Below are positions 1-64,000 of a stretch of DNA of 64,000 nucleotides, one piece after another (the first letter of the stretch is position 1; each line of letters starts with the position of its first letter). Below the pieces are notes generated by a model. That model was not told where the DNA came from. It worked only from the letters and a program-made list of their open reading frames with translations, and did not search any database. The stretch covers positions 1 to 64,000 of the forward strand of contig NZ_ML660189.1 in NCBI RefSeq assembly GCF_007483665.1. The letters are read 5' to 3'. Both the position numbers and the translations under genes were made by a program. The DNA is from Catellatospora sichuanensis. GTDB taxonomy: Bacteria; Actinomycetota; Actinomycetes; Mycobacteriales; Micromonosporaceae.

Positions 1-294
1 GGGCGTGGCGGCGGGGGCCGCCGGAGCCGCGGTGGTGGCCGCCGGGACCGCGGCGGGCTGCGCGGGCGCGGCCGGCTTGGCGGGAGCGGCGGCCTTGGCC
101 GCGGCAGGGGCACTGTCGGCCGGCTTGTAGTCGGCGAAGAAGTCGTGCCACGCCGGATCGACGCTGGTCGGGTCGGCGAGGTACCGCTGGTACATCTCCT
201 CCACGATCCACTCGTTCGGACCGAAGCTCGCCAGTGGGTTGTCCTGAACTGAGCGTCCAGTCGGGCCGGCGCCCGAGGTGTGCTGGGTCGACAC
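1..294 (-). CDS. kgd: 2-oxoglutarate dehydrogenase E1 / Kgd, N-terminal part (runs off the left edge)
   Basis: These are the first 98 codons of the thiamine-diphosphate E1 component of the 2-oxoglutarate dehydrogenase complex, a cytoplasmic TCA-cycle enzyme, in the actinobacterial multifunctional form. From a GTG at 292-294 the protein starts with a short Ser/Gly leader, then FGPNEWIVEEMYQRYLADP and DPAWHDFFADY, the diagnostic N-terminal helix segment of Kgd/SucA. From about residue 60 it becomes an Ala/Pro-rich linker, which in this family leads into the E2-like acyltransferase domain. AGAGG lies roughly a dozen bases before the GTG. It is transcribed leftwards, so its promoter must lie in 295-514. 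The catalytic domains are outside the window. The identification rests on the conserved N-terminal segment, which is very specific. Confidence 0.93.
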   Translation of the reverse strand, partial: MSTQHTSGAGPTGRSVQDNPLASFGPNEWIVEEMYQRYLADPTSVDPAWHDFFADYKPADSAPAAAKAAAPAKPAAPAQPAAVPAATTAAPAAPAATP

Positions 295-514
295 GGGTTC
301 TTTCGCCTCTTCCGCACGTCTTTAACGAGTACTCAGAAAACCGGGTCCCAGGCTACGCGGTGCGGTGTGGCGCGGCACTCGCGGCACGGCTCCGTGTCGC
401 ATGACACACGCCGTCCCATCCGCGACAGTACGCCGGTGGCGAAACTGCAGCTCGGCAGTGACCTGCGGCACAGGACGGCCGCCCGGCGCGCTCACGCGCG
501 GTGACCGGACCGGC

Positions 515-1192
515 TCAGCCCGCCACCGCGATCCAGGTCGCCGCGGCGCGCGCCAGCAGGGCCCCGTCGGGCGCGTAGAGCGACGAGCGGACCAGCGCCT
601 TGCGGCCCGCCCGCTGTACCGGCTGTCCGACCACCACGCACTCGTCGTCGGGCTCCGGCAGGCCGTCCACGGCCACGGCGTACCGGCCCAGCACGAAGGC
701 CTGGTCCCGGTCGATGACGGCCCAGCCGCCGGGGCAGTCCAGGGCGGCCCACACCACCGTCGGCGACAGGTCGGTCGGCACGACGAAGGTGGCCGCGGTC
801 CGGCCGTCGGGCAGCCGCCCCGGGAAGATCCGCAGCCCGTCCGGCCGCTGCGGGCCGCAGACGAAGCAGGTGGGGAACGGGTGATCGGCGTGCCCCGCGT
901 ACCGACCGGCCGCGGCCAGTGCCTCGGTGCGGCTCACCGGCGGCACCGCCGGGATGTCGTCGGCCCGCCGCGCCGCCGAGGCGATCAGCGCATCCTGCGG
1001 ATCGTGCACGGCCCAGCCGTCCGCGGTCGCGGTCACCGCCAGCGCGGTCTCCAGTGGCGGCGGCTTGCGCAGAGTGATCTCGATCAGTCCGTCCACCGCG
1101 CCGACAGCCCCTGCGACCAGGCCGCTCGTCCAACCGCCGTTGCCGGAGCCGGGTGGGCCGTTGTGCCGGGCGTCGATCACCAGGGAGGTCAT
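515..1192 (-). CDS. Hot-dog fold thioesterase-like protein
   Basis: The product is 225 residues, soluble, with no signal peptide. The centre (about residues 105-125) carries HPFPTCFVCGPQRPDGLRI, a motif typical of actinobacterial proteins annotated as hot-dog/PaaI-like thioesterases, and a following WAALDCPGGWAV segment (about 147-158) fits the long central helix of a hot-dog fold. Such proteins usually hydrolyse acyl-CoA or acyl-carrier thioesters, but no substrate can be read here and no clear catalytic residue stands out. I chose the ATG at 1190-1192, preceded by GAGAGG about nine bases upstream; an upstream in-frame ATG at 1249 would overlap the promoter of the divergent acyltransferase gene. 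It reads towards kgd, separated from it by 220 bases. Function is inferred from family resemblance only. Confidence 0.72.
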   Translation of the reverse strand: MTSLVIDARHNGPPGSGNGGWTSGLVAGAVGAVDGLIEITLRKPPPLETALAVTATADGWAVHDPQDALIASAARRADDIPAVPPVSRTEALAAAGRYAGHADHPFPTCFVCGPQRPDGLRIFPGRLPDGRTAATFVVPTDLSPTVVWAALDCPGGWAVIDRDQAFVLGRYAVAVDGLPEPDDECVVVGQPVQRAGRKALVRSSLYAPDGALLARAAATWIAVAG

Positions 1193-1271
1193 GCCTCCAA
1201 GCCTCTCACTCTTCATGTGCCGGTCATCCAGCACGGGCCCAGGTGTCAAGCAGGGCTTCTACACAGGGCAC

Positions 1272-2015
1272 ATGACGACGATGTTGCTTACCGCCGCCCC
1301 CACCGGCTACTCCGCGCTGATCGCCGGGGACGCGGCCACGGTCGAGGCGGCACAGCGGCTGCGCTACCGCGTTTTCGCCGAGGAGATGGGCGCCCAGCTT
1401 CCCGACACGGGGGGCCTGGACGTCGACGAGTACGACGCGTACTGCGATCACCTGGTGGTGCGGGAGGACCGCACCGGGGAGATCGTCGGCACGTACCGCC
1501 TGCTGCCGCCGCAGCGGGCCATCTGGCTGGGCCGCCGGTACGGCGACAGCGAATTCGACCTGACCGCGCTGACCGTGCTGCGTGACCAGCTGGTCGAGGC
1601 CGGACGCAGCTGCGTGCACCCCGACCACCGCACCGGCGCCGTGATCAACCTGATGTGGGCCGGCATCGCGAGGTACCTGGACCGGATGGGCCACCGCTGG
1701 CTGAGCGGCTGCGCCTCGGTGCCGCTGGCCGACGGCGGCACGCAGGCGTCGCAGGTGTGGGACCTGGCATCCCGCAAGCACCTGTCCCCGCCGCAGCTGC
1801 GGGTGGTCCCGCGTAACCCGTGGCAGGCGCTGCCCGTCGAGAAGCCCGCCACCATCGCCGCCGCGCCGCCGCTGCTGCGCGGTTACCTGCGGCTGGGCGC
1901 CTGGGTGGCCGGTGCGCCCGCGCACGACCCGTCCTTCGGCGTGGCCGACTTCTACGTGCTGCTCGGCGTGGACCGGATCGACCCGCGCTACCTCAAGCAC
2001 TTCCTGGCCGCGTGA
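1272..2015 (+). CDS. GNAT-type N-acyltransferase, OlsB-like (ornithine lipid synthesis candidate)
   Basis: This 247-residue cytoplasmic protein resembles the GNAT/autoinducer-synthase-like acyltransferases typified by OlsB, which transfers a 3-hydroxyacyl group from acyl-ACP to the alpha-amino group of ornithine. Visible features are the N-terminal AAQRLRYRVFAEEMG helix, IVGTYRLLPP (core GNAT strand), a CVHPDHR cofactor-loop segment and a C-terminal GVADFYVLLGVDRIDPRYLKHFL block typical of the family. Twenty-five bases after its stop lies the putative start of a PlsC-type O-acyltransferase, the same order as olsB-olsA, which together make ornithine lipid. That context is the main reason for preferring ornithine lipid over other N-acyl products. 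The start is the ATG at 1272; a long upstream extension in the same frame is antisense to the neighbouring gene and rejected. Confidence 0.7.
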   Translation: MTTMLLTAAPTGYSALIAGDAATVEAAQRLRYRVFAEEMGAQLPDTGGLDVDEYDAYCDHLVVREDRTGEIVGTYRLLPPQRAIWLGRRYGDSEFDLTALTVLRDQLVEAGRSCVHPDHRTGAVINLMWAGIARYLDRMGHRWLSGCASVPLADGGTQASQVWDLASRKHLSPPQLRVVPRNPWQALPVEKPATIAAAPPLLRGYLRLGAWVAGAPAHDPSFGVADFYVLLGVDRIDPRYLKHFLAA

Positions 2016-2040
2016 GCGGCTCGCGACAGGGGTGAGTGCA

Positions 2041-2889
2041 GTGCGAGCGATGAGAACCGCACCGCGGACGACGGTCCCGCCGGCGACAGGCGCCACGGCC
2101 CGTCCGGCCGGGCCGCCGCGGATACCGGCGGACCAGCTCTGGCGCCCGTACGCGGACTGCGGTCGCCAGTGCGGAGGCGACGGTGGCCCGCGGGTCGGCC
2201 GGTTGCGCCAGGTGCTGCGGGCGGTGGCGGGCGGGCTGGTGTTGCTGCTCGGTGTGCTGCTGCCGTGGCGGCCCGACCTGATGGCCCGAGCGCTGCTGCG
2301 GGCGCTGGGCATCCGGCTGCGGGTGACCGGGCCAGGCGTCACGCGGGGCGCGCTGCTGGTCGGCAACCACGTCTCCTGGCTGGACATCGTGGTGATGACG
2401 GCACTGAGCCGGCGCGCCGGACGGCTGCGCATGGTGGCCAAGACCGAGGTCGGCACGTGGCCGGTGATCGGGCGGATCGCCCGCCGCCAGCGGACGATCT
2501 TCGTGGACCGGGCCCGTCCCAGGGCGCTGCCGGGCACGGTGGCCCAGGTGGCGGCCGCGTTGCGGGCGGGGCAGGTGGTGCAGGTGTTCCCGGAGGGGAC
2601 GACCACCTGCGGGCCGCACCCGGTGCCGTGGCGGGCAGCGTTCCTGCAGGCCGCGGTCGACGCGGGCGCGCCGGTGCAGACCTTCACGCTGCGCTACGCC
2701 CACCCGGCGGCGGGCTTCGTCGGTGATGACACCCTGGTGGCGTCCCTGCGCCGGGTGCTCGCGGCGCGGGGCATGGCCGCGGCCGTGCTGCTGGGCGTGC
2801 CGCGTCCGGCCGACTCGACGCGGCGGGAACTGGCCGCCCGGCTCTCGTTTGCCGACCTGCCCGGAGCCTGGCCGCAGGCGGGGCGATAG
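2041..2889 (+). CDS. PlsC-type 1-acyl-glycerol-3-phosphate / lyso-lipid O-acyltransferase (OlsA-like candidate)
   Basis: The 282-residue protein is a membrane-associated acyltransferase of the PlsC/LPLAT family, moving an acyl chain from acyl-ACP or acyl-CoA onto a hydroxyl. The HX4D catalytic motif is NHVSWLD (His about residue 110, Asp about 115) and the acceptor-binding block is FPEGT (about 183-187); a hydrophobic anchor (GGLVLLLGVLLPW) precedes them. It follows the OlsB-like gene closely on the same strand, so the acceptor may be lyso-ornithine lipid rather than lysophosphatidate, but sequence alone does not separate the two. I prefer the GTG at 2041, with AGGGG nine bases upstream; GTG 2032 and ATG 2050 are alternatives in the same frame. 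Confidence 0.8.
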   Translation: MRAMRTAPRTTVPPATGATARPAGPPRIPADQLWRPYADCGRQCGGDGGPRVGRLRQVLRAVAGGLVLLLGVLLPWRPDLMARALLRALGIRLRVTGPGVTRGALLVGNHVSWLDIVVMTALSRRAGRLRMVAKTEVGTWPVIGRIARRQRTIFVDRARPRALPGTVAQVAAALRAGQVVQVFPEGTTTCGPHPVPWRAAFLQAAVDAGAPVQTFTLRYAHPAAGFVGDDTLVASLRRVLAARGMAAAVLLGVPRPADSTRRELAARLSFADLPGAWPQAGR

Positions 2890-2981
2890 TTCCGAATTCA
2901 GCGTATTCGCCGGGTTCTGTCGTTGAATTCACAGGAATCGTTCAGGGTATCCACAGCGCCGGGGGAGCGACCCGGCGCAGG

Positions 2982-3677
2982 ATGGAGGACATGCCTGAGG
3001 CGAATCTGCTCGTGGTGGAGGATGACCCGAACATCCTGGAGCTGCTGTCGGCCAGCCTGCGTTTCGCGGGCTTCGAGGTCAAGGCGGTGGGCGACGGCGC
3101 GACCGCGCTCGACGCCGCCGCGAAGGTGCGGCCCGACCTCGTCGTGCTCGACGTGATGCTGCCGGACCTGGACGGCTTCGAGGTGATCAAGCAGCTGCGC
3201 CAGGACCGCGGCCGGGTGCCGGTGGTGTTCCTGACCGCGCGCGACGCCACCGACGACAAGATCCGTGGGCTGACGCTGGGCGGCGACGACTACGTCACCA
3301 AGCCGTTCAGCCTCGAGGAGCTGACCGCCCGCATCCGCGCGGTGCTGCGCCGCACCAGCGGCGAGACCGGCACGCCCCGGCTCACCTTCGCCGACCTGGA
3401 GCTGGACGAGGAGACCCACGAGGTGCGCCGGGCGGGCAACCTGGTGCAGCTGTCGCCGACCGAGTTCAAGCTGCTGCGCTACCTGATGCTCAACCCCAAC
3501 CGGGTGCTGTCCAAGGCGCAGATCCTCGACCACGTGTGGAACTACGACTTCCGCGGCGACGACAACATCGTCGAGTCGTACATCTCGTACCTGCGCCGAA
3601 AGGTCGACAACGTCTCGCCCCGGCTCATCCAGACCCTGCGCGGCGTGGGTTACGTGCTGCGCAAGCCGGTGTCGTGA
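2982..3677 (+). CDS. OmpR/PhoB-family response regulator (first copy)
   Basis: This 231-residue DNA-binding response regulator has a receiver domain (residues 1-125: acidic pocket E13-D14-D15, phospho-acceptor D57 in VVLDVMLPD, T85 and K107 in VTKPF) and a winged-helix effector domain (about 130-228, with the LSPTEFKLLRYLM and RGVGYVLR signatures). Its 3' end overlaps the GTG of a histidine kinase by four bases, so the two are coupled. It resembles mycobacterial TrcR/TcrX regulators. A second, clearly paralogous pair lies at 11.2-13.4 kb. The start could be the ATG at 2982 or that at 2991; the latter has GGAGG only two bases upstream, so neither spacing is ideal. The signal is unknown; downstream htrA is a plausible target. 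Confidence 0.93.
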   Translation: MEDMPEANLLVVEDDPNILELLSASLRFAGFEVKAVGDGATALDAAAKVRPDLVVLDVMLPDLDGFEVIKQLRQDRGRVPVVFLTARDATDDKIRGLTLGGDDYVTKPFSLEELTARIRAVLRRTSGETGTPRLTFADLELDEETHEVRRAGNLVQLSPTEFKLLRYLMLNPNRVLSKAQILDHVWNYDFRGDDNIVESYISYLRRKVDNVSPRLIQTLRGVGYVLRKPVS

Positions 3678-5293
3678 AGCTGCCGAAGCTGACCCGCGAG
3701 CAGCCGCTGCGGGTGAAGCTCGTCGGGTACACCATGCTGCTGCTGATCCTGGCCATCGTCCTGATCGGCGTGGCCAGCCACATGGCGATGCGCCGCTACC
3801 TGTCCGACAAGCTCGACGCCGACCTCGCCGGGGCGCGGGGCGTCATCGAACAGGAGATGCCGCGGGCGGTGAAACGCTTCGGCACCACCAAGGTCTTCCT
3901 GCCGAGTGACTTCATCATCGCCGGCGAGAAGGGCGAGCAGGGCGAGCAGGCGGACCCGCTGGCCCCGGACGCGGATCCGTGGGACTACGAGGCGCCCTAC
4001 GGCACCGTCGAGCACGATCTGCCCCGGCTGCCGCCCCCCGCAGAGCTGAAGAACAGGGTCGGCGAATTCTTCTCCATCGAGGCGAAGGACGGCCAACCCC
4101 GTTGGCGGGCGCTGGTGGGGCGGGTCGACTTCCCCGACCACAGCGTGACGTTCGTGGTCGCCGAGCGGACCACCACCATCGACGCGGCGCTGCACCGGCT
4201 GCTGTGGATCAATATCTACGGCGGGGCGGCGGTGCTCATCCTGGCCGCGATGATCGGCACCGAGCTGGTCCGCCGCAGCCTGCGGCCCCTGGCGCAGATC
4301 GAGAAGACCGCAGTCGCGATCGCCGCGGGCGACCTCACCCAGCGCGTGCCCGACCCGGAGGAGGGGCGCGACCCGCCCCGCACCGAGGTCGGCTCGCTGG
4401 CCCGGGCGCTCAACGCGATGCTGGCGCAGATCGAGACCGCGTTCACGGCCCGCGCCGCGTCGGAGACGTCGGCCCGCGCGGCCGAGTCCGCGGCCCGCGA
4501 CGCCGCCGTGGCGGCACAGGTCTCCGAGGGACGGGCCCGGCGCTCCGAGGAGAAGATGCGGCGGTTCGTCGCCGACGCCTCGCACGAGCTGCGTACGCCG
4601 CTGACCACCATCCGCGGCTTCGCCGAGCTGTACCGGCAGGGTGCGGCCCGCGCGCCGGAGGAGACCGCCTCCCTGGTCAAGCGGATCGAGGACGAGTCCC
4701 GCCGGATGGGCCTGCTCGTCGACGACCTGCTGCTGCTCGCCCGGATGGACCAGGAACGTCCCCTGCGTCCGGCCCCGGTCGAGCTGCGGGTGCTGGCCGT
4801 GGAAGCGGTCCAGGCCGCCCGGGTGATGGACCCGGCCCGGTCGATCGAGCTCGTCGTGGCGCCCGACGCCGGCCATCTGGTGGTCGCCGGGGACGACGCC
4901 CGGCTGCGGCAGATCATCGGCAACCTCATGAGCAACGCTCTGGCGCACACGCCGCCGGGCACCCGCGTGCAGTTGCGGCTGCGCGCCGAGTCGGGGCAGG
5001 CTGTGCTGGAGGTGGCCGACGAGGGCCCCGGCCTCGACCCGGCCCAGCGGGACCGGGTGTTCGAGCGGTTCTACCGTGCGGACGCCGCGCGGACCCGCCG
5101 GGCCAACGGCCACGTCAGCACCGGGCTGGGCCTGGCGATCGTGGCCGCGCTGGTCGAGGCGCACCAGGGCACGATCGAGGTGGACAGCGAGTCCGGCAAG
5201 GGCGCCGTGTTCCGGGTGCGGGTGCCGCTCGTTGAGATCGACGACGATGCCGATGATCAGTCCGACAACCCGTCGCAGCAGGTGGACGCCTGA
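3674..5293 (+). CDS. Sensor histidine kinase with HAMP domain (first copy)
   Basis: This 539-residue membrane kinase begins at a GTG overlapping the regulator's stop (GTGA). Order: TM1 (about 17-37), an extracytoplasmic region of about 140 residues rich in acidic residues and proline, TM2 (about 177-199), HAMP, HisKA with FVADASHELRTPL (phospho-accepting His304), and an HATPase domain with the N-box NLMSNALAHTPPG, the G1 box DEGPGLD and the G2 box GLGLAIVAAL. Between HAMP and HisKA is an Ala/Glu-rich helical insertion (about residues 257-295) that the paralogous kinase at 11.9 kb does not have. It phosphorylates the regulator encoded just upstream. The ligand cannot be predicted. Confidence 0.93.
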   Translation: MKLPKLTREQPLRVKLVGYTMLLLILAIVLIGVASHMAMRRYLSDKLDADLAGARGVIEQEMPRAVKRFGTTKVFLPSDFIIAGEKGEQGEQADPLAPDADPWDYEAPYGTVEHDLPRLPPPAELKNRVGEFFSIEAKDGQPRWRALVGRVDFPDHSVTFVVAERTTTIDAALHRLLWINIYGGAAVLILAAMIGTELVRRSLRPLAQIEKTAVAIAAGDLTQRVPDPEEGRDPPRTEVGSLARALNAMLAQIETAFTARAASETSARAAESAARDAAVAAQVSEGRARRSEEKMRRFVADASHELRTPLTTIRGFAELYRQGAARAPEETASLVKRIEDESRRMGLLVDDLLLLARMDQERPLRPAPVELRVLAVEAVQAARVMDPARSIELVVAPDAGHLVVAGDDARLRQIIGNLMSNALAHTPPGTRVQLRLRAESGQAVLEVADEGPGLDPAQRDRVFERFYRADAARTRRANGHVSTGLGLAIVAALVEAHQGTIEVDSESGKGAVFRVRVPLVEIDDDADDQSDNPSQQVDA

Positions 5294-5400
5294 TGAACCG
5301 AGTATTCGACCCCGCGTTCGACCCGTGACCGGGTCCGACTCACAGATATTTTCCAGAGCCAACCCAGAACAGACGCAGCGTCGCACGGAAGACTGAGGAC

Positions 5401-6900
5401 ATGAGCGAGTACGACAAGCCCCAGAACGCAGCGCAGCCGACCGAACCGGTCGACACTGCCGCCGTACCCCCGCGTCCGGAGGCCACGGCCGGTACCGTGC
5501 CGGTCACTCCTGCTCACGCGGCACCCGACGACACGGTCGTCACCCAGCCCCAGGCTGCGGCCCCGGCAGGCCTGCCGGTCGAACCCGCCCCGGCGACCTG
5601 GCCGCAGCCGCAGCCGCAGTCGCCGCCCCCGGCCGCCCCGCAGCCGCCCGCCGCCGGTCACCCGGGCACCGCCCAGCCGGTGTATCCGCAGACCGGCTAC
5701 CCGCAGCAGGGGTACCCGCAGTCCGGATATCCGCAGCAGGGGTCCGCGTACCCGGGCACCCCGGCGGGCTACCCGACGTCCGGTTACCCGGCCGCCGGCT
5801 ACCCCACGGGCTCCTACCCGACCACGGGCCAGCCCGCGTGGACCCCGCCCGGCACGCCCGGCAAGAGCGTCGGCGGGACCATCGCGAAGGTGGCCCTCGG
5901 CTCGGTCGCCGCGGTGCTGCTCGCGCTGGGCTCCGGCGTGGCCGGCGCGGTCATCGCGACCAACTACGCCGAAGACGGAAAGATCACGGTGTCGTCCGGC
6001 AGCACCGCCGCCGCGCCCGTGGTGGACCGCTCCTCGCTGGCCGGCGTGGCCGCGGCGATCCAGCCCAGCGTGGTGAACATCAGCACCGGCACCGGCGAGG
6101 GCTCGGGCATCATCCTCACCGAGGACGGCTACATCCTGACCAACAACCACGTGGTCGCCGGCGCCGAGGGCCGTGACGTCACGGTCACCCTGTCCAGCGG
6201 CAAGAAGGTGACGGCCAAGGTCGTGGGCACCGACCCGCGGACCGACCTCGGCGTGGTCAAGGCCAACGCGACCGGTCTCAAGCCGGCCCCGTTCGGCAAC
6301 AGCGACCAGGTCACCGTCGGCGACACCGCGCTGGCCATCGGCAGCCCGCTGGGGCTGCGCGGCTCGGTGACGGCCGGCATCATCAGCGCCCGCGACCGCA
6401 CCATCTCGGTCGGCGAGGGCCGCTCCACCTCGCTGTCCGGCCTGCTGCAGACCGACGCCCCGATCAACCCGGGCAACTCCGGCGGCGCGCTGGTCAACAC
6501 CAAGGGCGAGGTGATCGGCATCAACACCGCCATCGCCACCAACGGCAGCAGCGACGGCAACATCGGCGTCGGGTTCGCCATCCCGAGCAACAAGGCCAAG
6601 GGCATCGCCGAGCAGATCATGAACGGCAAGCCGGTCAGCCACCCGTACCTCGGCGTCTCGGTGACCGCCTCGGACACCGGCGGCGCGGCCGTCAGCGCGG
6701 TGACCGAGAACAGCCCGGCGAACAAGGCGGGGCTGCAGAAGGGCGACATCATCAGCAAGTTCAACGGGAAAATCATCAACGACAGCGATGACCTGGTGTC
6801 TGCCGTCCAATCGGGCACCGTCGGCCAGCAGGTGACCGTCGAGTTCACCCGAAACGGCGAGGCCAAGACGGCAACTGTGACGCTCGGCGAAGCGTCCTAA
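5401..6900 (+). CDS. HtrA/DegP-type membrane-anchored serine protease with PDZ domain
   Basis: The 499-residue protein belongs to the trypsin-like HtrA family, which degrades or refolds damaged extracytoplasmic proteins. It has a cytosolic Pro/Gln/Gly-rich N-terminus with GYPQQGYPQSGYPQQG-type repeats (about 85-145), one transmembrane segment (about 160-190), then the protease domain with the catalytic triad His250 (NNHVVAG), Asp282 (RTDLGVV) and Ser360 (NPGNSGGALV), and a C-terminal PDZ domain (about 400-495). It lies 107 bases after the kinase gene; that gap holds GACCCG-TGAC-CGGGTC, a weak hairpin at 5320-5335. GAGG sits just before the ATG at 5401. Position behind a two-component system and ahead of an RND exporter suggests an envelope-stress role. 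Confidence 0.94.
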   Translation: MSEYDKPQNAAQPTEPVDTAAVPPRPEATAGTVPVTPAHAAPDDTVVTQPQAAAPAGLPVEPAPATWPQPQPQSPPPAAPQPPAAGHPGTAQPVYPQTGYPQQGYPQSGYPQQGSAYPGTPAGYPTSGYPAAGYPTGSYPTTGQPAWTPPGTPGKSVGGTIAKVALGSVAAVLLALGSGVAGAVIATNYAEDGKITVSSGSTAAAPVVDRSSLAGVAAAIQPSVVNISTGTGEGSGIILTEDGYILTNNHVVAGAEGRDVTVTLSSGKKVTAKVVGTDPRTDLGVVKANATGLKPAPFGNSDQVTVGDTALAIGSPLGLRGSVTAGIISARDRTISVGEGRSTSLSGLLQTDAPINPGNSGGALVNTKGEVIGINTAIATNGSSDGNIGVGFAIPSNKAKGIAEQIMNGKPVSHPYLGVSVTASDTGGAAVSAVTENSPANKAGLQKGDIISKFNGKIINDSDDLVSAVQSGTVGQQVTVEFTRNGEAKTATVTLGEAS

Positions 6901-7117
6901 CAGCAGCGCACAGGATCTGTGCCTCCTCCCCACCCGGCGGCGGGCGGGGGTGACCATCGGGGTTGGTCACCACCGCCCGCCGCCACCTTTGTGCCCGGAA
7001 CCCGGCCCGCACCACGCACGCCACCAGCGCTTCCCTTGCAGCGCCCGCGCCAGAGCCTCTTGCCGGACCTTGGGCAACCCGCCCCGACCGCTGCCATGAC
7101 GCGATGCCGCCGTCTTC

Positions 7118-7247
7118 CGCGACGACATCGCTCCGCGTCGCGCTGCGCCCTGCCCCTCGGTGCCCGCATCTTCGCGACGACATCGCTCCGCGTCGCGCTG
7201 CGCCCTGCCCCTCGGTGCCCGCATCTTCGCGACGACATCGCTCCGCG
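7118..7247. repeat. 55-base tandem repeat, about 2.4 copies
   Basis: Exact 55-base periodicity: GACGACATCGCTCCGCG starts at 7121, 7176 and 7231. The third copy breaks off at 7247. Read on the minus strand each unit contains ATGTCGTCGCG, so every copy offers an ATG in a new frame (55 is not a multiple of three). There are no unique spacers, so it is not CRISPR. Confidence 0.9.
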
Positions 7248-7415
7248 CCGCTCCTGCGGTGTAGTGGCGCGGCCGGATCCAGGCGATTCGCCGTCGCCCC
7301 CTGGCGACAAGAGGTCGCCTGGATCTGTTCGGCGTCGTGGTACGCCGGGCGGCGTTGCAGCGATTTCCGGTGGATCGCCGGCGGTTCGCCGTGGCGCGCG
7401 GCGGGCGCTGCGCAA

Positions 7416-7477
7416 GATCTGTTTTTGTGGACGCTGACCGTCCCTATAGCGGCATCCAGCGTCCACAAAAACGGATC
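7416..7477. terminator. Long stem-loop (21-base arms, 20-base loop), probable bidirectional terminator
   Basis: Arms 7416-7436 and 7457-7477 are complementary over 21 positions with a single G:U pair (GTTTTTGTGGACGCTG core) around the loop 7437-7456. The A/T run is inside the stem, not after it, so this is not a textbook U-tract terminator. It lies between convergent genes; termination is inferred from placement. Confidence 0.6.
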
Positions 7478-7552
7478 AACGAACGCTGCGTGAACCGTTG
7501 CGGGCAACGGGATCGGGCGGTGCGAGGGTCGGCGTCGTGGGTGGGGACGTGA

Positions 7553-7583
7553 AAGGGCGGGCATCCTCAGGATGCCCGCCCTT
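7553..7583 (-). terminator. Rho-independent-type terminator of the RND gene
   Basis: A perfect 14-base stem, AAGGGCGGGCATCC (7553-7566) with GGATGCCCGCCCTT (7570-7583) and a TCA loop. On the minus strand it lies 65 bases after the stop of the RND exporter gene and is followed by a short T-containing stretch. Confidence 0.8.
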
Positions 7584-7648
7584 CATCTCGGTATGGCTGC
7601 CCGTCCCGGGGAGGCGGCCCCGGGACGGGCAGGGTACGTGCCCTGGCG

Positions 7649-10600
7649 TCAGCGGACGGCTTCGGCCAGGTCCTCGTCGGTGAGGTCGGTACGCGGCTGC
7701 GCGACCGTCTGCTCGGTGTGCTGCTCGTGGCGCGGGGCGACGTGCTTGCCGGCACCGTTGCGCTTGCGCTTGACCCGGGCCTTGAAGCCCTCCACCAGGG
7801 AGTAGAGGACCGGCACCAGGACCAGCGTGAGCAGCGTGGAGCTGACCAGGCCGCCGATCACCACGACAGCCAGCGGCTGCGAGATGAAGGCGCTCGACTC
7901 GGTCAGGCCCAGCGACATCGGCAGCAGCGCGAAGATGGTCGCCACCGCCGTCATCAGGATCGGGCGCAGGCGGCGGCGGCCGCCCTCGATGATCGCGTCG
8001 CGCGTGGTGTAGCCGTCGGCCCGGTACTGGTTGATCAGGTCGAGCAGCACGATCGCGTTGGTGACCACGATGCCGACCAGCATCAGTAGACCGATCATCG
8101 CGGCCAGGCCGAGCGGCTGCCCGGTGATGGCCAGCAGACCCAGCGCGCCGGTGGCCGCGAACGGCACCGAGATCAGCAGGATCAGCGGCTGCACCAGCCC
8201 GCGGAACGTGGCGATCATGATGATGAACACCAGCGCGATGGCGACCAGCATGGCCAGCCCCAGGTCGGCGAAGGCGTCCTGCTGGGCCTCGGTGACACCG
8301 CCGATGGAGTACGTCGCGCCGTCGGGCAGGTCGAGGGTCTTCAGCTTCTTGTCCAGCTCGGCGTTGACCGTGCCCAGGGCCTCGGCGCTCGGCGTGCCGG
8401 TCACCTTGGCCGTGCGGACCTGGTCCACGCGGTTGATCTGGCTGGGACCGGCGACCGTGTTGACGTCGGCGACGTCGTCCAGGGTCACGCCGGGGCCGAT
8501 CGGCAGGGCGCGCAGCGCGGCGATGTCGGCCGGGGCCGCTCCGCTGCGCAGCACCACCGGCTGCTCGATGCCGTTGATCACGACGCGGGTCAGCGTGGTG
8601 CCCCGGAACGCCTGCCCGACCAGCTGGCCGAGTGCGGCGTCGCTCAGCCCGGCCCGCGCTGCCGCGACCCGGTCCAGGGTGACCTGGACCTGCGGGGTGT
8701 TGGCGGCCAGGTCGCTGTCGACCTCGGTGACGTTGGGCAGCTCGGCGACGGCCGCACGGATCTGCTCGGCCGCGGCCCGCAGCGTGGCGTCGTCGGCCGC
8801 CTCGACGGCGACCTCCAGGCCGTTGCCGCCGAAGCCGCCCTGCACCGCGCCGACCACGACCTCGCCGACGGCACTGTCGTCCAGCGCGTCGATCTTGCCG
8901 CGCAGCGTCTCGGTGAGCGCCGCCTGGTCGGTGTCGGTCTCCGAGGTCACCTGGAAACGGGCCTGGGTGGTGTTGGCGCCGCCGCCACCGCCGAAGATGC
9001 CGCCGCCACCGCCGACGGTGACCTGGTACGACTTCACGCCTTCGGTCTCGTCGAGGATCTTCTCGACCCGCTTGGCCGCCTCGTCGGTGGAGGTCAGCGA
9101 GGTGCCGATCGGCATGGTCTGCGAGATCGAGAACGAGTTGCCGGAGCTCTCGATGAAGCTGGTCTCGATGCGGGTGGCGAGGACGCCGGTGCCGACGATC
9201 ACGCCGAAGGCCAGCAGCAGGGTGGTGAACCGGTGGCCCAGCGACCAGCGCAGGACCGGCACGTACGCCCGCTGCAGCGGGCTGCGCAGCTCCTTGGCCT
9301 CGGCCTTGACCCGGATCGCCTCGATCTCCTCGGCGGTGCCCTGCGGCGACTTGAGGAACCAGTACGCCATGACCGGGACGATGGTCAGCGACACCAGCAG
9401 CGAGGCCAGCAGCGCCGCGGTCACGGTCAGGCCGAACGGGCCGAACAGCTGGCCGACCATGCCGCCGACCAGCGCGACGGGCAGGAACACCGCGACGGTG
9501 GTCAGCGTCGAGGCGGTCACCGCGCCGGAGACCTCCTTCACCGCGGTGAGGATGGCCTCCTTCTTGGGTTCGCCGTACTCCAGGTGGCGTTTGATGTTCT
9601 CCAGCACCACGATCGAGTCGTCGACCACCCGGCCGATCGCGATGGTGAGGCCGCCCAGGGTGAGCAGGTTGAGCGAGTAGTCGCCGGCCCACAGCGCGAT
9701 CAGCGCGATGACCACGCTGACCGGGATCGACACGGCGGTGACCAGGGTCGAGCGGACCGACAGCAGGAAGATCAGGATGACGAGGACGGCGAAGGCCAGG
9801 CCCAGCGCGCCCTCGGTGGTCAGGCTGCTGACCGAGCGCTCGACCTCGGGTGCCTGGTCGAAGATGACCTGCAGCGCGCCGCCCGCGCCGAGCTGTGCGG
9901 CGAGCTCGGGCAGCTTGTCGTTGACCTGGTGCGAGATCTCCACGGCGTTCGCGCCGGGCAGCGCCGTGACGCCGACGCCGAGACTCGGCTTGCCGTTGGT
10001 GCGGGTCAGGGTGGTCGCGTCGGCGGGTGCCGAGACGACCGTGGCGACGTCCTTGAGCTGCGTGGGAGCGGCCGGGGCGGCGGGCTTGCCGGGGGTCGGG
10101 CGCGCGGCGGCGGCCGAGCCGAGGTACAGGTCGCCGATCTGCTCGACGGTGGTGAAGCGGCTGCCGACCGCGACCGAGTAGACCAGGCCGCCGTCGGTGA
10201 TCACGCCGCCGGGCATGCTGATGCCGTTGGCGGTCAGCGCGCCGGTCACCGCCTGCGCGGTGACGCCCTTGGCGGCCAGCTTGGCCGGGTCCAGGTTGAT
10301 GGTGACCTGCGGGGTGCGGTCGCCGGACAGGGTCGTCTCGCGTACGCCGTCGATGTTGTTGAGGGCCGGCAGCACGGTGGCCCGCAGGCGCCGGGCCAGC
10401 TCCTGGTCATCGCCGCCGGCGCCGCTGGCGGCCAGCTGGATGACCGGGATGTCGTCGGTGGTGCCCGCGAAGACCGCCGGGTCCACGTTCTGCGGCAGGC
10501 GGGCGTCGATGCGGGCCAGCGCCTGCTGGATGTCTCCCTCGACCTGGTCGATGTCCGCACCGAAGTCGAAGGCCACGCTGACGGACGCGGAGCCGTTGCG

Positions 10601-10855
10601 CGACGTCGAGGTCACGTCGGTCACCCCGCTGACGCCGGCGACCGCCTGCTCGATCGGGATGGCGACCTGCTGCTCGACGATCTCCGGCGTGGCGCCCGGG
10701 TAGGCGGCGACCACGGAGACCATCGGGAACTGCAGGTCGGGGAACATCTGCTGGCGCAGCTGCGGCAGCACGAAAGCACCCGCACCGAGGATCGCCACGC
10801 TGATCAGCGCGACTAGTCCACGGTTGGCGAGGCTCAGCCTGGCCAGGAATGACAT
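7649..10855 (-). CDS. RND-superfamily efflux transporter permease (HAE1/AcrB-like)
   Basis: This 1,068-residue inner-membrane transporter is of the size and layout of HAE1/SwrC-type RND pumps: an N-terminal TM helix (RLSLANRGLVALISVAILGAGAFVLP), a large extracytoplasmic loop, TM2-TM6 including GRVVDDSIVVLENI (acidic proton-relay pair in TM4), a second large loop with a Gly-rich tract (GGGGGIFGGGGGA, encoded near 9,000), TM8-TM12 and a short basic cytoplasmic tail. Such pumps use the proton gradient to expel drugs, lipids or hydrophobic compounds; no adaptor or outer-membrane partner gene is nearby, as usual in Gram-positives. GGAG precedes the ATG at 10853-10855 with a five-base spacer. The gene is divergent from the second two-component system, which may control it through the shared 10,856-11,176 region. 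Confidence 0.92.
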   Translation of the reverse strand: MSFLARLSLANRGLVALISVAILGAGAFVLPQLRQQMFPDLQFPMVSVVAAYPGATPEIVEQQVAIPIEQAVAGVSGVTDVTSTSRNGSASVSVAFDFGADIDQVEGDIQQALARIDARLPQNVDPAVFAGTTDDIPVIQLAASGAGGDDQELARRLRATVLPALNNIDGVRETTLSGDRTPQVTINLDPAKLAAKGVTAQAVTGALTANGISMPGGVITDGGLVYSVAVGSRFTTVEQIGDLYLGSAAAARPTPGKPAAPAAPTQLKDVATVVSAPADATTLTRTNGKPSLGVGVTALPGANAVEISHQVNDKLPELAAQLGAGGALQVIFDQAPEVERSVSSLTTEGALGLAFAVLVILIFLLSVRSTLVTAVSIPVSVVIALIALWAGDYSLNLLTLGGLTIAIGRVVDDSIVVLENIKRHLEYGEPKKEAILTAVKEVSGAVTASTLTTVAVFLPVALVGGMVGQLFGPFGLTVTAALLASLLVSLTIVPVMAYWFLKSPQGTAEEIEAIRVKAEAKELRSPLQRAYVPVLRWSLGHRFTTLLLAFGVIVGTGVLATRIETSFIESSGNSFSISQTMPIGTSLTSTDEAAKRVEKILDETEGVKSYQVTVGGGGGIFGGGGGANTTQARFQVTSETDTDQAALTETLRGKIDALDDSAVGEVVVGAVQGGFGGNGLEVAVEAADDATLRAAAEQIRAAVAELPNVTEVDSDLAANTPQVQVTLDRVAAARAGLSDAALGQLVGQAFRGTTLTRVVINGIEQPVVLRSGAAPADIAALRALPIGPGVTLDDVADVNTVAGPSQINRVDQVRTAKVTGTPSAEALGTVNAELDKKLKTLDLPDGATYSIGGVTEAQQDAFADLGLAMLVAIALVFIIMIATFRGLVQPLILLISVPFAATGALGLLAITGQPLGLAAMIGLLMLVGIVVTNAIVLLDLINQYRADGYTTRDAIIEGGRRRLRPILMTAVATIFALLPMSLGLTESSAFISQPLAVVVIGGLVSSTLLTLVLVPVLYSLVEGFKARVKRKRNGAGKHVAPRHEQHTEQTVAQPRTDLTDEDLAEAVR

Positions 10856-11176
10856 GACGACTCCAGGTGCAACACGGTCGAGCGTTATGGGGGATTGCGA
10901 CCGCCGCAGTCAACCAGGTCAACGCGTAGGAACTGTGAACCGAACCTGAAAGCCAGCCGAAAGCCGCTTCGAGTTCGTCACAGTCGGCCTCGGGGTTGCC
11001 AGGACAGACAGGGGGAACGAGTCCCCAAGGTACGCGCCGCCGCTCGTCGAATCAGCTGAAATCGGGCGTGAGCTCGGTGACTTCCAGCATTTATCCAGGT
11101 TCCCTGCAGGGGGCATGCGGGCAGGCTCGGGCACACTTGCCACGCCCGATGAAGCGCGCACCCGTGGGAGTTGTCG
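10856..11176. other. Shared divergent promoter region (RND gene / second two-component system)
   Basis: 321 bases without a gene between the RND exporter (minus) and the second response regulator (plus). The clearest element is a pair of direct repeats at 10946-10965, annotated separately. I see no hairpin terminator, as expected of a divergent promoter region. Confidence 0.6.
10946..10965. promoter_or_regulatory. Direct repeat, candidate OmpR-type operator
   Basis: CTGAAAGCC (10946-10954) and CCGAAAGCC (10957-10965) are repeated at 11-base spacing, one helical turn, as expected for tandem binding of an OmpR/PhoB-type dimer. It lies 91 bases upstream of the RND start and about 210 upstream of the regulator. 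Inference from pattern only. Confidence 0.35.
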
Positions 11177-11890
11177 ATGAAACCGGAGAAGGGCGAGCAG
11201 CGCCGCCTGCTCGTGGTGGACGACGAGCCCACCATCGTGTCGCTGCTGTCGGCCAGCCTGCGGTTCGTCGGCTTCGAGGTGCGCACCGCCGCCACCGGCG
11301 CGGAGGCGCTGGCCGTCGCCGCAGAGTTCAAGCCCGAGCTGCTGGTCCTCGACGTGATGCTGCCCGACTGCGACGGCTTCGAGGTGGTCCGCCGGCTGCG
11401 GGCCGGCGGCGCGCACGTGCCGGTGCTGTTCCTGACCGCCCGGGACGGCGTCCAGGACAAGATCACCGGTTTGACGGTGGGCGGCGACGACTACGTCACC
11501 AAACCGTTCAGCCTGGAGGAGGTCGTCGCCCGGATCCGGGCCGTGCTGCGCCGCACCTACACCGGCGCCGCCGCCCCCACCGACGACACCACACTGCGCT
11601 TCGCCGACCTGGAACTGGACGAGGAGACCCACGACGTACGCCGGGCGGGCAAGCTGGTGCGGCTCAGCCCGACCGAGTTCAAGCTGCTGCACTACCTGCT
11701 GATCAACTCCGACCGGGTGGTCAGCAAGGCGCAGATCCTCGACCACGTCTGGCGGTACGACTTCGGCGGCGACGCCCGGATCGTCGAGTCCTACATCTCG
11801 CTGCTGCGCCGCAAGGTCGACACGGTGGACCCGCCGCTGATCCACACACTGCGCGGCTTCGGCTACTCCCTGCGGCTGCCGAGATCGTGA
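11177..11890 (+). CDS. OmpR/PhoB-family response regulator (second copy)
   Basis: This 237-residue response regulator is a close paralogue of the one at 2,982 (shared LLSASLRF, GFEV, VLDVMLPD, GGDDYVTKPFSLEE, FADLELDEETH, LSPTEFKLL and SKAQILDHVW blocks). The receiver domain has acidic D15-D16, phospho-acceptor D59 and the VTKPF lysine; the C-terminal third is a winged helix ending in LRGFGYSLR. The ATG at 11177 has GGGAG seven bases upstream and is preferred to the TTG at 11171. Its stop overlaps the next gene's GTG by four bases. Divergence from the RND gene suggests that exporter as a target. Confidence 0.92.
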   Translation: MKPEKGEQRRLLVVDDEPTIVSLLSASLRFVGFEVRTAATGAEALAVAAEFKPELLVLDVMLPDCDGFEVVRRLRAGGAHVPVLFLTARDGVQDKITGLTVGGDDYVTKPFSLEEVVARIRAVLRRTYTGAAAPTDDTTLRFADLELDEETHDVRRAGKLVRLSPTEFKLLHYLLINSDRVVSKAQILDHVWRYDFGGDARIVESYISLLRRKVDTVDPPLIHTLRGFGYSLRLPRS

Positions 11891-13377
11891 GGCGGCTGAT
11901 GCGCGGGTCGAAGCGCTGGTCGCTGCGAGCCCGGCTGCTGGCCGGCGTGCTCGCACTGGTCTGCGCCGGGTTCGTGGTCGCCGACATGGCCAGCGTCGCG
12001 CTGCTGCGGATGTACATGATCGAGCAGATCGACGAGCAACTCGACGTCGCCATGAACGACCTGACCAAGCGTGACCCGGCCCAGTTCACCACGGCCGAGG
12101 TCGAGCAGTTCTCGAAGGACCAGACCGAGGGCAAGACGTTCTTCGACGCGTACATCCTGGAGTTCCGCGACAACGACGGCCGGGTCCAGAAGCGGTTCCC
12201 CGGCGACGCTGACGGCGGCGAGCAGCGGCGCGGCGCGCCGGCGCTGCCGTCGCTGGACCTCGCCTCGGTGCGGCGGCTGGCCGACAAGCCGTTCTTCGTG
12301 CCCAACGAGGTGTCCTACCACCGGCACCCCGGCTACCAGGTGCTGGTCGGGGAGCGGGTCGACGGCCAGGGCAGCGTCGTCATCGCGTACGACCTCACCG
12401 GCGTGGCCAAGACGATGGCCCGGCTCGGGGCGATCGAGATCGCGGTGACGCTGGCCGTGCTCGGGCTGGCCACCGCGCTCGGCGTCTGGGTGATCCGGAT
12501 GGGGCTGCGGCCGCTGACCGAGGTCGAGCAGACCGCCGAGGAGATCATCGCCGGCGGCGACCTGTCCCGCCGGGTGCCCGAGCAGGTCGGGCCGCGCACC
12601 GAGATGGGGCGGCTGTCGCGCACCCTGAACACGATGCTGGCGCAGATCGAGGGCTCGTTCGCCGAACGCACCGAGTCCGAGGCGCGGCTGCGCCGCTTCG
12701 TCGCCGACGCCTCGCACGAGCTGCGTACCCCGCTGGCGGGCATCCGCGGCCTGGCCGAGTTGCACCGCCAGGGCGTGGTCACCGACCCGGCCGAGGTCTC
12801 CGCGCTGCTGGCCCGGATCGAGACCGAGGCGACCCGGATGGGCCTGCTCGTCGAGGACCTGCTGATGCTGGCCCGGCTCGACGAGCAGCGGCCGTTGCGC
12901 AGCGAGCCGGTCGACCTGGTGCCCATCGCCGCCGACGCCATCGAGTCCGCGCAGCTGCGCGAACTGGACCGGCCGCTGCGGTTGGAACTGCTCGACGGCG
13001 ACCCGCCCGTGGTGCTCGGCGACGAGGACCGGCTGCGCCAGGTGGTCACCAACCTGCTCGGCAACGCCCTCACCCACACCCCGGCGGGCACGCCGGTGAC
13101 GGTGCGGGTCGGCGTCGAAGGCGACCGGGCCGTGCTGCAGGTCATCGACAGCGGCCCCGGCCTGTCGCCGGCGCACGCCGAGCGGGTCTTCGAGCGCTTC
13201 TACCGTGCCGACCCGGCGCGGGCCCGCGACCACCAGCGCTCGCCCGCGGCCGGGTCCGGGCTCGGACTGTCCATCGTGGCCGCGCTGATCGCCGCGCACG
13301 GCGGCGAGGTCTGCCACCGGCCCACCCCCGGCGGCGGCGCGACGTTCCGCATCACCCTCCCGCTCTGCCCCGCCTGA
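11887..13377 (+). CDS. Sensor histidine kinase with HAMP domain (second copy)
   Basis: This 496-residue membrane kinase is translationally coupled to the preceding regulator (GTGA overlap). Order: basic N-terminus, TM1 (about 17-40), extracytoplasmic sensor region (about 41-180), TM2 (about 181-204), HAMP, HisKA with RRFVADASHELRTPLAG (His277), then HATPase with NLLGNALTHTPAG, DSGPGLS and GLGLSIVAALIAAHGG. It is paralogous to the kinase at 3,674 but lacks that protein's Ala-rich insertion before HisKA, and the sensor regions are not obviously alike, so the two systems probably read different signals. An alternative start is the ATG at 11899. Confidence 0.92.
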   Translation: MRRLMRGSKRWSLRARLLAGVLALVCAGFVVADMASVALLRMYMIEQIDEQLDVAMNDLTKRDPAQFTTAEVEQFSKDQTEGKTFFDAYILEFRDNDGRVQKRFPGDADGGEQRRGAPALPSLDLASVRRLADKPFFVPNEVSYHRHPGYQVLVGERVDGQGSVVIAYDLTGVAKTMARLGAIEIAVTLAVLGLATALGVWVIRMGLRPLTEVEQTAEEIIAGGDLSRRVPEQVGPRTEMGRLSRTLNTMLAQIEGSFAERTESEARLRRFVADASHELRTPLAGIRGLAELHRQGVVTDPAEVSALLARIETEATRMGLLVEDLLMLARLDEQRPLRSEPVDLVPIAADAIESAQLRELDRPLRLELLDGDPPVVLGDEDRLRQVVTNLLGNALTHTPAGTPVTVRVGVEGDRAVLQVIDSGPGLSPAHAERVFERFYRADPARARDHQRSPAAGSGLGLSIVAALIAAHGGEVCHRPTPGGGATFRITLPLCPA

Positions 13378-13422
13378 CCTCGCCACCTTAAGCGGGGGTT
13401 AAAGATCGGCAGTCACCTCTTG

Positions 13423-13438
13423 TGTGGCCGGGGTCACG
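13423..13438. promoter_or_regulatory. Weak CRP-like half-site pair upstream of the chitinase gene
   Basis: TGTGG-CCGGGG-TCACG has the 5-6-5 spacing of a CRP/GlxR box but lacks the central TA and has G for A at the fifth position. It lies just upstream of the 13449-13465 palindrome. Weak evidence. Confidence 0.25.
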
Positions 13439-13448
13439 GGATTAACTT

Positions 13449-13465
13449 TTAGCAAACTTAACTAA
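13449..13465. promoter_or_regulatory. 17-base palindrome TTAGnnAAnTTnnCTAA upstream of the chitinase gene
   Basis: TTAGCAAACTTAACTAA reads as an imperfect palindrome centred on base 13457, in an AT-rich island that contrasts with the GC-rich surroundings. It ends 40 bases before the chitinase start. A role as operator of a carbohydrate-responsive regulator is inferred from symmetry and position; it is not the Streptomyces DasR site, which centres on TCTAGA. Confidence 0.45.
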
Positions 13466-13505
13466 CGGTTTCCCTGATAGCTGCTTCGCCCCCAGGAGGG
13501 TGATC

Positions 13506-16124
13506 ATGCAACGCAAACCGCTCCTCAACCTGTTCGTCGCCACGGCGACGGCGCTGGTCGGGACGGCCGTGGCCGTCGCGGTCGCGGGCACCGCCGGTGG
13601 TGCCGCCGTCGACCACAGCGCCTGCCGACCGGACGGTCTGTATCAGACGCCCGGCGTGACCGCGCCCTACTGCGACGTCTACGACACCAGCGGCCGGGAG
13701 TCGATGGGAGCGGGCCACCCGCGCCGCATCATCGGCTACTTCACCAACTGGCGCACCGGCAAGAACGGCGCCCCGGCGTACCTGGCCAACCAGATCCCGT
13801 GGTCGAAGATCACGCACATCAACTACGCGTTCGCGCACGTCGACGGAGCCAACAAGATCTCGATCGGCAACCCGACCGGGGCCGACAACGCCTCCACCAA
13901 CATGACCTGGCCTGGCGTGGCCGGTGCCGAGATGGACCCGGCGTTCCCGTACACCGGGCACTTCAACCTGCTCAACAAGTTCAAGAAGCAGTATCCGGAC
14001 GTCAAGACGCTGGTCAGCGTCGGCGGCTGGGCCGAGACCGGCGCCTACTTCGACGGCAACGGCGCACGGATCGACTCCGGCGGCTTCTACCGGATGACCA
14101 CCAGCGCCGACGGCTCGGTCAACACGGCCGGCATCAACGCCTTCGCCGACTCCGTGGTGACGTTCCTGCGTACGTACGGCTTCGACGGCGTGGACATCGA
14201 CTACGAGTACCCGACGTCCAACAAGGACGCCGGCCACCCGCTCGACTTCGTGCAGGCCAACGCGCGCCGGGCCGGCCTGAACGCGTCGTACCAGGTGCTG
14301 ATGAAGGCGCTGCGGGAGAAGCTCGACACGGCCGCCGCGTCCGACGGCAAGTACTACATGGTGACCGTCGCGGCGCCGGCCTCCGGCTGGCTGCTGCGGG
14401 GTATGGAGTCCTACCAGGCCACGCAGTACCTCGACTACATCAACATCATGTCGTACGACCTGCACGGCGCGTGGAACCAGTACGTCGGCCCGAACGCGGC
14501 CCTGTACGACGACGGCCAGGACAACGAGCTGACCGCGGGCGGCGTGTACAACGCCTACTCGGGCATCGGCTCGCTGAACACCGACTGGGCCTACCACTAC
14601 TACCGCGGCGCGGTGCAGAGCGGGCGCATCAACATCGGCGTGCCGTACTACACCCGCGGCCACAAGGACGTCACCGGCGGCACCAACGGCCTCTGGGGGA
14701 CCGCGGCGAAGACCGCGAACTGCCCGATCGGCACGCAGAGCCCGTGCGGCAACGGTGCCATCGGCATCGACAACCTGTGGCACGACAAGGACACCGCGGG
14801 TAACGAGGAGCCGGCCGGGTCCAACCCGATGTGGCACGCGAAGAACCTGGAGAACGGCATCGCCGGCTCCTACCGCACGGCGTACGGGCTCACTCCGGCG
14901 ACCGACCCTGCCGACAACCTGACCGGCACCTACACCCGCCACTACTCGTCGACCCTGGTCGCGCCGTGGTTGTGGAACGCCACCAAGAAGGTCTTCCTGT
15001 CCACCGAGGACGAGCAGTCCATCGGGGCCAAGGCCGACTACGTGGTGAACAAGGGCATCGGCGGCATCATGATCTGGGAGCTGGCGGGCGACTACGCGTA
15101 CGACTCGGCGGCCGGTGAGTACCGGATGGGCAACACGCTCACCAACACCATCGCCGCGAAGTTCGCCACCGCCCCGGGGTACGGCGCGAGCCGCGCCAAC
15201 GGCGCGATGCCTACGCAGACCCTCAACGTGGACGTCCAGCTCGGCGGGTTCGCCCTCGGCGACTCGAACTACCCGATCAACCCGAAGCTGAAGGTCGTCA
15301 ACAACTCGGCCGTCACCATCCCCGGCGGGGCCGTGCTGGACTTCGACTACGGCACCTCGGCGCCGGGCACGATGAGCCAGCAGTCCGGCTGGACGATGAC
15401 GGTCACCCCCGGCCACACCGGCAACAACGTCGGCGGCCTCAAGGGCGACTTCCACCACGTGAAGCTGACCCTGCCGAGCTGGCAGTCGGTGGCCCCGGGC
15501 GCGTCGATCGAACTGACGCTCAACTACGTACTGCCGATCGCGTCGCCGTCCAACTACACGCTCACGTTCGGCGGCCAGACCTACAACCTGTCCGTGAACC
15601 GCAGCCGGGGCGGGGTGGCCCCGACGGTGTCGCCGAGCACCCCGGTTTCGCCGAGCGCGTCGGCGTCCGCGTCGCCGAGCACCCCGCCCGGCACCTGCAC
15701 CGACCCGGTGTGGAGCGCCACGGCTGTGTACACCGGCGGCAACCGGGTGTCGTACAACGGCCGCGCCTACCGCGCCCAGTGGTGGACGCAGAACGAGACG
15801 CCCGGCACCGCGTCGGTGTGGGTCGACCTCGGCCCGTGCTCGGGCGGCAGCGCCTCGCCGTCGGCCCCGGCCTCGCCGAGCGCGTCGCCGTCGGTCTCCC
15901 CGTCGGCCTCGCCGAGCAGGTCGCCGAGCGCCTCGCCCAGCACCTCGCCGCCGGCCAGCCCGTCGACCTCGCCCGGGGCCTACCCGGCGTGGGCGCCGAA
16001 CACCGCGTACGCGGTCGGCGCGCGGGTCACCTACGGCGGCCGGTCCTACCAGTGCCGCCAGGCGCACACCTCCATCACCGGCTGGGAGCCGCCGAACGTC
16101 GGCGCGCTCTGGCTGGCCGTGTAA
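13506..16124 (+). CDS. Secreted GH18 chitinase with two CBM5/12 chitin-binding modules
   Basis: This 872-residue exported enzyme should hydrolyse beta-1,4-N-acetylglucosamine chains of chitin outside the cell. It has a signal peptide (about 1-34); a GH18 barrel (about 70-560) with the substrate strand LVSVGGWAETG and the catalytic DGVDIDYEYP motif (proton-donor Glu234); an Ig-like/CBM2-like beta domain (about 570-700, beginning TQTLNVDVQLGGFALG); a Ser/Pro linker; a CBM5/12 module (about 730-780, with WSATAVYTGGNRVSYNGRAY); a long Pro/Ser-Ala linker; and a second CBM5/12 at the C-terminus (about 826-872). Two tandem chitin-binding modules suggest attack on insoluble chitin. AGGAGG at 13494-13499 places the start at ATG 13506 rather than GTG 13500. 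Confidence 0.95.
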   Translation: MQRKPLLNLFVATATALVGTAVAVAVAGTAGGAAVDHSACRPDGLYQTPGVTAPYCDVYDTSGRESMGAGHPRRIIGYFTNWRTGKNGAPAYLANQIPWSKITHINYAFAHVDGANKISIGNPTGADNASTNMTWPGVAGAEMDPAFPYTGHFNLLNKFKKQYPDVKTLVSVGGWAETGAYFDGNGARIDSGGFYRMTTSADGSVNTAGINAFADSVVTFLRTYGFDGVDIDYEYPTSNKDAGHPLDFVQANARRAGLNASYQVLMKALREKLDTAAASDGKYYMVTVAAPASGWLLRGMESYQATQYLDYINIMSYDLHGAWNQYVGPNAALYDDGQDNELTAGGVYNAYSGIGSLNTDWAYHYYRGAVQSGRINIGVPYYTRGHKDVTGGTNGLWGTAAKTANCPIGTQSPCGNGAIGIDNLWHDKDTAGNEEPAGSNPMWHAKNLENGIAGSYRTAYGLTPATDPADNLTGTYTRHYSSTLVAPWLWNATKKVFLSTEDEQSIGAKADYVVNKGIGGIMIWELAGDYAYDSAAGEYRMGNTLTNTIAAKFATAPGYGASRANGAMPTQTLNVDVQLGGFALGDSNYPINPKLKVVNNSAVTIPGGAVLDFDYGTSAPGTMSQQSGWTMTVTPGHTGNNVGGLKGDFHHVKLTLPSWQSVAPGASIELTLNYVLPIASPSNYTLTFGGQTYNLSVNRSRGGVAPTVSPSTPVSPSASASASPSTPPGTCTDPVWSATAVYTGGNRVSYNGRAYRAQWWTQNETPGTASVWVDLGPCSGGSASPSAPASPSASPSVSPSASPSRSPSASPSTSPPASPSTSPGAYPAWAPNTAYAVGARVTYGGRSYQCRQAHTSITGWEPPNVGALWLAV

Positions 16125-16133
16125 CCGGTCCGT

Positions 16134-16168
16134 CCCGGCGCGCCGCCCCTTCCAACCGGTGCGCCGGG
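16134..16168 (+). terminator. Hairpin downstream of the chitinase gene
   Basis: Arms CCCGGCGCGCC (16134-16144) and GGTGCGCCGGG (16158-16168) pair with one mismatch around a 13-base loop, ten bases after the chitinase stop. No U tract follows. Confidence 0.5.
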
Positions 16169-16257
16169 CCGGCCCCCATGCCGTGAAATGTGATGCCGGT
16201 CATCGTCTGAGCAGGTCTGACAGCTCGGATGGGGCCGGCATCCGGCATGATGGCGGC

Positions 16258-17073
16258 GTGGGGACTACCGCGTTCGTGCTCGGCGGCGGCGGCGTGCTCG
16301 GCGCCGTCGAGGTCGGCATGCTGCGCGCGCTGTTCCGCGCGGGCATCCGGCCGGACCTGGTGGTGGGCCTGTCCATCGGCGCGATCAACGCCGCGCTGGT
16401 CGCCGCCGACCCGGAACCCGAGGTCACCGACAAGCTGGTCCGGCTGTGGGCCACCCCCGAGATCAGCGAGGTGTACGGCGACTCGGTGCCGCGCCAACTG
16501 CGCCGCCTGGCCACCCGTGCCCACCTGCACTCGCCCGCCCCGCTGCAGCGGGTGCTGGAGCGGTCGATGCGGGCCGGCATCACCTTCGACGACATGCGCG
16601 TGCCCCTGCACGTGTGCGCGGCGAACATCGAACGCGCCGAGGCGCACTGGTTCAGCACCGGCCGGGTCGTCGATGCGGTGCTGGCCGCGGCCGCCCTGCC
16701 CGGGGTGCTGCCCCCGGTGGAGATCGACGGCGAGCACTACCTCGACGGCAACCTGGTGGCGTACCCGATCAACCATGCCGTCGAGATGGGCGCGGACGAG
16801 GTCTTCATGCTCCAGGTCGGCCGGCTGGAGCGGCCGTTGCAGCCGCCGCAGCGGCCGTGGGAGGCGACCAACGTCGCCATGGAGATCGCCCGCCGCGTGC
16901 GCTTCACCCGTGAGCTGGCCGCCATTCCCGAGGGCGTGCGCGTGCACGTGCTGCCCGGCGGATCCGGCGCCGACGAGAGCCCCTGGGCATACCGGGACAC
17001 CGCAGCCGTGGGCCGCCGCGTCAGCGCCGCCTACGCCGCCTCCCGCGACTACCTCTCCGCCGTCGGCCACTGA
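16258..17073 (+). CDS. Patatin-like phospholipase / serine acyl hydrolase
   Basis: The 271-residue protein carries all patatin-family landmarks: the Gly-rich oxyanion loop LGGGGVLGAVEVG at residues 8-20, the nucleophile elbow GLSIG (Ser39) and the second dyad residue Asp163 in LDGNL. Patatin-like enzymes use a Ser-Asp dyad to cleave acyl chains from phospholipids or other esters. There is no signal peptide or transmembrane segment, so it is likely cytosolic or membrane-peripheral. The start is taken as GTG 16258 because the motif-bearing strand begins six residues later; the ribosome site is poor, and an upstream in-frame start at 16159 cannot be fully excluded. It stands alone between the chitinase and the HdeD gene. 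Confidence 0.85.
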   Translation: MGTTAFVLGGGGVLGAVEVGMLRALFRAGIRPDLVVGLSIGAINAALVAADPEPEVTDKLVRLWATPEISEVYGDSVPRQLRRLATRAHLHSPAPLQRVLERSMRAGITFDDMRVPLHVCAANIERAEAHWFSTGRVVDAVLAAAALPGVLPPVEIDGEHYLDGNLVAYPINHAVEMGADEVFMLQVGRLERPLQPPQRPWEATNVAMEIARRVRFTRELAAIPEGVRVHVLPGGSGADESPWAYRDTAAVGRRVSAAYAASRDYLSAVGH

Positions 17074-17150
17074 CCCCCTGCGCCCCACCCCCGCCGGGTC
17101 CGCGCGCCACGGAGCTGCGCCAGGTCCCCGCGCCACGGGCCGGCGCAAGG

Positions 17151-17226
17151 TCATCCGACTTGCCGGGCAAACGTGCGTATCTTGAACGCCCATTCGCCCA
17201 TGTGCCAGGCAACTCGAACGATCATG
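17151..17226. repeat. Dispersed palindromic repeat, copy A
   Basis: About 76 bases with outer arms related to CGACTTGCCGGGCA and TGCCAGGCAACTCGA, and an internal GTGCGTATCTTGA shared with copy B (52134-52208). Copy C is at 59888-59962. It lies just downstream of the stop of the HdeD-type gene (minus strand) in a non-coding gap. Small frames across it (peptides beginning MIVRVAWHM) are by-products of the repeat. Confidence 0.75.
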
Positions 17227-17275
17227 CGCCGCGCCGCGCCGCGCCGCGCCGCGCCGGGCGGGGCAGGCTGGGTGG

Positions 17276-17878
17276 TCAGGCGACGCCGGGGGCGGAGTTG
17301 GCGGCGGCGCGTTTGGCGGCGCGGCCTGAGGTGAAGCCCAGGACCAGTTGGATGATGCCGAGCGCGATGAGCCAGAAGCCGGTGATCCAGACCAGCACGG
17401 TGAGCGTGATGCCCGGCCAGAAGAACAGGACCAGACCGGCGGCGATGCTGAGCAGGCCCAGCAGCACGGTGCCGACCTTCGGCCAGGTGCCGTGCGTGCG
17501 CGCGAAGCCGGTGACCACCTCGGCCACCCCGCCGACGATCCAGACCAGGCCCAGCACCACGGCGAGCACCTTGATCGAGTCGACCAGGTGCCGCAGGCAG
17601 ATGATGCCGACGACGACGTAGAGCAGGCCCATCACGGCGATCAGGGCCCGGTGCCCGCCACTCACGCCCTTGGCGGTCAGGCCCTCGACGATCCGGAAGA
17701 TCCCGACGATGACGAGCCATACGCCGATCAGTGCCGCGATCAGCACGAGCGTCTTCTCCGGCCAGAAGGTGAGCGCCAGACCCGCGGCGATGGAGATCAA
17801 CCCACCGATGATCGACATGCGCTTGAACGAGCGCAACGCGTCGGCTTCGAGTGCCGCGTCTCCATACGGATCAATCAT
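17276..17878 (-). CDS. HdeD/DUF308-family membrane protein
   Basis: This 200-residue integral membrane protein has six hydrophobic helices arranged as three similar pairs, with the family pattern of GGLISIAAGLALTFWPEKTL, GLLSIAAGLVLFFWPG and repeated GxW-L-IxGI-R/Q-x-v/l turns typical of HdeD/DUF308 proteins. HdeD was named for acid resistance in enterobacteria; in actinobacteria the role is not known. The ATG at 17876-17878 faces the promoter of the DUF6325 gene on the other strand, the 79-base gap between them being AT-rich. A second, larger DUF308 protein is encoded at 53,239. Confidence 0.88.
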   Translation of the reverse strand: MIDPYGDAALEADALRSFKRMSIIGGLISIAAGLALTFWPEKTLVLIAALIGVWLVIVGIFRIVEGLTAKGVSGGHRALIAVMGLLYVVVGIICLRHLVDSIKVLAVVLGLVWIVGGVAEVVTGFARTHGTWPKVGTVLLGLLSIAAGLVLFFWPGITLTVLVWITGFWLIALGIIQLVLGFTSGRAAKRAAANSAPGVA

Positions 17879-17957
17879 GGTGCGAAGATAACTCGCAATA
17901 TCTGTGATTTCTCCCTTTTCGCGTGAGTAGCCTCAGGCTGAGACGAAGGGGGCAGCG

Positions 17958-18398
17958 ATGAAGAGGGGTCCGCTCGAGTTCGTGGTCGTCGAGTTCGCCG
18001 GCCGCATACCCGGGCGCCACCTCGCGCCCGAGCTGCATCGGCTGACCGACCAGGAGATCGTCCGCATCATCGACATGGTGGTGGTGGACAAGGCCGCCGA
18101 CGGCACGGTCACCTCGCACGAGCTGCGTGAGTACCAGGGAGACGCGGACTTCGAGGCGATCGATCCCGCGATCCAGGCGGTCGACGGGCTCATCTCCGAA
18201 CAGGACGTGCACGACCTGGCCGAGGCGATCACGCCGGGTGCGCAGGCGCTCGTGCTGCTCTTCGAGCACCTGTGGCTGGCGAGCGTCCGTGCCGTGGTCG
18301 CGGAGGCCGGCGGCGAGATCGTGCTCGCGGAACGTATCCCCGCCCCGGTGGCGGACGCGATCGAGGCGGCCGTGCACGCCGCACCGGTGGGAGGCTGA
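17958..18398 (+). CDS. DUF6325-type small protein of unknown function
   Basis: The 146-residue acidic soluble protein begins MKRGPLEFVVVEFAGRIPG and has a repeated pattern of LTDQEIVRIIDMVVVDKAADGTVTSHEL and VDGLISEQDVHDLAEAITPGAQALVLLFEHLW, as in actinobacterial proteins of the DUF6325/DUF1269 kind. No catalytic motif is seen. GGGGG lies about seven bases before the ATG at 17958. It is the first gene of a tight three-gene run: the next gene starts one base after its stop, and the third overlaps the second. Such proteins are commonly found beside SHOCT-domain partners; the joint role is unknown. Confidence 0.75.
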   Translation: MKRGPLEFVVVEFAGRIPGRHLAPELHRLTDQEIVRIIDMVVVDKAADGTVTSHELREYQGDADFEAIDPAIQAVDGLISEQDVHDLAEAITPGAQALVLLFEHLWLASVRAVVAEAGGEIVLAERIPAPVADAIEAAVHAAPVGG

Positions 18399-18399
18399 C

Positions 18400-18840
18400 A
18401 TGCTGCTGAGACGTCCAGCTGTGGCGCGTCGCGGTCCGGGCCTGCTCGGCTCGGTGGCGCGCACCGCGGTGGTCACCGGCACGGCGGCCGCGACGGCGGG
18501 CACGGTGCGCCGCTGGTCCGAGCGCAGGCAGGCGGAGGCGGCCCAGGAGCAGGCCGCCCAGCAGGCCGTGCACGACCAGCAACAACAACTGGCGCAGCCA
18601 CCGGCGCATGCCGACGCGGAGCAGCCGCAGCCCGCGGCTTTACCGCCCCAGGCGGGCAATCCTGAGCCGCAGCCCGCGGCCGCAGCACCGGCAGCGGCTA
18701 CCGCGGCACCCGCAGCCGCGGCGGCGCTGGGCGTGGATCTCATGTCGCAGCTCAAGCAGCTGGCGGACCTCAAGGCCGCGGGCGTGCTGACGGACGCGGA
18801 GTTCACCACCGCCAAGGCGAAGCTGCTGGGCACCCCATGA
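18400..18840 (+). CDS. SHOCT-domain protein with Ala/Pro/Gln-rich linker
   Basis: The 146-residue product has a basic N-terminus and one weak hydrophobic stretch (VARTAVVTGTAAATAGTV, about 18-35), a low-complexity linker rich in Q, A and P (about 42-108), then a C-terminal SHOCT domain (MSQLKQLADLKAAGVLTDAEFTTAKAKLLG, about 114-143). SHOCT is a short helical module found at the ends of many bacterial membrane or oligomeric proteins; its partner is not known. It starts one base after the DUF6325 stop and its last four bases overlap the ATG of the next gene, so all three are very likely co-translated. Confidence 0.82.
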   Translation: MLLRRPAVARRGPGLLGSVARTAVVTGTAAATAGTVRRWSERRQAEAAQEQAAQQAVHDQQQQLAQPPAHADAEQPQPAALPPQAGNPEPQPAAAAPAAATAAPAAAAALGVDLMSQLKQLADLKAAGVLTDAEFTTAKAKLLGTP

Positions 18841-20522
18841 CGGAGCCCGAGGAGCCATCCCCGTCGGCGTGGGAGCGGCGGCTCGCCGGCACCACGCACG
18901 ACGTACGCGAACCGGCCAGGCCCGCCGTGCGGCGGCCCGGCGGGGGCCCGGCCCGCACGCTGCGCTGGCTCGGCGCGTTCCTGCTCGCCCTGCTCGCGGC
19001 CGTGCTGGTGCTGGCCTCGGTGACGGCCCGGTACGCCCGCGCCGAGCTGCTCGACACCGACCGCTACGTCGAGACCGTCGCCCCCCTCGCCACCGATCCA
19101 CAGGTGCAGGCGGCAGTCACCGACCGCGTCACCGACGAGATCATGGCGCGGCTGCCCCTGGAGAAGCTCGCCGGTGACCTGGCCGCCGCGGTCAACCTGC
19201 CGCGCGTGGAGGCGGTCATCACCCTGGTGCTTCCCGCGGTCACGTCGTGGCTGCAGAGCCAGATCCACAAGGTGGTGAACGAGCTGGTCACCTCACCGCG
19301 CTTCCCCGCGGTGTGGAACCAGGTCAACCGCATCGCCCACCAGAACATCGAGGGACTGCTCACCGGCCAGGGCACGCCCATGCTGCACAGCTCGGGCACC
19401 GACGTCGTGGTGGACCTGGGCCCGGTGCTGGCTGCCGCGCGGCAGGAGCTGGTCGATCGCGGCTTCGGCCTCGCGGCCCGGATCCCCGACATGTCCATCC
19501 CGTACACCGTCGCGCAGGTGGACCAGCTTCCGGAGATCCAGCGTTACGTGCACCTGCTCGACATCAGCGCGACCTGGCTGCCGTTGCTGGCGCTGCTGCT
19601 GCTCGGGCTCGCCGTGTGGACCGCCCCGAACCGGCGGCGCGGGCTGGTCCTCGGCCTGACGCTCAGCGCGCTGATGCTGGTCGTCGGCCTGATCGCCAAC
19701 CAGATGGTCCGCGACCGGGCGGCGCAGCGGGCCACCCAGCGAGGGCTGAACCAGGCGGTGACGCTGGACGTCTACGACACGGTGCTCCGGTTCCTGGTCA
19801 CCGCGCTGGTCACGGTGCTGGTCGCGGCGCTGCTCGGGGTGCTGTGGGCGCTGCTGGCGGGCCCCTCGCGGCCTGCGGTGCTGCTGCGCCGAGGCGTGAA
19901 CGCCGTGCTCGACCGGGCCGCGCGGCCGCTGGCGCGGGAGTCGTGGGCGGTGCGGACGGGCGCGTTCGTACGCCGCCACTTCCGCTGGTTCGCGATCGTG
20001 CTCGGCGTGCTGGTCGGCTGGTGGCTGCTGGCTCGGCCGTCGATCGCGACGGCGGTGTGGGCGTTCCTCTGCGCCGCGCTCGTCACGCTGCTGCTGACAC
20101 TGGGCCGCCGGATGCCCGCCACGGTCCTCGAACCGCTGCCCGCCGGTCCATCGCTCGGCACCGAGGTCGCGACCGCGACGGATGCCGCCGCGGACGCGGA
20201 CACTGCGGCGCTCACGCAGCCTGCGGTCACGACGGCCGTCGCCGGATCCGGAGACGCCACCGGGGCCCGCGAGCCGGGGACTACGGCCACCGGCTCGGCA
20301 GCCGCCGTGGCCGAGGCCGCTGAGCAGGACCTCACGGATGAGGCGACCCCGTGGGAGCTGTCGGAACCGTTGCCGACGGAGGAGGCCGCCCGGGCCGAGG
20401 CCGGGGAGCCGGACGCTGCCGCGGACAAACCAGGCAAGCCTCGCAAACGAGGGTCGGCCGGTCCGTCCTCGCCTTCGGACGGATCACCGACCGACCCCAC
20501 CGACCGAGCGGTCGATCCGTAA
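18837..20522 (+). CDS. Actinobacterial integral membrane protein of unknown function
   Basis: This 561-residue membrane protein has one N-terminal TM helix (about 41-62), an extracytoplasmic domain of about 180 residues (starting ARAELLDTDRYVETVAPLATDPQVQAAVTDRV), then four or five TM helices (about 240-440) separated by short basic loops, and an acidic Ala/Glu/Pro-rich cytoplasmic tail of about 120 residues. The DTDRYV-VAPLA-DP-VQ motif marks a family widespread in Streptomyces and relatives and without assigned function. Its ATG overlaps the stop of the SHOCT gene (ATGA). The low-complexity tail could be a protein-binding extension. Confidence 0.85.
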   Translation: MTEPEEPSPSAWERRLAGTTHDVREPARPAVRRPGGGPARTLRWLGAFLLALLAAVLVLASVTARYARAELLDTDRYVETVAPLATDPQVQAAVTDRVTDEIMARLPLEKLAGDLAAAVNLPRVEAVITLVLPAVTSWLQSQIHKVVNELVTSPRFPAVWNQVNRIAHQNIEGLLTGQGTPMLHSSGTDVVVDLGPVLAAARQELVDRGFGLAARIPDMSIPYTVAQVDQLPEIQRYVHLLDISATWLPLLALLLLGLAVWTAPNRRRGLVLGLTLSALMLVVGLIANQMVRDRAAQRATQRGLNQAVTLDVYDTVLRFLVTALVTVLVAALLGVLWALLAGPSRPAVLLRRGVNAVLDRAARPLARESWAVRTGAFVRRHFRWFAIVLGVLVGWWLLARPSIATAVWAFLCAALVTLLLTLGRRMPATVLEPLPAGPSLGTEVATATDAAADADTAALTQPAVTTAVAGSGDATGAREPGTTATGSAAAVAEAAEQDLTDEATPWELSEPLPTEEAARAEAGEPDAAADKPGKPRKRGSAGPSSPSDGSPTDPTDRAVDP

Positions 20523-20538
20523 CTGGCGCGGCTACGGC

Positions 20539-23500
20539 ATGCTGACCCGCATGACCGAGCACGTGTCGTACCCCTGCCCGCTGTGCAGAGCCACCGCCTC
20601 CCTGGACGGTCCCTGCCCCGGTTGCGGCCGCGCGCCGGACCCGGACGCCGCCGCGGTGCTGGCCTACGACGCGCGGATCACCGCGCTCGCGCCGCAGGTG
20701 GAGCAGGCTCGCAGCGCGTACGAGTCGCTGGCGGGACAGCTGACGCAACTGCGCCAGGACCGCGAGGTGTACGCGTCGCGGGTTCGGGTGGCGGTGGCCC
20801 GGGAGCGCTCGGCGCACCAGCCCACCCTGCTCACGCTGCCGCCCACCACCAGCAGCCTGCCGCAGCCCGCGGGCACCGTTCCGCCGGCCGCCGGTGCCCT
20901 GCCCCCCGCCGGCCGGCAGCCGGAGTCCTCGCCGCGCACCGTGCAGAACCTGCTGTTCATCCTGGGTGGGCTGCTGCTCGGCATCGCCGCGATCGTGTTC
21001 ACCGCCGTGGCCTGGGCGACGTTCGACGTGGTCGGCCGGGCGCTCATCCTCGGCGTGCTCACCGTCGGCGTGCTGGCCGTGCCGCCGCTGGTGCGCCGCC
21101 GCGTGCTGACCGCGACCGCGGAGACCTTCGCCGCGCTCGGACTGCTGCTGGTGGTGCTCGACGGGTACGCCGTCTGGTACGTCAACCTCGGCGGCGTCGC
21201 CGACCACTGGGACCAGGGCTTCTACGCGGGCGCCGTGGCCACGGCAACCGCGCTGCTCGGCTACGGCTACGCGCGGGTCGTCGGGACGAGCGCGACCCGG
21301 TTCGGCGCGCTGCTGGCCGCACAGCCCGCACTGCCCCTGTTCTTCTTGGAGTCCTCGGCCGACGTGGCGGGCTGGTCGGTCATCTTCACCGCCGTCGCCC
21401 TCGGCGACCTCTTGCTCTACCGGGCGCTGACACCGCCCACCACCGCTGCGGCGGAGACCGTCCAGCCGGGCAACGGCGCGTCGGCACCGGACACGGCCAG
21501 GCCCGTCGCCGCGGAGGACCCACAGCGGGATCCGGTCGTGGGGGCGGCGCCCGGGGATGAGCCGTCGCCGGACGAACCGTCGTCGGCAGCGGCGTCCGTG
21601 CCGAGGCAGTCCGCGCAGGAACCTGTCACGGCCGGCGCGGCCCTGCCAGCGGGCGCTGCCTCGGCGCGGCCTGCGGGGGAGCTGCCGGGGCGGGCCGGGC
21701 TCCGGGTGCTGGCGCTGCTGGCGTACCTGGGGATGCTCGGTGTCGGCGGCCTGCTGTCGCTGATCGCGTGGCTGCTCGGGGCCGATCCGGACACCGCGGT
21801 CACCGGCTCGCTGGCGCTGCTTGCCGCGGCCGGGGTGCTGGCGGCCGGGCTCTGGCAGGTGGGCACCGGGCCTTCCGCCGGGTTCGCCCTGCCCACGGCG
21901 GGTGGCGTGGTGACCGTGGCGCTCGCCGCGGCGCTGGTGCGACCGGCGCTCGTGCAATGGCCGCACTACTGGCTGCTGGTGATGGCGGGCGCCGCGGCGC
22001 TGGTGACGGTGCTGGTGGTGCTGCTGGGCGGTCCGCTGTCGGCCCGGTGGCCCGGGGTCCGCGCCGGGATGACCGGCGGCGCGGCGCTGGCGCTGAGCGT
22101 GCCCGGGCTGTGCGCCACCGGTTGGGCGCTGGGCGCGGGCTGGCAGTCCGTGCAGGACGCGATGCCGTGGTGGGCCGCCGCCCCGGCGCGCTTCGACGGC
22201 TCGTACGGCTGGCTGCTGCCGGTGAGCCTGGCCCTGGTGGCCGTCGCGGCCTGGCTGCTCGCCGGGCCGCCGGTGCCGGCGGCGGTGCGGGCGTACGTCG
22301 CCGCCGCGGCCGTGCTGCTGCTCCCGCTGACGATGCCGGGCCACCCGGCGCTGACGTCGTGGGCGGCGCTCGCCTGCGATCTGGCCGCGGCCGCCGCCGC
22401 GCTGGCCGTGGCGCTGCTGCTGCGCCGCAACATCGTGCTCTGGGGCGTGGTGGCCGGGCTGCTCGGCGGACACGCGCTGCTGGCCGGCGCGGGCAGCCGC
22501 GTGCTGTCGGCGTGGGCGCTGGGCGGCGTGGTGGCGCTGGGGCTGGCCGCCGCCGCGATCGGCTGGCGCAGTGCCCTGGTGCCGGACGGCGGGACGAGGA
22601 CCGCCGCCGGGACCGGCACCGTGAGCAGCGCGAGCGCGCTGCACGCGGTGCGGGTGCTGGGCGGGGTGAGCGGCGCGGTGGCGCTGGCGCTGCTGCCGCC
22701 CATGGCGCACAGCGTGGTGGCCGCGGCGGGGGTCGACGACCCGTGGTCGCGTCGCGCGCTGCTGGTCGCCGCCGTGCTGACGCCGCTGTGGGTGTACCTG
22801 TCACCCGCTCGGCTGCGTGACTTTGCCGTGGTCGGCGGCCTGGTGGGGGCGTTGTGGGCGCTGCCTGGCGGGCACCCGCCGCAGGACAGCGCGGCGGTGT
22901 ACGCCGCGCTGTGCACGCTGGCTCTCGCGCTGGTCGCGTTGCAGGCGCGCTGGGCGCGGGCGGAGATCCCGGCACAGGCCGTGCTGGCGCTGACCCTGCT
23001 GATGTGCGCGGAGGCGCTACACCTGATCTTCATCGCCCCGCTGAGCTGGCTGAGCCGGATCTGGGCGGGCGACCCCGTCGGCACCGGCCTGAGCGCCTAC
23101 CCGAGCGACCGGCTGCCCTGGTCGTACGCGGTCGCGCTGCTGCTGCTGGCCCCAGCGGTGGCGGCGTGGTTCCGGCGGGGCGGCACACGCCTGGTGGTCG
23201 CGTCCGGCGGGGTGGTCGCCGGGGTCGCCGGACTCGCGGCGCTGGCCGCCGCGCAGGCGCCGTGGCCGACGGTCAGCGCGGTGCAGCTGGTGCTCGGTGC
23301 GGGCCTGCTGGTGCTGGTCGCGCTGCGGCCGTACGGCGCGCTGACGCTCGCGGGCGGGCTGTTCGGGGTGCTGCTCACCGGGGCCGGGCTGGCCGGGGCG
23401 CTGGCCGAGAAGTGGTCGACCATCGCCGGCCTGGCGCTGGTGACCATGACGCTGGCCGCGATCGCGGTGGGCGGGCGCGTCCGGGCGGTACGTACCGCCG

Positions 23501-24300
23501 GCTGGCTGGCCGGGGCGGCCGCCAAGGTGCTGCTGGCGGTCGCGATCGGCGAGGCGGCCGAGCTGGACTTCTACGTCGTCGCGTACCTGGTGCTCGGGGT
23601 CGCCGCGATCGTGCTGGGGCTGGCGTACGCGCCGTTCGCCCGCGAGCAGCGGGTCGCGGCGGAGGCGGCGGCGCACTCCGCGGCCCTGGTCGCGCTGTCG
23701 CTGTGCCACGGGTACGTCCGGTCGATCGCCCTGGTGCTGGCGCTGTGGGGGGTCGCGGTCGGACTGACCGTACTGGCCGCTCCGCGCCGGGAGCGGGTGC
23801 TGCGCGCCGCCGCGGCCGCGCTGGCGGAGGCGCTCGCGTGGTGCGCGATCCTCGCCGTGCAGGGCGTCGGGCTGCTGGAGGCGTACACGCTGCCGGTGGC
23901 GCTGCTCGCGCTGGCCGTGGGCTGGTACGCGGCACGTGCCCGGCCGGAGCTGTCCAGCTGGCTGTACGCCGGCCCGGCGCTGGTCGCGGCTCTGCTGCCC
24001 AGCCTGGCGGGTGCGCTGACCGAGGAGTCGGGCACCCCGCTGCGGCGGTTGCTGCTGGGGCTGGGCGCCCTCGCGGTCACCGTGTTCGGCTCGGTGCGCC
24101 GGCTGCAGGCACCGGTGGTGCTCGGCGGCGGCGTACTGCTGGTGCTGGCGCTGCACGAGCTGCTACTGGTCTCGCGGCTGCTGCCGACGTGGGTGCCGAT
24201 CGCGGTCGGCGGGGCGGTGCTGCTGGCGCTGGCCATCACGTACGAGCGGAGTCGCCGGGACGTGGCCCGGCTGCGGGGGGCCATCGGCCGGATGCGGTAA
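20539..24300 (+). CDS. Giant polytopic membrane protein with N-terminal zinc ribbon (SCO7613-type)
   Basis: The 1,253-residue protein opens with a putative zinc ribbon (CPLCRATASLDGPCPGCG, about residues 14-31), a coiled region (ALAPQVEQARSAYESLAGQLTQLRQDREVY) and a Pro/Ala linker, and then consists almost entirely of hydrophobic helices, some thirty of them, broken by an acidic Pro/Ala loop near residues 300-380. It matches the architecture of the SCO7613 family of actinobacterial membrane proteins, which has no known activity. No transport or enzymatic motif is visible. The start is ATG 20539 (or ATG 20551, four codons later); neither has a clear ribosome site, and it follows the previous gene by only 16 bases, so translational coupling is likely. 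Confidence 0.82.
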   Translation: MLTRMTEHVSYPCPLCRATASLDGPCPGCGRAPDPDAAAVLAYDARITALAPQVEQARSAYESLAGQLTQLRQDREVYASRVRVAVARERSAHQPTLLTLPPTTSSLPQPAGTVPPAAGALPPAGRQPESSPRTVQNLLFILGGLLLGIAAIVFTAVAWATFDVVGRALILGVLTVGVLAVPPLVRRRVLTATAETFAALGLLLVVLDGYAVWYVNLGGVADHWDQGFYAGAVATATALLGYGYARVVGTSATRFGALLAAQPALPLFFLESSADVAGWSVIFTAVALGDLLLYRALTPPTTAAAETVQPGNGASAPDTARPVAAEDPQRDPVVGAAPGDEPSPDEPSSAAASVPRQSAQEPVTAGAALPAGAASARPAGELPGRAGLRVLALLAYLGMLGVGGLLSLIAWLLGADPDTAVTGSLALLAAAGVLAAGLWQVGTGPSAGFALPTAGGVVTVALAAALVRPALVQWPHYWLLVMAGAAALVTVLVVLLGGPLSARWPGVRAGMTGGAALALSVPGLCATGWALGAGWQSVQDAMPWWAAAPARFDGSYGWLLPVSLALVAVAAWLLAGPPVPAAVRAYVAAAAVLLLPLTMPGHPALTSWAALACDLAAAAAALAVALLLRRNIVLWGVVAGLLGGHALLAGAGSRVLSAWALGGVVALGLAAAAIGWRSALVPDGGTRTAAGTGTVSSASALHAVRVLGGVSGAVALALLPPMAHSVVAAAGVDDPWSRRALLVAAVLTPLWVYLSPARLRDFAVVGGLVGALWALPGGHPPQDSAAVYAALCTLALALVALQARWARAEIPAQAVLALTLLMCAEALHLIFIAPLSWLSRIWAGDPVGTGLSAYPSDRLPWSYAVALLLLAPAVAAWFRRGGTRLVVASGGVVAGVAGLAALAAAQAPWPTVSAVQLVLGAGLLVLVALRPYGALTLAGGLFGVLLTGAGLAGALAEKWSTIAGLALVTMTLAAIAVGGRVRAVRTAGWLAGAAAKVLLAVAIGEAAELDFYVVAYLVLGVAAIVLGLAYAPFAREQRVAAEAAAHSAALVALSLCHGYVRSIALVLALWGVAVGLTVLAAPRRERVLRAAAAALAEALAWCAILAVQGVGLLEAYTLPVALLALAVGWYAARARPELSSWLYAGPALVAALLPSLAGALTEESGTPLRRLLLGLGALAVTVFGSVRRLQAPVVLGGGVLLVLALHELLLVSRLLPTWVPIAVGGAVLLALAITYERSRRDVARLRGAIGRMR

Positions 24301-24362
24301 CTCTCTCCCGCTGAGGCGTTCTGCCCGCAAGAATGGGGGAGAGTGCCATATAAGGGGGGAAG

Positions 24363-24998
24363 ATGGACTTCTGGGACGTCTTCTGGCTGTTGCTGATCTT
24401 CATTCCGCTGCTGCTCATCTGGGGCTTCGCGATCGTGGACATCTTCCGCCGCGACGACCTCTCCGGCTGGCTCAAGGCGCTGTGGATCGTGATCGTCGTC
24501 CTGCTGCCGTTCCTCGGCACGCTGATCTATCTGATCTTCCGGCAGCCCGGGGCCACGGCCCAGGAGCGCCGGGCGATGGACCAGGCCAGCCGCGAGTTCG
24601 TGGAGAAGTACGCGCCGAACGACTCGGCGCAGCAGCTCAAACTGCTGGCCGACCTGCACGATCGGGGCAAGCTCACCGACGCGGAGTTCGCCGAGGAGAA
24701 GGCCCGCGTGCTCGACACCGCCGGCGCGGGCAGCGCACCGCCCGGCAGCCCGTCCGGCTCGCCGACGACCCCGGCCGCTGGTCAGGCCGCCAGGGACACG
24801 GGTTCGACAGCTTCATGGACCCGCCCGCCCGACGGTCAAGGCATGTCGCCGGGCGGCCCGACCTCGGGTCCGGCCGGTGGTTCGACCGGCCCGGCCCCGC
24901 CACCCGCGGGGCCCGGCGAGCCTCCTGGACCCGCCACGCCGCCCGCGAGCACGGGCGGGAGCGAGCCGCCGCGCCGCCCGCGGGGCTACGGCGCATAG
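24363..24998 (+). CDS. PLDc_N/SHOCT small membrane protein
   Basis: The 211-residue protein has two N-terminal TM helices (FWLLLIFIPLLLIWGFAIVDIF and LKALWIVIVVLLPFLGTLIYLIF) joined by RRDDLSGW, the pattern of the PLDc_N membrane module, followed by a helical stretch, a SHOCT domain (about 88-120, LKLLADLHDRGKLTDAEFAEEKARVL) and a Gly/Pro-rich unstructured tail of about 85 residues. A strong GGGGGGA site lies a few bases before the ATG at 24363. It is the second SHOCT protein within 6 kb, on the same strand as the first. No enzymatic residues are present; a scaffold or sensor role is possible but not shown. Confidence 0.85.
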   Translation: MDFWDVFWLLLIFIPLLLIWGFAIVDIFRRDDLSGWLKALWIVIVVLLPFLGTLIYLIFRQPGATAQERRAMDQASREFVEKYAPNDSAQQLKLLADLHDRGKLTDAEFAEEKARVLDTAGAGSAPPGSPSGSPTTPAAGQAARDTGSTASWTRPPDGQGMSPGGPTSGPAGGSTGPAPPPAGPGEPPGPATPPASTGGSEPPRRPRGYGA

Positions 24999-25066
24999 AC
25001 GGCGGGCTGTGACGCTGGACGTTTGCGGGTTGCGGCAGGTCGCGCACCGAACCTAGGGTCTGTGCC

Positions 25067-26119
25067 ATGAGGTTCGAGGTCAGTCATGTGCTGGATGCGA
25101 TCGAGCGGCGGCTGGGCACTGACCCGGCTCTCGCCGCCGGGGTGCTCGACGTGGCTGAATTGATCTATTGCGCCGACCTGGATGGCGGTCGCCCCGCCAA
25201 CCTGGTCCGGCTCGGCATGGTGGTCGACGGGCTCGCGCGCCAGGTCGGCGAGGAGCACGTCTCGGCGTACTGCGTCGTCGACAAGTCCCTGCTCTCCAAC
25301 CAGGACCTGACCTCCAACGAGCGCATGGTCATGCGCCGCTGGGGCGACGACGGCGTCGTCGAGGTCGTGGTCGGTGCGGCCGCGCGGGTCGTGGAGGTCT
25401 CCGAGCTCACCGGCCTGCCGATCGTCTCGCGGGTGCTGCCCGCGGTGTGGTCGCCGCTGCCCGGCGCGGGCGGCACCGTGCTGCAGCCGCGCGGGCCCGT
25501 GCCGACCGGCCCGTCGCCGGTCGGCCGCCAGCTCACCGCACGCTGGTGGCACTGCCCGGACCCGGACTGCGCCAACTTCGGCCCGGCCCGCCGCGGCAGC
25601 GGTCAGCCCGTGCCGCGGCTGCGCAACGGCCAGCCGATCTGCCCCCGGCACGACGCCCCGCTGGGCGACTCCGGCCCGCGCCCGCCACAGCAGGTGCTCG
25701 CGGTGCGGGTGGACGGCGTGATCCGGACCCGGTTCGTGGTGACCGCCGCCGGGCCGGTGGTGGTGGGCCGTGCCCCCGACGGCGGCCAGGGCCAGGTCGG
25801 CATCCAGCTCGGCCCGTGGCTGAGCGAGGACGCCCGGGCCAAGGTCAGCCGCGCCCACGTCTCGGTCGCGCTCAGCCCGCAGGGCGTCTCCGTCACCGAT
25901 CTGAGCATGAACGGCACCCTGGTCCGCCTGGGCGGCGCCGCCGACGGCGAACTCCAGCTCAGCCGCGGCGCGACCCGCCAGCTCGGCGTCTCCGACATCG
26001 TCGAACTCTTCCCCGGCGTCGAGATCGGTCGCATCGGCGCCCTCGCCAGCAGCCGCCCCCTCGACTCCGCCTCCGTCATGTCCGACGCCCCCACCATGAC
26101 CTTCCGCCCCGGCTACTGA
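25067..26119 (+). CDS. FHA-domain protein
   Basis: This 350-residue soluble protein has a C-terminal forkhead-associated domain (about 215-335), which binds phosphothreonine peptides: VVVGRAPD, a KVSRAHVSV segment with the conserved Ser-x-x-His, and DLSMNGTLVRL with the Asn that contacts the phosphopeptide backbone. The N-terminal 130 residues are an unrecognised alpha/beta region; the middle holds WHCPDPDCANFGPARRG and ICPRHDAPLG, four Cys/His positions that could form a zinc finger. Proteins of this kind are phospho-readouts of Ser/Thr kinases, although no kinase gene is in the window. Its stop is followed within five bases by a dispersed repeat. Confidence 0.87.
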   Translation: MRFEVSHVLDAIERRLGTDPALAAGVLDVAELIYCADLDGGRPANLVRLGMVVDGLARQVGEEHVSAYCVVDKSLLSNQDLTSNERMVMRRWGDDGVVEVVVGAAARVVEVSELTGLPIVSRVLPAVWSPLPGAGGTVLQPRGPVPTGPSPVGRQLTARWWHCPDPDCANFGPARRGSGQPVPRLRNGQPICPRHDAPLGDSGPRPPQQVLAVRVDGVIRTRFVVTAAGPVVVGRAPDGGQGQVGIQLGPWLSEDARAKVSRAHVSVALSPQGVSVTDLSMNGTLVRLGGAADGELQLSRGATRQLGVSDIVELFPGVEIGRIGALASSRPLDSASVMSDAPTMTFRPGY

Positions 26120-26124
26120 CGAAA

Positions 26125-26176
26125 GGAAGGGCACCTTCACAACGCTATGCGTAGAGGAAGGGCACCTTCTTAACGC
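26125..26176. repeat. Dispersed GGAAGGGCACCTT double repeat, copy 1
   Basis: Two units of GGAAGGGCACCTT begin at 26125 and 26156 (31-base period), the second followed by CTTAACGC. The core GAAGG-GCA-CCTTC is palindromic. The same two-unit arrangement with the same period occurs at 61205-61256, again just behind a stop codon. Confidence 0.88.
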
Positions 26177-26211
26177 GAAGGCGCCCCCTGCCGGGCGGGG
26201 GGCGCCTTCGC
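26175..26211 (+). terminator. GC-rich hairpin after the FHA gene
   Basis: GCGAAGGCGCCCCC (26175-26188) pairs perfectly with GGGGGCGCCTTCGC (26198-26211) around a nine-base loop, 55 bases after the stop of the FHA gene and fused to the end of the double repeat. Confidence 0.7.
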
Positions 26212-26268
26212 GCTTCGAACCGCGCGGACACCGCGCCCGCGCACCGCGCGCAGTGCCCGCACAACTCA

Positions 26269-26313
26269 TAAAGACTTGCGGCCTCAGAGTGCTTCTGAGG
26301 CCGCAAGTCTTTA
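26269..26313. terminator. Perfect 20-base stem hairpin between convergent genes
   Basis: Arms 26269-26288 and 26294-26313 are perfectly complementary (TAAAGACTTGCGGCCTCAGA with its complement) with a GTGCT loop. Flanking A/T residues lie at the stem ends, so on either strand the stem closes into a short T run. It lies 33 bases after the rocD stop (minus strand) and should terminate both directions. Confidence 0.78.
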
Positions 26314-26345
26314 AGAGTCGCCGCAGAGGAGGCGGTTGGGCGAAC

Positions 26346-27566
26346 TCAGGCTGCGCCGATGACCTCGGCGAGCTGGCGTACGGCCCAGGTGATCTCGTCT
26401 TCGGAGATGACCAGGGGCGGGGCCAGGCGGATCGTGGTGCCGTGGGTGTCCTTGGCGAGCATGCCGCGGGCCATCAGCTTCTCGGACGCCTGGCGTCCGG
26501 TCATCACACCCGGGTCGATGTCGACGCCGGCCCACAGGCCGCGGCCGCGCACGGCGGTGACGCCCCGGCCCATCAGCGCCCGCAGCTGCTCGTGCATCAG
26601 CGCGCCGAGCTCGGCCGAGCGCCGCTGGTACTCGCCGGTCTCCAGCAGCTTGATGACCTCGATGCCGACCGCGCAGGACAGCGGGTTGCCGCCGAAGGTC
26701 GAGCCGTGCTGTCCGGGCTTGAGTACGCCGAGCACCTCACGGCTGGCGGCGACGGCGGAGACGGGCACGATGCCGCCGCCCAGCGCCTTGCCCATGATGT
26801 GCATGTCCGGCTTGACGTCCTCGTGGTCCACGGCGAACGTGCGCCCGGTGCGGGCGAGCCCGCTCTGGATCTCGTCGGCCAGGAACAGCACGTTGCGGCT
26901 GCTGCACAGGGCCCGTACACCGGAGAGGTAACCGTCCGGCGGGACCAGCACGCCGGCCTCGCCCTGGATCGGCTCCAGCAGCACCGCGACGGTGTAGTCG
27001 TCGATCGCCTCGGCCAGCGCCTCCAGGTCGCCGTACGCGACGATCTCGAAGCCCGGGGTGTACGGCCCGAAGTCGGCCCGCGCGTCCTCGTCGGTGGAGA
27101 AGCTGATGATCGTGGTGGTACGGCCGTGGAAGTTGTCCGCCGCCACGATGATTTTCGCCTGGCCGTCGGGCACGCCCTTGACCTGGTAGCCCCACTTGCG
27201 GGCCACCTTGACCGCGGTCTCCACGGCCTCCGCGCCGGTGTTCATCGGCAGCACCAGGTCCTGGCCGGTCAGCTCCGCCAGGCGGTGGCAGAACTCGGCG
27301 AACTGGTCGTGGATGAACGCACGGCTGGTCAGCGTGAGCCGGTCCAGCTGGGCGTGCGCGGCGGCGATCAGCGCCGGGTGCCGGTGGCCGAAGTTCAGCG
27401 CCGAGTACCCGGACAGGAAGTCCAGGTAGCGCCGTCCGTCCACGTCGGTGACCCAGCAGCCTTCGGCTTCCGTGATCACGACGGGCAGCGGATGGTAGTT
27501 GTGCGCCGTGTACCGCTCCGCCTCGTCTACCGCAGACGGCGTACGGCTGTCGACGATCGAGTTCAT
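26346..27566 (-). CDS. rocD: Ornithine aminotransferase
   Basis: This 406-residue PLP-dependent class III aminotransferase should convert ornithine and 2-oxoglutarate to glutamate-5-semialdehyde and glutamate, linking arginine breakdown to proline and glutamate. Signatures: the N-terminal AHNYHPLPVVI, the PLP-phosphate loop MNTGAEAVETAVKVARKWGY, ADEIQSGLARTGR with the ring-stacking Asp, and Lys260 in GKALGGGIVPVSAV, which forms the Schiff base. The start is the ATG at 27564-27566, which overlaps the stop of ddaH (ATGA), so the genes are translated together. Length and motifs match bacterial RocD. A perfect hairpin terminator lies downstream. Confidence 0.95.
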   Translation of the reverse strand: MNSIVDSRTPSAVDEAERYTAHNYHPLPVVITEAEGCWVTDVDGRRYLDFLSGYSALNFGHRHPALIAAAHAQLDRLTLTSRAFIHDQFAEFCHRLAELTGQDLVLPMNTGAEAVETAVKVARKWGYQVKGVPDGQAKIIVAADNFHGRTTTIISFSTDEDARADFGPYTPGFEIVAYGDLEALAEAIDDYTVAVLLEPIQGEAGVLVPPDGYLSGVRALCSSRNVLFLADEIQSGLARTGRTFAVDHEDVKPDMHIMGKALGGGIVPVSAVAASREVLGVLKPGQHGSTFGGNPLSCAVGIEVIKLLETGEYQRRSAELGALMHEQLRALMGRGVTAVRGRGLWAGVDIDPGVMTGRQASEKLMARGMLAKDTHGTTIRLAPPLVISEDEITWAVRQLAEVIGAA

Positions 27567-28372
27567 GACCGCAGCTCCAGGGTGCAGCACTTGGGTCCAC
27601 CACCGGCCAGTCGCAGCTCGGAGACGTCCACTCCGATCGGCTCGTAGCCGGCCTTGCGCAACTCCTCCGCGAGGTGGGTGGCCTGGACCGGCACCACGAC
27701 GTTCTCGCCGTCGCTGACCGCGTTGAGTCCCAGCACCTCCGCATCCTCGATGTTAGCGATCACGGCGTTCGGGAACAGCTGGCGCAGCACATTCTGGCTG
27801 CCGGGCGAGAACGCCTCGGGCAGGTACGCGATGTTGGCCGGCTTGCCGTCGGCACCGGTCGACAGCACCGCGAGCGCGGTGTCGAGGTGGTAGAAACGCG
27901 GGTCCACGAGCTGCAGTGTGATCACGGGGCGGCCGAAGATCTCCTGCACCTCGGCGTGCGAGGCGTGCGCGGTGCGGAAGCCGGTGCCCGCCAGCACGTA
28001 CTCGCCGGCCAGGAGGATGTCGCCCTCGCCCTCGTTGACGTGCTTCGCGTCGTGCACCTCGTAACCGGCGCGGTCGGCCCAGTCGCGGTAGGCCGGACCC
28101 TCGTCGGCCCGCTCGGCATGGCGGAACTGCGCCGTGAACATCTTGCCGTCGATCACCGTGCCGCCGTTGGCGGCGAAGACCATGTCGGGCAGGCCCGCGA
28201 TGGGGTCGATGAGCTCGATCTGATGTCCGAGGTTCTCGTACGTGGCCTTGAGGCTCTCCCACTGGCTGATGGCCAGGGTGGTGTCGTACGGCGCGGCCGG
28301 GTCCATCCAGGGGTTGATCTTGTAGGTGACGGCGAAGTGGGTGGGCCGGCACATCAGAAAGCGCTTCTGCAT
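27563..28372 (-). CDS. ddaH: Dimethylargininase / arginine-deiminase-superfamily hydrolase
   Basis: The 269-residue protein belongs to the guanidino-group-modifying superfamily, closest in layout to DDAH, which hydrolyses N-omega-methylated arginines to citrulline. Visible active-site residues are DMVFAANGG (about 63-71), the acidic EGEGD (about 114-118), His162 in FYHLDTA and the nucleophile region GGGPKCCTLE (Cys262/Cys263) at the C-terminus. Pairing and overlap with rocD suggest the operon feeds arginine-derived carbon and nitrogen into glutamate; some superfamily members act on other guanidino compounds, so the exact substrate is inferred. About 200 bases upstream contain no gene, and an AT-rich tract (28385-28445) probably holds the promoter. 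Confidence 0.86.
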   Translation of the reverse strand: MQKRFLMCRPTHFAVTYKINPWMDPAAPYDTTLAISQWESLKATYENLGHQIELIDPIAGLPDMVFAANGGTVIDGKMFTAQFRHAERADEGPAYRDWADRAGYEVHDAKHVNEGEGDILLAGEYVLAGTGFRTAHASHAEVQEIFGRPVITLQLVDPRFYHLDTALAVLSTGADGKPANIAYLPEAFSPGSQNVLRQLFPNAVIANIEDAEVLGLNAVSDGENVVVPVQATHLAEELRKAGYEPIGVDVSELRLAGGGPKCCTLELRS

Positions 28373-28524
28373 GGCCCTAACGCTAGAGGGGAAGATCGCA
28401 GCATAACCATCATTCGCTCATGCTTATGACCTTGGTTTCTTGCGTAGTTCACCCTGTCGACCAACGATCCGTTGCGTGGCGCACGGGATGCGCTTTCCGC
28501 AGGCCTCCCCGAACCGCGGGCGGC

Positions 28525-28566
28525 GGTCCGGGCCGCGTCGCCCCCGTGGGTGACGCGGCCCGGACC
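28525..28566 (-). terminator. Terminator of the sigma-factor operon
   Basis: A perfect 15-base stem, GGTCCGGGCCGCGTC (28525-28539) with GACGCGGCCCGGACC (28552-28566), lies four bases beyond the stop of the minus-strand gene ending at 28570. Confidence 0.75.
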
Positions 28567-28569
28567 CGG

Positions 28570-29349
28570 CTAAGCGGGATCGCAGTAGGAGTGGAACGGG
28601 TACCAGTGCAGCGGCGTGAACGCCGCGTACGGGCTACCGCCCTTGAACGCCTCCCGGCCGCTCGACCAGGGGATCGTGCTCTTGATGGCGCCGCGGCCCT
28701 GGACGACGAAGGCCGCGGTGCAGCCCTCGACGTCCTCGGGGCCGCCCCAGCCGGGCAGCCCGATCGAGCGCCGGACGTGGGCGTGGTCGACGTAACTGCG
28801 TCCTGACGCGGTCAGCACCAGAGTGTCCGCGTCCTGCACCCGGTAGACGACCCAGAAGAAGTACAGCTTCTCCCCGGTGCACAGGTTCGGCAGCGCGTCC
28901 ACTTCGACCAGGGCGGGCGGGCCGTCGTCCACCACCGAGATGTAGCCGCCGGGCCTGCAGTTCTTGCCGCTCCCGGTGCCGCTGCCGGAGGACGTGCGGC
29001 TGGTGGTCGGGCGGGCGGCCGACGGAGTGACCCGCGCCGGTGAGGGCGAAGCGCTGCCGCTCGGCGAGGCCGTGGCCGACGGGGACGCGGTGCCGCTCGG
29101 CGACGGGGACGGCGTGGTCGAGGGGTTCACCACCGGCGCCGGTCCTGGGCGCTGCTGTGCCAGCACGGCCGCGGGCAGGGCCGTCAGCAGCGCCAGCATG
29201 GTGCACAGCACCAGCACGCGATTGCGGCGGCGGGCGCGGGCGCGGCGCAGTGCCCCTGCCGGGCCCGGGGGCGTGATCTCCGGCATCGCGGCCGCCCGGA
29301 AGTCGCCGACCGCCCGGGCGAAGAGCTCTTCGTGCTGCGGCTCAGACAT
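28570..29349 (-). CDS. Membrane-anchored protein co-encoded with an ECF sigma factor
   Basis: The 259-residue product has a 43-residue cytoplasmic segment (ELFARAVGDFRAAAMPEITPPG), one TM helix (about 44-64, VLVLCTMLALLTALPAAVL), a Ser/Thr/Pro-rich stalk (about 70-120) and an extracytoplasmic domain of about 140 residues with four cysteines (NCRPGG, NLCTGEK, EGCTAAF, SYCDPA), likely two disulfides. It overlaps the sigma gene by eight bases, with GGAGG seven bases before the ATG at 29347-29349. Its position suggests an anti-sigma factor or the sensor of the system; the short cytoplasmic part has no zinc-binding HXXXCXXC anti-sigma motif. The ectodomain fold is not recognised. Confidence 0.78.
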   Translation of the reverse strand: MSEPQHEELFARAVGDFRAAAMPEITPPGPAGALRRARARRRNRVLVLCTMLALLTALPAAVLAQQRPGPAPVVNPSTTPSPSPSGTASPSATASPSGSASPSPARVTPSAARPTTSRTSSGSGTGSGKNCRPGGYISVVDDGPPALVEVDALPNLCTGEKLYFFWVVYRVQDADTLVLTASGRSYVDHAHVRRSIGLPGWGGPEDVEGCTAAFVVQGRGAIKSTIPWSSGREAFKGGSPYAAFTPLHWYPFHSYCDPA

Positions 29350-29899
29350 CGCGACCCTCCTCTGCCGCACCGGTGAGGTGCGCCGCCATGGCGGTACGTG
29401 CGCGGTGCAGCCACGACTTGACGGTTCCTTCGGGGGTGCGTTCCTGATCTGCGATCTGCGCTATGGACAGGTCGGCGAGATAGTGCAGCACGAACGCGCG
29501 CCGCTGCCGCTCGGGCAACTTCGACAGTGCGCGGATGAGCGCGACGCGATCCGGCTCGGGCCCGGCCACCTGCTCCTGCCTTTGCCGGCCCAGGAACAAC
29601 GCCAGCCGTTGCTGGCGGCGATGGCGGGTCTTGGCCAGGTTCCACGCAACGTGCCGCACCCAGGCGCCGGGATCGGCGTATCCGGTGAGCCGGCCCCACC
29701 GGGGCAGCGCGCGGGCGAATGCCTCCTGGGTGACGTCCTGCGCCTCGGCCAGGCTGCCGAGGTACGCCGCAAGCTGGATCGTGATCTTGTGAAAGTGGGC
29801 GGCGTAACACTCCTCGAAGTCCACGAGGGCGGCGCCCTTGTGCCCCGCTCCCGCCTGTTCCGGCGGTGAGTCAGCCTGTCTGATCGACAACGCCGTCAT
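29342..29899 (-). CDS. ECF-type RNA polymerase sigma factor (SigE-like family)
   Basis: The 185-residue protein has region 2 (about 28-90: DFEECYAAHFHKITIQLAAYLGSLAEAQDVTQEAFARAL, then WGRLTGYADPGAWVRHVAWNLAKTRHRR) for core binding and -10 recognition, and region 4 (about 125-178: LSKLPERQRRAFVLHYLADLSIAQIADQERTPEGTVKSWLHRART) with a helix-turn-helix for -35 recognition. It directs transcription of a small regulon, presumably including its own operon, and is followed by the coupled membrane protein. The start at ATG 29897-29899 has a weak ribosome site; a GTG about 25 codons inside, right before DFEECY, would give the usual family length and is a good alternative. Confidence 0.92.
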   Translation of the reverse strand: MTALSIRQADSPPEQAGAGHKGAALVDFEECYAAHFHKITIQLAAYLGSLAEAQDVTQEAFARALPRWGRLTGYADPGAWVRHVAWNLAKTRHRRQQRLALFLGRQRQEQVAGPEPDRVALIRALSKLPERQRRAFVLHYLADLSIAQIADQERTPEGTVKSWLHRARTAMAAHLTGAAEEGRDV

Positions 29900-30158
29900 C
29901 TGCCAATCCGTTCGTCCCCGTGAGCCGACTCCCGGCCCGTCGCGCTATCACCACGCAGGCGTCCGCAAGGTTGCAGCCCGACCGGAGAATTTTTCAGGTC
30001 CGGTCACTGTAGTCAGCTCGGCTTCCGGCCTGGGGTCGTGCTGTGCGCAGGCGCGGCGGGTCGAGCGGCCGGGCGGTACACCGTCCCTGGCGAACCGATT
30101 CGCGCCTGCCCCGTGGGGCGGTTCCGTGGGGCGCTGAACTGTCGTTAAAGTGCGGCGC

Positions 30159-30917
30159 ATGACTGACAGCCAGAGAGTAGCGATCGTCACCGGCGCCGCC
30201 CGGGGCATCGGCGCGGCCACTGCCCGGCGGCTCGCCGCCGACGGGTTCGCCGTCGCCGCCGTCGACCTCACCGAGGACAACTGCGCCGACACCGTCGCCG
30301 CGATCACCAAGGCCGGCGGCCGGGCCATCGCGGTCGGCGCGGACGTCTCCGACTCCGCCGCCGTGGAGACCGCCGTGGCGCACGTCGCGGCCACCCTCGG
30401 CGCGCCGTCCGCGCTGGTCAACAACGCGGGCGTGCTCCGCGACAACCTGCTGTTCAAGATGAGCGACAGCGACTGGGACACCGTCATGTCGGTGCACCTG
30501 CGCGGCGCGTTCCTGTGCAGCCGGGCCGTGCAGAAGCACATGGTCGAGCAGAAGTACGGCCGGATCGTGTCCCTGTCCAGCACCTCGGCGCTGGGCAACC
30601 GGGGCCAGGCCAACTACGCCGCGGCCAAGGCCGGCCTGCAGGGCTTCACCAAGACCCTCGCCATCGAACTGGGCCCGTTCGGCATCACCGCGAACGCGGT
30701 CGCGCCGGGCTTCATCGTCACCGAGATGACCGCCGCCACCGCGGCCCGTGTCGGCGTCGACTTCGAGGCGTTCCAGGCGGCGCGGGCGGCGGAGACCCCG
30801 GTGCGCCGGGTCGGCACCCCCGCCGACGTCGCGCACGCGATCTCGTACCTGGTCAGCGAGGGCGCCGGCTTCGTCACCGGCCAGGTCATCTACGTGGCCG
30901 GCGGCCCGCGCGGCTAG
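30159..30917 (+). CDS. Short-chain dehydrogenase/reductase, FabG-like
   Basis: This 252-residue NAD(P)-dependent oxidoreductase has the Rossmann motif TGAARGIG (11-18), an acidic VDLTED after beta-2 that favours NAD(H), NNAG (88-91), the catalytic Ser near 140 (SLSSTSAL) and Tyr153-x3-Lys157 (YAAAK), plus the C-terminal GFVTGQVIYVAGGP typical of 3-oxoacyl-ACP reductases. The usual Asn of the SDR tetrad is replaced by His (MSVHLRG), as in several FabG4-like proteins. Substrate (3-oxoacyl-ACP, acyl-CoA or another ketone) cannot be fixed. It stands alone, and a 20-base stem hairpin begins 14 bases after its stop. ATG 30159 is preferred to the in-frame GTG at 30150. Confidence 0.88.
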   Translation: MTDSQRVAIVTGAARGIGAATARRLAADGFAVAAVDLTEDNCADTVAAITKAGGRAIAVGADVSDSAAVETAVAHVAATLGAPSALVNNAGVLRDNLLFKMSDSDWDTVMSVHLRGAFLCSRAVQKHMVEQKYGRIVSLSSTSALGNRGQANYAAAKAGLQGFTKTLAIELGPFGITANAVAPGFIVTEMTAATAARVGVDFEAFQAARAAETPVRRVGTPADVAHAISYLVSEGAGFVTGQVIYVAGGPRG

Positions 30918-30931
30918 TCCGGTACCTCATA

Positions 30932-30990
30932 GACGATGGCCTATCTCATCGGATCCAGGTAGCTCGAATTCGATGAGATAGGCCATCGTC
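30932..30990. terminator. Long stem-loop (20-base arms, 19-base loop) after the SDR gene
   Basis: GACGATGGCCTATCTCATCG (30932-30951) is perfectly complementary to 30971-30990 with a 19-base loop. It is followed by CATAAAAAGC rather than a T run. Geometry matches the hairpins at 7416-7477 and 49287-49346. Confidence 0.65.
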
Positions 30991-31013
30991 CATAAAAAGC
31001 TACTCGCGGGTAT

Positions 31014-31029
31014 TGTGATCTAGCTCACG
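31014..31029. promoter_or_regulatory. CRP/GlxR-type box upstream of the secreted hydrolase
   Basis: TGTGATCTAGCTCACG matches TGTGANNTANNTCACA at every fixed base but the last, including the central TA. It ends 47 bases before the first candidate start of the hydrolase gene, a usual place for a cAMP-receptor-family site. Confidence 0.55.
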
Positions 31030-31034
31030 GCGTG

Positions 31035-31050
31035 GTTACCTCTCGGTAAC
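31035..31050. promoter_or_regulatory. GTTACC-TCTC-GGTAAC palindrome
   Basis: A perfect 6-4-6 inverted repeat five bases after the CRP-like box, followed by a T run (CTTTTT). It could be an operator or a small hairpin in the 5' leader of the hydrolase mRNA. Confidence 0.4.
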
Positions 31051-31076
31051 TTTTTCGAAGCAAGGCCGACACCCCC

Positions 31077-32654
31077 GTGAGGTCCGCCGTGAGGAGATCC
31101 CGATCCCTCCTGACGGTGGTCGTGCTGGCGCTTGTCACCTGGGCCGCTCCCGCCCAGGCCGCCGCCCCGACCACCGGCTTCCGCTTCATCGACATCACCG
31201 CCCCGGACGGGGTGGTGCTCAAGGCCAACGTCATCGAGCCGACCAGCCCGGGACGGCACCCGGCCGTCGTCTTCCCGGCCAGCTGGTCACTCAACGACCT
31301 GGAGTACATCGCCCAGGCGAACGCGCTGGCCCAGGGCGGGTACACCGTGCTGTCGTACACCCCGCGCGGGTGGTGGGCCTCGGGCGGCGAGATCGACACC
31401 GCCGGGCCCAAGGACATCGCCGACGTGTCCCGGGTGCTCGACTGGCTCGTCGCGAACACCACCGCCGACCCGTCCCGCATCGGCATGGCCGGCGTCTCGT
31501 ACGGGGCCGGCATCAGCCTGATCGCGTCCGGCCACGACAGCCGGGTGCGGGCCGTGGCGGCGCTGTCCGGCTGGACCGACCTGGTCGCCTCGCTGTACGG
31601 CGGGGACACCCGGCGGCTGCAGTCCTCGGCGCTGCTGGTCGGCTCGGCGGCGCTGCTCGGCGACACCAGCGACGAGTTCGACGCGATCATCGACGACTTC
31701 TACGCCAACCGGAACATCGCGGGGGTCAAGGAGTTCGCCCGGATCCGGTCGGCGGGCACGTACCTGTCCGGCATCAACACCAACCGCCCGGCGGTGCTGC
31801 TGGCCAACGGGTACGGCGACACCATCTTCCCGCCGAACCAGCTGGTCGACTTCTACGGCGCGCTGGCCGGGCCGAAGCGGCTGGAGTTCGCGCCCGGCGA
31901 CCACGCCATCCCGGAGCTGACCGGCCTGATCGGGCTGGACAACCACGTGTGGACCTCGGTGCGGCGCTGGTTCGACCGCCACCTGTCGGGCATCGCCAAC
32001 GGCATCGACACCGAGCCGCCGGTGGTGCTCCGCTCGCTGACCGGCGGGCCGGTGGAGTCGTACCCGAACTGGGCCGCGGCCAGCACCTCGACCAGGCGCT
32101 ACGGCCTCGGCGAGGTCAACTGGCTGACCGGCACCGGCAAGCTCGGCGGCACGGCGACCACCGGCTGGTCGCGGCGGACCTGGTTCAACGACGACACGGT
32201 CGCCGCGGGCGGCGTGGTGCTGCTGTCCAACGGCCTGCAGGCGCTCACCGGCATCCCGCCGACGGCCTGGCTGCCCGCGGTGGACCGGGACAACGCCGCG
32301 GTCTGGCTGGGTGACGAGGCGTCGAGCGTGGTGCGCATCCGCGGCAGCGCGACCGTGCACGCCCGGTTCACCCCGACCGAGCGCAGCGGCACCGTCGTGG
32401 CGTACCTCTACGACGTCGACTGGGGCGGCACCGGCCGGCTGATCACGCACGCCCCCGTGTCGTGGCTGAACACCGCGGCCGGCACCGCCCGCACAGTCGA
32501 CATCCGGCTGCCGGCGACCAGCTGGGACCTGCCCGCCGGGCACCGGCTCGCGCTGGTGGTCGACGGCCACGACGGCCTCTACCTGGACGAGAACGGCTGG
32601 CTGGGCTCGGTGCTGTTCTCCGGCCAGTCCTGGGTGGACGTCCCGGTCCGCTGA
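31077..32654 (+). CDS. Secreted alpha/beta hydrolase of the CocE/X-Pro dipeptidyl-peptidase (S15) type
   Basis: The exported enzyme is up to 525 residues, with a signal peptide (about 5-29, LLTVVVLALVTWAAPAQAAA), an alpha/beta-hydrolase domain with the nucleophile elbow GVSYGAG (Ser141), acid Asp248 (GYGDTIFP) and His276 (APGDHAIP), and a C-terminal beta-rich jelly-roll region (about 330-525) typical of the S15/CocE superfamily. Family members cleave Xaa-Pro dipeptides, acyl esters or antibiotic side chains; the substrate here is open. Starts at GTG 31077 or GTG 31089 are possible; the second has GAGG six bases upstream. A CRP-like box and a palindrome precede the gene, suggesting catabolite-type control. 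A shared terminator lies downstream. Confidence 0.85.
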   Translation: MRSAVRRSRSLLTVVVLALVTWAAPAQAAAPTTGFRFIDITAPDGVVLKANVIEPTSPGRHPAVVFPASWSLNDLEYIAQANALAQGGYTVLSYTPRGWWASGGEIDTAGPKDIADVSRVLDWLVANTTADPSRIGMAGVSYGAGISLIASGHDSRVRAVAALSGWTDLVASLYGGDTRRLQSSALLVGSAALLGDTSDEFDAIIDDFYANRNIAGVKEFARIRSAGTYLSGINTNRPAVLLANGYGDTIFPPNQLVDFYGALAGPKRLEFAPGDHAIPELTGLIGLDNHVWTSVRRWFDRHLSGIANGIDTEPPVVLRSLTGGPVESYPNWAAASTSTRRYGLGEVNWLTGTGKLGGTATTGWSRRTWFNDDTVAAGGVVLLSNGLQALTGIPPTAWLPAVDRDNAAVWLGDEASSVVRIRGSATVHARFTPTERSGTVVAYLYDVDWGGTGRLITHAPVSWLNTAAGTARTVDIRLPATSWDLPAGHRLALVVDGHDGLYLDENGWLGSVLFSGQSWVDVPVR

Positions 32655-32661
32655 CGGCGCC

Positions 32662-32701
32662 CCCGGAGGCCGCCCGTCGCCAGACAGGGGCGGCCTCCGG
32701 G
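32662..32701. terminator. Bidirectional terminator between convergent genes
   Basis: CCCGGAGGCCGCCC (32662-32675) pairs perfectly with GGGCGGCCTCCGGG (32688-32701), loop of 12 bases, between the stop of the hydrolase at 32654 and the stop of the minus-strand gene at 32707. Confidence 0.75.
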
Positions 32702-32706
32702 TGCGG

Positions 32707-33120
32707 TCAGTCGGCGGTGCTGCCGCGAGGTGGCACCACCAGGGCGTAGATGACCAGGATGCAGAGGGCGATGTTGATCAGCGACCAGAACGGGTATACC
32801 GGCAGGTAGAGCATCTGGAGCAGGGCGGTCGCACCGGCCAGGCCGATGCCCGCGCCGCGGGCCCACTCCTTGCCGGACCAGATGCCCGCGCCGACGGCGA
32901 TCAGCACCGCGCCCAGCAGGACGTGCAGCCAGCCCCAGGTGTTCAGGTTGAACACGTACAGCTCGCCCTGGGTGGACGTGGCGTACGCGGCATACCGGTC
33001 GTTGGCGATCGCGAAGATGCCCTCCACCACGTTGAACACCCCCAGTAGCAGAATGAGCAGGCCGGCGAAGGACAGCCAGCCCGAGCCGATGCGCTCGGTC
33101 GCTTTCGCCACGGTCGACAT
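32707..33120 (-). CDS. DUF7144-like four-helix membrane protein
   Basis: The 137-residue integral membrane protein has four TM helices (LSFAGLLILLLGVFNVVEGIFAI, WGWLHVLLGAVLIAVGAGIW, GIGLAGATALLQMLYLPVYPFW and LINIALCILVIYALVV). The WLSFAG-LL-LGVFNVVEGI, NTWGWLHVLLG and YPFWSLI-IALCILVIYAL blocks match a family of actinobacterial small membrane proteins of unknown function. The start is taken at ATG 33118-33120, with AAGGTGGG upstream; an in-frame start at 33159 would add 13 residues without a ribosome site. It stands alone. Confidence 0.8.
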   Translation of the reverse strand: MSTVAKATERIGSGWLSFAGLLILLLGVFNVVEGIFAIANDRYAAYATSTQGELYVFNLNTWGWLHVLLGAVLIAVGAGIWSGKEWARGAGIGLAGATALLQMLYLPVYPFWSLINIALCILVIYALVVPPRGSTAD

Positions 33121-33205
33121 AGCACCCACCTTCGTGCGAAACGGACGAAGCCCCTTCACGTTATCGCCGAATGCTCCCCTGATCAGGGCGAACGCCGGAA
33201 ACAGC

Positions 33206-34405
33206 TCACGCTGCGTCCGGCTCTACCGGCTGCGCGTGGGAGTGGGCGGCCTGGCGGTGCGAGCGGGCGACCGCCCAGGCGGCCAGCGCGGTCGTGATCG
33301 GAACCGCGGCGATCAGGCCGATGGTGCCCACCACGCCGCGCACGATCTCGGCGGCCATCACCTGCGTGGACAGCACGTCACGGGTACGGGTGCCCGCCGT
33401 GACGAGCAGGAGCATCAGCGGGAGCGAGGCGCCCGCGTACGCCAGGATGATGGTGTTGACGACCGACGCGACGTGGGACCGGCCCACCTTGATCGCGGAC
33501 CGGTAGAGCTGCCGCGCGCTCAACGTGGGGTCGGCCAGGGACAGTTCCCCGACGATGGCCAGCTGGGTGATGGCGACGTCGTCGAGCACGCCCAGCGTGC
33601 CGATGATGATGCCGGCCAGCAGCAGGCCGCGCAGGTCCACCCCGGCCAGCACGTTGGCGAGGATCGCGGCCTCGTCGCTGCCGGAACCGGTCAGGTGCAG
33701 CAGGTTCGTGGTGAGCAGGCCGAGCAGCCCGGTCAGCACCAGCGCGGCCAGCGTGCCCAGCAGGGCCATGGAGGTGCCCACGCTGACGCCGTGCGTCAGG
33801 TAGATCACCGCGAACATGATCGCAGCGGACCCCACGATCGCCACCGCCAGCGGCGGCTCCCCGCGCACGATCGCGGGCAGGATGAAGGCCAGCAGCACCC
33901 CGAAGCTCACGATGAGGCCGACCAGGCTCGCCACGCCGCGCCAGCGGGCGAACGCGATCACCGCGGCGACGAACAGCGCGACCAGCGCCAGCAGCCAGCC
34001 CCACCGGTCATGGTCGACGACCGCATAGCGCTGCCCGCCCTCGGCGTCCACCGATCCGATCAGCACCACGTCGTCGCCGATGCCGACGACCGGCGCGCTC
34101 GGCCCGGTCGGCACCACCGCATCGACCACCTCGTCGCCGATGCGCACCTGCGCGGTGCCGCAGTCGCCGCCCGGCTGGGCCGGGACCTCGCGCGGACAGG
34201 CGGGTGCCGCCGACACGATCTCGCCGTGCAGCCGCTGCATGGTGTCGGAGGCCTGCTGCGGGGACTGCCCGCGCGGCCACAGCACGACCAGCCCGATCAG
34301 GGTGGCCACGACCAGCGGCACGATGATCGCGGTGACGATCCGCCGCAGGTCTGCCGGGGCAGGTGGCAGCGATTCGCCAGGCTCGTGACTGTGTCCGGCC
34401 CCCAT
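33206..34405 (-). CDS. YibE/F family membrane protein
   Basis: The 399-residue membrane protein has an N-terminal TM helix, an extracytoplasmic domain of about 100 residues (with two cysteines, PACPRE and GDCGTA) and then seven or eight TM helices with the YibE/F landmarks GVLLAFILPAIVRGEPPL, YLTHGVSVGTSMALLGTLAAL, GSGSDEAAILANVLAGVDLRGLLLAGIIIGTLGVLDDVAITQ and KVGRSHVASVVNTIILAYAGASLPLMLL. YibE/F proteins are widespread membrane proteins thought to be transporters, without a proven substrate. The polar GSGSDE and DDVAITQ residues inside membrane helices would be candidates for a transport path. The ends are His-rich (GAGHSHEPGES, HRQAAHSHAQ), so metal binding is possible. Confidence 0.9.
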   Translation of the reverse strand: MGAGHSHEPGESLPPAPADLRRIVTAIIVPLVVATLIGLVVLWPRGQSPQQASDTMQRLHGEIVSAAPACPREVPAQPGGDCGTAQVRIGDEVVDAVVPTGPSAPVVGIGDDVVLIGSVDAEGGQRYAVVDHDRWGWLLALVALFVAAVIAFARWRGVASLVGLIVSFGVLLAFILPAIVRGEPPLAVAIVGSAAIMFAVIYLTHGVSVGTSMALLGTLAALVLTGLLGLLTTNLLHLTGSGSDEAAILANVLAGVDLRGLLLAGIIIGTLGVLDDVAITQLAIVGELSLADPTLSARQLYRSAIKVGRSHVASVVNTIILAYAGASLPLMLLLVTAGTRTRDVLSTQVMAAEIVRGVVGTIGLIAAVPITTALAAWAVARSHRQAAHSHAQPVEPDAA

Positions 34406-34414
34406 GAGCCGAAC

Positions 34415-36805
34415 CTAGCCGCCGAACCCCGCGCAGTAGGGGCCTTTGCCCGGGTTGGGGGGTCCGGTCACCAGCACGGCGTACCGTCGGCCGGTGTCGG
34501 AGTAGGTCACCAGCACCCTGCCGTCGCCGCTGGTCACCAGCGCGGCCTGGAACAGGTCGCCCGTCAGCAGCGGTAGCGCCGCCCGTCGGGCCCGGTCCGC
34601 CGAGCCGGGCGGGCAGTGCCAGAGCACCAGCCTGCCGCTGCCGTACTCGGCCGGGGCCAGCGGCACCGGGGCGGCCAGATCGGACTCCGTGCCCAGTACG
34701 TACAGGCCGGGGCCGCCCGCGGCGATCGCCACCGGCGCGTGGAAGGTGATGGCGTCACCACCGGCGACCAGCCGCGGCGTACCGCCGCCGGGCAGCAGCA
34801 CGGCCTGGTCGGTGGCGCGTTCCGGGGCGCCGATCTCGGTGATGCGGGGGCTGTCGCACGCGGCCGTCGGGCATGTGGCGAGCCAGGCCCGGCGCCCGGC
34901 CGGATCGCGCAGCAGCACCGTCGGCCGGTCCGAGGTGTCGAGGGTGAGCTGGACCAGCGGGGCGTACACGGGTGCGGTGACCGTGCCCTCGGGCAGCCAC
35001 GCGCTCAGCTCGACCTCGACCGTGCCGAGCACGTCCAGCGACCGCCGGTTGCAGTGCACTGTGTTGCAGCGGGTGACCGCCAGTTGCACCCGCGGCCGGG
35101 CATCGGTCTTCGGCAGGAGCGGGCGAGCCGTGGCCACCACGACCGAGCCGTCCGGTCCGGCGGCGACGGCCAGGTGCGACTGGCCCTCCCGGCCGCCGCT
35201 GTGCCAATGGGTGATGCCGTCCTCGCAGGTGCCCGGCTTGGGGCGGGAGGCGGCCGGGGCCCACGGCGCGGTGCAGCGCTGCATCTGCACGGCGTCGTCG
35301 CCGTTGGTCCTGACCGCCCGGTTCTCCCGGCCGCGGATGCCCGCCGAGACCACGTCGCCGGTGGCGGTGATCGCGGTGGCGGGCATCGGCGCGCCCAGCA
35401 TCAGCGGTTCGGAGCTGCGGGAGCGGACGTCGCGGCATTCGTCGTCGAGGCACCAGTGCGGGCCGTAGTCGGTGACCACGACCGGATGGTGTCCGGTCGG
35501 CCACGCCGTGGCCAGCACCTCGCCGCTCCACGAGACGACGTGCCGGCTCACGTGCGGGCCGTCCCACGGGTCCGCGGCCGCCAAACCCAGCCCGAGCAGG
35601 GCTGGCAGCGACAGCGAGGCGAGCGCCGCGGCGAGCGCGGCGCGGCCGGTCCAGGGCCGGGCGAGCCTGGCGGCGGGTCCGGTGAAACTGACGACGGGTC
35701 GGGCGAATCGCGCGACGGGCCGGACGAACCTCGCGACGCGCCAGGCGAGCCGCGCGACGGGTCGGCCGAACCGCGCGACGGGCCAGGCGGTCTTGGCGAA
35801 CGGCCGGGTGAATGCCGCGAAGGGCCCCGTCCGCGGCACCGCGCCGTGCCGGGGTCCGGTGGCCCGTTCGGCCGTGGGGAGGCCTGATGGGACGGTGGCG
35901 GACGTCGGCTGCTCGTCGGTGGTCGGGTCCGCCGGGGCGGGAACGGGCGTCACCGCAGGGGACAGCGCCGACAGCGTCCGGTCGACCCGGTCGAGGTCGG
36001 CTTCCGCGCCACGGGCGTCCGCCGGGCGTCGTTGCAGGTAAACGGTGGCGAGCACGGCGGCCTGGACGGCCGGCACGATGATCGCGGCCACGGCGGCGAC
36101 CACCAGGGCGAGCGCGGGCTGCGCCTGAGTCAGCGCGGCGGCGCCCATGCCGGTCAGCGCCGGGATCACCACCACGCCGATCGCCAGCGCACCGCCGGCC
36201 GTCAGCAGGCGGCCCGCGGCGAGCGCGTGCGCGTGCGACAGCCAGGAGGCCGCACCGTCGCCCAGCACGATCGCGGGCACCGTCAGCAGCCTGCTGGCCA
36301 GCACGACCAGGGTCAGCACGAAGAGGCCGAAGACCGCCGCGGTGGCCACATCCTGCGGCAACGCGATGTCGAAGAAGGCGACCCCGAGCATGGTCACGAT
36401 CTGCAGCCCCACCGCGGCGATGGCGAGCAGCAGCAGGGCCGGCACCAGGGCGGGCAGCCGGCGCAGGGCCAGCAGCAGGGCGGCCCGGGGATCGACCGGG
36501 ATGCCCCGCAGGCCGCCGGCCGCCACCGCGAGGCCCGCGACCAGCGCCACCACCCAGCCGAGCGCGAGCGCAACCAGTCCTGCCCCGCCGGCTGCCGCCG
36601 CGGGCGCCGGGGTGAACGAGCCGTCCACGACCGTGGCGCTGCCGTTGAGCGCGAACAAGCCGATGACCTGGCGCGCCAGCAGGGCCGGTACGAGTGCGGC
36701 GGCGGCCACCACCAACAGGCCGCGCCACTGCGTCAGGGCGAGTGCGGCGGCGTCGCGCAGGATGGCCGGCAGGCTCCGGTTGGCGAGGCGGTCGGGGTTC
36801 GGCAC
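34415..36805 (-). CDS. Large membrane protein with Arg/Pro repeat linker and secreted beta-rich domain, function unknown
   Basis: The 796-residue protein has an N-terminal membrane part (about 1-265; six helices, resembling the multi-helix membrane domain of GDPD-type proteins), an acidic linker, then a basic repeat region (about 330-390) built on (W/F)xVARFxRPVAR, a further TM helix (about 393-412, ALAAALASLSLPALLGLGLAAA) and an ectodomain of about 380 residues with many beta strands and eight or more cysteines (HWCLDDECRD, RCTAPW, TRCNTVHCNRR, ATCPTAACDS), which looks like a propeller-like repeat fold. No enzyme motif is recognised. It starts 9 bases beyond the YibE/F start, in the same direction, and may be co-transcribed with it. 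A sensor or cell-surface role is possible. Confidence 0.75.
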   Translation of the reverse strand: MPNPDRLANRSLPAILRDAAALALTQWRGLLVVAAAALVPALLARQVIGLFALNGSATVVDGSFTPAPAAAAGGAGLVALALGWVVALVAGLAVAAGGLRGIPVDPRAALLLALRRLPALVPALLLLAIAAVGLQIVTMLGVAFFDIALPQDVATAAVFGLFVLTLVVLASRLLTVPAIVLGDGAASWLSHAHALAAGRLLTAGGALAIGVVVIPALTGMGAAALTQAQPALALVVAAVAAIIVPAVQAAVLATVYLQRRPADARGAEADLDRVDRTLSALSPAVTPVPAPADPTTDEQPTSATVPSGLPTAERATGPRHGAVPRTGPFAAFTRPFAKTAWPVARFGRPVARLAWRVARFVRPVARFARPVVSFTGPAARLARPWTGRAALAAALASLSLPALLGLGLAAADPWDGPHVSRHVVSWSGEVLATAWPTGHHPVVVTDYGPHWCLDDECRDVRSRSSEPLMLGAPMPATAITATGDVVSAGIRGRENRAVRTNGDDAVQMQRCTAPWAPAASRPKPGTCEDGITHWHSGGREGQSHLAVAAGPDGSVVVATARPLLPKTDARPRVQLAVTRCNTVHCNRRSLDVLGTVEVELSAWLPEGTVTAPVYAPLVQLTLDTSDRPTVLLRDPAGRRAWLATCPTAACDSPRITEIGAPERATDQAVLLPGGGTPRLVAGGDAITFHAPVAIAAGGPGLYVLGTESDLAAPVPLAPAEYGSGRLVLWHCPPGSADRARRAALPLLTGDLFQAALVTSGDGRVLVTYSDTGRRYAVLVTGPPNPGKGPYCAGFGG

Positions 36806-36882
36806 CGGCGCAGCGTACCGGCGACAGCCGTGTCACGCCTATGGCTGAGACGTCCTCCGAAAAGTCGGCACTATGTCACGGG

Positions 36883-37494
36883 TCAGCCGGCGCCGGCCAC
36901 GGCGCTGTGCGCGGGACCCAGCGTGATCGCCCGCACGTGCTCGATCAGGGTGACCAGCACCTCGCGGCCGGAGCGGCGGTCGCGTACGTCGCACATCACC
37001 ACGGGCACGTCCGGGTCCAGCGACAGCGCCCCGCGCACCGCGTCGACGCCGAAAGGCTGGTGGCCGTGGAAGCAGTTCACCGCGACGACGAACGGGATGC
37101 CCCGGCGCTCGAAGTAGTCGATGGACGGGAAGCTGTCCGCCAGCCGCCGGGTGTCGGCCAGCACCACCGCGCCGAGCGCCCCGATCGCCAGCTCGTCCCA
37201 CAGGAACCAGAAGCGGTCCTGGCCCGGAGTGCCGAACAGGTAGAGCACCGCGCTGTCGCCGATGGTGATCCGGCCGAAGTCCATGGTGACCGTGGTGGTC
37301 CGTTTGGCCTCCACTCCGGACAGGTCGTCGGAGTCGGTGCCGGCCGAGGTGAGCACCTCCTCGGTGTGCAGGGGCATGATCTCGCTCACCGTGCCCACCA
37401 TTGTCGTCTTGCCTGCGCCGAAGCCCCCGGCGACCAGTATTTTGATCGCCGTGGGTACGGACCGGGCACGCTCGTCACGCATGACGGAGGCCAA
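36883..37494 (-). CDS. cvnD: Conservon GTPase CvnD (MglA-like)
   Basis: The 203-residue Ras-like GTPase is the fourth gene of a conservon. Motifs: P-loop GGFGAGKTTMVG, switch region (KRTTTVTMDFGRI), a switch II segment LFGTPGQDRFWFLWDEL in place of DTAGQ, and VAVNCFHG for the NKxD base-recognition loop. In Streptomyces such proteins act with the CvnA kinase, CvnB roadblock and CvnC DUF742 proteins as a membrane-bound, GPCR-like switch that affects development and antibiotic production. It overlaps the DUF742 gene by 20 bases; a second possible start is ATG 37482. The fifth element often found in conservons, a cytochrome P450, is absent: the next gene is the unrelated membrane protein. Confidence 0.93.
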   Translation of the reverse strand: MASVMRDERARSVPTAIKILVAGGFGAGKTTMVGTVSEIMPLHTEEVLTSAGTDSDDLSGVEAKRTTTVTMDFGRITIGDSAVLYLFGTPGQDRFWFLWDELAIGALGAVVLADTRRLADSFPSIDYFERRGIPFVVAVNCFHGHQPFGVDAVRGALSLDPDVPVVMCDVRDRRSGREVLVTLIEHVRAITLGPAHSAVAGAG

Positions 37495-37861
37495 GGATCA
37501 CCGCCTGGAGGATGTGGTCGTCCGGAATGTGGCCGGGGGCCACTGCAGGCGCCAAATGCTTGACGGCGCCCTCGTCGAGCAGGTCTGCGAGGAGTACCCG
37601 GACCACGCCGAGGGCAAACCCGGCACGGGAGGACAGCTCGGCGACCGAGATGGGTTCCTGAGCGAGAGCGAGGACCGCCCGGTGCTCGGGTTGCAGGTGG
37701 ACGGCGTGGCGGCGCTGCCCCGCCGGTGTTGCCACGACATAGGTGAGCAGGTCGAACGTGCTGGCACCGGGGCGTGCCCGGCCGCCGGTGACCGCGTACG
37801 ACCGCACCAGCGGCCCGGCCTCGGCATCGAGCCACTCGTGCGCATCGTCGTCAGCGCGCAT
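37475..37861 (-). CDS. cvnC: Conservon protein CvnC (DUF742)
   Basis: The 128-residue soluble protein of the DUF742 family has a winged-helix-like pattern (VRSYAVTGGRARPGASTFDLLTYVVAT, LQPEHRAVLALAQEPISVAELSSRAGFALGVVRVLLADLLDEGAVKHL). In conservons it is an accessory protein of the kinase-GTPase complex; DNA binding has been proposed for the family from its fold. It overlaps the roadblock gene (11 bases) and the GTPase gene (20 bases), so the four cvn genes are one tightly coupled operon on the minus strand. Confidence 0.93.
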   Translation of the reverse strand: MRADDDAHEWLDAEAGPLVRSYAVTGGRARPGASTFDLLTYVVATPAGQRRHAVHLQPEHRAVLALAQEPISVAELSSRAGFALGVVRVLLADLLDEGAVKHLAPAVAPGHIPDDHILQAVILGLRHA

Positions 37862-38255
37862 GGGTGGAGGTCGGCCGCGGCTGCGTGCCGAGGCTGTGGC
37901 CGATGCGCTCGACGACCATCGCCATCTCGTACGCGACCATGCCGATGTCCGAGTCGGCGTTGCTCAGCACGGCGAAGCAGCTGCCCTCGCCGGCGTCGGT
38001 GACCAGGAGGACGGCCTCCTCCATCTCGATCACGGCCTGGCGTACCGGCCCGGCCTTGAAGTGCCGTCCGGCACTGCGCGACAGGCTGGCGAAGCCGGCC
38101 GCGATCGCGGCCATGTGGTCGGCGTCGGCCTGGGACAGGTCGCGCGACGCGCCGAGCAGCAGCCCGTCCACCGAGAACACGACGGCCCGCAGTGCCGCGG
38201 GTATGCGGTCCACGAAGTCGTCGAGCAGCCAGTCCAGGCCCGCGGGATTGCTCAT
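37851..38255 (-). CDS. cvnB: Conservon roadblock/LC7 protein CvnB
   Basis: The 134-residue protein has the roadblock/LC7 fold signature: LDWLLDDFVDRIPAALRAVVFSVDGLLLGASRDLSQADADHMAAIAAGFASLSRSAGRHF, then QAVIEMEEAVLLVTDAGEGSCFAVLSNADSDIGMVAYEMAMVVERIG. Roadblock proteins regulate small GTPases, here presumably the CvnD protein encoded in the same operon. Its ATG overlaps the stop of the kinase gene by four bases. Length and order fit the standard conservon. Confidence 0.94.
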   Translation of the reverse strand: MSNPAGLDWLLDDFVDRIPAALRAVVFSVDGLLLGASRDLSQADADHMAAIAAGFASLSRSAGRHFKAGPVRQAVIEMEEAVLLVTDAGEGSCFAVLSNADSDIGMVAYEMAMVVERIGHSLGTQPRPTSTHAR

Positions 38256-40558
38256 GATGTCGACTCCTCAGGCGGTTCGGCCGCTGCGGGGGTGTCAGCG
38301 GGAGGGGTGGGTGAGGTGCGCACCGTGGCGGCGGCCCGGCCCCGGTGCGCACCTGCGAGCAGTGACGACAGGAGGTTGCGGGTGCGCTCGGCGGGCCGCG
38401 CCGGTGGCGTCGATCCGCTGTCCGCCGGAGAGCCGAGCACGATCAGCGGCTCCTCGCGCAACGGGGCGGCGAGGTGGGTCTGCGGCGCGCGGACCGGCAG
38501 CTCGGCCTCGGTCCGGGGGCCGTCCTCGGCCGCCTCGGGCCCGGCGGAGGACGTGTTCGCGTCCGGTGCCGCCACGGCACTCAGCGGACCTGCGGTCAGG
38601 GCCGCTACCGGGACTGCCGTGGCCGGTGGCACGGCCGGACCCGACGGCGGGCTGGTGGCGTTGCCGTCGACGACCAGGTCGCGCGGCAGCAGGACCACCG
38701 CGGTGAGCCCGCCGTACGGCGAGGGGCGCAGGGTGACCCGGATGCCGTGCCGGGCGGCCAGCCGGGCCACCACGAACAGGCCCAGCCGGGAGCTGTGCGC
38801 GGGATCGAAGTCGGGCGGGTCGGCCAGCCGCCGGTTGGCCTCCTCGACGACGGACGCCGGCATGCCGACGCCGCGGTCCTCGATCTCCACCGCGTAGCCG
38901 TTGGGCAGCAGCTGCCCGGCGACCGTGACGTGGGTGTCGCGGGGCGAGTACGCGGTGGCGTTCTCCAGCAGCTCGGCCAGCAGGTGGATGACGTCGCTGA
39001 CGGCGCGGCCGCGCAGCGCCAGCTCCTGCGTCGGCACCACGGTGATCCGGGTGAACTCCTCGACCTCGGACACCGCCGAGCGCATCACGTCGTGCAGCGG
39101 CACCGGATGCCGCCAGCCCCGGCCCGGCTTGGCCCCGGCCAGGATCACCAGGTCTTCGGCGTGACGGCGCATCCGCGCGCCGAGGTGGTCGACGCGGTAC
39201 AGGTCCTCGAGGTCCTGCGGGTCGGTGACCCGCCGCTCCATCGCGTCCAGCAGCGCGAGCTGGCGGTGCAGCAGCACCTGGCTGCGCCGCCCGATGTTGA
39301 GGAAGACCTGGTTGAGCCCGGCGCGCAGGGTCGCCTCCTGTACGGCCGAGACCACCGCGGTCCGCTGCACCAGTGCGAAGGCGTTCTCCAGCTCGTTGAG
39401 CTCGTCCTCGACCGGGCCCGGCGGCGGCACCTCGGCGTCCACGTCCACGTCGGCGCCCGCGCGCAGCCGTGCCACCACGTCGGGCAGGCTGTGTTCGGCG
39501 ACGTGCAGGGCCTGCGCCCGCAGTTTGTTGATGCGGCGGATGACCGAGCGCGCCACCCGGAACGAGACCAGCGCCAGCAGCACGATGACGACCAGGCCGG
39601 CCCCGCCGGACAGGCCCAGCCGGAGCAGGATCGCGGTGGCCGCGGGCATGGTGGCGTCGATGGTGCGGGCGGCGGCGGCGGACTCCAGGTCGTAGAGCCG
39701 CCCGTCGACGGCGGCGTAGTCGGCGGACCACTGCGTCGCGTCGATGGCGGGCGCCGCGCGGCCCAGGTCGGCGAGCCGGTCCTCGACGGCCCGCATGCGC
39801 AGGTAGGCCGCGCTGTCCAGGATGGCCCGGTAGCGGTCGGCGTCATCGGGGTGCAGGTATCGGGTCGCGGTGTCGTGCGCCCGCCGCTGCAGGCCGATCA
39901 GCGAGACCACTTCGGCCCGCTCCGCCGCCGACATGCCGCCGCCCGCGATGGTGGCGCTGACCAGCGCGTTCTCCCGGGCGTAGAGCTCCCGCGCCTCGGT
40001 GAGCGCGATGACCGTGCCCGCCTGGCGGTTCAGCTCGTGGTCGTCGAGGCCGGACACCGACCCGTAAAGCCCGAAGGTCTTGTCGATGATCCCGCTGTAC
40101 AGCCGCATGATCTGCACCCGGTCGTACTGCCGGGTGTCCACCACCGCGCGGCCCAGCGGCAGCTCCTCCAGGGCCTTGCCGACCGCGGCCAGGTGCTGGC
40201 GGGTGAGCGCGCTCGCCGCCGACTCGGCGTCGTCGCCGCCGGTGAGCCTGCGGAACTCGGCCAGCGCCCCGTCGGTCTCCGCCCGCTGCACGCCCAGTTC
40301 GGTGGCCGCGCCCGCGCCGCCGCTGACGAAGCGCATGGACAGCGCCCGCTCGGCCTGCAATTCGCTGACGAGCTCGTAGGCGGGCGTGCCGAACATGTCC
40401 ACGCCGGACTTGACGTCCAGCAGGTTCGCCGCCGGACCGACCGTCACGGTGGTGCTGAACAGCCACATGCCGACCAGCGGCACCAGCGGCGCCAGCAGGA
40501 GCAGCATCACCCGTGACCTGATCGACCAGCTCTGCTGGGGGAAGAAGCGGCTGGGCAT
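38252..40558 (-). CDS. cvnA: Conservon sensor histidine kinase CvnA (nitrate/nitrite-sensor-type ectodomain)
   Basis: The 768-residue membrane kinase-like protein has TM1 (about 18-36, MLLLLAPLVPLVGMWLFSTTV), a large all-helical extracytoplasmic domain (about 37-310) of the NIT type (ELQAERALSMRFVSGG, GIIDKTFGLYGSV, RELYARENALVSATIAGG, VSLIGLQRRAHDTATRYL), TM2 (about 312-333), a helical linker, an HATPase domain (about 500-610, with LAELLENATAYSPRDTHV and EIEDRGVGM) and a Pro/Ala-rich tail of about 150 residues. The HisKA motif of classical kinases is replaced by a divergent dimerisation helix (NIGRRSQVLLHRQLALLDAMERR), as usual in CvnA proteins. It opens the cvn operon. Confidence 0.93.
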   Translation of the reverse strand: MPSRFFPQQSWSIRSRVMLLLLAPLVPLVGMWLFSTTVTVGPAANLLDVKSGVDMFGTPAYELVSELQAERALSMRFVSGGAGAATELGVQRAETDGALAEFRRLTGGDDAESAASALTRQHLAAVGKALEELPLGRAVVDTRQYDRVQIMRLYSGIIDKTFGLYGSVSGLDDHELNRQAGTVIALTEARELYARENALVSATIAGGGMSAAERAEVVSLIGLQRRAHDTATRYLHPDDADRYRAILDSAAYLRMRAVEDRLADLGRAAPAIDATQWSADYAAVDGRLYDLESAAAARTIDATMPAATAILLRLGLSGGAGLVVIVLLALVSFRVARSVIRRINKLRAQALHVAEHSLPDVVARLRAGADVDVDAEVPPPGPVEDELNELENAFALVQRTAVVSAVQEATLRAGLNQVFLNIGRRSQVLLHRQLALLDAMERRVTDPQDLEDLYRVDHLGARMRRHAEDLVILAGAKPGRGWRHPVPLHDVMRSAVSEVEEFTRITVVPTQELALRGRAVSDVIHLLAELLENATAYSPRDTHVTVAGQLLPNGYAVEIEDRGVGMPASVVEEANRRLADPPDFDPAHSSRLGLFVVARLAARHGIRVTLRPSPYGGLTAVVLLPRDLVVDGNATSPPSGPAVPPATAVPVAALTAGPLSAVAAPDANTSSAGPEAAEDGPRTEAELPVRAPQTHLAAPLREEPLIVLGSPADSGSTPPARPAERTRNLLSSLLAGAHRGRAAATVRTSPTPPADTPAAAEPPEESTS

Positions 40559-40676
40559 GACGACCTCATAAGCGCACCGGGGGCGGGACCACGCGAGGGA
40601 AACGTGGAAATACTACTGATCTCACGGCCCCGGCACACCTTTCGGGTGTCCCCAGTTCACCAGGTAGGACGCCGAA

Positions 40677-40718
40677 AACACGATGACCGGCACCGATACC
40701 GGTGCCGGCCGTCGTGTT
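40677..40718 (-). terminator. Terminator of glgB
   Basis: AACACGATGACCGGCACC (40677-40694) pairs with GGTGCCGGCCGTCGTGTT (40701-40718) with one interruption and a six-base loop, 12 bases after the glgB stop. Confidence 0.75.
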
Positions 40719-40729
40719 CAAGGACGTCG

Positions 40730-42571
40730 TTACGCGGGTGCGAACCAGACCGCGCCGTAGGGTCCGACCTGGACTACCGCGTTGCCCTCGGCGTCGGTAC
40801 GGATTCGGCCCATGTTGCCGACCCCGGATCCGCCGTACACCTCCGCGTCGGTGTTGAGCACCTCCAGCCACGCCCCCGGCCGCGGCAACCTGATCTGATG
40901 GCTGTGCAGCGGGATGCCGGAGAAGTTGGCCACGCAGGCCAGCAACTTCTTCGAGGTCTTGCCGTGGCGTACGAAGGAGACGGTGTTGCTGCCCGAGTCG
41001 TGCGGGTCGATCCAGCTGAACCCGCCCGGCTCGGTGTCGCGGGCCCACAGCGCGGCGCTGTCGCGGTAGATCCGGTTCAGGTCGCGCACCAGCCCCCGTA
41101 CGTCACCGTGGTAGTCCGCATGCGCCCAGTCGAGCCCGAACTGCTCGCTCCACTCCGATTCCTGGGCCAGTTCCGCGCCCATGAACAGCAGCTTCTTGCC
41201 AGGGAAGGCGTACATGTAGCCCAGCAGCCCGCGCAGCCCGGCCAGCCGCTGCCAGCGGTCCCCGGGCAGCTTGCCCATCAGCGAGCCCTTGCCGTGCACC
41301 ACCTCGTCGTGGCTGAGCGGCAGCACCCACTGCTCGTCGAAGGCGTACACGCTGGGCCAGGTCAGCTGCGCGTGGTGGTAGCTGCGGTGCGAGGGATCCT
41401 TCTTGAGGTACTCCAGCGTGTCGTGCATCCAGCCCATGTTCCACTTCATGCCGAAGCCCAGGCCGCCGAACTCCACCGGACGGGAGACGCCCGGCCACGC
41501 CGTCGACTCCTCCGCGATGCTGAGCACGCCGGGGCGGTCGGCGTACACGGCGGTGTTGAGCTCCTTGAGGAAGTCCACCGCCTCCAGGTACGTGTTGCCG
41601 CCGTGGACGTTGGGCGTCCACTGCCCGGCGTCGCGGGAGTAGTCGAGGTAGAGCATGGACGCGACCGCGTCCACGCGCAGGCCGTCGACGTGGAACTCCT
41701 CGCACCAGTAGCGGGCGTTGGCGATGAGGAAGTTGCGCACCTCGCGCCGGCCGTAGTTGAACACCAGCGTGCCCCAGTCGGGGTGCTCGCCGCGCTGCGG
41801 GTCCTCGTGCTCGTAGAGCGGGGTGCCGTCGAAGCGAGCCAGCGCCCACTCGTCCCGGGGGAAGTGGGCGGGCACCCAGTCCAGCAGCACCCCTATGCCG
41901 GCCTGGTGCAGCCGGTCGACGAGGTGGCGGAACTGGTCCGGGTCGCCGAAACGCGCGGTCGGCGCGTAGAAGCCGGTGATCTGGTAGCCCCACGAGCCGC
42001 CGTACGGGTGCTCCATCACCGGCAGGAACTCCACGTGGGTGAAGCCCAGGTCGGTGACGTAGGCGACCAGCTCGTCGGCCAGCTCCTTGTAGGACAGCCC
42101 CGGCCGCCACGAGCCCAGGTGCACCTCGTAGGTGGCCATCGGCCGGGCGTGGTGGTCGGCGCGCTTGCCGCGCCCGGCCATCCAGGACTCGTCGTTCCAG
42201 GTGTAGTCGGAGGAGAAGAGCACCGAGGCGTTCTCCGGGGGGCACTGCGCCGCGACGGCCAGCGGGTCGGCGCGGTAGGTCCAGCGGCCGTCGGCGCCGT
42301 GGACCCGGTAGCGGTAGCGCTGGCCGGCCGCGGCGTGCGGCACCGTCGCCGCCCATACCCCGCTGCCGCCCTGCGGCCGCATCGGGATGCCGTCGTCCGG
42401 CCACCAGCCCGAGAAGTCGCCGATGACCTGCACTTCCCGCGCGTTCGGCGCCCACACCGCGAAGCGCCAGCCCTGGCCCTCGGGCTCCGGATTGGCCCCG
42501 AGCACCTTCCAGAGCCGCTCGTGCCTGCCCTCGCCGATGAGGTAAAGATCAAGATCGCCGATCAGGTTCAT
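40730..42571 (-). CDS. glgB: 1,4-alpha-glucan (glycogen) branching enzyme
   Basis: The 613-residue GH13 enzyme moves alpha-1,4-glucan chain ends to form alpha-1,6 branches in glycogen. It has an N-terminal CBM48 (about 20-115, FAVWAPNAREVQVIGDFSGWWPDDG) and a catalytic barrel with EFLPVMEHPYGGSWGYQITGFYAPTARFG, the nucleophile Asp301 (GLRVDAVASMLYLDYSR), the acid/base Glu354 (SIAEESTAWP) and Asp422 (LSHDEVVHGK). It is shorter than the usual 700-750 residues because the extra N1 domain is missing, as in GlgB forms from many bacteria. AGGAG six bases before ATG 42569-42571 decides the start; longer frames read into a tandem repeat. It lies downstream of the GT4 transferase on the same strand. 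Confidence 0.95.
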   Translation of the reverse strand: MNLIGDLDLYLIGEGRHERLWKVLGANPEPEGQGWRFAVWAPNAREVQVIGDFSGWWPDDGIPMRPQGGSGVWAATVPHAAAGQRYRYRVHGADGRWTYRADPLAVAAQCPPENASVLFSSDYTWNDESWMAGRGKRADHHARPMATYEVHLGSWRPGLSYKELADELVAYVTDLGFTHVEFLPVMEHPYGGSWGYQITGFYAPTARFGDPDQFRHLVDRLHQAGIGVLLDWVPAHFPRDEWALARFDGTPLYEHEDPQRGEHPDWGTLVFNYGRREVRNFLIANARYWCEEFHVDGLRVDAVASMLYLDYSRDAGQWTPNVHGGNTYLEAVDFLKELNTAVYADRPGVLSIAEESTAWPGVSRPVEFGGLGFGMKWNMGWMHDTLEYLKKDPSHRSYHHAQLTWPSVYAFDEQWVLPLSHDEVVHGKGSLMGKLPGDRWQRLAGLRGLLGYMYAFPGKKLLFMGAELAQESEWSEQFGLDWAHADYHGDVRGLVRDLNRIYRDSAALWARDTEPGGFSWIDPHDSGSNTVSFVRHGKTSKKLLACVANFSGIPLHSHQIRLPRPGAWLEVLNTDAEVYGGSGVGNMGRIRTDAEGNAVVQVGPYGAVWFAPA

Positions 42572-42705
42572 GGCTTCTCCTCGCCGTTCCGGATGCCCCG
42601 TTGACCAACGAGCCGAAGCCGCATCCGCACCGTCTTCGCTGCTCATCGCTCCGCCTGCGGTCGGGGTGGGGCGGGCCGGGCCGTCGGCCGGGCTCGCTGC
42701 GCGCG

Positions 42706-42908
42706 CGCTCATCGCGCCGCCTCCGGCGTCGCGATGAGCCAAACGGCGCCCATGATTCGCTCGCTCCGCTCGCTCATCGCGCCGCCTCCGGCGTCGCGAT
42801 GAGCCAAACGGCGCCCATGATTCGCTCGCTCCGCTCGCTCATCGCGCCGCCTCCGGCGTCGTGATGAGCCAAACGGCGCCCATGATTCGCTCGCTCCGCT
42901 CGCTCATC
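42706..42908. repeat. 65-base tandem repeat, three copies, between glgB and the GT4 gene
   Basis: Units begin at 42706, 42771 and 42836, with a fourth start at 42901-42908. Units 1 and 2 are identical; unit 3 differs at 42862. On the minus strand every unit reads ATGAGCGAGCGGAGCGAGCG, a start codon followed by Ser-Glu-Arg-type codons. The stop codon of the GT4 gene (42904-42906) is inside the last partial unit. A degenerate unit may precede at 42640-42660. The rest of the 332-base gap (42572-42903) holds only the glgB leader. Confidence 0.92.
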
Positions 42909-44244
42909 GGAGCAGGTTTCCGTCAGGGACGATGATCTGAGGGCGTTCACCACCGGTCTGCTCGGCCAGGCGTTCGGCCTGGAAGGCGGGTTCCTGCGCG
43001 ATGGCGCTGCGGTAGGTCTGCACGGTGCTGGCCGCGATGGTCTGCCAGCCGTACCGCTTGGACACCATGGTCAGCGCGCGCTTGGCGATCTGCTTGGCCT
43101 TGACCGGCTCGGCGAGCAGCGTGCCCACGGCGCCGGCGAGGGCCTCGGGGTTGCTGTGCGGGAAGGTCATGCCGGTCACGCCGGGTTCGACGATCTCGGC
43201 CAGGCCGCCGGTGTCGGCGACGGCCAGCGGCGCGCCGGCCGCGGCGGCCTCCAGTGCGACCATGCCGAACGGCTCGTACAGCGAGGGCACCACGGTGGCA
43301 TCGGTCGCCGCGAGCACGGCGGGCAGCTCGCGCTCGGACAGGAAGCCGATGAAGCTGACCTGCTTCTCGATCTTCAGGGCGTGTGTCGCCTCGACCAGCT
43401 GCTCGCGGTAGGGGCCGTCGCCGGCGATGACCACCCGCAAGCCCGGGTGCTCGTCGGCCAGCTGCGGCACCGCGTCGACCAGGTGCTGCACGCCCTTCTC
43501 GTACACCAGCCGCCCGGCGAAGCCGACCAGCGGGCCGTCGCCGGCGAACCGGGAGCGCGCCTCGCGGACCGCCTGCACGGGAGCCTTCCAGACCCGGCCG
43601 TCGACGCCGTTGGGAATGACGTCGACCTTGCCGATGGGCAGGTTGAGCAGCCGGGTGACCTCCCAGCGCATGTACTCCGAGCAGACCAGCACCCGGCAGG
43701 CGCGGTGGCCGAGCCACCACTCGACGGAGTGGATGCTCTTGTTCAGGTCCTCCGGCAGCCAGCCCTGGTGCCGACCGGCCTCGGTGGCGTGGATGGTGGC
43801 GACCAGGGGGCGGCCCAGGTGCTCGGCCAGCGTCACCGCGGTGTGCGTGACCAGCCAGTCGTGGCCGTGGATCACGTCGTAGTCGTCGGCCTCGGCGGCC
43901 CGCAGCGCGGCCCGGGTGAGGGTGTGGTTGAACGCCATCGTCCACGCCAGCAGCGTCGGGGTGGCGAGCGGGAACAGCGGCGGGTCCTCGGGCGCGCGGA
44001 CGATGCGCACTCCTTGCAGCCCTGGCATCGGCGGGGGAGCGTACTCCTCCAGCGGGGCGCCGGGTGCGTGCCGGGTGACGACGGTGACGTGGTGACCGGC
44101 CATCACCAGCGAATTGGCCAGCGCATGCACGTGCCGGCCGAGGCCGCCGACCACAACCGGCGGGTATTCCCAGGAAAGCATCATGATCCGCAGCGGCTTC
44201 GATGCCGTCGGCAGACCCGATGGGACGGGAAGGTTCATGGTCAT
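42904..44244 (-). CDS. GT4-family glycosyltransferase, glycogen-synthase-like
   Basis: The 446-residue GT-B fold enzyme begins with LRIMMLSWEYPPVVVGGLGRH, the Gly-rich donor loop seen in GT4 glycogen/starch synthases, followed by HDWLVTHTAVTLAE, a central VDVIPNGVDGRVW, the donor-binding FAGRLVYEKGVQHLVDAVPQL and the retaining-transferase EX7E motif PSLYEPFGMVALEAAAAGAP. It most likely extends an alpha-1,4-glucan (or makes maltose-1-phosphate, as GlgM does) from ADP- or UDP-glucose; sequence alone does not decide. AGGGGG five bases before ATG 44242-44244 sets the start. Clustering with glgB, a debranching enzyme and a GH63-like glucosidase supports a role in glycogen. Confidence 0.88.
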   Translation of the reverse strand: MTMNLPVPSGLPTASKPLRIMMLSWEYPPVVVGGLGRHVHALANSLVMAGHHVTVVTRHAPGAPLEEYAPPPMPGLQGVRIVRAPEDPPLFPLATPTLLAWTMAFNHTLTRAALRAAEADDYDVIHGHDWLVTHTAVTLAEHLGRPLVATIHATEAGRHQGWLPEDLNKSIHSVEWWLGHRACRVLVCSEYMRWEVTRLLNLPIGKVDVIPNGVDGRVWKAPVQAVREARSRFAGDGPLVGFAGRLVYEKGVQHLVDAVPQLADEHPGLRVVIAGDGPYREQLVEATHALKIEKQVSFIGFLSERELPAVLAATDATVVPSLYEPFGMVALEAAAAGAPLAVADTGGLAEIVEPGVTGMTFPHSNPEALAGAVGTLLAEPVKAKQIAKRALTMVSKRYGWQTIAASTVQTYRSAIAQEPAFQAERLAEQTGGERPQIIVPDGNLLR

Positions 44245-44385
44245 GCGGCCCCCTCGCAGCGACTCCCGGGCATACGGAACCAGGCACCGGACACTCGATG
44301 CCGCGTACGCCTTTGGGGTTGTACAAAGTCTGACTGAAACCAATTTCGAGCTGGGGACCTTGTGTTTCGTGTCTGTTACGCTCTG

Positions 44386-46353
44386 CTACTGGTCGGTAGA
44401 CGTGACGTGAATTCTCCATGTCTCGGCCACGCTCCACGCCTGGAACGGGCAGCCGGTGGCCCGGTGCGGGGCGTCGCCGTCGGCGGTCTCGCTGACCGAG
44501 CCGAGACCGAAGTCACCCAGATGTGCGAGCAGCCCGGTCAGCACCTCGCGGGTCGGCAGCCCGGCCCGGCGCCGGGCGTCGCCCAGCGGGCCGATCAGCC
44601 ACGGCCACACCGTGCCCTGGTGGTAGGCGAGGTCGCGGTCGCGCAGCGGGCCGCCGTGCACCGCCCGGTATGCCGGGTCGGCCGGGTCGAGGCTGCGCGG
44701 CCCGAGCGGGGTGAGCAGGGCGTCGGTGATCCGGTGCAGCACCACCGGGTCCGGCTCCATCGGGGCGTACGGCAGCGAGTAAGCCAGCAGCTGGTTCGGC
44801 CGCAGGGCGGCGTCGTCGGGATCGATCACGTCGTAGAGGTGCCCGCCCGGTGCGGGGAAGCGCCGCCGGAACGCCGCCTCCGTCACCGCGTGCCGCCGCC
44901 GCACGTCGTCGCTGTGCCGCCCGGCCCGGTCACGCAGCGCGGCCAGCGCCGCCAGCCCGTTGCACCACAGTGCGTTGATGTCGACGGCCTTGCCCGCGCG
45001 CTGGGTCACCCCCATCCCGTCGACGCGGGCGTCCATCCAGGTCAGCGCCTCACCGTCGGCGCCCTGCACGAGCAGCCCGTCGCTCTCGTCCACCTTGATC
45101 CCGTAGCGGGTGCCGCGCAGGTGCGCCGCCAGCACCTCGTCCAGCGCGGGCACCAGCTCCGCGGCGAGGTCGTCGTCGTCGCTCGCGCGCACGTGCCGGT
45201 CGATCGCGTGCAGGAACCACAGGGTCGCGTCCGCGGTGTTGTAGCCGACCGCGCCGCCGTCGGCGGTGTTGGCCAGCATGCCTTCCGACAGTGTCGCCGC
45301 GTACGCCCGCAGCAGCGCCCGCCCCTGCTCCGCCCGCCCGGTGGCCAGGAACAGCCCCTCGTACGAGGTCATCGTGTCGCGTGACCACGCGCCGAACCAC
45401 GGGTAACCCGCCACCACGTCCGGCCCGGTGGCGGTGGTGACCACGAACGCGTCCGCGGCCAGGATCAGCTCCGCGGCGTCGGCGTCGGCCGCACCGGCGG
45501 TCAGTGCCCGGCGTCGGGCGCGCTCCGCGTCCACGATCGTCGCGCCCGGTGGCGGCTCGACGCCCAGGTCACCGGCCCAGGCGGTCACCTCCAAGGCGTC
45601 GCCCGGCTCGGTCAGCGTCGCGGTGAACCGGCCCGCCAGCAGCAGATCCTCGTTCGGCACGTAGCCGCGTGCGGCCTCCATCCGGTGGTGCACGCCGAGC
45701 AGCCAGGTCCCGTCGGGAGCCCAGACGGCGTCGGCGGCCCGATCGGCCCACGGCCGGGTGTCGGGCGGTCCGGCGGGCGCCGACGCGGGACGGCCGCCAG
45801 GCGAGAGGCGACCGCGCAGCCGGTACGCGCCGGCGACGACCGCGCCCCCGGCGACCTCGTGCACCGGCAGGTCACCGGCCTGACGCTCGCCGTGCTGGTC
45901 GCGCCACGTGCACAGGGCCTCCAGGGACAGCTCCACCGGGCCGCCGCTCACCAGCCGGTCCACGACCGCCACGCACGGGGAGCCGTGGCGCATCGCGAGC
46001 GTGCGCTCCAGCACCGTCGCGCCGATCCGCCAGCGCCACCGGGGCAGCCCGTCGACCAGGGCGAACTCCTCCAGCAGGAGGTGTCCCTGCGGGGCGATCG
46101 TGCCGTCGGCCCACTCGTGGCTGCCCAGCCGCACGATCCGGCCGCCGGGCAGGCGTACCACCGGATCGAGCGCGGCCAGGCCCACGTGCCGGGCCGCCGG
46201 CGAGTCGCCGGCGACGACCAGCAGCGCGTGGTAGCGCCGGGTCCGCAGCCCGCTCACCGTGCCCATCGCGTAGCCGCCGCGCCCATCGGCCACCAGCCAC
46301 TCCCGCGCCGCGCCGAGTGCCAGATCGCCGGTTACCTGCGTCCCGAATCGCAT
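44386..46353 (-). CDS. Glycogen debranching enzyme (amylo-alpha-1,6-glucosidase, GH133 type)
   Basis: The 655-residue protein has an N-terminal beta-sandwich (about 1-270: REWLVADGRGGYAMGTVSGLRTRRYHALLV) and a C-terminal (alpha/alpha)6 barrel (about 290-650) with AGYPWFGAWSRDTMTSYEGLFLATG, TLWFLHAIDRH, WMDARVDGMGVTQRAGKAVDINALWCNGLAALA and YHQGTVWPWLIGPL, the archaeal-type debranching signature. It removes alpha-1,6 branch stubs of glycogen; RDTM and WMDA contain the acidic residues expected at the active site. It is transcribed in the same direction as the GT4 and glgB genes but separated from them by 141 bases that probably hold a promoter. The 260 bases upstream face the divergent glucosidase gene. 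Confidence 0.93.
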   Translation of the reverse strand: MRFGTQVTGDLALGAAREWLVADGRGGYAMGTVSGLRTRRYHALLVVAGDSPAARHVGLAALDPVVRLPGGRIVRLGSHEWADGTIAPQGHLLLEEFALVDGLPRWRWRIGATVLERTLAMRHGSPCVAVVDRLVSGGPVELSLEALCTWRDQHGERQAGDLPVHEVAGGAVVAGAYRLRGRLSPGGRPASAPAGPPDTRPWADRAADAVWAPDGTWLLGVHHRMEAARGYVPNEDLLLAGRFTATLTEPGDALEVTAWAGDLGVEPPPGATIVDAERARRRALTAGAADADAAELILAADAFVVTTATGPDVVAGYPWFGAWSRDTMTSYEGLFLATGRAEQGRALLRAYAATLSEGMLANTADGGAVGYNTADATLWFLHAIDRHVRASDDDDLAAELVPALDEVLAAHLRGTRYGIKVDESDGLLVQGADGEALTWMDARVDGMGVTQRAGKAVDINALWCNGLAALAALRDRAGRHSDDVRRRHAVTEAAFRRRFPAPGGHLYDVIDPDDAALRPNQLLAYSLPYAPMEPDPVVLHRITDALLTPLGPRSLDPADPAYRAVHGGPLRDRDLAYHQGTVWPWLIGPLGDARRRAGLPTREVLTGLLAHLGDFGLGSVSETADGDAPHRATGCPFQAWSVAETWRIHVTSTDQ

Positions 46354-46477
46354 GCAGCAACTCTGCCAAAAAACCGGGGCAATCGGGATGGTGATCGCGC
46401 GACTCCGCCAAAGTTACGCAGACGTGTAACAGAGGCAGGAGACAATCACGGGGTGGGCGAGCAGAGCGGGGATCGTG

Positions 46478-46612
46478 TGAGCGAGCGCAGCGAGCGAACC
46501 GGATGGCACGGGTTCAACGCGGGTGACGAGCGTAGCGAGGAGCACGTGCGCGAGCGCAGCGAGCGGACCCATGGGCTCGGGCCCGCGGGTGACGAGCGTA
46601 GCGAGGAGCACG
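46478..46612. repeat. SER-type interspersed repeat upstream of the GH63-like gene
   Basis: GTGAGCGAGCGCAGCGAGCG begins at 46478 and a similar GCGAGCGCAGCGAGCG block near 46549. Between and after them GGGTGACGAGCGTAGCGAGG occurs at 46521 and 46587 (66-base period). The GAGCGAGCG(C/G)AGCGAGCG core is shared with the 65-base repeat at 42706-42908. The last block contains the GAGGAG that serves as ribosome site for the next gene. Confidence 0.85.
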
Positions 46613-46613
46613 C

Positions 46614-49265
46614 GTGACTGACGCGGAGCGCAGGCGCTTGGCCGATGCGGACGCCGGGGCGGAGCCCTGGCGGATGTGGGGGCCCTACCTCTCCGAGCGG
46701 GCCTGGGGCACCGTGCGCGAGGACTACAGCGAGCACGGCACGGCCTGGGAGTACTTCCCGCACGACCACGCCCGCTCCCGCGCGTTCCGCTGGAACGAGG
46801 ACGGGCTGGCCGGCATCTGCGACGAGCGGCAGACCTTCTGCTTCGGCCTCGGCCTGTGGAACGGCGCCGACCCGATCCTCAAGGAGCGCATCTTCGGGCT
46901 GACCGGCAACGAGGGCAACCACGGCGAGGACGCCAAGGAGTACTGGTGGTACACCGACTCCACGCCGACGCACTCGTGGATGTCGTGGCGCTACCACTAC
47001 CCGCAGCGCGAGTTCCCGTACTCCGAGCTGGTCGCGGTCAACCGGCAGCTGGACCGCTCCGAGCCGGAGTACGAGCTGGCCGACACCGGCGTCTTCGCCG
47101 ACGACCGCTACTGGGTGGTCACCGTCGACTACGCCAAGGCCTCGCCGACCGACATGTGCATGCTCGTCTCGGTGACCAACCGGGGCGCGGACCCGGCGAC
47201 CCTGCACGTGCTGCCCACGCTGTGGTTCCGCAACACCTGGTCGTGGGGCCTGCCGGGCCGTGACGACAAGCCGGAGATCGTCGCGGACCGGGTCGGCGGC
47301 GGCGGCGAGCTGCAGGCTCGGCACCGCATCCTGGGTCGGCTGATGCTCCAGGGCGACGGTGTGCCCGAGCCGCTGGCCTGCGACAACGAGACCAACGCGG
47401 CGCGGCTGTGGGGCTACGAGGAGACACCCGACTACCCGAAGGACGCCATCGCCGACCACGTGGTGCACGGGCTGCCGACGGTCAACCCGGAGCGCACCGG
47501 CACCAAGGCCGCGCTGCACTACGTGCTGACCGTGCAGCCGGGCGAGACGGCGCAGATCCGGCTGCGGTTGACGCAGATCGCCGCGCCGGGCGGCAAGGAG
47601 CGTCCGGTGCCCTCGCTGGGTGTGGAGTACGACCAGGTCATGGCCGCGCGCAAGACCGAGGCCGACCAGTACTTCGGCTGGCTGGTCCCGCCGGGCACCC
47701 CGCCCGCGCAGGCGCAGGTCGTGCGCGAGGCCGTCGCCGGGCTGATGTGGGGCAAGCAGTTCTACCACTACGACGTGGCCCGCTGGCTGGACGGCGACCC
47801 GGCCTCGCCGGCACCGCCGGACGGCCGCCGGTTCGGGCGCAACAGCGCCTGGCGGCACATGACCAGCTTCGACGTCATCTCCATGCCGGACCCGTGGGAG
47901 TACCCCTGGTACGCCGCCTGGGACCTGGCCTTCCACTGCGTCGCGCTGGCCCGGGTGGACCCGCACTTCGCCAAGGAGCAGATCCTGCTCCTGCTGCGGG
48001 ACTGGTACCTGCACCCCAACGGGCAGATCCCGGCGTACGAGTGGGCGTTCGGCGACGTCAACCCGCCCGTGCACGCCTGGGCCGCGCTGCGCGTGTTCGA
48101 GATCGACGGCGGCCGCGACTACGCGTTCCTGGCCCGCGTCATGCACAAGCTGCTGCTCAACTTCACCTGGTGGGTCAACCGCAAGGACACCGGCGGCAAC
48201 AACCTGTTCGAGGGCGGCTTCCTCGGCCTGGACAACGTCGGCCCGTTCGACCGCTCGGCGTCGCTGCCCGTGCCCGGTGTGCTGGAGCAGTCCGACGGCA
48301 CCGCCTGGATGGCGATGTACGCCCTCAACCTGCTGGAGATCTCGCTGGTGCTGGCCACCCACGACCGGGTGTGGACCGACATAGCGACCAAGTTCCTGGA
48401 GCACTTCGCGTACATCGCCAACGCCGCCTCCCACCAGGGATTGTGGGACGACGAGGACGGCTTCTTCTACGACCTGCTGCGGCGCACCGACGGGCGGGAG
48501 GTGCCGCTGAAGGTGCGCTCGGTCGTCGGCCTGCTGCCGCTGTGCGCGACGACCACGCTCAGCTCGGTGACGCTGGTCCGGCTGCCGGAGATCGCGGCGC
48601 GGCTGCGCTGGTTCCTGACCAACCGGCCCGAGTTCACCGAGGTCGTCGGGTCACGACGGATCTCCGACGGCGGGCAGCAGCAGCGCCTGCTCGCGGTGGT
48701 CGGGCCGGAGCAGCTGCGGCGCATCCTGAGCCGGATGCTGGACACCGAGGAGTTCCTGTCCGACTACGGGCTGCGCACGCTGTCGCGTGCGCACCTGGCC
48801 AAGCCGTACACGATCCGGCTCGGCGGGCACGACTACACCGTGGGGTACGAGCCGGCGGAGTCGGCGAACGGGCTGTTCGGCGGGAACTCCAACTGGCGCG
48901 GGCCGATCTGGTTCCCGACGAACTACCTGCTCATCGAGGGCATCCGGCACTACGCCCGGTTCTTCCACGACGACCTGCTGGTGGAGTATCCGACCCGGTC
49001 CGGCCAGAAGCTGACCCTGGACCAGATCGCCGACGACCTCTCCGACCGGCTCATCGCCCTGTTCCTGCCCGACAAGAACGGCAACCGGCCCTACCTGCCG
49101 AAACATCCGCTGCTCAGCGACCATCCGGACTGGACCGCCCACCTCACGTTCCCCGAGTTCTTCCACGGCGACAACGGCATGGGCATGGGCGCGACCCACC
49201 AGTGCGGCTGGACCGCCCTGGTCCTCGACCTCATCCTCACTCGCAACCGCCCCACCCACCGCTGA
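46614..49265 (+). CDS. GH63/MGH1-like alpha-glucosidase
   Basis: The 883-residue intracellular protein is of the large glucosidase family in Actinobacteria and cyanobacteria often annotated as mannosyl-oligosaccharide glucosidase or mannosylglycerate-hydrolase-like (GH63 clan). The N-terminal beta domain (about 1-290, with [45 protein letters not shown]) precedes an (alpha/alpha)6 barrel (about 370-880) with [65 protein letters not shown] and [19 protein letters not shown]; acidic residues in [11 protein letters not shown] and [10 protein letters not shown] are candidate catalytic ones. The GTG start at 46614 has GAGGAG six bases upstream, supplied by the repeat. Divergent from the debranching enzyme; a joint role in alpha-glucan turnover is inferred. 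Confidence 0.88.
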
Positions 49266-49286
49266 CCCCCGCCCGCGCCGGTGGCG

Positions 49287-49346
49287 GCGGTTTCGGGGAA
49301 TCTGCAGCCACCGAGCTGTCGAATCGTGCAGTTCCCCCGAAACTGC
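49287..49346. terminator. Long stem-loop (20-base arms, 20-base loop) between convergent genes
   Basis: Arms 49287-49306 and 49327-49346 (GCGGTTTCGGGG core) pair at 17 of 20 positions plus a G:U, around the loop 49307-49326. Located 21 bases after the glucosidase stop and 29 before the phosphofructokinase stop. Confidence 0.6.
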
Positions 49347-49375
49347 AGGGGTGCGCGGACGGTGCGCGGGCAGGG

Positions 49376-50704
49376 TCAGGCGAAGCGGCGGGGTTGGCCG
49401 GTGGTTTCGAGGACGGACATCCAGAGGTCGCCGGCGGGGTCGACCTGGTTGCGCTTGCTGATCGCGAGGGCTATCGGGACGTGCACGAAACGGCCGCGCC
49501 AGCGGCCGACCACCATCGCCGTGCGCCCGGCCATCGCCGCGTGCACCGCGGCGTGGGCGAGCCGGATGCAGTAGACGCTGTCGTACGGGTTGGCGGGCAC
49601 GCTGCGGATCGCGTAGCTCGGGTCGATGTACTTGAGGCTGGTCTCCATGCCGTGCTCCGCGAAGTCCTCCGCGATGCGTTTGCGCAGGTAGATACCAATG
49701 TCCTTGAGCTTGCGGTTGCCCGACTTGTCGACCTGGCCGGGCTCGTCGGACTCCAGGTACTCCTGGCCCGCGCCCTCGGCGGCGACGACCACGGCGTGCC
49801 CGCGTTCGGCGACGCGCCGCCGCAGGTGGGCGAGGAAGCCGTCGGGGCCGTCGAGTTCGAACGGCACCTCGGGGATGAGCACGTAGTCGGCGTCGTTGTT
49901 GGCCAGTGCCGCGTAGCAGGCGATGAAGCCGGAGTGGCGGCCCATGACCTGCACCAGGCCGACCCCGTTGGGCACCGCGCGGGCCTCGACGTGGGCGCTG
50001 CGCAGTGACTCGGTCGCCTTGGAGAAGGCGGTCTGGAAGCCGAAGCTCTGGTCGATGTACGGGATGTCGTTGTCGATGGTCTTCGGCACGCCGATCACAG
50101 CGATCTTCAGGCCGCGCTCCTTGACCACGTCGGCGATGGTCAGCGCGCCGCGCATGGAGCCGTCGCCGCCAATGACGAAGAGCACGTTGATGCTCATCGA
50201 CTCCAGGCAGTCGACGATCTCGTACGGGTCCTGGCTGCCCCGCGAGGTGCCCAGGATGGTGCCGCCGTACTCGTTGACGCCGCTGACGGCCTCGGCGTCC
50301 AGGTCGATCGGCGGGTGGCCGTACTTGGCGATGAAGCCCTGGTATCCGTTGCGGAAGCCGTAGATCTTCGTGACGCCGTAGTGCGAGGTCAGCTCCAGCA
50401 CCAGGCCCCGGATGACGTCGTTGAGACCGGGGCACAGGCCGCCGCAGGTGACGATGCCGACGCGGGTCTTCGACGGCTGGAAGAATATCTTGCGGCGCGG
50501 GCCGCCGGGCTCGAAACCGGGCAGCGCGTCCAGCTTGGCCTTGCGTGCGGCGACCATGTTCACGGTGTCGTCGAACAGCACCCGGTCGTTCTCGTCGACG
50601 TAGTGCTCGGTGCTCTCGGTCTCGGCCAGCAGCGGCGCCAGCGGCGATTCGATGCGGCAGTCGCCGAGCGTGCGCACCGTCAGGTCAACGGACTCCGGAG
50701 CCAT
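49376..50704 (-). CDS. pfkA: 6-phosphofructokinase (long/plant-like clade)
   Basis: The 442-residue protein is a phosphofructokinase of the longer clade: an N-terminal extension of about 80 residues, then RVGIVTCGGLCPGLNDVIRG, GFRNGYQGF, the donor-site GGDGSMRGA (about 179-187), the substrate motif PKTIDNDIP (about 207-215) and VMGRHSGF. The Gly in GGDGS points to ATP as phosphoryl donor (PPi enzymes usually have GGDD), while the Lys in PKTIDND is otherwise common in PPi-dependent forms; this mixture is characteristic of the plant/trypanosome-like ATP-PFK group. It phosphorylates fructose-6-phosphate, the committed step of glycolysis, which suits its place beside glycogen genes. The start is ATG 50702-50704, with GGAGG six bases upstream. 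Confidence 0.93.
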   Translation of the reverse strand: MAPESVDLTVRTLGDCRIESPLAPLLAETESTEHYVDENDRVLFDDTVNMVAARKAKLDALPGFEPGGPRRKIFFQPSKTRVGIVTCGGLCPGLNDVIRGLVLELTSHYGVTKIYGFRNGYQGFIAKYGHPPIDLDAEAVSGVNEYGGTILGTSRGSQDPYEIVDCLESMSINVLFVIGGDGSMRGALTIADVVKERGLKIAVIGVPKTIDNDIPYIDQSFGFQTAFSKATESLRSAHVEARAVPNGVGLVQVMGRHSGFIACYAALANNDADYVLIPEVPFELDGPDGFLAHLRRRVAERGHAVVVAAEGAGQEYLESDEPGQVDKSGNRKLKDIGIYLRKRIAEDFAEHGMETSLKYIDPSYAIRSVPANPYDSVYCIRLAHAAVHAAMAGRTAMVVGRWRGRFVHVPIALAISKRNQVDPAGDLWMSVLETTGQPRRFA

Positions 50705-50808
50705 GGCCGTCCTCCACATGTCGCTGTCGCGGCGGGGCGAGCAGCCTATCGGGACAATGTTTCACCAGGACTCGGCTGCGCCGCCGGGTCCGGCAGATGG
50801 ATCATCGC

Positions 50809-52062
50809 TCAGAACAGCAGCCAGGTCGAGAAGAGCATGCCCATCGGCAGCGCGATGACACCCGCGACGGCGGCGAACGGCCACAGCAGGCGCGCCGGCA
50901 GGTGCCGCAGCACCAACAGCACGGGCAGCAGCAGGGTGTGCGAGCGGTACTGGGACACGCCCGGCCCGGCGATCAGCGGACCGACGAACAGCGCCACCGC
51001 GTAGATCGCGAGCCCGGCGTCGAACGGCCGCAGCCGCCCACGCCCCGAGGCGATCACCGCGGCGGCGACGGCCAGCAGCGCCAGGGCCAGCGACCACCAC
51101 AGCTCGGCGTCGGTGAACACGTGCAGCACCCAGAGCAGGTCCTGCCGCGGCTCGGCGATGGGGATCACGGACGGCTCGGTCGCCAGCTCGGCCAGCGAGT
51201 GCAGCGGGTTGTGCAGGCCGTTACCGTAGTGCTCCTGGATCATCAGGTACGCGTTCCAGTGCCCGACGGTCAGCCGGTGCACGCCGAACACCGCGCCCAG
51301 CCCGGCCAGCGGCAGCCCGCACACGGCGAGCGCGGCCCGCACTGCCGCCCACGGCCGTAGTTCACGGCGGCCGAGCAGGGTCAGCACCGCGCCGAAGCCG
51401 ATCGCGGCGACCGCGACCCCCATCGGGTATGCCGCCGCGACCAGCGCGCCGGCCAGCCCCGCGAGCGCCCATCGGCGGGCCGCGACGGCGGTCACGCAGC
51501 CGAGCAGCAGTGCACCGGCCAGCGCCATCGGGAACACGGCGTGCAGGTAGACGCCTGCGGGCAGCAGGGTCGCCAGTGCCAGGACCGCCGTGGCGACGGG
51601 CCGGGTCGCGCCCCGCAGCAGGCGCCACAGCAGCACGAACGACAGCAGCAGGCAGACCTCGGTGATGATCAGGCCGGCTTCGTACTCGCCGATTCCGGTG
51701 GGCCAGGTGAGTACGCGGATCAGACCGGGGTAGAGCGGGAACCAGCCCGCGGTGCCGCACCACGCTCCCGGCGCGAACATCGGGCCCAGGTCGGGGTCGG
51801 CGTCGCACAGGAACAGCTCGTAGCCGCGTGAGGCGACCAGCGCGTAGAGCCCCGAGTCGGCCCGGACCCGGCCGGACACCGGCAGGAACGGCTCGGACAC
51901 CAGCAACCCGGCGACCGTGTAGACCAGGTGGCTGACCAGGTATGCCAGCACCGGCGGGAGCAGCGCCGAGGCCCGGCGGCGCCAGCGCGACGGCGACGCG
52001 GGATCCCCGGGAGCGGTCGCCGGGACCCCGGGGGCGAGGACGGCGGAGGGCGCTGCGGACAT
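50809..52062 (-). CDS. GT-C mannosyltransferase-like integral membrane protein (PIG-V type)
   Basis: The 417-residue protein has about ten TM helices and begins with a Pro/Ala-rich cytoplasmic segment. The first extracytoplasmic loop carries SGLYALVASRGYELFL and APGAWCGTAGWFPLYPGLIRVLTWPTG, resembling the Asp-containing loop and FFPLYP-type motif of PIG-V/GT-C mannosyltransferases, which use polyprenyl-phosphate-mannose to glycosylate lipids or proteins on the outer face of the membrane. Substrate is unknown. It starts at ATG 52060-52062 and is followed, 105 bases later, by the phosphofructokinase start on the same strand. A palindromic repeat (copy B) lies between this gene and the FGE gene. 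Confidence 0.8.
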   Translation of the reverse strand: MSAAPSAVLAPGVPATAPGDPASPSRWRRRASALLPPVLAYLVSHLVYTVAGLLVSEPFLPVSGRVRADSGLYALVASRGYELFLCDADPDLGPMFAPGAWCGTAGWFPLYPGLIRVLTWPTGIGEYEAGLIITEVCLLLSFVLLWRLLRGATRPVATAVLALATLLPAGVYLHAVFPMALAGALLLGCVTAVAARRWALAGLAGALVAAAYPMGVAVAAIGFGAVLTLLGRRELRPWAAVRAALAVCGLPLAGLGAVFGVHRLTVGHWNAYLMIQEHYGNGLHNPLHSLAELATEPSVIPIAEPRQDLLWVLHVFTDAELWWSLALALLAVAAAVIASGRGRLRPFDAGLAIYAVALFVGPLIAGPGVSQYRSHTLLLPVLLVLRHLPARLLWPFAAVAGVIALPMGMLFSTWLLF

Positions 52063-52133
52063 GGAGAGAATCCTCCCCGGAACACCTGTCCGCCCGCAGC
52101 CCGGGTCCCCGCCCGGCGGCGGCCGTCACCCAA

Positions 52134-52208
52134 GGTCGTCCGACTTGCCCGGCAGATGTGCGTATCTTGAGTGCGCATACCCACATGTGCCGGGCAAGTC
52201 GGACGATC
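52134..52208. repeat. Dispersed palindromic repeat, copy B
   Basis: TCGTCCGACTTGCCCGGCA (52136-52154) is perfectly complementary to 52188-52206, giving a 19-base stem that continues with five more pairs. The middle reads GTGCGTATCTTGAGTG, as in copy A (17151-17226). It is intergenic, between the upstream end of the mannosyltransferase gene and the stop of the FGE gene. Confidence 0.85.
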
Positions 52209-52258
52209 AAAGGCGGGGCCGGCCGGGCCGGGCCAACCGGGCGGTCAAGGGCGTCGGG

Positions 52259-53242
52259 TCAGGGGCGGATCACCAGGCGGAAGCCGAGGTGGCAGGTCGA
52301 GGTGTCCACGGCCTGGGGCATCCGGGCGGCGGGGCGGTAGCGGCGGCAGTAGTTGGGCGCGCAGAGGTAGGAACCGCCCTTCATCACCCGGCGCGGGATG
52401 CGCACGGCGGGCGTGGCCGGGTCGTAGCTGGCCTGTTCGGCGTCGCCGCGCGGGCTCGCCGGGGCGCAGCAGGCATGCTGTCCGGCGGTGTCGTGGGGGC
52501 CGTACCAGTCGGACGTCCACTCCCACACGTTGCCGATCATGTCGAGGAGCCCGAACGCGTTCGGTGGGAACGAGCCGACGGGCGCGGTCGTCTCGTAGCC
52601 GTCGGCGGCCAGGTTGAGCACCGGGAACTCGCCCTGCCACACGTTGGCCAGGTGTTCGCCGCCCGGGGTCAGCTCATCGCCCCAGGCGTACTCGGCGGGG
52701 TCGGTCGCGCCGCCGGACGCGGCGTACTCCCATTCGGCCTCGGTCGGCAGGTCGCCGCCTGCCCAGGCCGCGTACGCGGCGACGTCGGCCCAGGCCACGT
52801 GGACGACCGGATGGTCGTCGAGGCCGCGCAGGTCGGAGCCGGGTCCGTACGGGTGCCGCCAGTCCGCGCCGGGCAGCAGTTGCCACCAGTTGCGCACGTC
52901 GCGCATGTCCACTCGGCGGTGCGGTCTGACGAACACCACCGACGCCGGGACCAGCAGTGACGGGTCGGCCCCGGGGTAGTCGGCCGGGTCCGGGGCGGTC
53001 TCGGCGACGGTCACGTGGCCGGTCTGCCGGACGAACCGGGCGAACTGCCGGTTGGTGACCTGCTGCCGGTCGATCCAGAAGCCGCCGACCCGGGCCGCGT
53101 GCGCCGGGGCCTCCTCGGGGTAGTGCGCGTCGGAGCCCATCCGGAACGTGCCGCCGGGCAGCCAGACCATGCCCGGCCGGGGCGGCGTGCCTGGTGCCTC
53201 GCCGTCCCGGCCGGGCCGGGTCAGGGTGACCGGTCCACTCAC
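52259..53242 (-). CDS. Formylglycine-generating enzyme (FGE/SUMF1 type)
   Basis: The 327-residue protein is a formylglycine-generating-enzyme-sulfatase domain protein. It has WLPGGTFRMGSDAHYPEEAPAH, FWIDRQQVTNRQFARFV, DHPVVHVAWADVAAYAAWAGGDLPTEAEWEYAA, NAFGLLDMIGNVWEWTSDWY and RRVMKGGSYLCAPNYCRRYRPAARM. The last block carries two cysteines five residues apart (Cys294, Cys299), the spacing of the copper-binding active-site pair in true FGE, which distinguishes it from non-catalytic relatives. FGE oxidises the Cys of the CXPXR-type motif of sulfatases to formylglycine; a Cys-type sulfatase is encoded 2 kb away. The start is GTG 53242, overlapping the stop of the DUF308 gene by four bases (GTGA), so the two are co-translated. 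Confidence 0.93.
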   Translation of the reverse strand: MSGPVTLTRPGRDGEAPGTPPRPGMVWLPGGTFRMGSDAHYPEEAPAHAARVGGFWIDRQQVTNRQFARFVRQTGHVTVAETAPDPADYPGADPSLLVPASVVFVRPHRRVDMRDVRNWWQLLPGADWRHPYGPGSDLRGLDDHPVVHVAWADVAAYAAWAGGDLPTEAEWEYAASGGATDPAEYAWGDELTPGGEHLANVWQGEFPVLNLAADGYETTAPVGSFPPNAFGLLDMIGNVWEWTSDWYGPHDTAGQHACCAPASPRGDAEQASYDPATPAVRIPRRVMKGGSYLCAPNYCRRYRPAARMPQAVDTSTCHLGFRLVIRP

Positions 53243-54027
53243 GCGGGGACCGCCGGGCCGGTGTTGCCGGGGCCGACCAGCCCCTGCTCGGCCTTGTGCT
53301 TCAGGTCGCGCATCCGGAACGCCATGATGAAGTCGGTGATGCCGCGTGCCAGGCAGATCGCGCCGACGAACACGATGAGCAGGAAGAACGAGCGGGTGAA
53401 GCGGCCCGCGGCCCAGAAACCGAGCAGCATCTCGATGATGCCGACGACCAGGCCGAGCCACCAGCCGTCGTGCTCCTTCTTGGTGAGGAAGGCCAGCACG
53501 ATGTCGGCGGCGCCCTTGAACAGCAGGTACCAGCCGATGAACGCGGCCAGCCAGAACACCGTGCCGCCGGGGTTGATCCAGCAGATGAAGCCGGTGATCA
53601 GGAACAGCACGCCGAGGATGGCGTGCAGCCAGCGCCAGCCGGGCGCGGTGAACGCCTGGAACAGCTCGAACACGCCGGCGACCAGTACGACGATGCCGGC
53701 CAGTGTGGCGACGGTGGCGATGCTGCGTACCGGCGACTGGTTGAGGGCCAGCACGAACCAGGAGACGATGATCCAGCAGACGCCGGTGATGAGGAACAGC
53801 CACCACGGCACGCGGGACGCGGGCAGCGGCGTTCCGGCGCTGCGGAACACGTCGCCGGTCGACGTCGTGCCCGGTGGGACCGGGCCGGGCGCGGACTTGG
53901 TGGCCGCCCGTGCGGTGCCGGTCGCCACGCCCTCGGTCTCCTTCGCCGCGTGGGCGCCGGTCGCGGCGGCGGCGCCGGCGGCCTTGCCGGGCTTACCGGT
54001 GCTGGGGCTGGGCGATGCGGTGCTCAT
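53239..54027 (-). CDS. DUF308/HdeD-family membrane protein with Ala-rich N-terminus
   Basis: The 262-residue protein has a disordered Ala/Thr/Gly/Lys-rich N-terminus of about 70 residues, then six TM helices in the HdeD/DUF308 pattern (PWWLFLITGVCWIIVSWFVL, AGIVVLVAGVFELFQAF, WRWLHAILGVLFLITGFICWINPGGTVFWLAAFIGWYLLFKGAADIV). It is coupled to the FGE gene by a GTGA overlap. DUF308 proteins have no established function; close association with a formylglycine-generating enzyme and sulfatase may point to a role in exporting or supporting that pathway, but this is inference. The N-terminal extension is absent from the HdeD protein at 17.3 kb. Confidence 0.87.
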   Translation of the reverse strand: MSTASPSPSTGKPGKAAGAAAATGAHAAKETEGVATGTARAATKSAPGPVPPGTTSTGDVFRSAGTPLPASRVPWWLFLITGVCWIIVSWFVLALNQSPVRSIATVATLAGIVVLVAGVFELFQAFTAPGWRWLHAILGVLFLITGFICWINPGGTVFWLAAFIGWYLLFKGAADIVLAFLTKKEHDGWWLGLVVGIIEMLLGFWAAGRFTRSFFLLIVFVGAICLARGITDFIMAFRMRDLKHKAEQGLVGPGNTGPAVPA

Positions 54028-54189
54028 GCCTTCTCCTCGCTGCGCTCGTCGGCGGAATGAAAGGACTGCGGCTTGTTCGCTCGTCGTGCCTGCTCATGCG
54101 TCCCGCCGGAAGTGAGAGCCATCCGGTTGCAGACTATGCACCGCCTCATGCAGGTATGCGGCGTTTCCGTAATCTGTCGGAATATTCGG

Positions 54190-54897
54190 CTACTCCAGCG
54201 CGGAGAGCGCGCCGGCCACCGCGAAGCCGAGCACCGCCAGCAGGCCGGTGGCCTTGCCGCCCTGCCGGTAGGCCTCCGGGATCATCGAGTCGGCGAGCAT
54301 GGTGAGCACCGCGCCCGCGGCGAACGCCTCGACGTAACCACCGTCGGCGCGAGGGACCAGCTCGTACAGCAGGTAGCCCGCAGCCGCGGCCAGCGCCGAC
54401 ACCGCCACGACGATCCACCACACGCCGTAGGCCTGGGCCTTCGTGTGCCCATGGGCGCGCATGGTCGCAGTCGCACCCAGCGCCTCGGGCAGATTGGACA
54501 CGAACACCGCGACCAGAAAGGCCACCGCCACCTCGCCGCTCATGGCCACCCCGATGCCCAGCACCAGCGATTCCGGCACGCTGTCCAGCAGCGCGCCGAT
54601 CACCAGGGACCGTTCCGCCGAAGCAGCGCCCATGGTGCGCCGCCCGGCGACGACCGCGTCCGTGCCGAAGAAGACCACCGCGCCCAGGCCGAACGCGGTG
54701 AACAGCAGCACGTCCTGTTGGAACCCGGTGGGCACCAGCTCGTACGCGATCGCCGCGAGCAGCGCGCCGGAGCCGAACCCCATCACCATGCCGACCCGCG
54801 TCGTGGGCACCGGGCGCGGTCGGTAGGCCAGCCATGCGCCGACGACCAGGGAGAACGCCGCAAGGGCGCCCCACCCGGCTGCCGCCAACACGCCCAT
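54190..54897 (-). CDS. ZIP-family metal transporter
   Basis: The 235-residue integral membrane protein has eight TM helices in the ZIP arrangement. The two metal-path motifs are recognisable in helices 4 and 5: DSVPESLVLGIGVA and SNLPEALGATATM (family pattern H/N/D-x-x-P-E-G/S/A). ZIP proteins move Zn, Fe or other divalent cations into the cytoplasm. The start is ATG 54895-54897, with GGAGG five bases upstream. It is divergent from the sulfatase gene, with a 110-base AT-rich shared promoter region, and separated by 162 bases from the DUF308 gene downstream. A link to sulfatase/FGE metal needs is plausible but unproven. Confidence 0.87.
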   Translation of the reverse strand: MGVLAAAGWGALAAFSLVVGAWLAYRPRPVPTTRVGMVMGFGSGALLAAIAYELVPTGFQQDVLLFTAFGLGAVVFFGTDAVVAGRRTMGAASAERSLVIGALLDSVPESLVLGIGVAMSGEVAVAFLVAVFVSNLPEALGATATMRAHGHTKAQAYGVWWIVVAVSALAAAAGYLLYELVPRADGGYVEAFAAGAVLTMLADSMIPEAYRQGGKATGLLAVLGFAVAGALSALE

Positions 54898-55007
54898 GCG
54901 ACCTCCATCGTCTGCGTACGACGGTATCAACGCATTCCAGAGATAACGGAAATAAGACTCGTATCTTCGGAATACTGGAGCGTGGTATCCGTTCCTTGGG
55001 AGGCGAC

Positions 55008-56954
55008 ATGCCCCGAACGCAGTCCACGGTGAAGAAGGCCGCCGCGACAAAGGCCACTGCGACAAAGGCCACTGCGACAAAGGCCACTGCGACAAAGGCC
55101 ACTGCGAAGAAGGCCACTGCGAAGAAGGCCCCGGGGAAGAAGGCGCCCGCATCACCGGCGGCGGCCCGCAAGCCCGTCCCGACCAAGGCGAGCGTGACGA
55201 AGACCGCCGTGACGAAGACCGTCGCGTCGAAGGCCGCCGCGAAGGCGCCCGCCGCGAAGGGCGCGCCCGCGCGCGCCACGGCGAAGGCCGCTCCGGCCGG
55301 TGGGCAGACCGCACGCAAGGTCGGGCCGGGCAAGAAGGCGGCGGCGCCCGTACCCGCGAAGAAGGCTCCGCCCTCCCGCGCAACCGCGCGTACCGCGGCC
55401 GACCGCGGCCCGGCGCGCAAGTCGTCGCCGCGGTCCGCGGCAGGCGGCGCGAGCGCGGGCCGCAAGCCCAACATCCTGGTCATCTGGGGTGACGACATCG
55501 GCATCACCAACCTGAGCTGCTACAGCGACGGGCTGATGGGCTACCGCACGCCCAACATCGACCGGGTCGCCGACGAGGGCATCCGTTTCACCGACTACTA
55601 CGGCGAGCAGAGCTGCACCGCCGGCCGCTCCGCGTTCCTGACCGGGCAGTCCGTGTTCCGCACCGGCCTGTCCAAGGTCGGCCTGCCCGGTGCCGACCTC
55701 GGCCTGCACGCCGAGGACCCCACCATCGCCGAGCTGCTGAAACCGCACGGGTATGCGACCGGCCAGTTCGGCAAGAACCACTTCGGCGACAAGGACCGGT
55801 TCCTGCCCACCATGCACGGGTTCGACGAGTTCTTCGGCAACCTCTACCACCTCAACGCCGAGGAGGAGCCCGAGCACGAGGACTACCCCGATCCGCGGCG
55901 CTTCCCGGACTTCAAGGGCAACTTCGGGCCGCGCGGGGTGCTGCACTGCTGGGCCCTGCCCGACGGTGGCCAGAAGATCGAGGACACCGGCCCGCTGACC
56001 CGCAAGCGCATGGAGACCATCGACGACGAGGTGTTCGAGCACGCGGCCGACTTCATCGAGCGCCAGGCGACCGCCGACACGCCGTTCTTCGTCTGGTTCA
56101 ACACCACGCACATGCACTTCAAGACGCACCCGCGGCCGGAGATCAAGGGGTGGGCGGGCCCGTGGCAGTCCGACTACCACGACGTGATGGTCGACCACGA
56201 CCGGCTGGTCGGCGAGCTGCTGAACCTGCTGGACGAGCTCGGCATCGCCGACGACACGATCGTCATGTACAGCACGGACAACGGCCCGCACATGAACTCG
56301 TGGCCGGACGCGGGCATGAGCCCCTTCCGCAACGAGAAGAACTCCAACTGGGAGGGCGCCTACCGGGTGCCGGCCATGCTGCGCTGGCCCGGACGCATCC
56401 GGCCGGGGCGGGTCTCCAACGAGATCGTCAGCCATCTGGACCTGCTGCCGACGCTGCTGGCCGCGGCGGGCGACCCGGACATCGTCGAAAAGCTCGAGGC
56501 GGGGCACGAGGCCGCGGGCAAGCGCTTCCAGGTGCACCTGGACGGTTTCGACATGCTGCCCTACCTCACCGGTGAGGAGCCGCATGGCCCGCGCGAGGGG
56601 TTCTTCTACTTCTCCGACGACGGTGACCTGACCGCGCTGCGCTTCGACAACTGGAAGGTGGTCTTCATGGAGCAGCGGGTCCCGGGCACGATGCGCGTGT
56701 GGTCCGAGCCGTTCACGGCGCTGCGCATACCCAAGCTCTTCAACCTGCGCACCGACCCGTTCGAGCGGGCCGACGTCACGTCCAACACCTACTACTCCTG
56801 GTTCCTGGACCGCGCGTACATGATCCTGGCCGCGCAGCGGCTGGTCGGCGAGTTCATGGCCACGTTCCAGAGGTTCCCGCCCCGCCAGCACGCGGCCAGC
56901 TTCACGGTCGACCAGGTCATGGCGCGGATAAAAGAAGGGATCGGGAGTCACTGA
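55008..56954 (+). CDS. Arylsulfatase-type enzyme with N-terminal histone-H1-like Lys/Ala-rich tail
   Basis: The 648-residue sulfatase has an unusual N-terminus: about 150 residues made of Lys, Ala, Thr and Pro, starting with ATKAT pentapeptide repeats (15-base DNA repeats at 55044-55133), with no signal peptide or TM helix. From about residue 155 it is a type I sulfatase: metal ligands Asp162-Asp163 (WGDDIG), the formylglycine site Cys203 in CTAGR (C-x-A-x-R), and Asp424-Asn425 (STDNGPHMN). It hydrolyses sulfate esters once Cys203 is converted to formylglycine; the FGE gene is 1.8 kb to the left. The ATG at 55008 has GGGAGG five bases upstream. Its stop overlaps the next ATG (TGATG). The Lys-rich tail resembles HU or H1 C-terminal tails; nucleic-acid or polyanion binding is inferred. 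Confidence 0.92.
   Translation: MPRTQSTVKKAAATKATATKATATKATATKATAKKATAKKAPGKKAPASPAAARKPVPTKASVTKTAVTKTVASKAAAKAPAAKGAPARATAKAAPAGGQTARKVGPGKKAAAPVPAKKAPPSRATARTAADRGPARKSSPRSAAGGASAGRKPNILVIWGDDIGITNLSCYSDGLMGYRTPNIDRVADEGIRFTDYYGEQSCTAGRSAFLTGQSVFRTGLSKVGLPGADLGLHAEDPTIAELLKPHGYATGQFGKNHFGDKDRFLPTMHGFDEFFGNLYHLNAEEEPEHEDYPDPRRFPDFKGNFGPRGVLHCWALPDGGQKIEDTGPLTRKRMETIDDEVFEHAADFIERQATADTPFFVWFNTTHMHFKTHPRPEIKGWAGPWQSDYHDVMVDHDRLVGELLNLLDELGIADDTIVMYSTDNGPHMNSWPDAGMSPFRNEKNSNWEGAYRVPAMLRWPGRIRPGRVSNEIVSHLDLLPTLLAAAGDPDIVEKLEAGHEAAGKRFQVHLDGFDMLPYLTGEEPHGPREGFFYFSDDGDLTALRFDNWKVVFMEQRVPGTMRVWSEPFTALRIPKLFNLRTDPFERADVTSNTYYSWFLDRAYMILAAQRLVGEFMATFQRFPPRQHAASFTVDQVMARIKEGIGSH
55044..55133 (+). 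repeat. 15-base tandem repeat encoding ATKAT units in the sulfatase tail
   Basis: Four identical 15-base units (GCGACAAAGGCCACT) start at 55044, 55059, 55074 and 55089, followed by two variant units with AAG for AAA at 55104 and 55119. The reading frame is kept. Such a tract can change length by slippage without losing frame. Confidence 0.95.
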
Positions 56955-57856
56955 TGGCGTTCCTGCCCTCCTGGCGGCCGGGCCCCGCGCGCGACGCGAT
57001 CACGTCGTTCCTCGACGAGTCGCTGGCGCTGCCCGCCGAGCAGCGGGTGGCCGTGCTCGACAACGACGGCACGCTGTGGTGCGAGAAGCCGAGCTACGTC
57101 CAGTACGACTTCCTCGTGCGAACCCTGCACGCCGCCGTCGAGCACGACGCCGCCCTCGGCGAGCGGGCCGAGTACCGGGCCCTGCTCGACGGCGACCGAG
57201 CCGCACTCGGCGAGCTGGGCCTGCAGCGGATCGCGCTGGCCCTGCTGGAACTGTGCGCGGGCTGGACGCCCGACGAGTTCGCCGCGCGGGTGCGTGACTT
57301 CATGGCACAGGAGAAGCACCCCGGCCGGGGCGCGCCGTACCCGAAGATGGTCTACCAGCCGATGCTGGAGCTGCTGGAGGCGCTGCGCGGGCACGGCTTC
57401 GACATCTTCATCGTCACCGGCGGCGGCACCGAGTTCGTGCGCGCGATCAGCCGCGACCTCTACGGCGTGCGCCCCGACGACGTGGTCGGCACGCTGGTCG
57501 AATACCACTACGAGGAGCACGGCGACGGTCCGGCGCTGGTGCGCACCGCGCAGGCGCAGGGCGAGATCAACGAGGGCCCGGCGAAGGTCGAGCACATCCA
57601 GACCCAGCTGGGCCGCCGACCGATCTTCGCGGCCGGCAACTCCGCGGGCGACAGGGAGATGCTGGAGTACGCCCGCGCCGCCGGCACGCCCAGCCTGGCC
57701 GTGCTGATCGACCACGACGACGCGGACCGCGAATACGCGTACGCCTCGGTCGCGGTGACCATGAAGGACACCGAGCCGATCACCGACACGGGGCGCCGCC
57801 TGGGTTGGACGGTGGTCTCCATGCGCGACGACTGGTCGGGGATCTTCCCCACGTGA
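56954..57856 (+). CDS. HAD-superfamily phosphatase
   Basis: The 300-residue cytoplasmic protein has the HAD nucleophile motif LDNDGTLWCEKP (Asp36, Asp38), motif II (IFIVTGGG, Thr/Ser), and motif III/IV with a Lys in the cap region and AAGNSAGDREMLEYA (two acidic residues). It resembles phosphoserine-phosphatase-like HAD enzymes and is expected to remove phosphate from a small organic substrate, so far unidentified. Its ATG overlaps the sulfatase stop (TGATG), so the two proteins are coupled. A phosphatase translated with a sulfatase could act on the desulfated product or on a related metabolite; this is inference from context. Confidence 0.9.
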   Translation: MAFLPSWRPGPARDAITSFLDESLALPAEQRVAVLDNDGTLWCEKPSYVQYDFLVRTLHAAVEHDAALGERAEYRALLDGDRAALGELGLQRIALALLELCAGWTPDEFAARVRDFMAQEKHPGRGAPYPKMVYQPMLELLEALRGHGFDIFIVTGGGTEFVRAISRDLYGVRPDDVVGTLVEYHYEEHGDGPALVRTAQAQGEINEGPAKVEHIQTQLGRRPIFAAGNSAGDREMLEYARAAGTPSLAVLIDHDDADREYAYASVAVTMKDTEPITDTGRRLGWTVVSMRDDWSGIFPT

Positions 57857-57907
57857 CCGGCCCGTGGTTAGGGTCGTCGGGGAGCGCCGACCCTGAGGAG
57901 CCCTGGC

Positions 57908-59161
57908 ATGGCGTACGACCTGCTGCTGACCGGTGGTCGTGTGATCGATCCGGACGGCGGGCGCGACGGCGTGGCCGATGTGGCGGTGACCGGCGGACGG
58001 ATCGCCGCGGTCGGCACGGACCTGCCCCGCGAGGACGCCCGCGAGGTCGTCGACGCGAGCGGCCGCCTGGTCACGCCCGGCCTGGTCGACCTGCACACGC
58101 ACGTGTTCCCCGGCGGGACCTACTGGGGCATCCACCCCGACCCGGTCGCCTGGTGCTCCGGCGTCACCACCTGGGTCGACGCGGGCTCCGCCGGGGCGTA
58201 CGGGCTGGACGCCCTGCGCGGCGCGGTGCGCGGCTACCGGGTGCGGGTGCCCGTGCTGCTCAACATCTCCGCCGTCGGCCTGACCGGGCTCACCGGCGAG
58301 TCCCGTGACCTCGCCGCATGCGACGTCGACCTCGCGATCCACACGATCGCCGCGAACCGGGACCTGGTGCACGGGGTCAAGGCCCGGATCGACGCCAACA
58401 CCGTCGGGACGCACGGGCTGGCGCCGCTGCGCCGCGCGGTCGCGGTCGCCCGGGCCTGCGAGCTGCCGCTCATGGTGCACGTGGGAGTCGCGCCGCCCAC
58501 CATCGCCGAACTGCTTCCGTTGCTCGGGGCGGGTGACATCGTCACGCACTGCGCCAGCGGCATCGCCATGGGCCGGGGCGGTCTGGACCCGGCGCTGCGC
58601 CGTGCGTACGACGCGGGGGTGCTCTTCGACCTCGGCCACGGTTCCGGCGGCTTCGCGTACGACGTGCTGGAGGCGCAGCTGGCCGCGGGCATGCCGCCGC
58701 ACGTCGTCTCCACCGACCTGCACGCGCGCTCGCTGTACGGCCCCGCCTTCGACCTGCCGACCACCATGGCCAAGCTGCTCGCCGTCGGCCTGCCGCTCGG
58801 GCAGGTCGTCGCCGCGGCCACCAGCGCCCCGGCGCGTGCCCTGGGACTGCCCGCCGGCACCGGCACCCTCGCCGTCGGCGCGCCGGCCGACCTGGCCGTG
58901 TTCGCCGCGGAACGGGGCGACTTCCCGCTGGCCGATGTGCACGGGCAGCTCCGCAGCGCGCCGCTGCGACTGCGCAACGAGGCGACCTACCTGGCCGGGC
59001 GGCTGCTGCCGCCGAGCCTGCCCGCGCCGCCCCCGCCGTGGGTCCCGCTCACACCCGCCCAGCGCGACGCGCTGACCCGCCGCGACCGTCTGATCCGCGA
59101 CCTGCTCACGACACCCCTGGTCACCCCCGACGGCCTCGCCGAGCAGTTTCCGCGCCCCTGA
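57908..59161 (+). CDS. Metal-dependent amidohydrolase/deacetylase (dihydroorotase-like superfamily)
   Basis: The 417-residue enzyme is an amidohydrolase with the barrel motifs DLHTHVFPGG (His63, His65), carboxylysine candidate Lys158 (HGVKARIDANTVG), MVHVGVAPP (His), IVTHCASG (His) and STDLHAR (Asp), a full set for a binuclear zinc centre. It is closest in pattern to the 'amidohydrolase/deacetylase' group that includes EF_0837-type proteins; the natural substrate (N-acetyl or cyclic amide compound) is unknown. It follows the HAD gene by 51 bases and probably shares its transcript; GAGG lies eight bases before the start. Some family members are linked to D-aminoacyl or N-acyl amino acid metabolism, but that is not shown here. 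Confidence 0.86.
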   Translation: MAYDLLLTGGRVIDPDGGRDGVADVAVTGGRIAAVGTDLPREDAREVVDASGRLVTPGLVDLHTHVFPGGTYWGIHPDPVAWCSGVTTWVDAGSAGAYGLDALRGAVRGYRVRVPVLLNISAVGLTGLTGESRDLAACDVDLAIHTIAANRDLVHGVKARIDANTVGTHGLAPLRRAVAVARACELPLMVHVGVAPPTIAELLPLLGAGDIVTHCASGIAMGRGGLDPALRRAYDAGVLFDLGHGSGGFAYDVLEAQLAAGMPPHVVSTDLHARSLYGPAFDLPTTMAKLLAVGLPLGQVVAAATSAPARALGLPAGTGTLAVGAPADLAVFAAERGDFPLADVHGQLRSAPLRLRNEATYLAGRLLPPSLPAPPPPWVPLTPAQRDALTRRDRLIRDLLTTPLVTPDGLAEQFPRP

Positions 59162-59235
59162 CCGACAGCCCGGACCGGACCGCGGCTCATGATCGAGCGG
59201 GCGGCCCGGACCGGGTTCGCGTGCAAGTGCTGCGG

Positions 59236-59694
59236 TCAGCGCGGCGTGGCCGGGGTGCCGGAGGCGGCACCGCAGATGGCGATCATCTTGTCGGACAGCG
59301 CGTCGATCTTGGTGACGTCGAGCTTCTGCAGCGAGCTCATGTCGGTGAGGCTCTTGCCCTGGGACTCGAACTCGTCGGCGAGCTGGCCCAGCGTGGCCTT
59401 GACGTCCGCGGCGTCCGCGGTCGCCGCGTCGGTGCGCAGGTTCGCGGCGAGGTCGACCAGCTCGCCGCCCGCGGCCTTGACGGACTGGTCCGCGGCGGCC
59501 ATGTTGCCCGAGTCGGCGGCCGCGGTGACCTTGGACAGCTCTTTCGCGAACTCGCTGAGGCCGGTTTCGACCGTCTTGGCGGTCTTGGTGCAGACCTGCG
59601 GCGTGGGTTCGGCCGCGGCCGGCACCGCGCTGAAGCCGAGTGCGGCGAGGACGGTGGTGGAGAGGATGCAGGCTGCGCGTGAGAGGCGTCGCAT
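59236..59694 (-). CDS. Small secreted helical protein
   Basis: The 152-residue precursor has a signal peptide (about 1-28: LSRAACILSTTVLAALGFSAVPAAAEP) and a mature part of about 120 residues that is nearly all helical and acidic (VCTKTAKTVETGLSEFAKELSKVTAAADSGNMAAADQSVKAAGGELVDLAANLRTDA), with one Cys near each end, likely joined in a disulfide. There are no enzymatic motifs; small helical secreted proteins of this type occur widely in actinobacteria without assigned role. GGAGG lies five bases before ATG 59692-59694. The gene is convergent with the amidohydrolase gene. A longer frame from 59823 lacks a ribosome site. Confidence 0.78.
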   Translation of the reverse strand: MRRLSRAACILSTTVLAALGFSAVPAAAEPTPQVCTKTAKTVETGLSEFAKELSKVTAAADSGNMAAADQSVKAAGGELVDLAANLRTDAATADAADVKATLGQLADEFESQGKSLTDMSSLQKLDVTKIDALSDKMIAICGAASGTPATPR

Positions 59695-60028
59695 GACGTC
59701 CTCCAATCGGGGCCGCGGGCCCGGCTGGGAGAGCCGGCCCAAGACGTTCATCTTCTGCCGCGCGGGCCGCGTACGGGCGAACTCGGCCAAGCCTGCCCGC
59801 GGGACCGCCCGGCCGCGTAGCATCCGTGCCGATCACGCGGTGCTATTTCTGAGCGCCCCCGCTCACCAGGACCGACCGCCTGGCCATGATCATTCGACTT
59901 GCCCGGCAACCGGGCGAAAGACGGTCCGAGATTCTCCCACCTGCCAGGCACGTCTGAGGATCTTGCCGGCGCTCGGGGCCAGGAAGCGTCGGGAGGCGGA
60001 AAGTGGGCCGGGGGCTTAGGCTCCTGCG
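59695..60028. other. 334-base intergenic region with a dispersed repeat
   Basis: It lies between the divergent small secreted protein and the beta-helix lipoprotein. Apart from palindromic repeat copy C (59888-59962) I see no gene, terminator or clear promoter box. Open frames across it follow the repeat. Confidence 0.65.
59888..59962. repeat. Dispersed palindromic repeat, copy C
   Basis: Left arm GATCATTCGACTTGCCCGGC, right arm CTGCCAGGCACGTCTGAGG then ATC, paired imperfectly. It shares CGACTTGCCCGGCA with copy B and TGCCAGGCA with copy A, but the centre has diverged. Confidence 0.65.
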
Positions 60029-61204
60029 GTGCGTTGGCGTTCCTGTGTGGCGGTTGTTGCCGGTGCCGTGATGGCGGTGCTGCCGGCGGGGTGCGGTTCG
60101 GAGGCGGTCCCGGAGGGGCCGCAGGGTGACTGGGTTGCGGCCGGGACGAGCGCTGCGCCGTCGTCGTCGGCGGCCCCGAGCGCGGCCCCCTCGCCGTCCG
60201 CGCCGCCGGCCGTGGTGGTCGGCAACCCGAAGGGCCGGGCGTCCGTGCCTGCCGAGGCCAAGGCCGTCGACACGGCGCGGCCGACCCGCAAGATCGGTAA
60301 CGGCACCCCCGCGAGCTGCACCTCCAAGGCGGTCGTCGCGGCGGTCGCGGCGGGCGGGGTGATCACGTTCGACTGCGGGCCGGACCCGCTGACCATCACC
60401 ATGGCGACCACCGCGAAGGTGAGGAACGCCAACGGTCCGAAGATCGTGCTCGACGGCGGCGGGAAGATCACCCTCAGCGGCGGCGGCAAGCGGCGCATCC
60501 TCTACATGAACACGTGTGACAGGGCGCAGGGCTGGACCACCTCGCACTGCCAGGACCAGGACCACCCGCAGCTCACGGTGCAGAACCTGACGTTCGCCGA
60601 CGGCAACTCGACCGGTGAGACCGCCGAGGGCGGCGGGGGCGGGGCGATCTTCGTACGCGGTGGGCGGTTCAAGGTGGTCAACTCGCGTTTCATCCGCAAC
60701 CGCTGCGACAGCACCGGCCCGGACCTCGGCGGGGCGGCGATCCGGGTGCTCAGCCAGTCCAAGGGCCTGCCGGTGTACGTCGTCAGCAGCACCTTCGGCG
60801 GCGGCAAGGGCCTGGGCGGCCGCTGCTCCAACGGCGGTGCGCTGAGCAGCATCGGCGTCTCCTGGGTGGTGCTCAACAGCGTGCTCACCCACAACAGCGC
60901 CATCGGCAGCGGCGCCAACCCGGCCCGCGCCGGCAAACCCGGCGGTGGCAGCGGCGGGGCGATCTACCTCGACGGCAACCTGTTCACGCTGCGCATCGCC
61001 GGTTCGATCGTCACGGACAACCATGCCGAGGAAGGCGGTGGCGCGGTCTTCTTCGTCAGCAACGACCGCACCGGCACCATGGCCATCGAGAGCTCCACCC
61101 TCCAGCGCAACCCGAGCGACGGCTTCGAGACCCAGGGCTTTCCCGGCATCTTCTTCCTCGGCGCCCGCAACCCCACCGTCAAGTCCTCCACCCTCCGCAA
61201 GTAA
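60029..61204 (+). CDS. Right-handed beta-helix lipoprotein
   Basis: The 391-residue precursor has a lipobox (VLPAGC, Cys22) so the mature protein is probably tethered to the outer face of the membrane. A Ser/Ala/Pro linker (about 35-65) leads to a right-handed parallel beta-helix (about 90-385) with recurring turn motifs (LTVQNLTFADGNSTG, FKVVNSRFIRNRCD, WVVLNSVLTHNSAIG, LRIAGSIVTDNHAE), as in pectate-lyase-like or polysaccharide-binding proteins. GGGGAI, GGAIYL and GGGAVFF Gly runs mark the turns. No catalytic residues of known lyases are evident; a carbohydrate-binding role is possible. The GTG at 60029 starts it, and its stop lies directly before a dispersed double repeat. Confidence 0.8.
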   Translation: MRWRSCVAVVAGAVMAVLPAGCGSEAVPEGPQGDWVAAGTSAAPSSSAAPSAAPSPSAPPAVVVGNPKGRASVPAEAKAVDTARPTRKIGNGTPASCTSKAVVAAVAAGGVITFDCGPDPLTITMATTAKVRNANGPKIVLDGGGKITLSGGGKRRILYMNTCDRAQGWTTSHCQDQDHPQLTVQNLTFADGNSTGETAEGGGGGAIFVRGGRFKVVNSRFIRNRCDSTGPDLGGAAIRVLSQSKGLPVYVVSSTFGGGKGLGGRCSNGGALSSIGVSWVVLNSVLTHNSAIGSGANPARAGKPGGGSGGAIYLDGNLFTLRIAGSIVTDNHAEEGGGAVFFVSNDRTGTMAIESSTLQRNPSDGFETQGFPGIFFLGARNPTVKSSTLRK

Positions 61205-61256
61205 GGAAGGGCACCTTCCCATCGCTCTGCGTAGAGGAAGGGCACCTTGTTAACGC
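61205..61256. repeat. Dispersed GGAAGGGCACCTT double repeat, copy 2
   Basis: Units at 61205 and 61236 (31-base period, as in copy 1 at 26125-26176), again with TGCGTAGA between them and a second unit followed by TTAACGC. It begins at the base after the stop of the lipoprotein gene. Confidence 0.88.
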
Positions 61257-61351
61257 TTCGGCCCCGCTGCCTGCGCGGGAGCGGCCCGGAGCGGGTGGTA
61301 CAGCCCGTGCCGCCCGAGGTTCCGGCAGCCGCGGTTTCGGCCCGGAAGGGG

Positions 61352-62554
61352 TCAGGTCGTCGCGGGCTCGGGCTCGGGCGCGGCCGTGGACACGGGACGC
61401 GGGCGCAGCGCCGTCGCCGCACCCGCGACGAACAGCGCCAGCACGGCGGGCACCGCCAGCGCCGCGGGCAGCTCGACCACTTCCGCGAGCGCGCCGATCA
61501 CCAGCGGACCGACGACGAACCCGAGGAAGCCCATGCTGGCGACCCGGGCGATGGCCTGACCCGCCCGCGCCGGATCCTGGCTGCCGGCGGCGGAGAACAC
61601 CTGCGGCGCGATGCAGGCCAGCCCCGCGCCGAGCAGGCCGAACCCGGCCACCCCGGCGACCGGGTGCCCGACCAGCAGCGCCGTCCCGAGGCCAACCGCG
61701 GCGAGCACTCCGCTGCAGCGCACCAGCCGCACCGGTCCCAGCGCGGCGGTGAGCCGGTCGCCGACCAGCCGCCCGGCCATCATCATGATCGAGAAGGCGG
61801 CGTACGCGGCCGCCGCGAAGCCCGGCGTGCTGCCCAGGCTGTCGCGTAGGTAGACGCTGCTCCAGTCGGCTGCCGCGCCCTCGCCGACCAGGCAGCAGAA
61901 CACCAGCACGCCGAGGAACGTCACGCCCGGCAGCCCGCCCCCGCCCGGCCCGGTCGCCGCCGCCGCCGCCGGGACGGCCGACGGGGCGAGCCGCCATCGC
62001 GCCGCCACCGGAGCCGTCACCGCCACGACCGCGGCGACGGCGAGGAAGGTGGTGGTCGCACCGAGCTCGGCGTACGCGAACAGCCCGCCCATCGCCGCGC
62101 CGAGGAAGCCGCCGATGCTGTACACGGCGTGGAACGAGGACATGATCGGCGCCTGCCAGGCCCGCTGCACCTCGACGGCGGCAGCGTTCATGGCGATGTT
62201 GAGCAGTCCGTGCGCGGTGCCGAACGCCAGCAGGCAGCCGGCCAGGACCGTCAGGTTCGGCGCGAACGCGGGGGAGACCAGCAGCAGACCGTCGGCGAGC
62301 ACGACGGGCAGCAGCAGCCGGCCCGTGCCGTACCGGTCGACCAGTCGCCCAGCGGCCTGCATGCCGATGATCGCCCCCGCGGCGAAGGCCAGCAGGCCCA
62401 GGCTGAGCGCGCCGTCGCTGAGCGCCAAGCCCTGCTTGATCGCCGGGATGCGCGCGGTCCAGGTGCCGAGGATCACGCCGTAGAGTCCGAAGAGCAGGCA
62501 GACGGCCAGCCGGGCCCGGTGCGGCGGGACGTGGTCGTGCAGTAGCGAGGTCAT
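61352..62554 (-). CDS. Major facilitator superfamily transporter (YbjJ-like)
   Basis: The 400-residue protein has twelve TM helices with the MFS loop signature after helix 2 (GRLVDRYGTGRLL) and matching GRLVGDRLTAALGPVRLVR in the second half. It resembles the YbjJ/fucose-permease-like subgroup (FGLYGVILGTWTARIPAIKQGLALSDGALS). The substrate is unknown. The ATG at 62552-62554 reads away from the epimerase gene; the 218-base gap between the two divergent genes contains no other gene. An acidic tail of about 20 residues (TAAPEPEPATT) ends the protein. Confidence 0.88.
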   Translation of the reverse strand: MTSLLHDHVPPHRARLAVCLLFGLYGVILGTWTARIPAIKQGLALSDGALSLGLLAFAAGAIIGMQAAGRLVDRYGTGRLLLPVVLADGLLLVSPAFAPNLTVLAGCLLAFGTAHGLLNIAMNAAAVEVQRAWQAPIMSSFHAVYSIGGFLGAAMGGLFAYAELGATTTFLAVAAVVAVTAPVAARWRLAPSAVPAAAAATGPGGGGLPGVTFLGVLVFCCLVGEGAAADWSSVYLRDSLGSTPGFAAAAYAAFSIMMMAGRLVGDRLTAALGPVRLVRCSGVLAAVGLGTALLVGHPVAGVAGFGLLGAGLACIAPQVFSAAGSQDPARAGQAIARVASMGFLGFVVGPLVIGALAEVVELPAALAVPAVLALFVAGAATALRPRPVSTAAPEPEPATT

Positions 62555-62772
62555 GGGGTCCGTCTCCGAGGGGCGCGGGCCGGGGAAGCCGCTTTGGGCG
62601 CGAACGTCATGAATGTATGTGCTTCCTGCGCCGCCCGCAGCCCGGTCGTCCCGGCGCCGGAGGCTGTATGCTGCGCAGTGCCCTGGCCAGGCCCTGGGTT
62701 CGAGCGGCGTGCCCGCTCGTGGCCGGCCGGGAGCTGACGAGTGCCGGTCGAGAACTGCGGGAGCCGAAAATC

Positions 62773-63666
62773 ATGTCGAACGAGACGCTGCTGGTCACCG
62801 GTGGTGCCGGTTTCGTGGGCACACACCTCATCCGGGCGCTGCTGGACACCCGCCCGACCGCGCGGATCGTGTCCGTCGACAACTACTTCACGGGCCTGCA
62901 CGAGAACGAGATCGTCGACGAGCGGGTCAGCTACCTCGACGGCTCGACGGTGGACATCTTCAAGATCTGGGCGGAGCACGGCTTCGAGTCCCCGAAGATG
63001 GTGTTCCACCTGGGGGAGTACGCCCGGATCGTGCAGTCGTTCGACGAGTTCGACCGCACCTGGGAGTACAACGCCCACGGCACCAAGGAGGTCATCCGCT
63101 TCGCCGCCCAGCAGGGCGCGCGGCTGGTCTACTCGGCGTCCAGCTCGAAGTTCGGCAACGAGGGCAAGGACGAGCACCTCAACCCGTACGCCTGGACCAA
63201 GGCCAAGAACGTCGAGCTGATCAAGAACTACGGCGAGTGGTACGGCCTCGACTACGTGATCACGTACTTCTACAACGCCTACGGCCCGGGGCAGATCAGC
63301 GCCGGCACCTACGCGACCGTACTCGGCATCTTCGAGCGCCAGTACCTGGCCGGTGAGCCGCTGACCGTGGTCGCCCCCGGCACCCAGACCCGCGACTTCA
63401 CCCACATCTCCGACATCATCTCCGGCATCCTCGCCGCCGCCGAGGGCGGCAAGGGCGACGGCTACCTGCTCGGCTGCGGCCGGGAGTGGGAGCTGACCGA
63501 GGTCGCGAAGATGTTCGGCACCGAGTACGTGATGATCCCGGCCAAGCGCGGCGAGCGCACCCACGGCCGCGCCGACAACTCGAAGGTGCGGGACCTGGGC
63601 TGGGAGCCGAAGGTGTCGCTGGACCGCTACATCGCCGACTTCGTGCGCGACAACCCGCGCCCCTGA
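62773..63666 (+). CDS. NAD-dependent sugar-nucleotide epimerase/dehydratase
   Basis: The 297-residue extended SDR has the Rossmann motif LLVTGGAGFVG (6-16), Asp36 in VSVDNYFTG, FHLGEYARI in the position of the usual LAA motif, SSSKFGN and the catalytic Tyr139-x3-Lys143 (YAWTK), and FTHISDIISGIL. It looks like a UDP-glucose/GDP-sugar 4-epimerase or dehydratase; the sugar cannot be named. The start is ATG 62773, with GGGAG ten bases upstream. It stands alone with a strong hairpin terminator right after its stop. Confidence 0.9.
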   Translation: MSNETLLVTGGAGFVGTHLIRALLDTRPTARIVSVDNYFTGLHENEIVDERVSYLDGSTVDIFKIWAEHGFESPKMVFHLGEYARIVQSFDEFDRTWEYNAHGTKEVIRFAAQQGARLVYSASSSKFGNEGKDEHLNPYAWTKAKNVELIKNYGEWYGLDYVITYFYNAYGPGQISAGTYATVLGIFERQYLAGEPLTVVAPGTQTRDFTHISDIISGILAAAEGGKGDGYLLGCGREWELTEVAKMFGTEYVMIPAKRGERTHGRADNSKVRDLGWEPKVSLDRYIADFVRDNPRP

Positions 63667-63674
63667 TCCGGTGA

Positions 63675-63713
63675 ACTGCGGGCCGTGTCCACCAAGCGGA
63701 CGCGGCCCGCAGT
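63675..63713. terminator. Terminator between epimerase and regulator genes
   Basis: ACTGCGGGCCGTGTCC (63675-63690) pairs with GGACGCGGCCCGCAGT (63698-63713), one G:U, loop of seven bases, followed by CTCGTTT. It lies eight bases after the epimerase stop and 34 before the convergent gene's stop, so it can serve both. Confidence 0.85.
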
Positions 63714-63746
63714 CTCGTTTCGGCAGCGGGGCGGCGGGCGCGGGGC

Positions 63747-64000
63747 TCAGACCCAGCCGCGGCGGGCCGCGATGGCGCCGGCCTGGAAGCGGTTCGCCGC
63801 GCCGAGCAGCTCGTACAGTCGGCTGATGCGCCGCCGCATGGTGCGCACCGACCAGTCCAGCTGCCGTGCCACGGCCTCGTCCTTCAGCCCGCTGACCAGC
63901 AGCGTCAGCAGTGCCCGGTCCTCCTCGGACACCGGGTCCTCGGCCGGGGCGAGCAGCGGCACGGCCGCCCGCCAGCACAGTTCCCAGTAGTCGATCAGGC
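63747..64000 (-). CDS. LuxR/HTH-type regulator, C-terminal part (runs off the right edge)
   Basis: The last 84 codons of a regulator are present, ending with a LuxR-type helix-turn-helix: LIDYWELCWRAAVPL, then SEEDRALLTLLVSGLKDEAVARQLDWSVRTMRRRISRLYELLGAANRFQAGAIAARRGW, where DEAVARQL and SVRTMRRRISRLYELLGA form the recognition helices. Many such proteins have an N-terminal TrmB-like or effector domain, which lies outside the window. It is convergent with the epimerase gene. Confidence 0.88.
   Translation of the reverse strand, partial: LIDYWELCWRAAVPLLAPAEDPVSEEDRALLTLLVSGLKDEAVARQLDWSVRTMRRRISRLYELLGAANRFQAGAIAARRGWV

Follow-up and report, generated by a model that had tools for sequence, protein, structure and literature searches.

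At the N terminus of a sulfatase encoded by Catellatospora sichuanensis is a long Lys/Ala-rich extension resembling the tail of histone H1, and the question raised by this locus is whether the two parts are truly one protein and, if so, what such a tail does on a sulfatase. The DNA analysed is a stretch of 64,000 nucleotides (contig NZ_ML660189.1, positions 1 to 64,000), referred to here as the window. The tail–sulfatase fusion is real and genus-wide: an H1-like tail joined to a leaderless sulfatase, as claimed in an earlier note on this DNA, is present in 11 of 11 genomes of the genus. The gene comprises the following features.

55008–56954 (+): tailed type I (formylglycine) sulfatase, 648 residues plus stop (open reading frame listing; Pfam PF00884, 8.3e-51).
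54998–55003 (+): Shine–Dalgarno sequence GGGAGG, 4 bases 5′ of the ATG at 55008 (read from the sequence).
55008–55466 (+): N-terminal Lys/Ala/Thr/Pro tail, 153 residues, net charge +36 (composition count; predicted disorder).
55035–55130 (+): 15-base tandem repeat, 6.4 copies with 95% matches (TRF), encoding KATAT/KATAK units.
55467–56951 (+): sulfatase domain (PNILVIWGDD...), its start coinciding with the start of untailed homologues.
55614–55628 (+): CTAGR formylglycine motif, residues 203–207, unchanged across all 34 sequences aligned.

In the open reading frame listing the frame begins at an earlier ATG (54834). Ahead of the sulfatase domain are in-frame starts at −211, −157, −153, −146, −91 and −86 residues, and the one closest to the domain (−86) keeps 86 tail residues in the sulfatase product. 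As no in-frame start yields a tailless sulfatase, and GGGAGG precedes the ATG at 55008, the tail is not an annotation error; GGAG or GAGG likewise precedes the tail ATG in all 11 genus members, and an annotation artefact was rejected on these grounds. An assembly artefact was rejected because the tailed sulfatase is present in 11 separate genomes. The earlier note had proposed looking for an internal start after the tail and for conservation of the tail in relatives; no such start was found and all 11 genus orthologues have the tail, so the fusion withstands both tests. Since Lys-rich DNA can mimic weak Shine–Dalgarno sites, a shorter isoform from the start at −91 or −86 may be made alongside the full-length tail.

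The tail is composed of 27 Lys, 10 Arg, 50 Ala, 20 Thr and 16 Pro residues, with a single acidic residue among the 153, and its only residue of the set FWYLIM is the initial Met. The earlier description of an extension of about 150 Lys/Ala/Thr/Pro residues with in-frame 15-base repeats thus matches the coordinates given above. Disorder prediction, which the same note had proposed, gave a disordered tail: in an AlphaFold2 model built from 34 sequences, residues 1–150 have 10-residue mean pLDDT values of 29–34 and no secondary structure. Long, disordered by this prediction, Lys/Ala-rich, acid-poor and containing KKAxxKKA/PAKK motifs, the tail has the make-up of a nucleoid-type tail, and it gives a weak match, below cut-off, to the histone H1-like HC2 profile (E 1.1e-4). 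No second Lys-rich frame was found in the window among stop-to-stop frames of at least 80 codons (50-residue stretches sampled every 10, with at least 9 Lys).

Following the tail is the sulfatase domain, matched by PF00884 over residues 154–488 (173.5 bits against a cut-off of 25) and by the Pfam family Sulfatase_C at residues 528–596, the latter barely exceeding its cut-off. The usual formylglycine sulfatase motif is CxPxR; its counterpart here, CTAGR, was read by script in 117 of 117 homologues (80 + 9 + 28, the 80 being the best 80 of 590). Residues C203, R207, D162, D163, K256, H258, H370, D424, N425 and K444 are identical in all 34 aligned sequences (the 11 genus orthologues plus 23 from the 79 remaining genome-contig loci), and H368 is conserved in 32 of the 34; among these are what we take to be the metal ligands and the catalytic Lys and His. 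Aligned to 7aj0 and arylsulfatase A, the active-site residues follow the type I motif and ligand pattern, bearing out the initial reading of a type I sulfatase with all its active-site residues. In the AlphaFold2 model the domain has pLDDT values mostly of 75–98, with low loops that include 430–443 and 555–572 and a low C-terminal end (mean of 71.9 for the whole model from 34 sequences).

The closest solved structure is PsFucS1 (7aj0; E 1.4e-35, 29% identity), described as a Pseudoalteromonas sulfatase acting on fucoidan, followed by arylsulfatase A. Owing to the low identity of the PDB neighbours (22–29%), their substrate is not transferable to the window sulfatase. Shared with type I S1 sulfatases (PsFucS1 7aj0, human arylsulfatase A and the Pseudomonas aeruginosa arylsulfatase 1hdh) are the alkaline-phosphatase-superfamily fold, the catalytic Cys/Arg, metal-ligand, Lys and His positions, and a nearby gene for a formylglycine-generating enzyme (FGE); unlike them, the window protein has CTAGR, a 153-residue polycationic N-terminal tail and only 22–29% identity. 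The window protein is predicted to be a sulfate-ester hydrolase.

Within about the first 75 residues, the best 15-residue mean hydropathy is 0.13 in the window protein and reaches at most 1.11 across the 11 orthologues. By this measure no Sec/Tat-type hydrophobic leader was found in any of the 11, and a signal peptide was rejected, as had been read from the sequence initially. Two orthologues (L088 and L089) have a mildly hydrophobic patch, LLRSAAVVAGG, further inside the protein, which is too distant from the N terminus to be a leader. The surprise expressed at a sulfatase lacking a signal peptide was misplaced: scripted sorting of the N termini of the best 80 of 590 homologues gave 69 with short leaders, 10 with hydrophobic leaders and 1 ambiguous (the tailed locus L005 was counted among the 69 owing to a GTG at −11 without a Shine–Dalgarno sequence), and a passage in a review describes cysteine-type sulfatases as typically cytosolic (PMC3920027). 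A frequent start among the untailed homologues is M-P-N-G-K-PNILVIWGDD. The leaderless state is the norm of this sulfatase subfamily, and the oddity lies in the tail alone.

Each of the 11 Catellatospora genomes searched encodes a sulfatase orthologue (81–100% identical), and each orthologue has the tail, with a length of 96–153 residues. Lysine makes up 14–19% of the 11 tails against 2.8–3.4% of the cores, and the tails carry a net charge of +23 to +36, the cores one of −22 to −30; the tails contain 0–4 acidic residues and 1–4 residues of the set FWYLIM. In alignment, expansion of the 15-base array is confined to this species among the 11 genus members. The ratio dN/dS is 0.26–0.62 in the tail and 0.12–0.26 in the core, and is higher in the tail in 7 of 7 pairs, with uncertain alignment in the repeat part. 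In all seven pairs compared, changes at third positions outnumber those at either of the other two, in core and tail alike; in the tail they do not always make up the majority. This third-position excess, together with a dN/dS of 0.26–0.62, indicates a tail that is translated and loosely constrained; a dN/dS above that of the core fits retention of composition only and also weak constraint. Sequence and length of the tail drift within the genus, and its charge and composition are kept.

Outside the genus the enzyme is widespread and the long tail was not found. From 590 confirmed places, the genome-contig scan kept the best 80 (66–84% identical), which span cyanobacteria, proteobacteria, chloroflexi, actinobacteria, a Methanocella bin and others. 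The sole tailed locus among these 80 is L005, from Catellatospora tritici, whose upstream sequence is identical to that of the genus locus L093, and the 79 non-Catellatospora loci have no long tail. In the family search, matches at 1e-120 or below came from 21 of 250 genomes, of which 11 belong to the genus and 10 lie outside it, and none of the nine N termini read from the ten non-genus matches (L122 left out) has a long tail. In the class search, the threshold of 1e-150 was reached by 27 of 394 genomes, the window's genome included, and no tail is present in the 28 of 29 loci read (L158 was excluded, and three more class matches had no locus). The search of relatives suggested by the earlier note therefore places the tail in 11 of 11 genus genomes and in none of the 9 family and 28 class relatives. 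Three related Micromonosporaceae have Lys-containing leaders of 11–24 residues: 24 residues from a GTG, with 6 Lys, in L116; 16 residues from a GTG (8 from an ATG) in L115; and 11 residues in L117. A tree built from 31 sequences groups Catellatospora in a clade of its own (100/99) and the three short-leader sequences in a second clade (100/99); it does not establish the two as sister groups.

These comparisons bear on whether the tail is low-complexity sequence that expanded by replication slippage in Lys/Ala codons on a short basic leader and is tolerated, having at most a role in solubility or stability and no specific partner. The 15-base copies are nearly identical and expanded in this species only, the tail varies in length and has a dN/dS above that of the core, and the 11–24-residue leaders of the three related genera could be the starting material. 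However, a neutral expansion should gain Asp, Glu or hydrophobic residues, or be lost somewhere, and all 11 species keep the charge, the scarcity of acidic (0–4) and FWYLIM (1–4) residues, and a length of at least 96 residues. We consider such an origin possible but doubtful.

The tail has company in the genome. The motif KKA[SPTA][SPTA]KKA has 8 matches in six genes of the window's 9.45-Mb genome; a looser pattern containing it has 16 matches, which fall at the same six loci by position (assigned to genes by coordinates), and the reversed-pattern control gave 0 matches for both. The six genes encode an RpoD-type sigma factor, Ku, topoisomerase I (TopA), HU, an H1-like protein and the sulfatase. 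The resemblance to HU and H1 pointed out initially was right and can be sharpened, the motif occurring also on the sigma factor, Ku, TopA and a stand-alone H1-like protein. In the 11 genus genomes the strict motif has 76 matches in 58 genes: 8 for sigma factors, 9 for Ku, 11 each for TopA, HU and H1-like proteins, 4 for sulfatases, 3 for phasin-like proteins and 1 for a LysM protein, where genes without a BLAST class (several H1-like, L181, L211, L229 and L230) were assigned by reading translations. The five DNA-related classes account for 50 of the 58. The sulfatase has the strict motif in 4 of 11 genus genomes; in the remaining seven the tail is similar in kind and looser.

For tail boundaries drawn by hand, net charge per residue is 0.24 for the sulfatase tail, 0.19 for Ku, 0.28 for HU and 0.30 for TopA. 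The phasin-like tail is weakly charged (0.11 per residue). Sharing the motif does not imply equal charge, for the sigma factor carries almost no net charge in its motif region (0.05 per residue, with Asp+Glu at 14%). Nor is the motif an infallible mark of DNA binding, since one LysM protein uses an H1-like linker: in this protein, from C. tritici (genome G009; L230, 1227–1976, +), the linker is rich in Lys/Ala/Thr and lies before LysM.

The H1-like protein of the window's genome has about 385 residues, nearly all Lys/Ala/Thr/Arg, and is HC2-like below cut-off; its gene is at G000:C14:280 kb (loci L130 and L131). Stand-alone Lys/Ala/Thr/Arg proteins of this type, of roughly 225–400 residues (HC2/H1-like, below cut-off), are present in all 11 genus genomes, with orthologues (for example, L187, L194, L195, L196, L202 and L203) that vary strongly in length and one copy cut by a contig end. 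Phasin-like proteins with a PhaF-like C-terminal Lys/Ala/Pro tail are encoded in three genus genomes (L181, 424–1548, +; L211; L229); the match of L181 to PF05597 is weak and below cut-off, and L211 and L229 are called phasin-like by reading.

Surrounding the sulfatase gene in the window are the following genes.

52259–53242 (−): formylglycine-generating enzyme, the sulfatase activator (PF03781, 1e-81).
53239–54027 (−): HdeD-like DUF308 membrane protein (PF03729, 7e-20).
54190–54897 (−): ZIP-like metal transporter, divergent neighbour (PF02535, 3.1e-6, below cut-off).
56954–57856 (+): HAD-IB-like phosphatase (PF12710, 9e-16).
57908–59161 (+): amidohydrolase/deacetylase-family metallohydrolase (NF006689, 5.8e-114, above cut-off).

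The FGE has its best PDB match in the formylglycine-generating enzyme 6s07 (1.8e-71), with both LC..YC cysteines kept, and would supply the formylglycine of the sulfatase by modifying CTAGR. The ATG of the HAD phosphatase overlaps the sulfatase stop (TGATG, 56952–56956), so the two are probably co-translated. Among the best 80 of 590 homologous loci, several with incomplete flanks, an FGE-like match occurs at 40, a HAD-like match at 28, DUF308 at 3, amidohydrolase at 1 and ZIP at 1. Conserved neighbours were rejected as a clue to substrate, as the co-occurrence of these five families names none. In the HdeD-like protein, about 60 residues at the N terminus are rich in Ala/Thr/Ser/Lys.

The explanation that we favour, with a probability of about 0.5, is a cytoplasmic sulfate-ester hydrolase with a nonspecific polyanion tether, mainly to the nucleoid, a reading in which we infer the binding, location, substrate and benefit. 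In Catellatospora, an FGE-activated sulfatase of a widespread, mostly leaderless subfamily would have gained a polycationic, disordered tether at its N terminus, built like the lysine-repeat tails that actinobacterial HU, Ku and topoisomerase I carry. The most probable role of this tail is nonspecific binding of intracellular polyanions, chiefly the nucleoid; the enzyme would thereby be spread over, or held at, chromosomal DNA, and the folded domain would cleave small imported sulfate esters to sulfate. What the sequences show for this reading is the gene and its start, a tail predicted to be disordered, the intact active-site residues, the adjacent FGE gene, the genus-wide retention of tail charge and composition despite sequence turnover, and the company in which the motif is found; the similar charge per residue of the Ku, HU and TopA tails and the lack of a hydrophobic leader also speak for it. 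Against DNA as its target are the restriction of the strict motif to 4 of 11 sulfatases and the binding of polyphosphate (AlgP) and heparin (HBHA) by similar tails. We know of no reason for a sulfatase to gain from DNA tethering.

The nearest models for a DNA tether are the lysine repeats described in a review for Streptomyces HrdB, Ku, HupS and TopA (PMC7398561). Ku and HupB are stated there to require their repeats for DNA binding (for HupB, also in PMC5676037). The sulfatase tail resembles those of HupB/HupS, Ku, TopA and HrdB in its K/A/T/P composition and KKAxxKKA motifs, and approximates those of HU, Ku and TopA in net charge per residue. In the known proteins the folded part acts on DNA, whereas here it is a sulfatase, and the tails of HU, Ku and TopA are C-terminal whereas this one is N-terminal. 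The same review reports that tail lysines of HupB are modified and suggests this for TopA (PMC7398561). A chromatin-anchored sulfatase that hydrolyses sulfate esters, or promiscuously phospho-/sulfo-esters, on or beside DNA, perhaps regulated via modification of its tail lysines, can be put forward only tentatively.

An H1-like tail on a protein with no enzymatic role in DNA handling is found in the pseudomonad proteins PhaF and AlgP, whose tails are described as thought to connect granules with the nucleoid (PMC9239181, PMC13052382); unlike the window sulfatase, these are granule proteins with C-terminal tails and no hydrolases. The fusion is unusual in that its folded part is neither a DNA protein nor a granule protein. 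The H1-like Lys/Ala tails of the known proteins are polyanion binders, and sequence alone cannot tell which polyanion the sulfatase tail would use.

Mycobacterial HBHA suggests a possible route out of the cell. Its Lys/Ala/Pro C-terminal repeats (KKAAPA, KKAAAKK) are described as binding heparin (PMC3293801), and the protein as surface-exposed without a signal peptide (PMC6032435), so a comparable signal-peptide-independent export might place the sulfatase outside, its tail holding it on a sulfated or anionic polysaccharide substrate of the cell wall or environment. The window protein shares with HBHA the Lys/Ala/Pro repeats and the lack of a signal peptide, and polysaccharide sulfatases are among its best structural neighbours, PsFucS1 foremost; however, at no more than 29% identity these say little of substrate. 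HBHA is an adhesin with a coiled coil, C-terminal repeats and shown heparin binding, and is no sulfatase, whereas the window tail is N-terminal and its folded part a sulfatase. Further against export, the 10 proteins with export signals among the best 80 of 590 homologues use ordinary hydrophobic leaders (69 have short ones), no export gene was found among the neighbouring genes scanned, and the other motif-bearing genes of the window's genome encode DNA proteins. HBHA is itself also reported to be nucleoid-associated (PMC10665949). We regard export as unlikely.

Instead of DNA, the tail might bind polyphosphate or RNA, and the sulfatase would then sit at polyphosphate granules or condensates. 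AlgP is described as having a 154-residue KPAA-repeat tail and associating with polyphosphate granules, its C terminus being needed for granule spacing (PMC9239181). A phosphatase gene of the HAD type overlaps the sulfatase stop, but no match to a polyphosphate-enzyme family was found among the neighbouring genes scanned. Moreover, AlgP is speculated in the same source to tether granules to the nucleoid, so that this explanation, which we hold to be rather improbable, overlaps with tethering to the nucleoid.

An action of the tail on its own acidic core or oligomer, as an electrostatic arm guiding sulfate esters or regulating the active site, was rejected as highly improbable: the core is acidic in all 11 orthologues (−22 to −30), but untailed family and class relatives are equally so (mean −26.7 in 37, against −26.8 in the 11 tailed), and the mean is −20.4 in 79 genome-contig homologues from the best 80 of 590.

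The proteins on which H1-like lysine tails are known either handle DNA or position storage granules. Genus-wide occurrence of such a tail on a hydrolase of small molecules or glycans would suggest that these tails are portable tethers for ordinary enzymes, and the case offers a clean natural experiment: the enzyme occurs in tailed form in one genus and in untailed form in related ones. In the open-licence literature searched, no report was found of a sulfatase with a histone H1-like lysine-rich tail or of a Catellatospora sulfatase.

Elsewhere in the window are three further tandem repeats: a 55-base unit at 7113–7251 (2.5 copies, 97% matches), a 65-base unit at 42692–42909 (3.3 copies, 97% matches) and a 66-base unit at 46477–46612 (2.0 copies).
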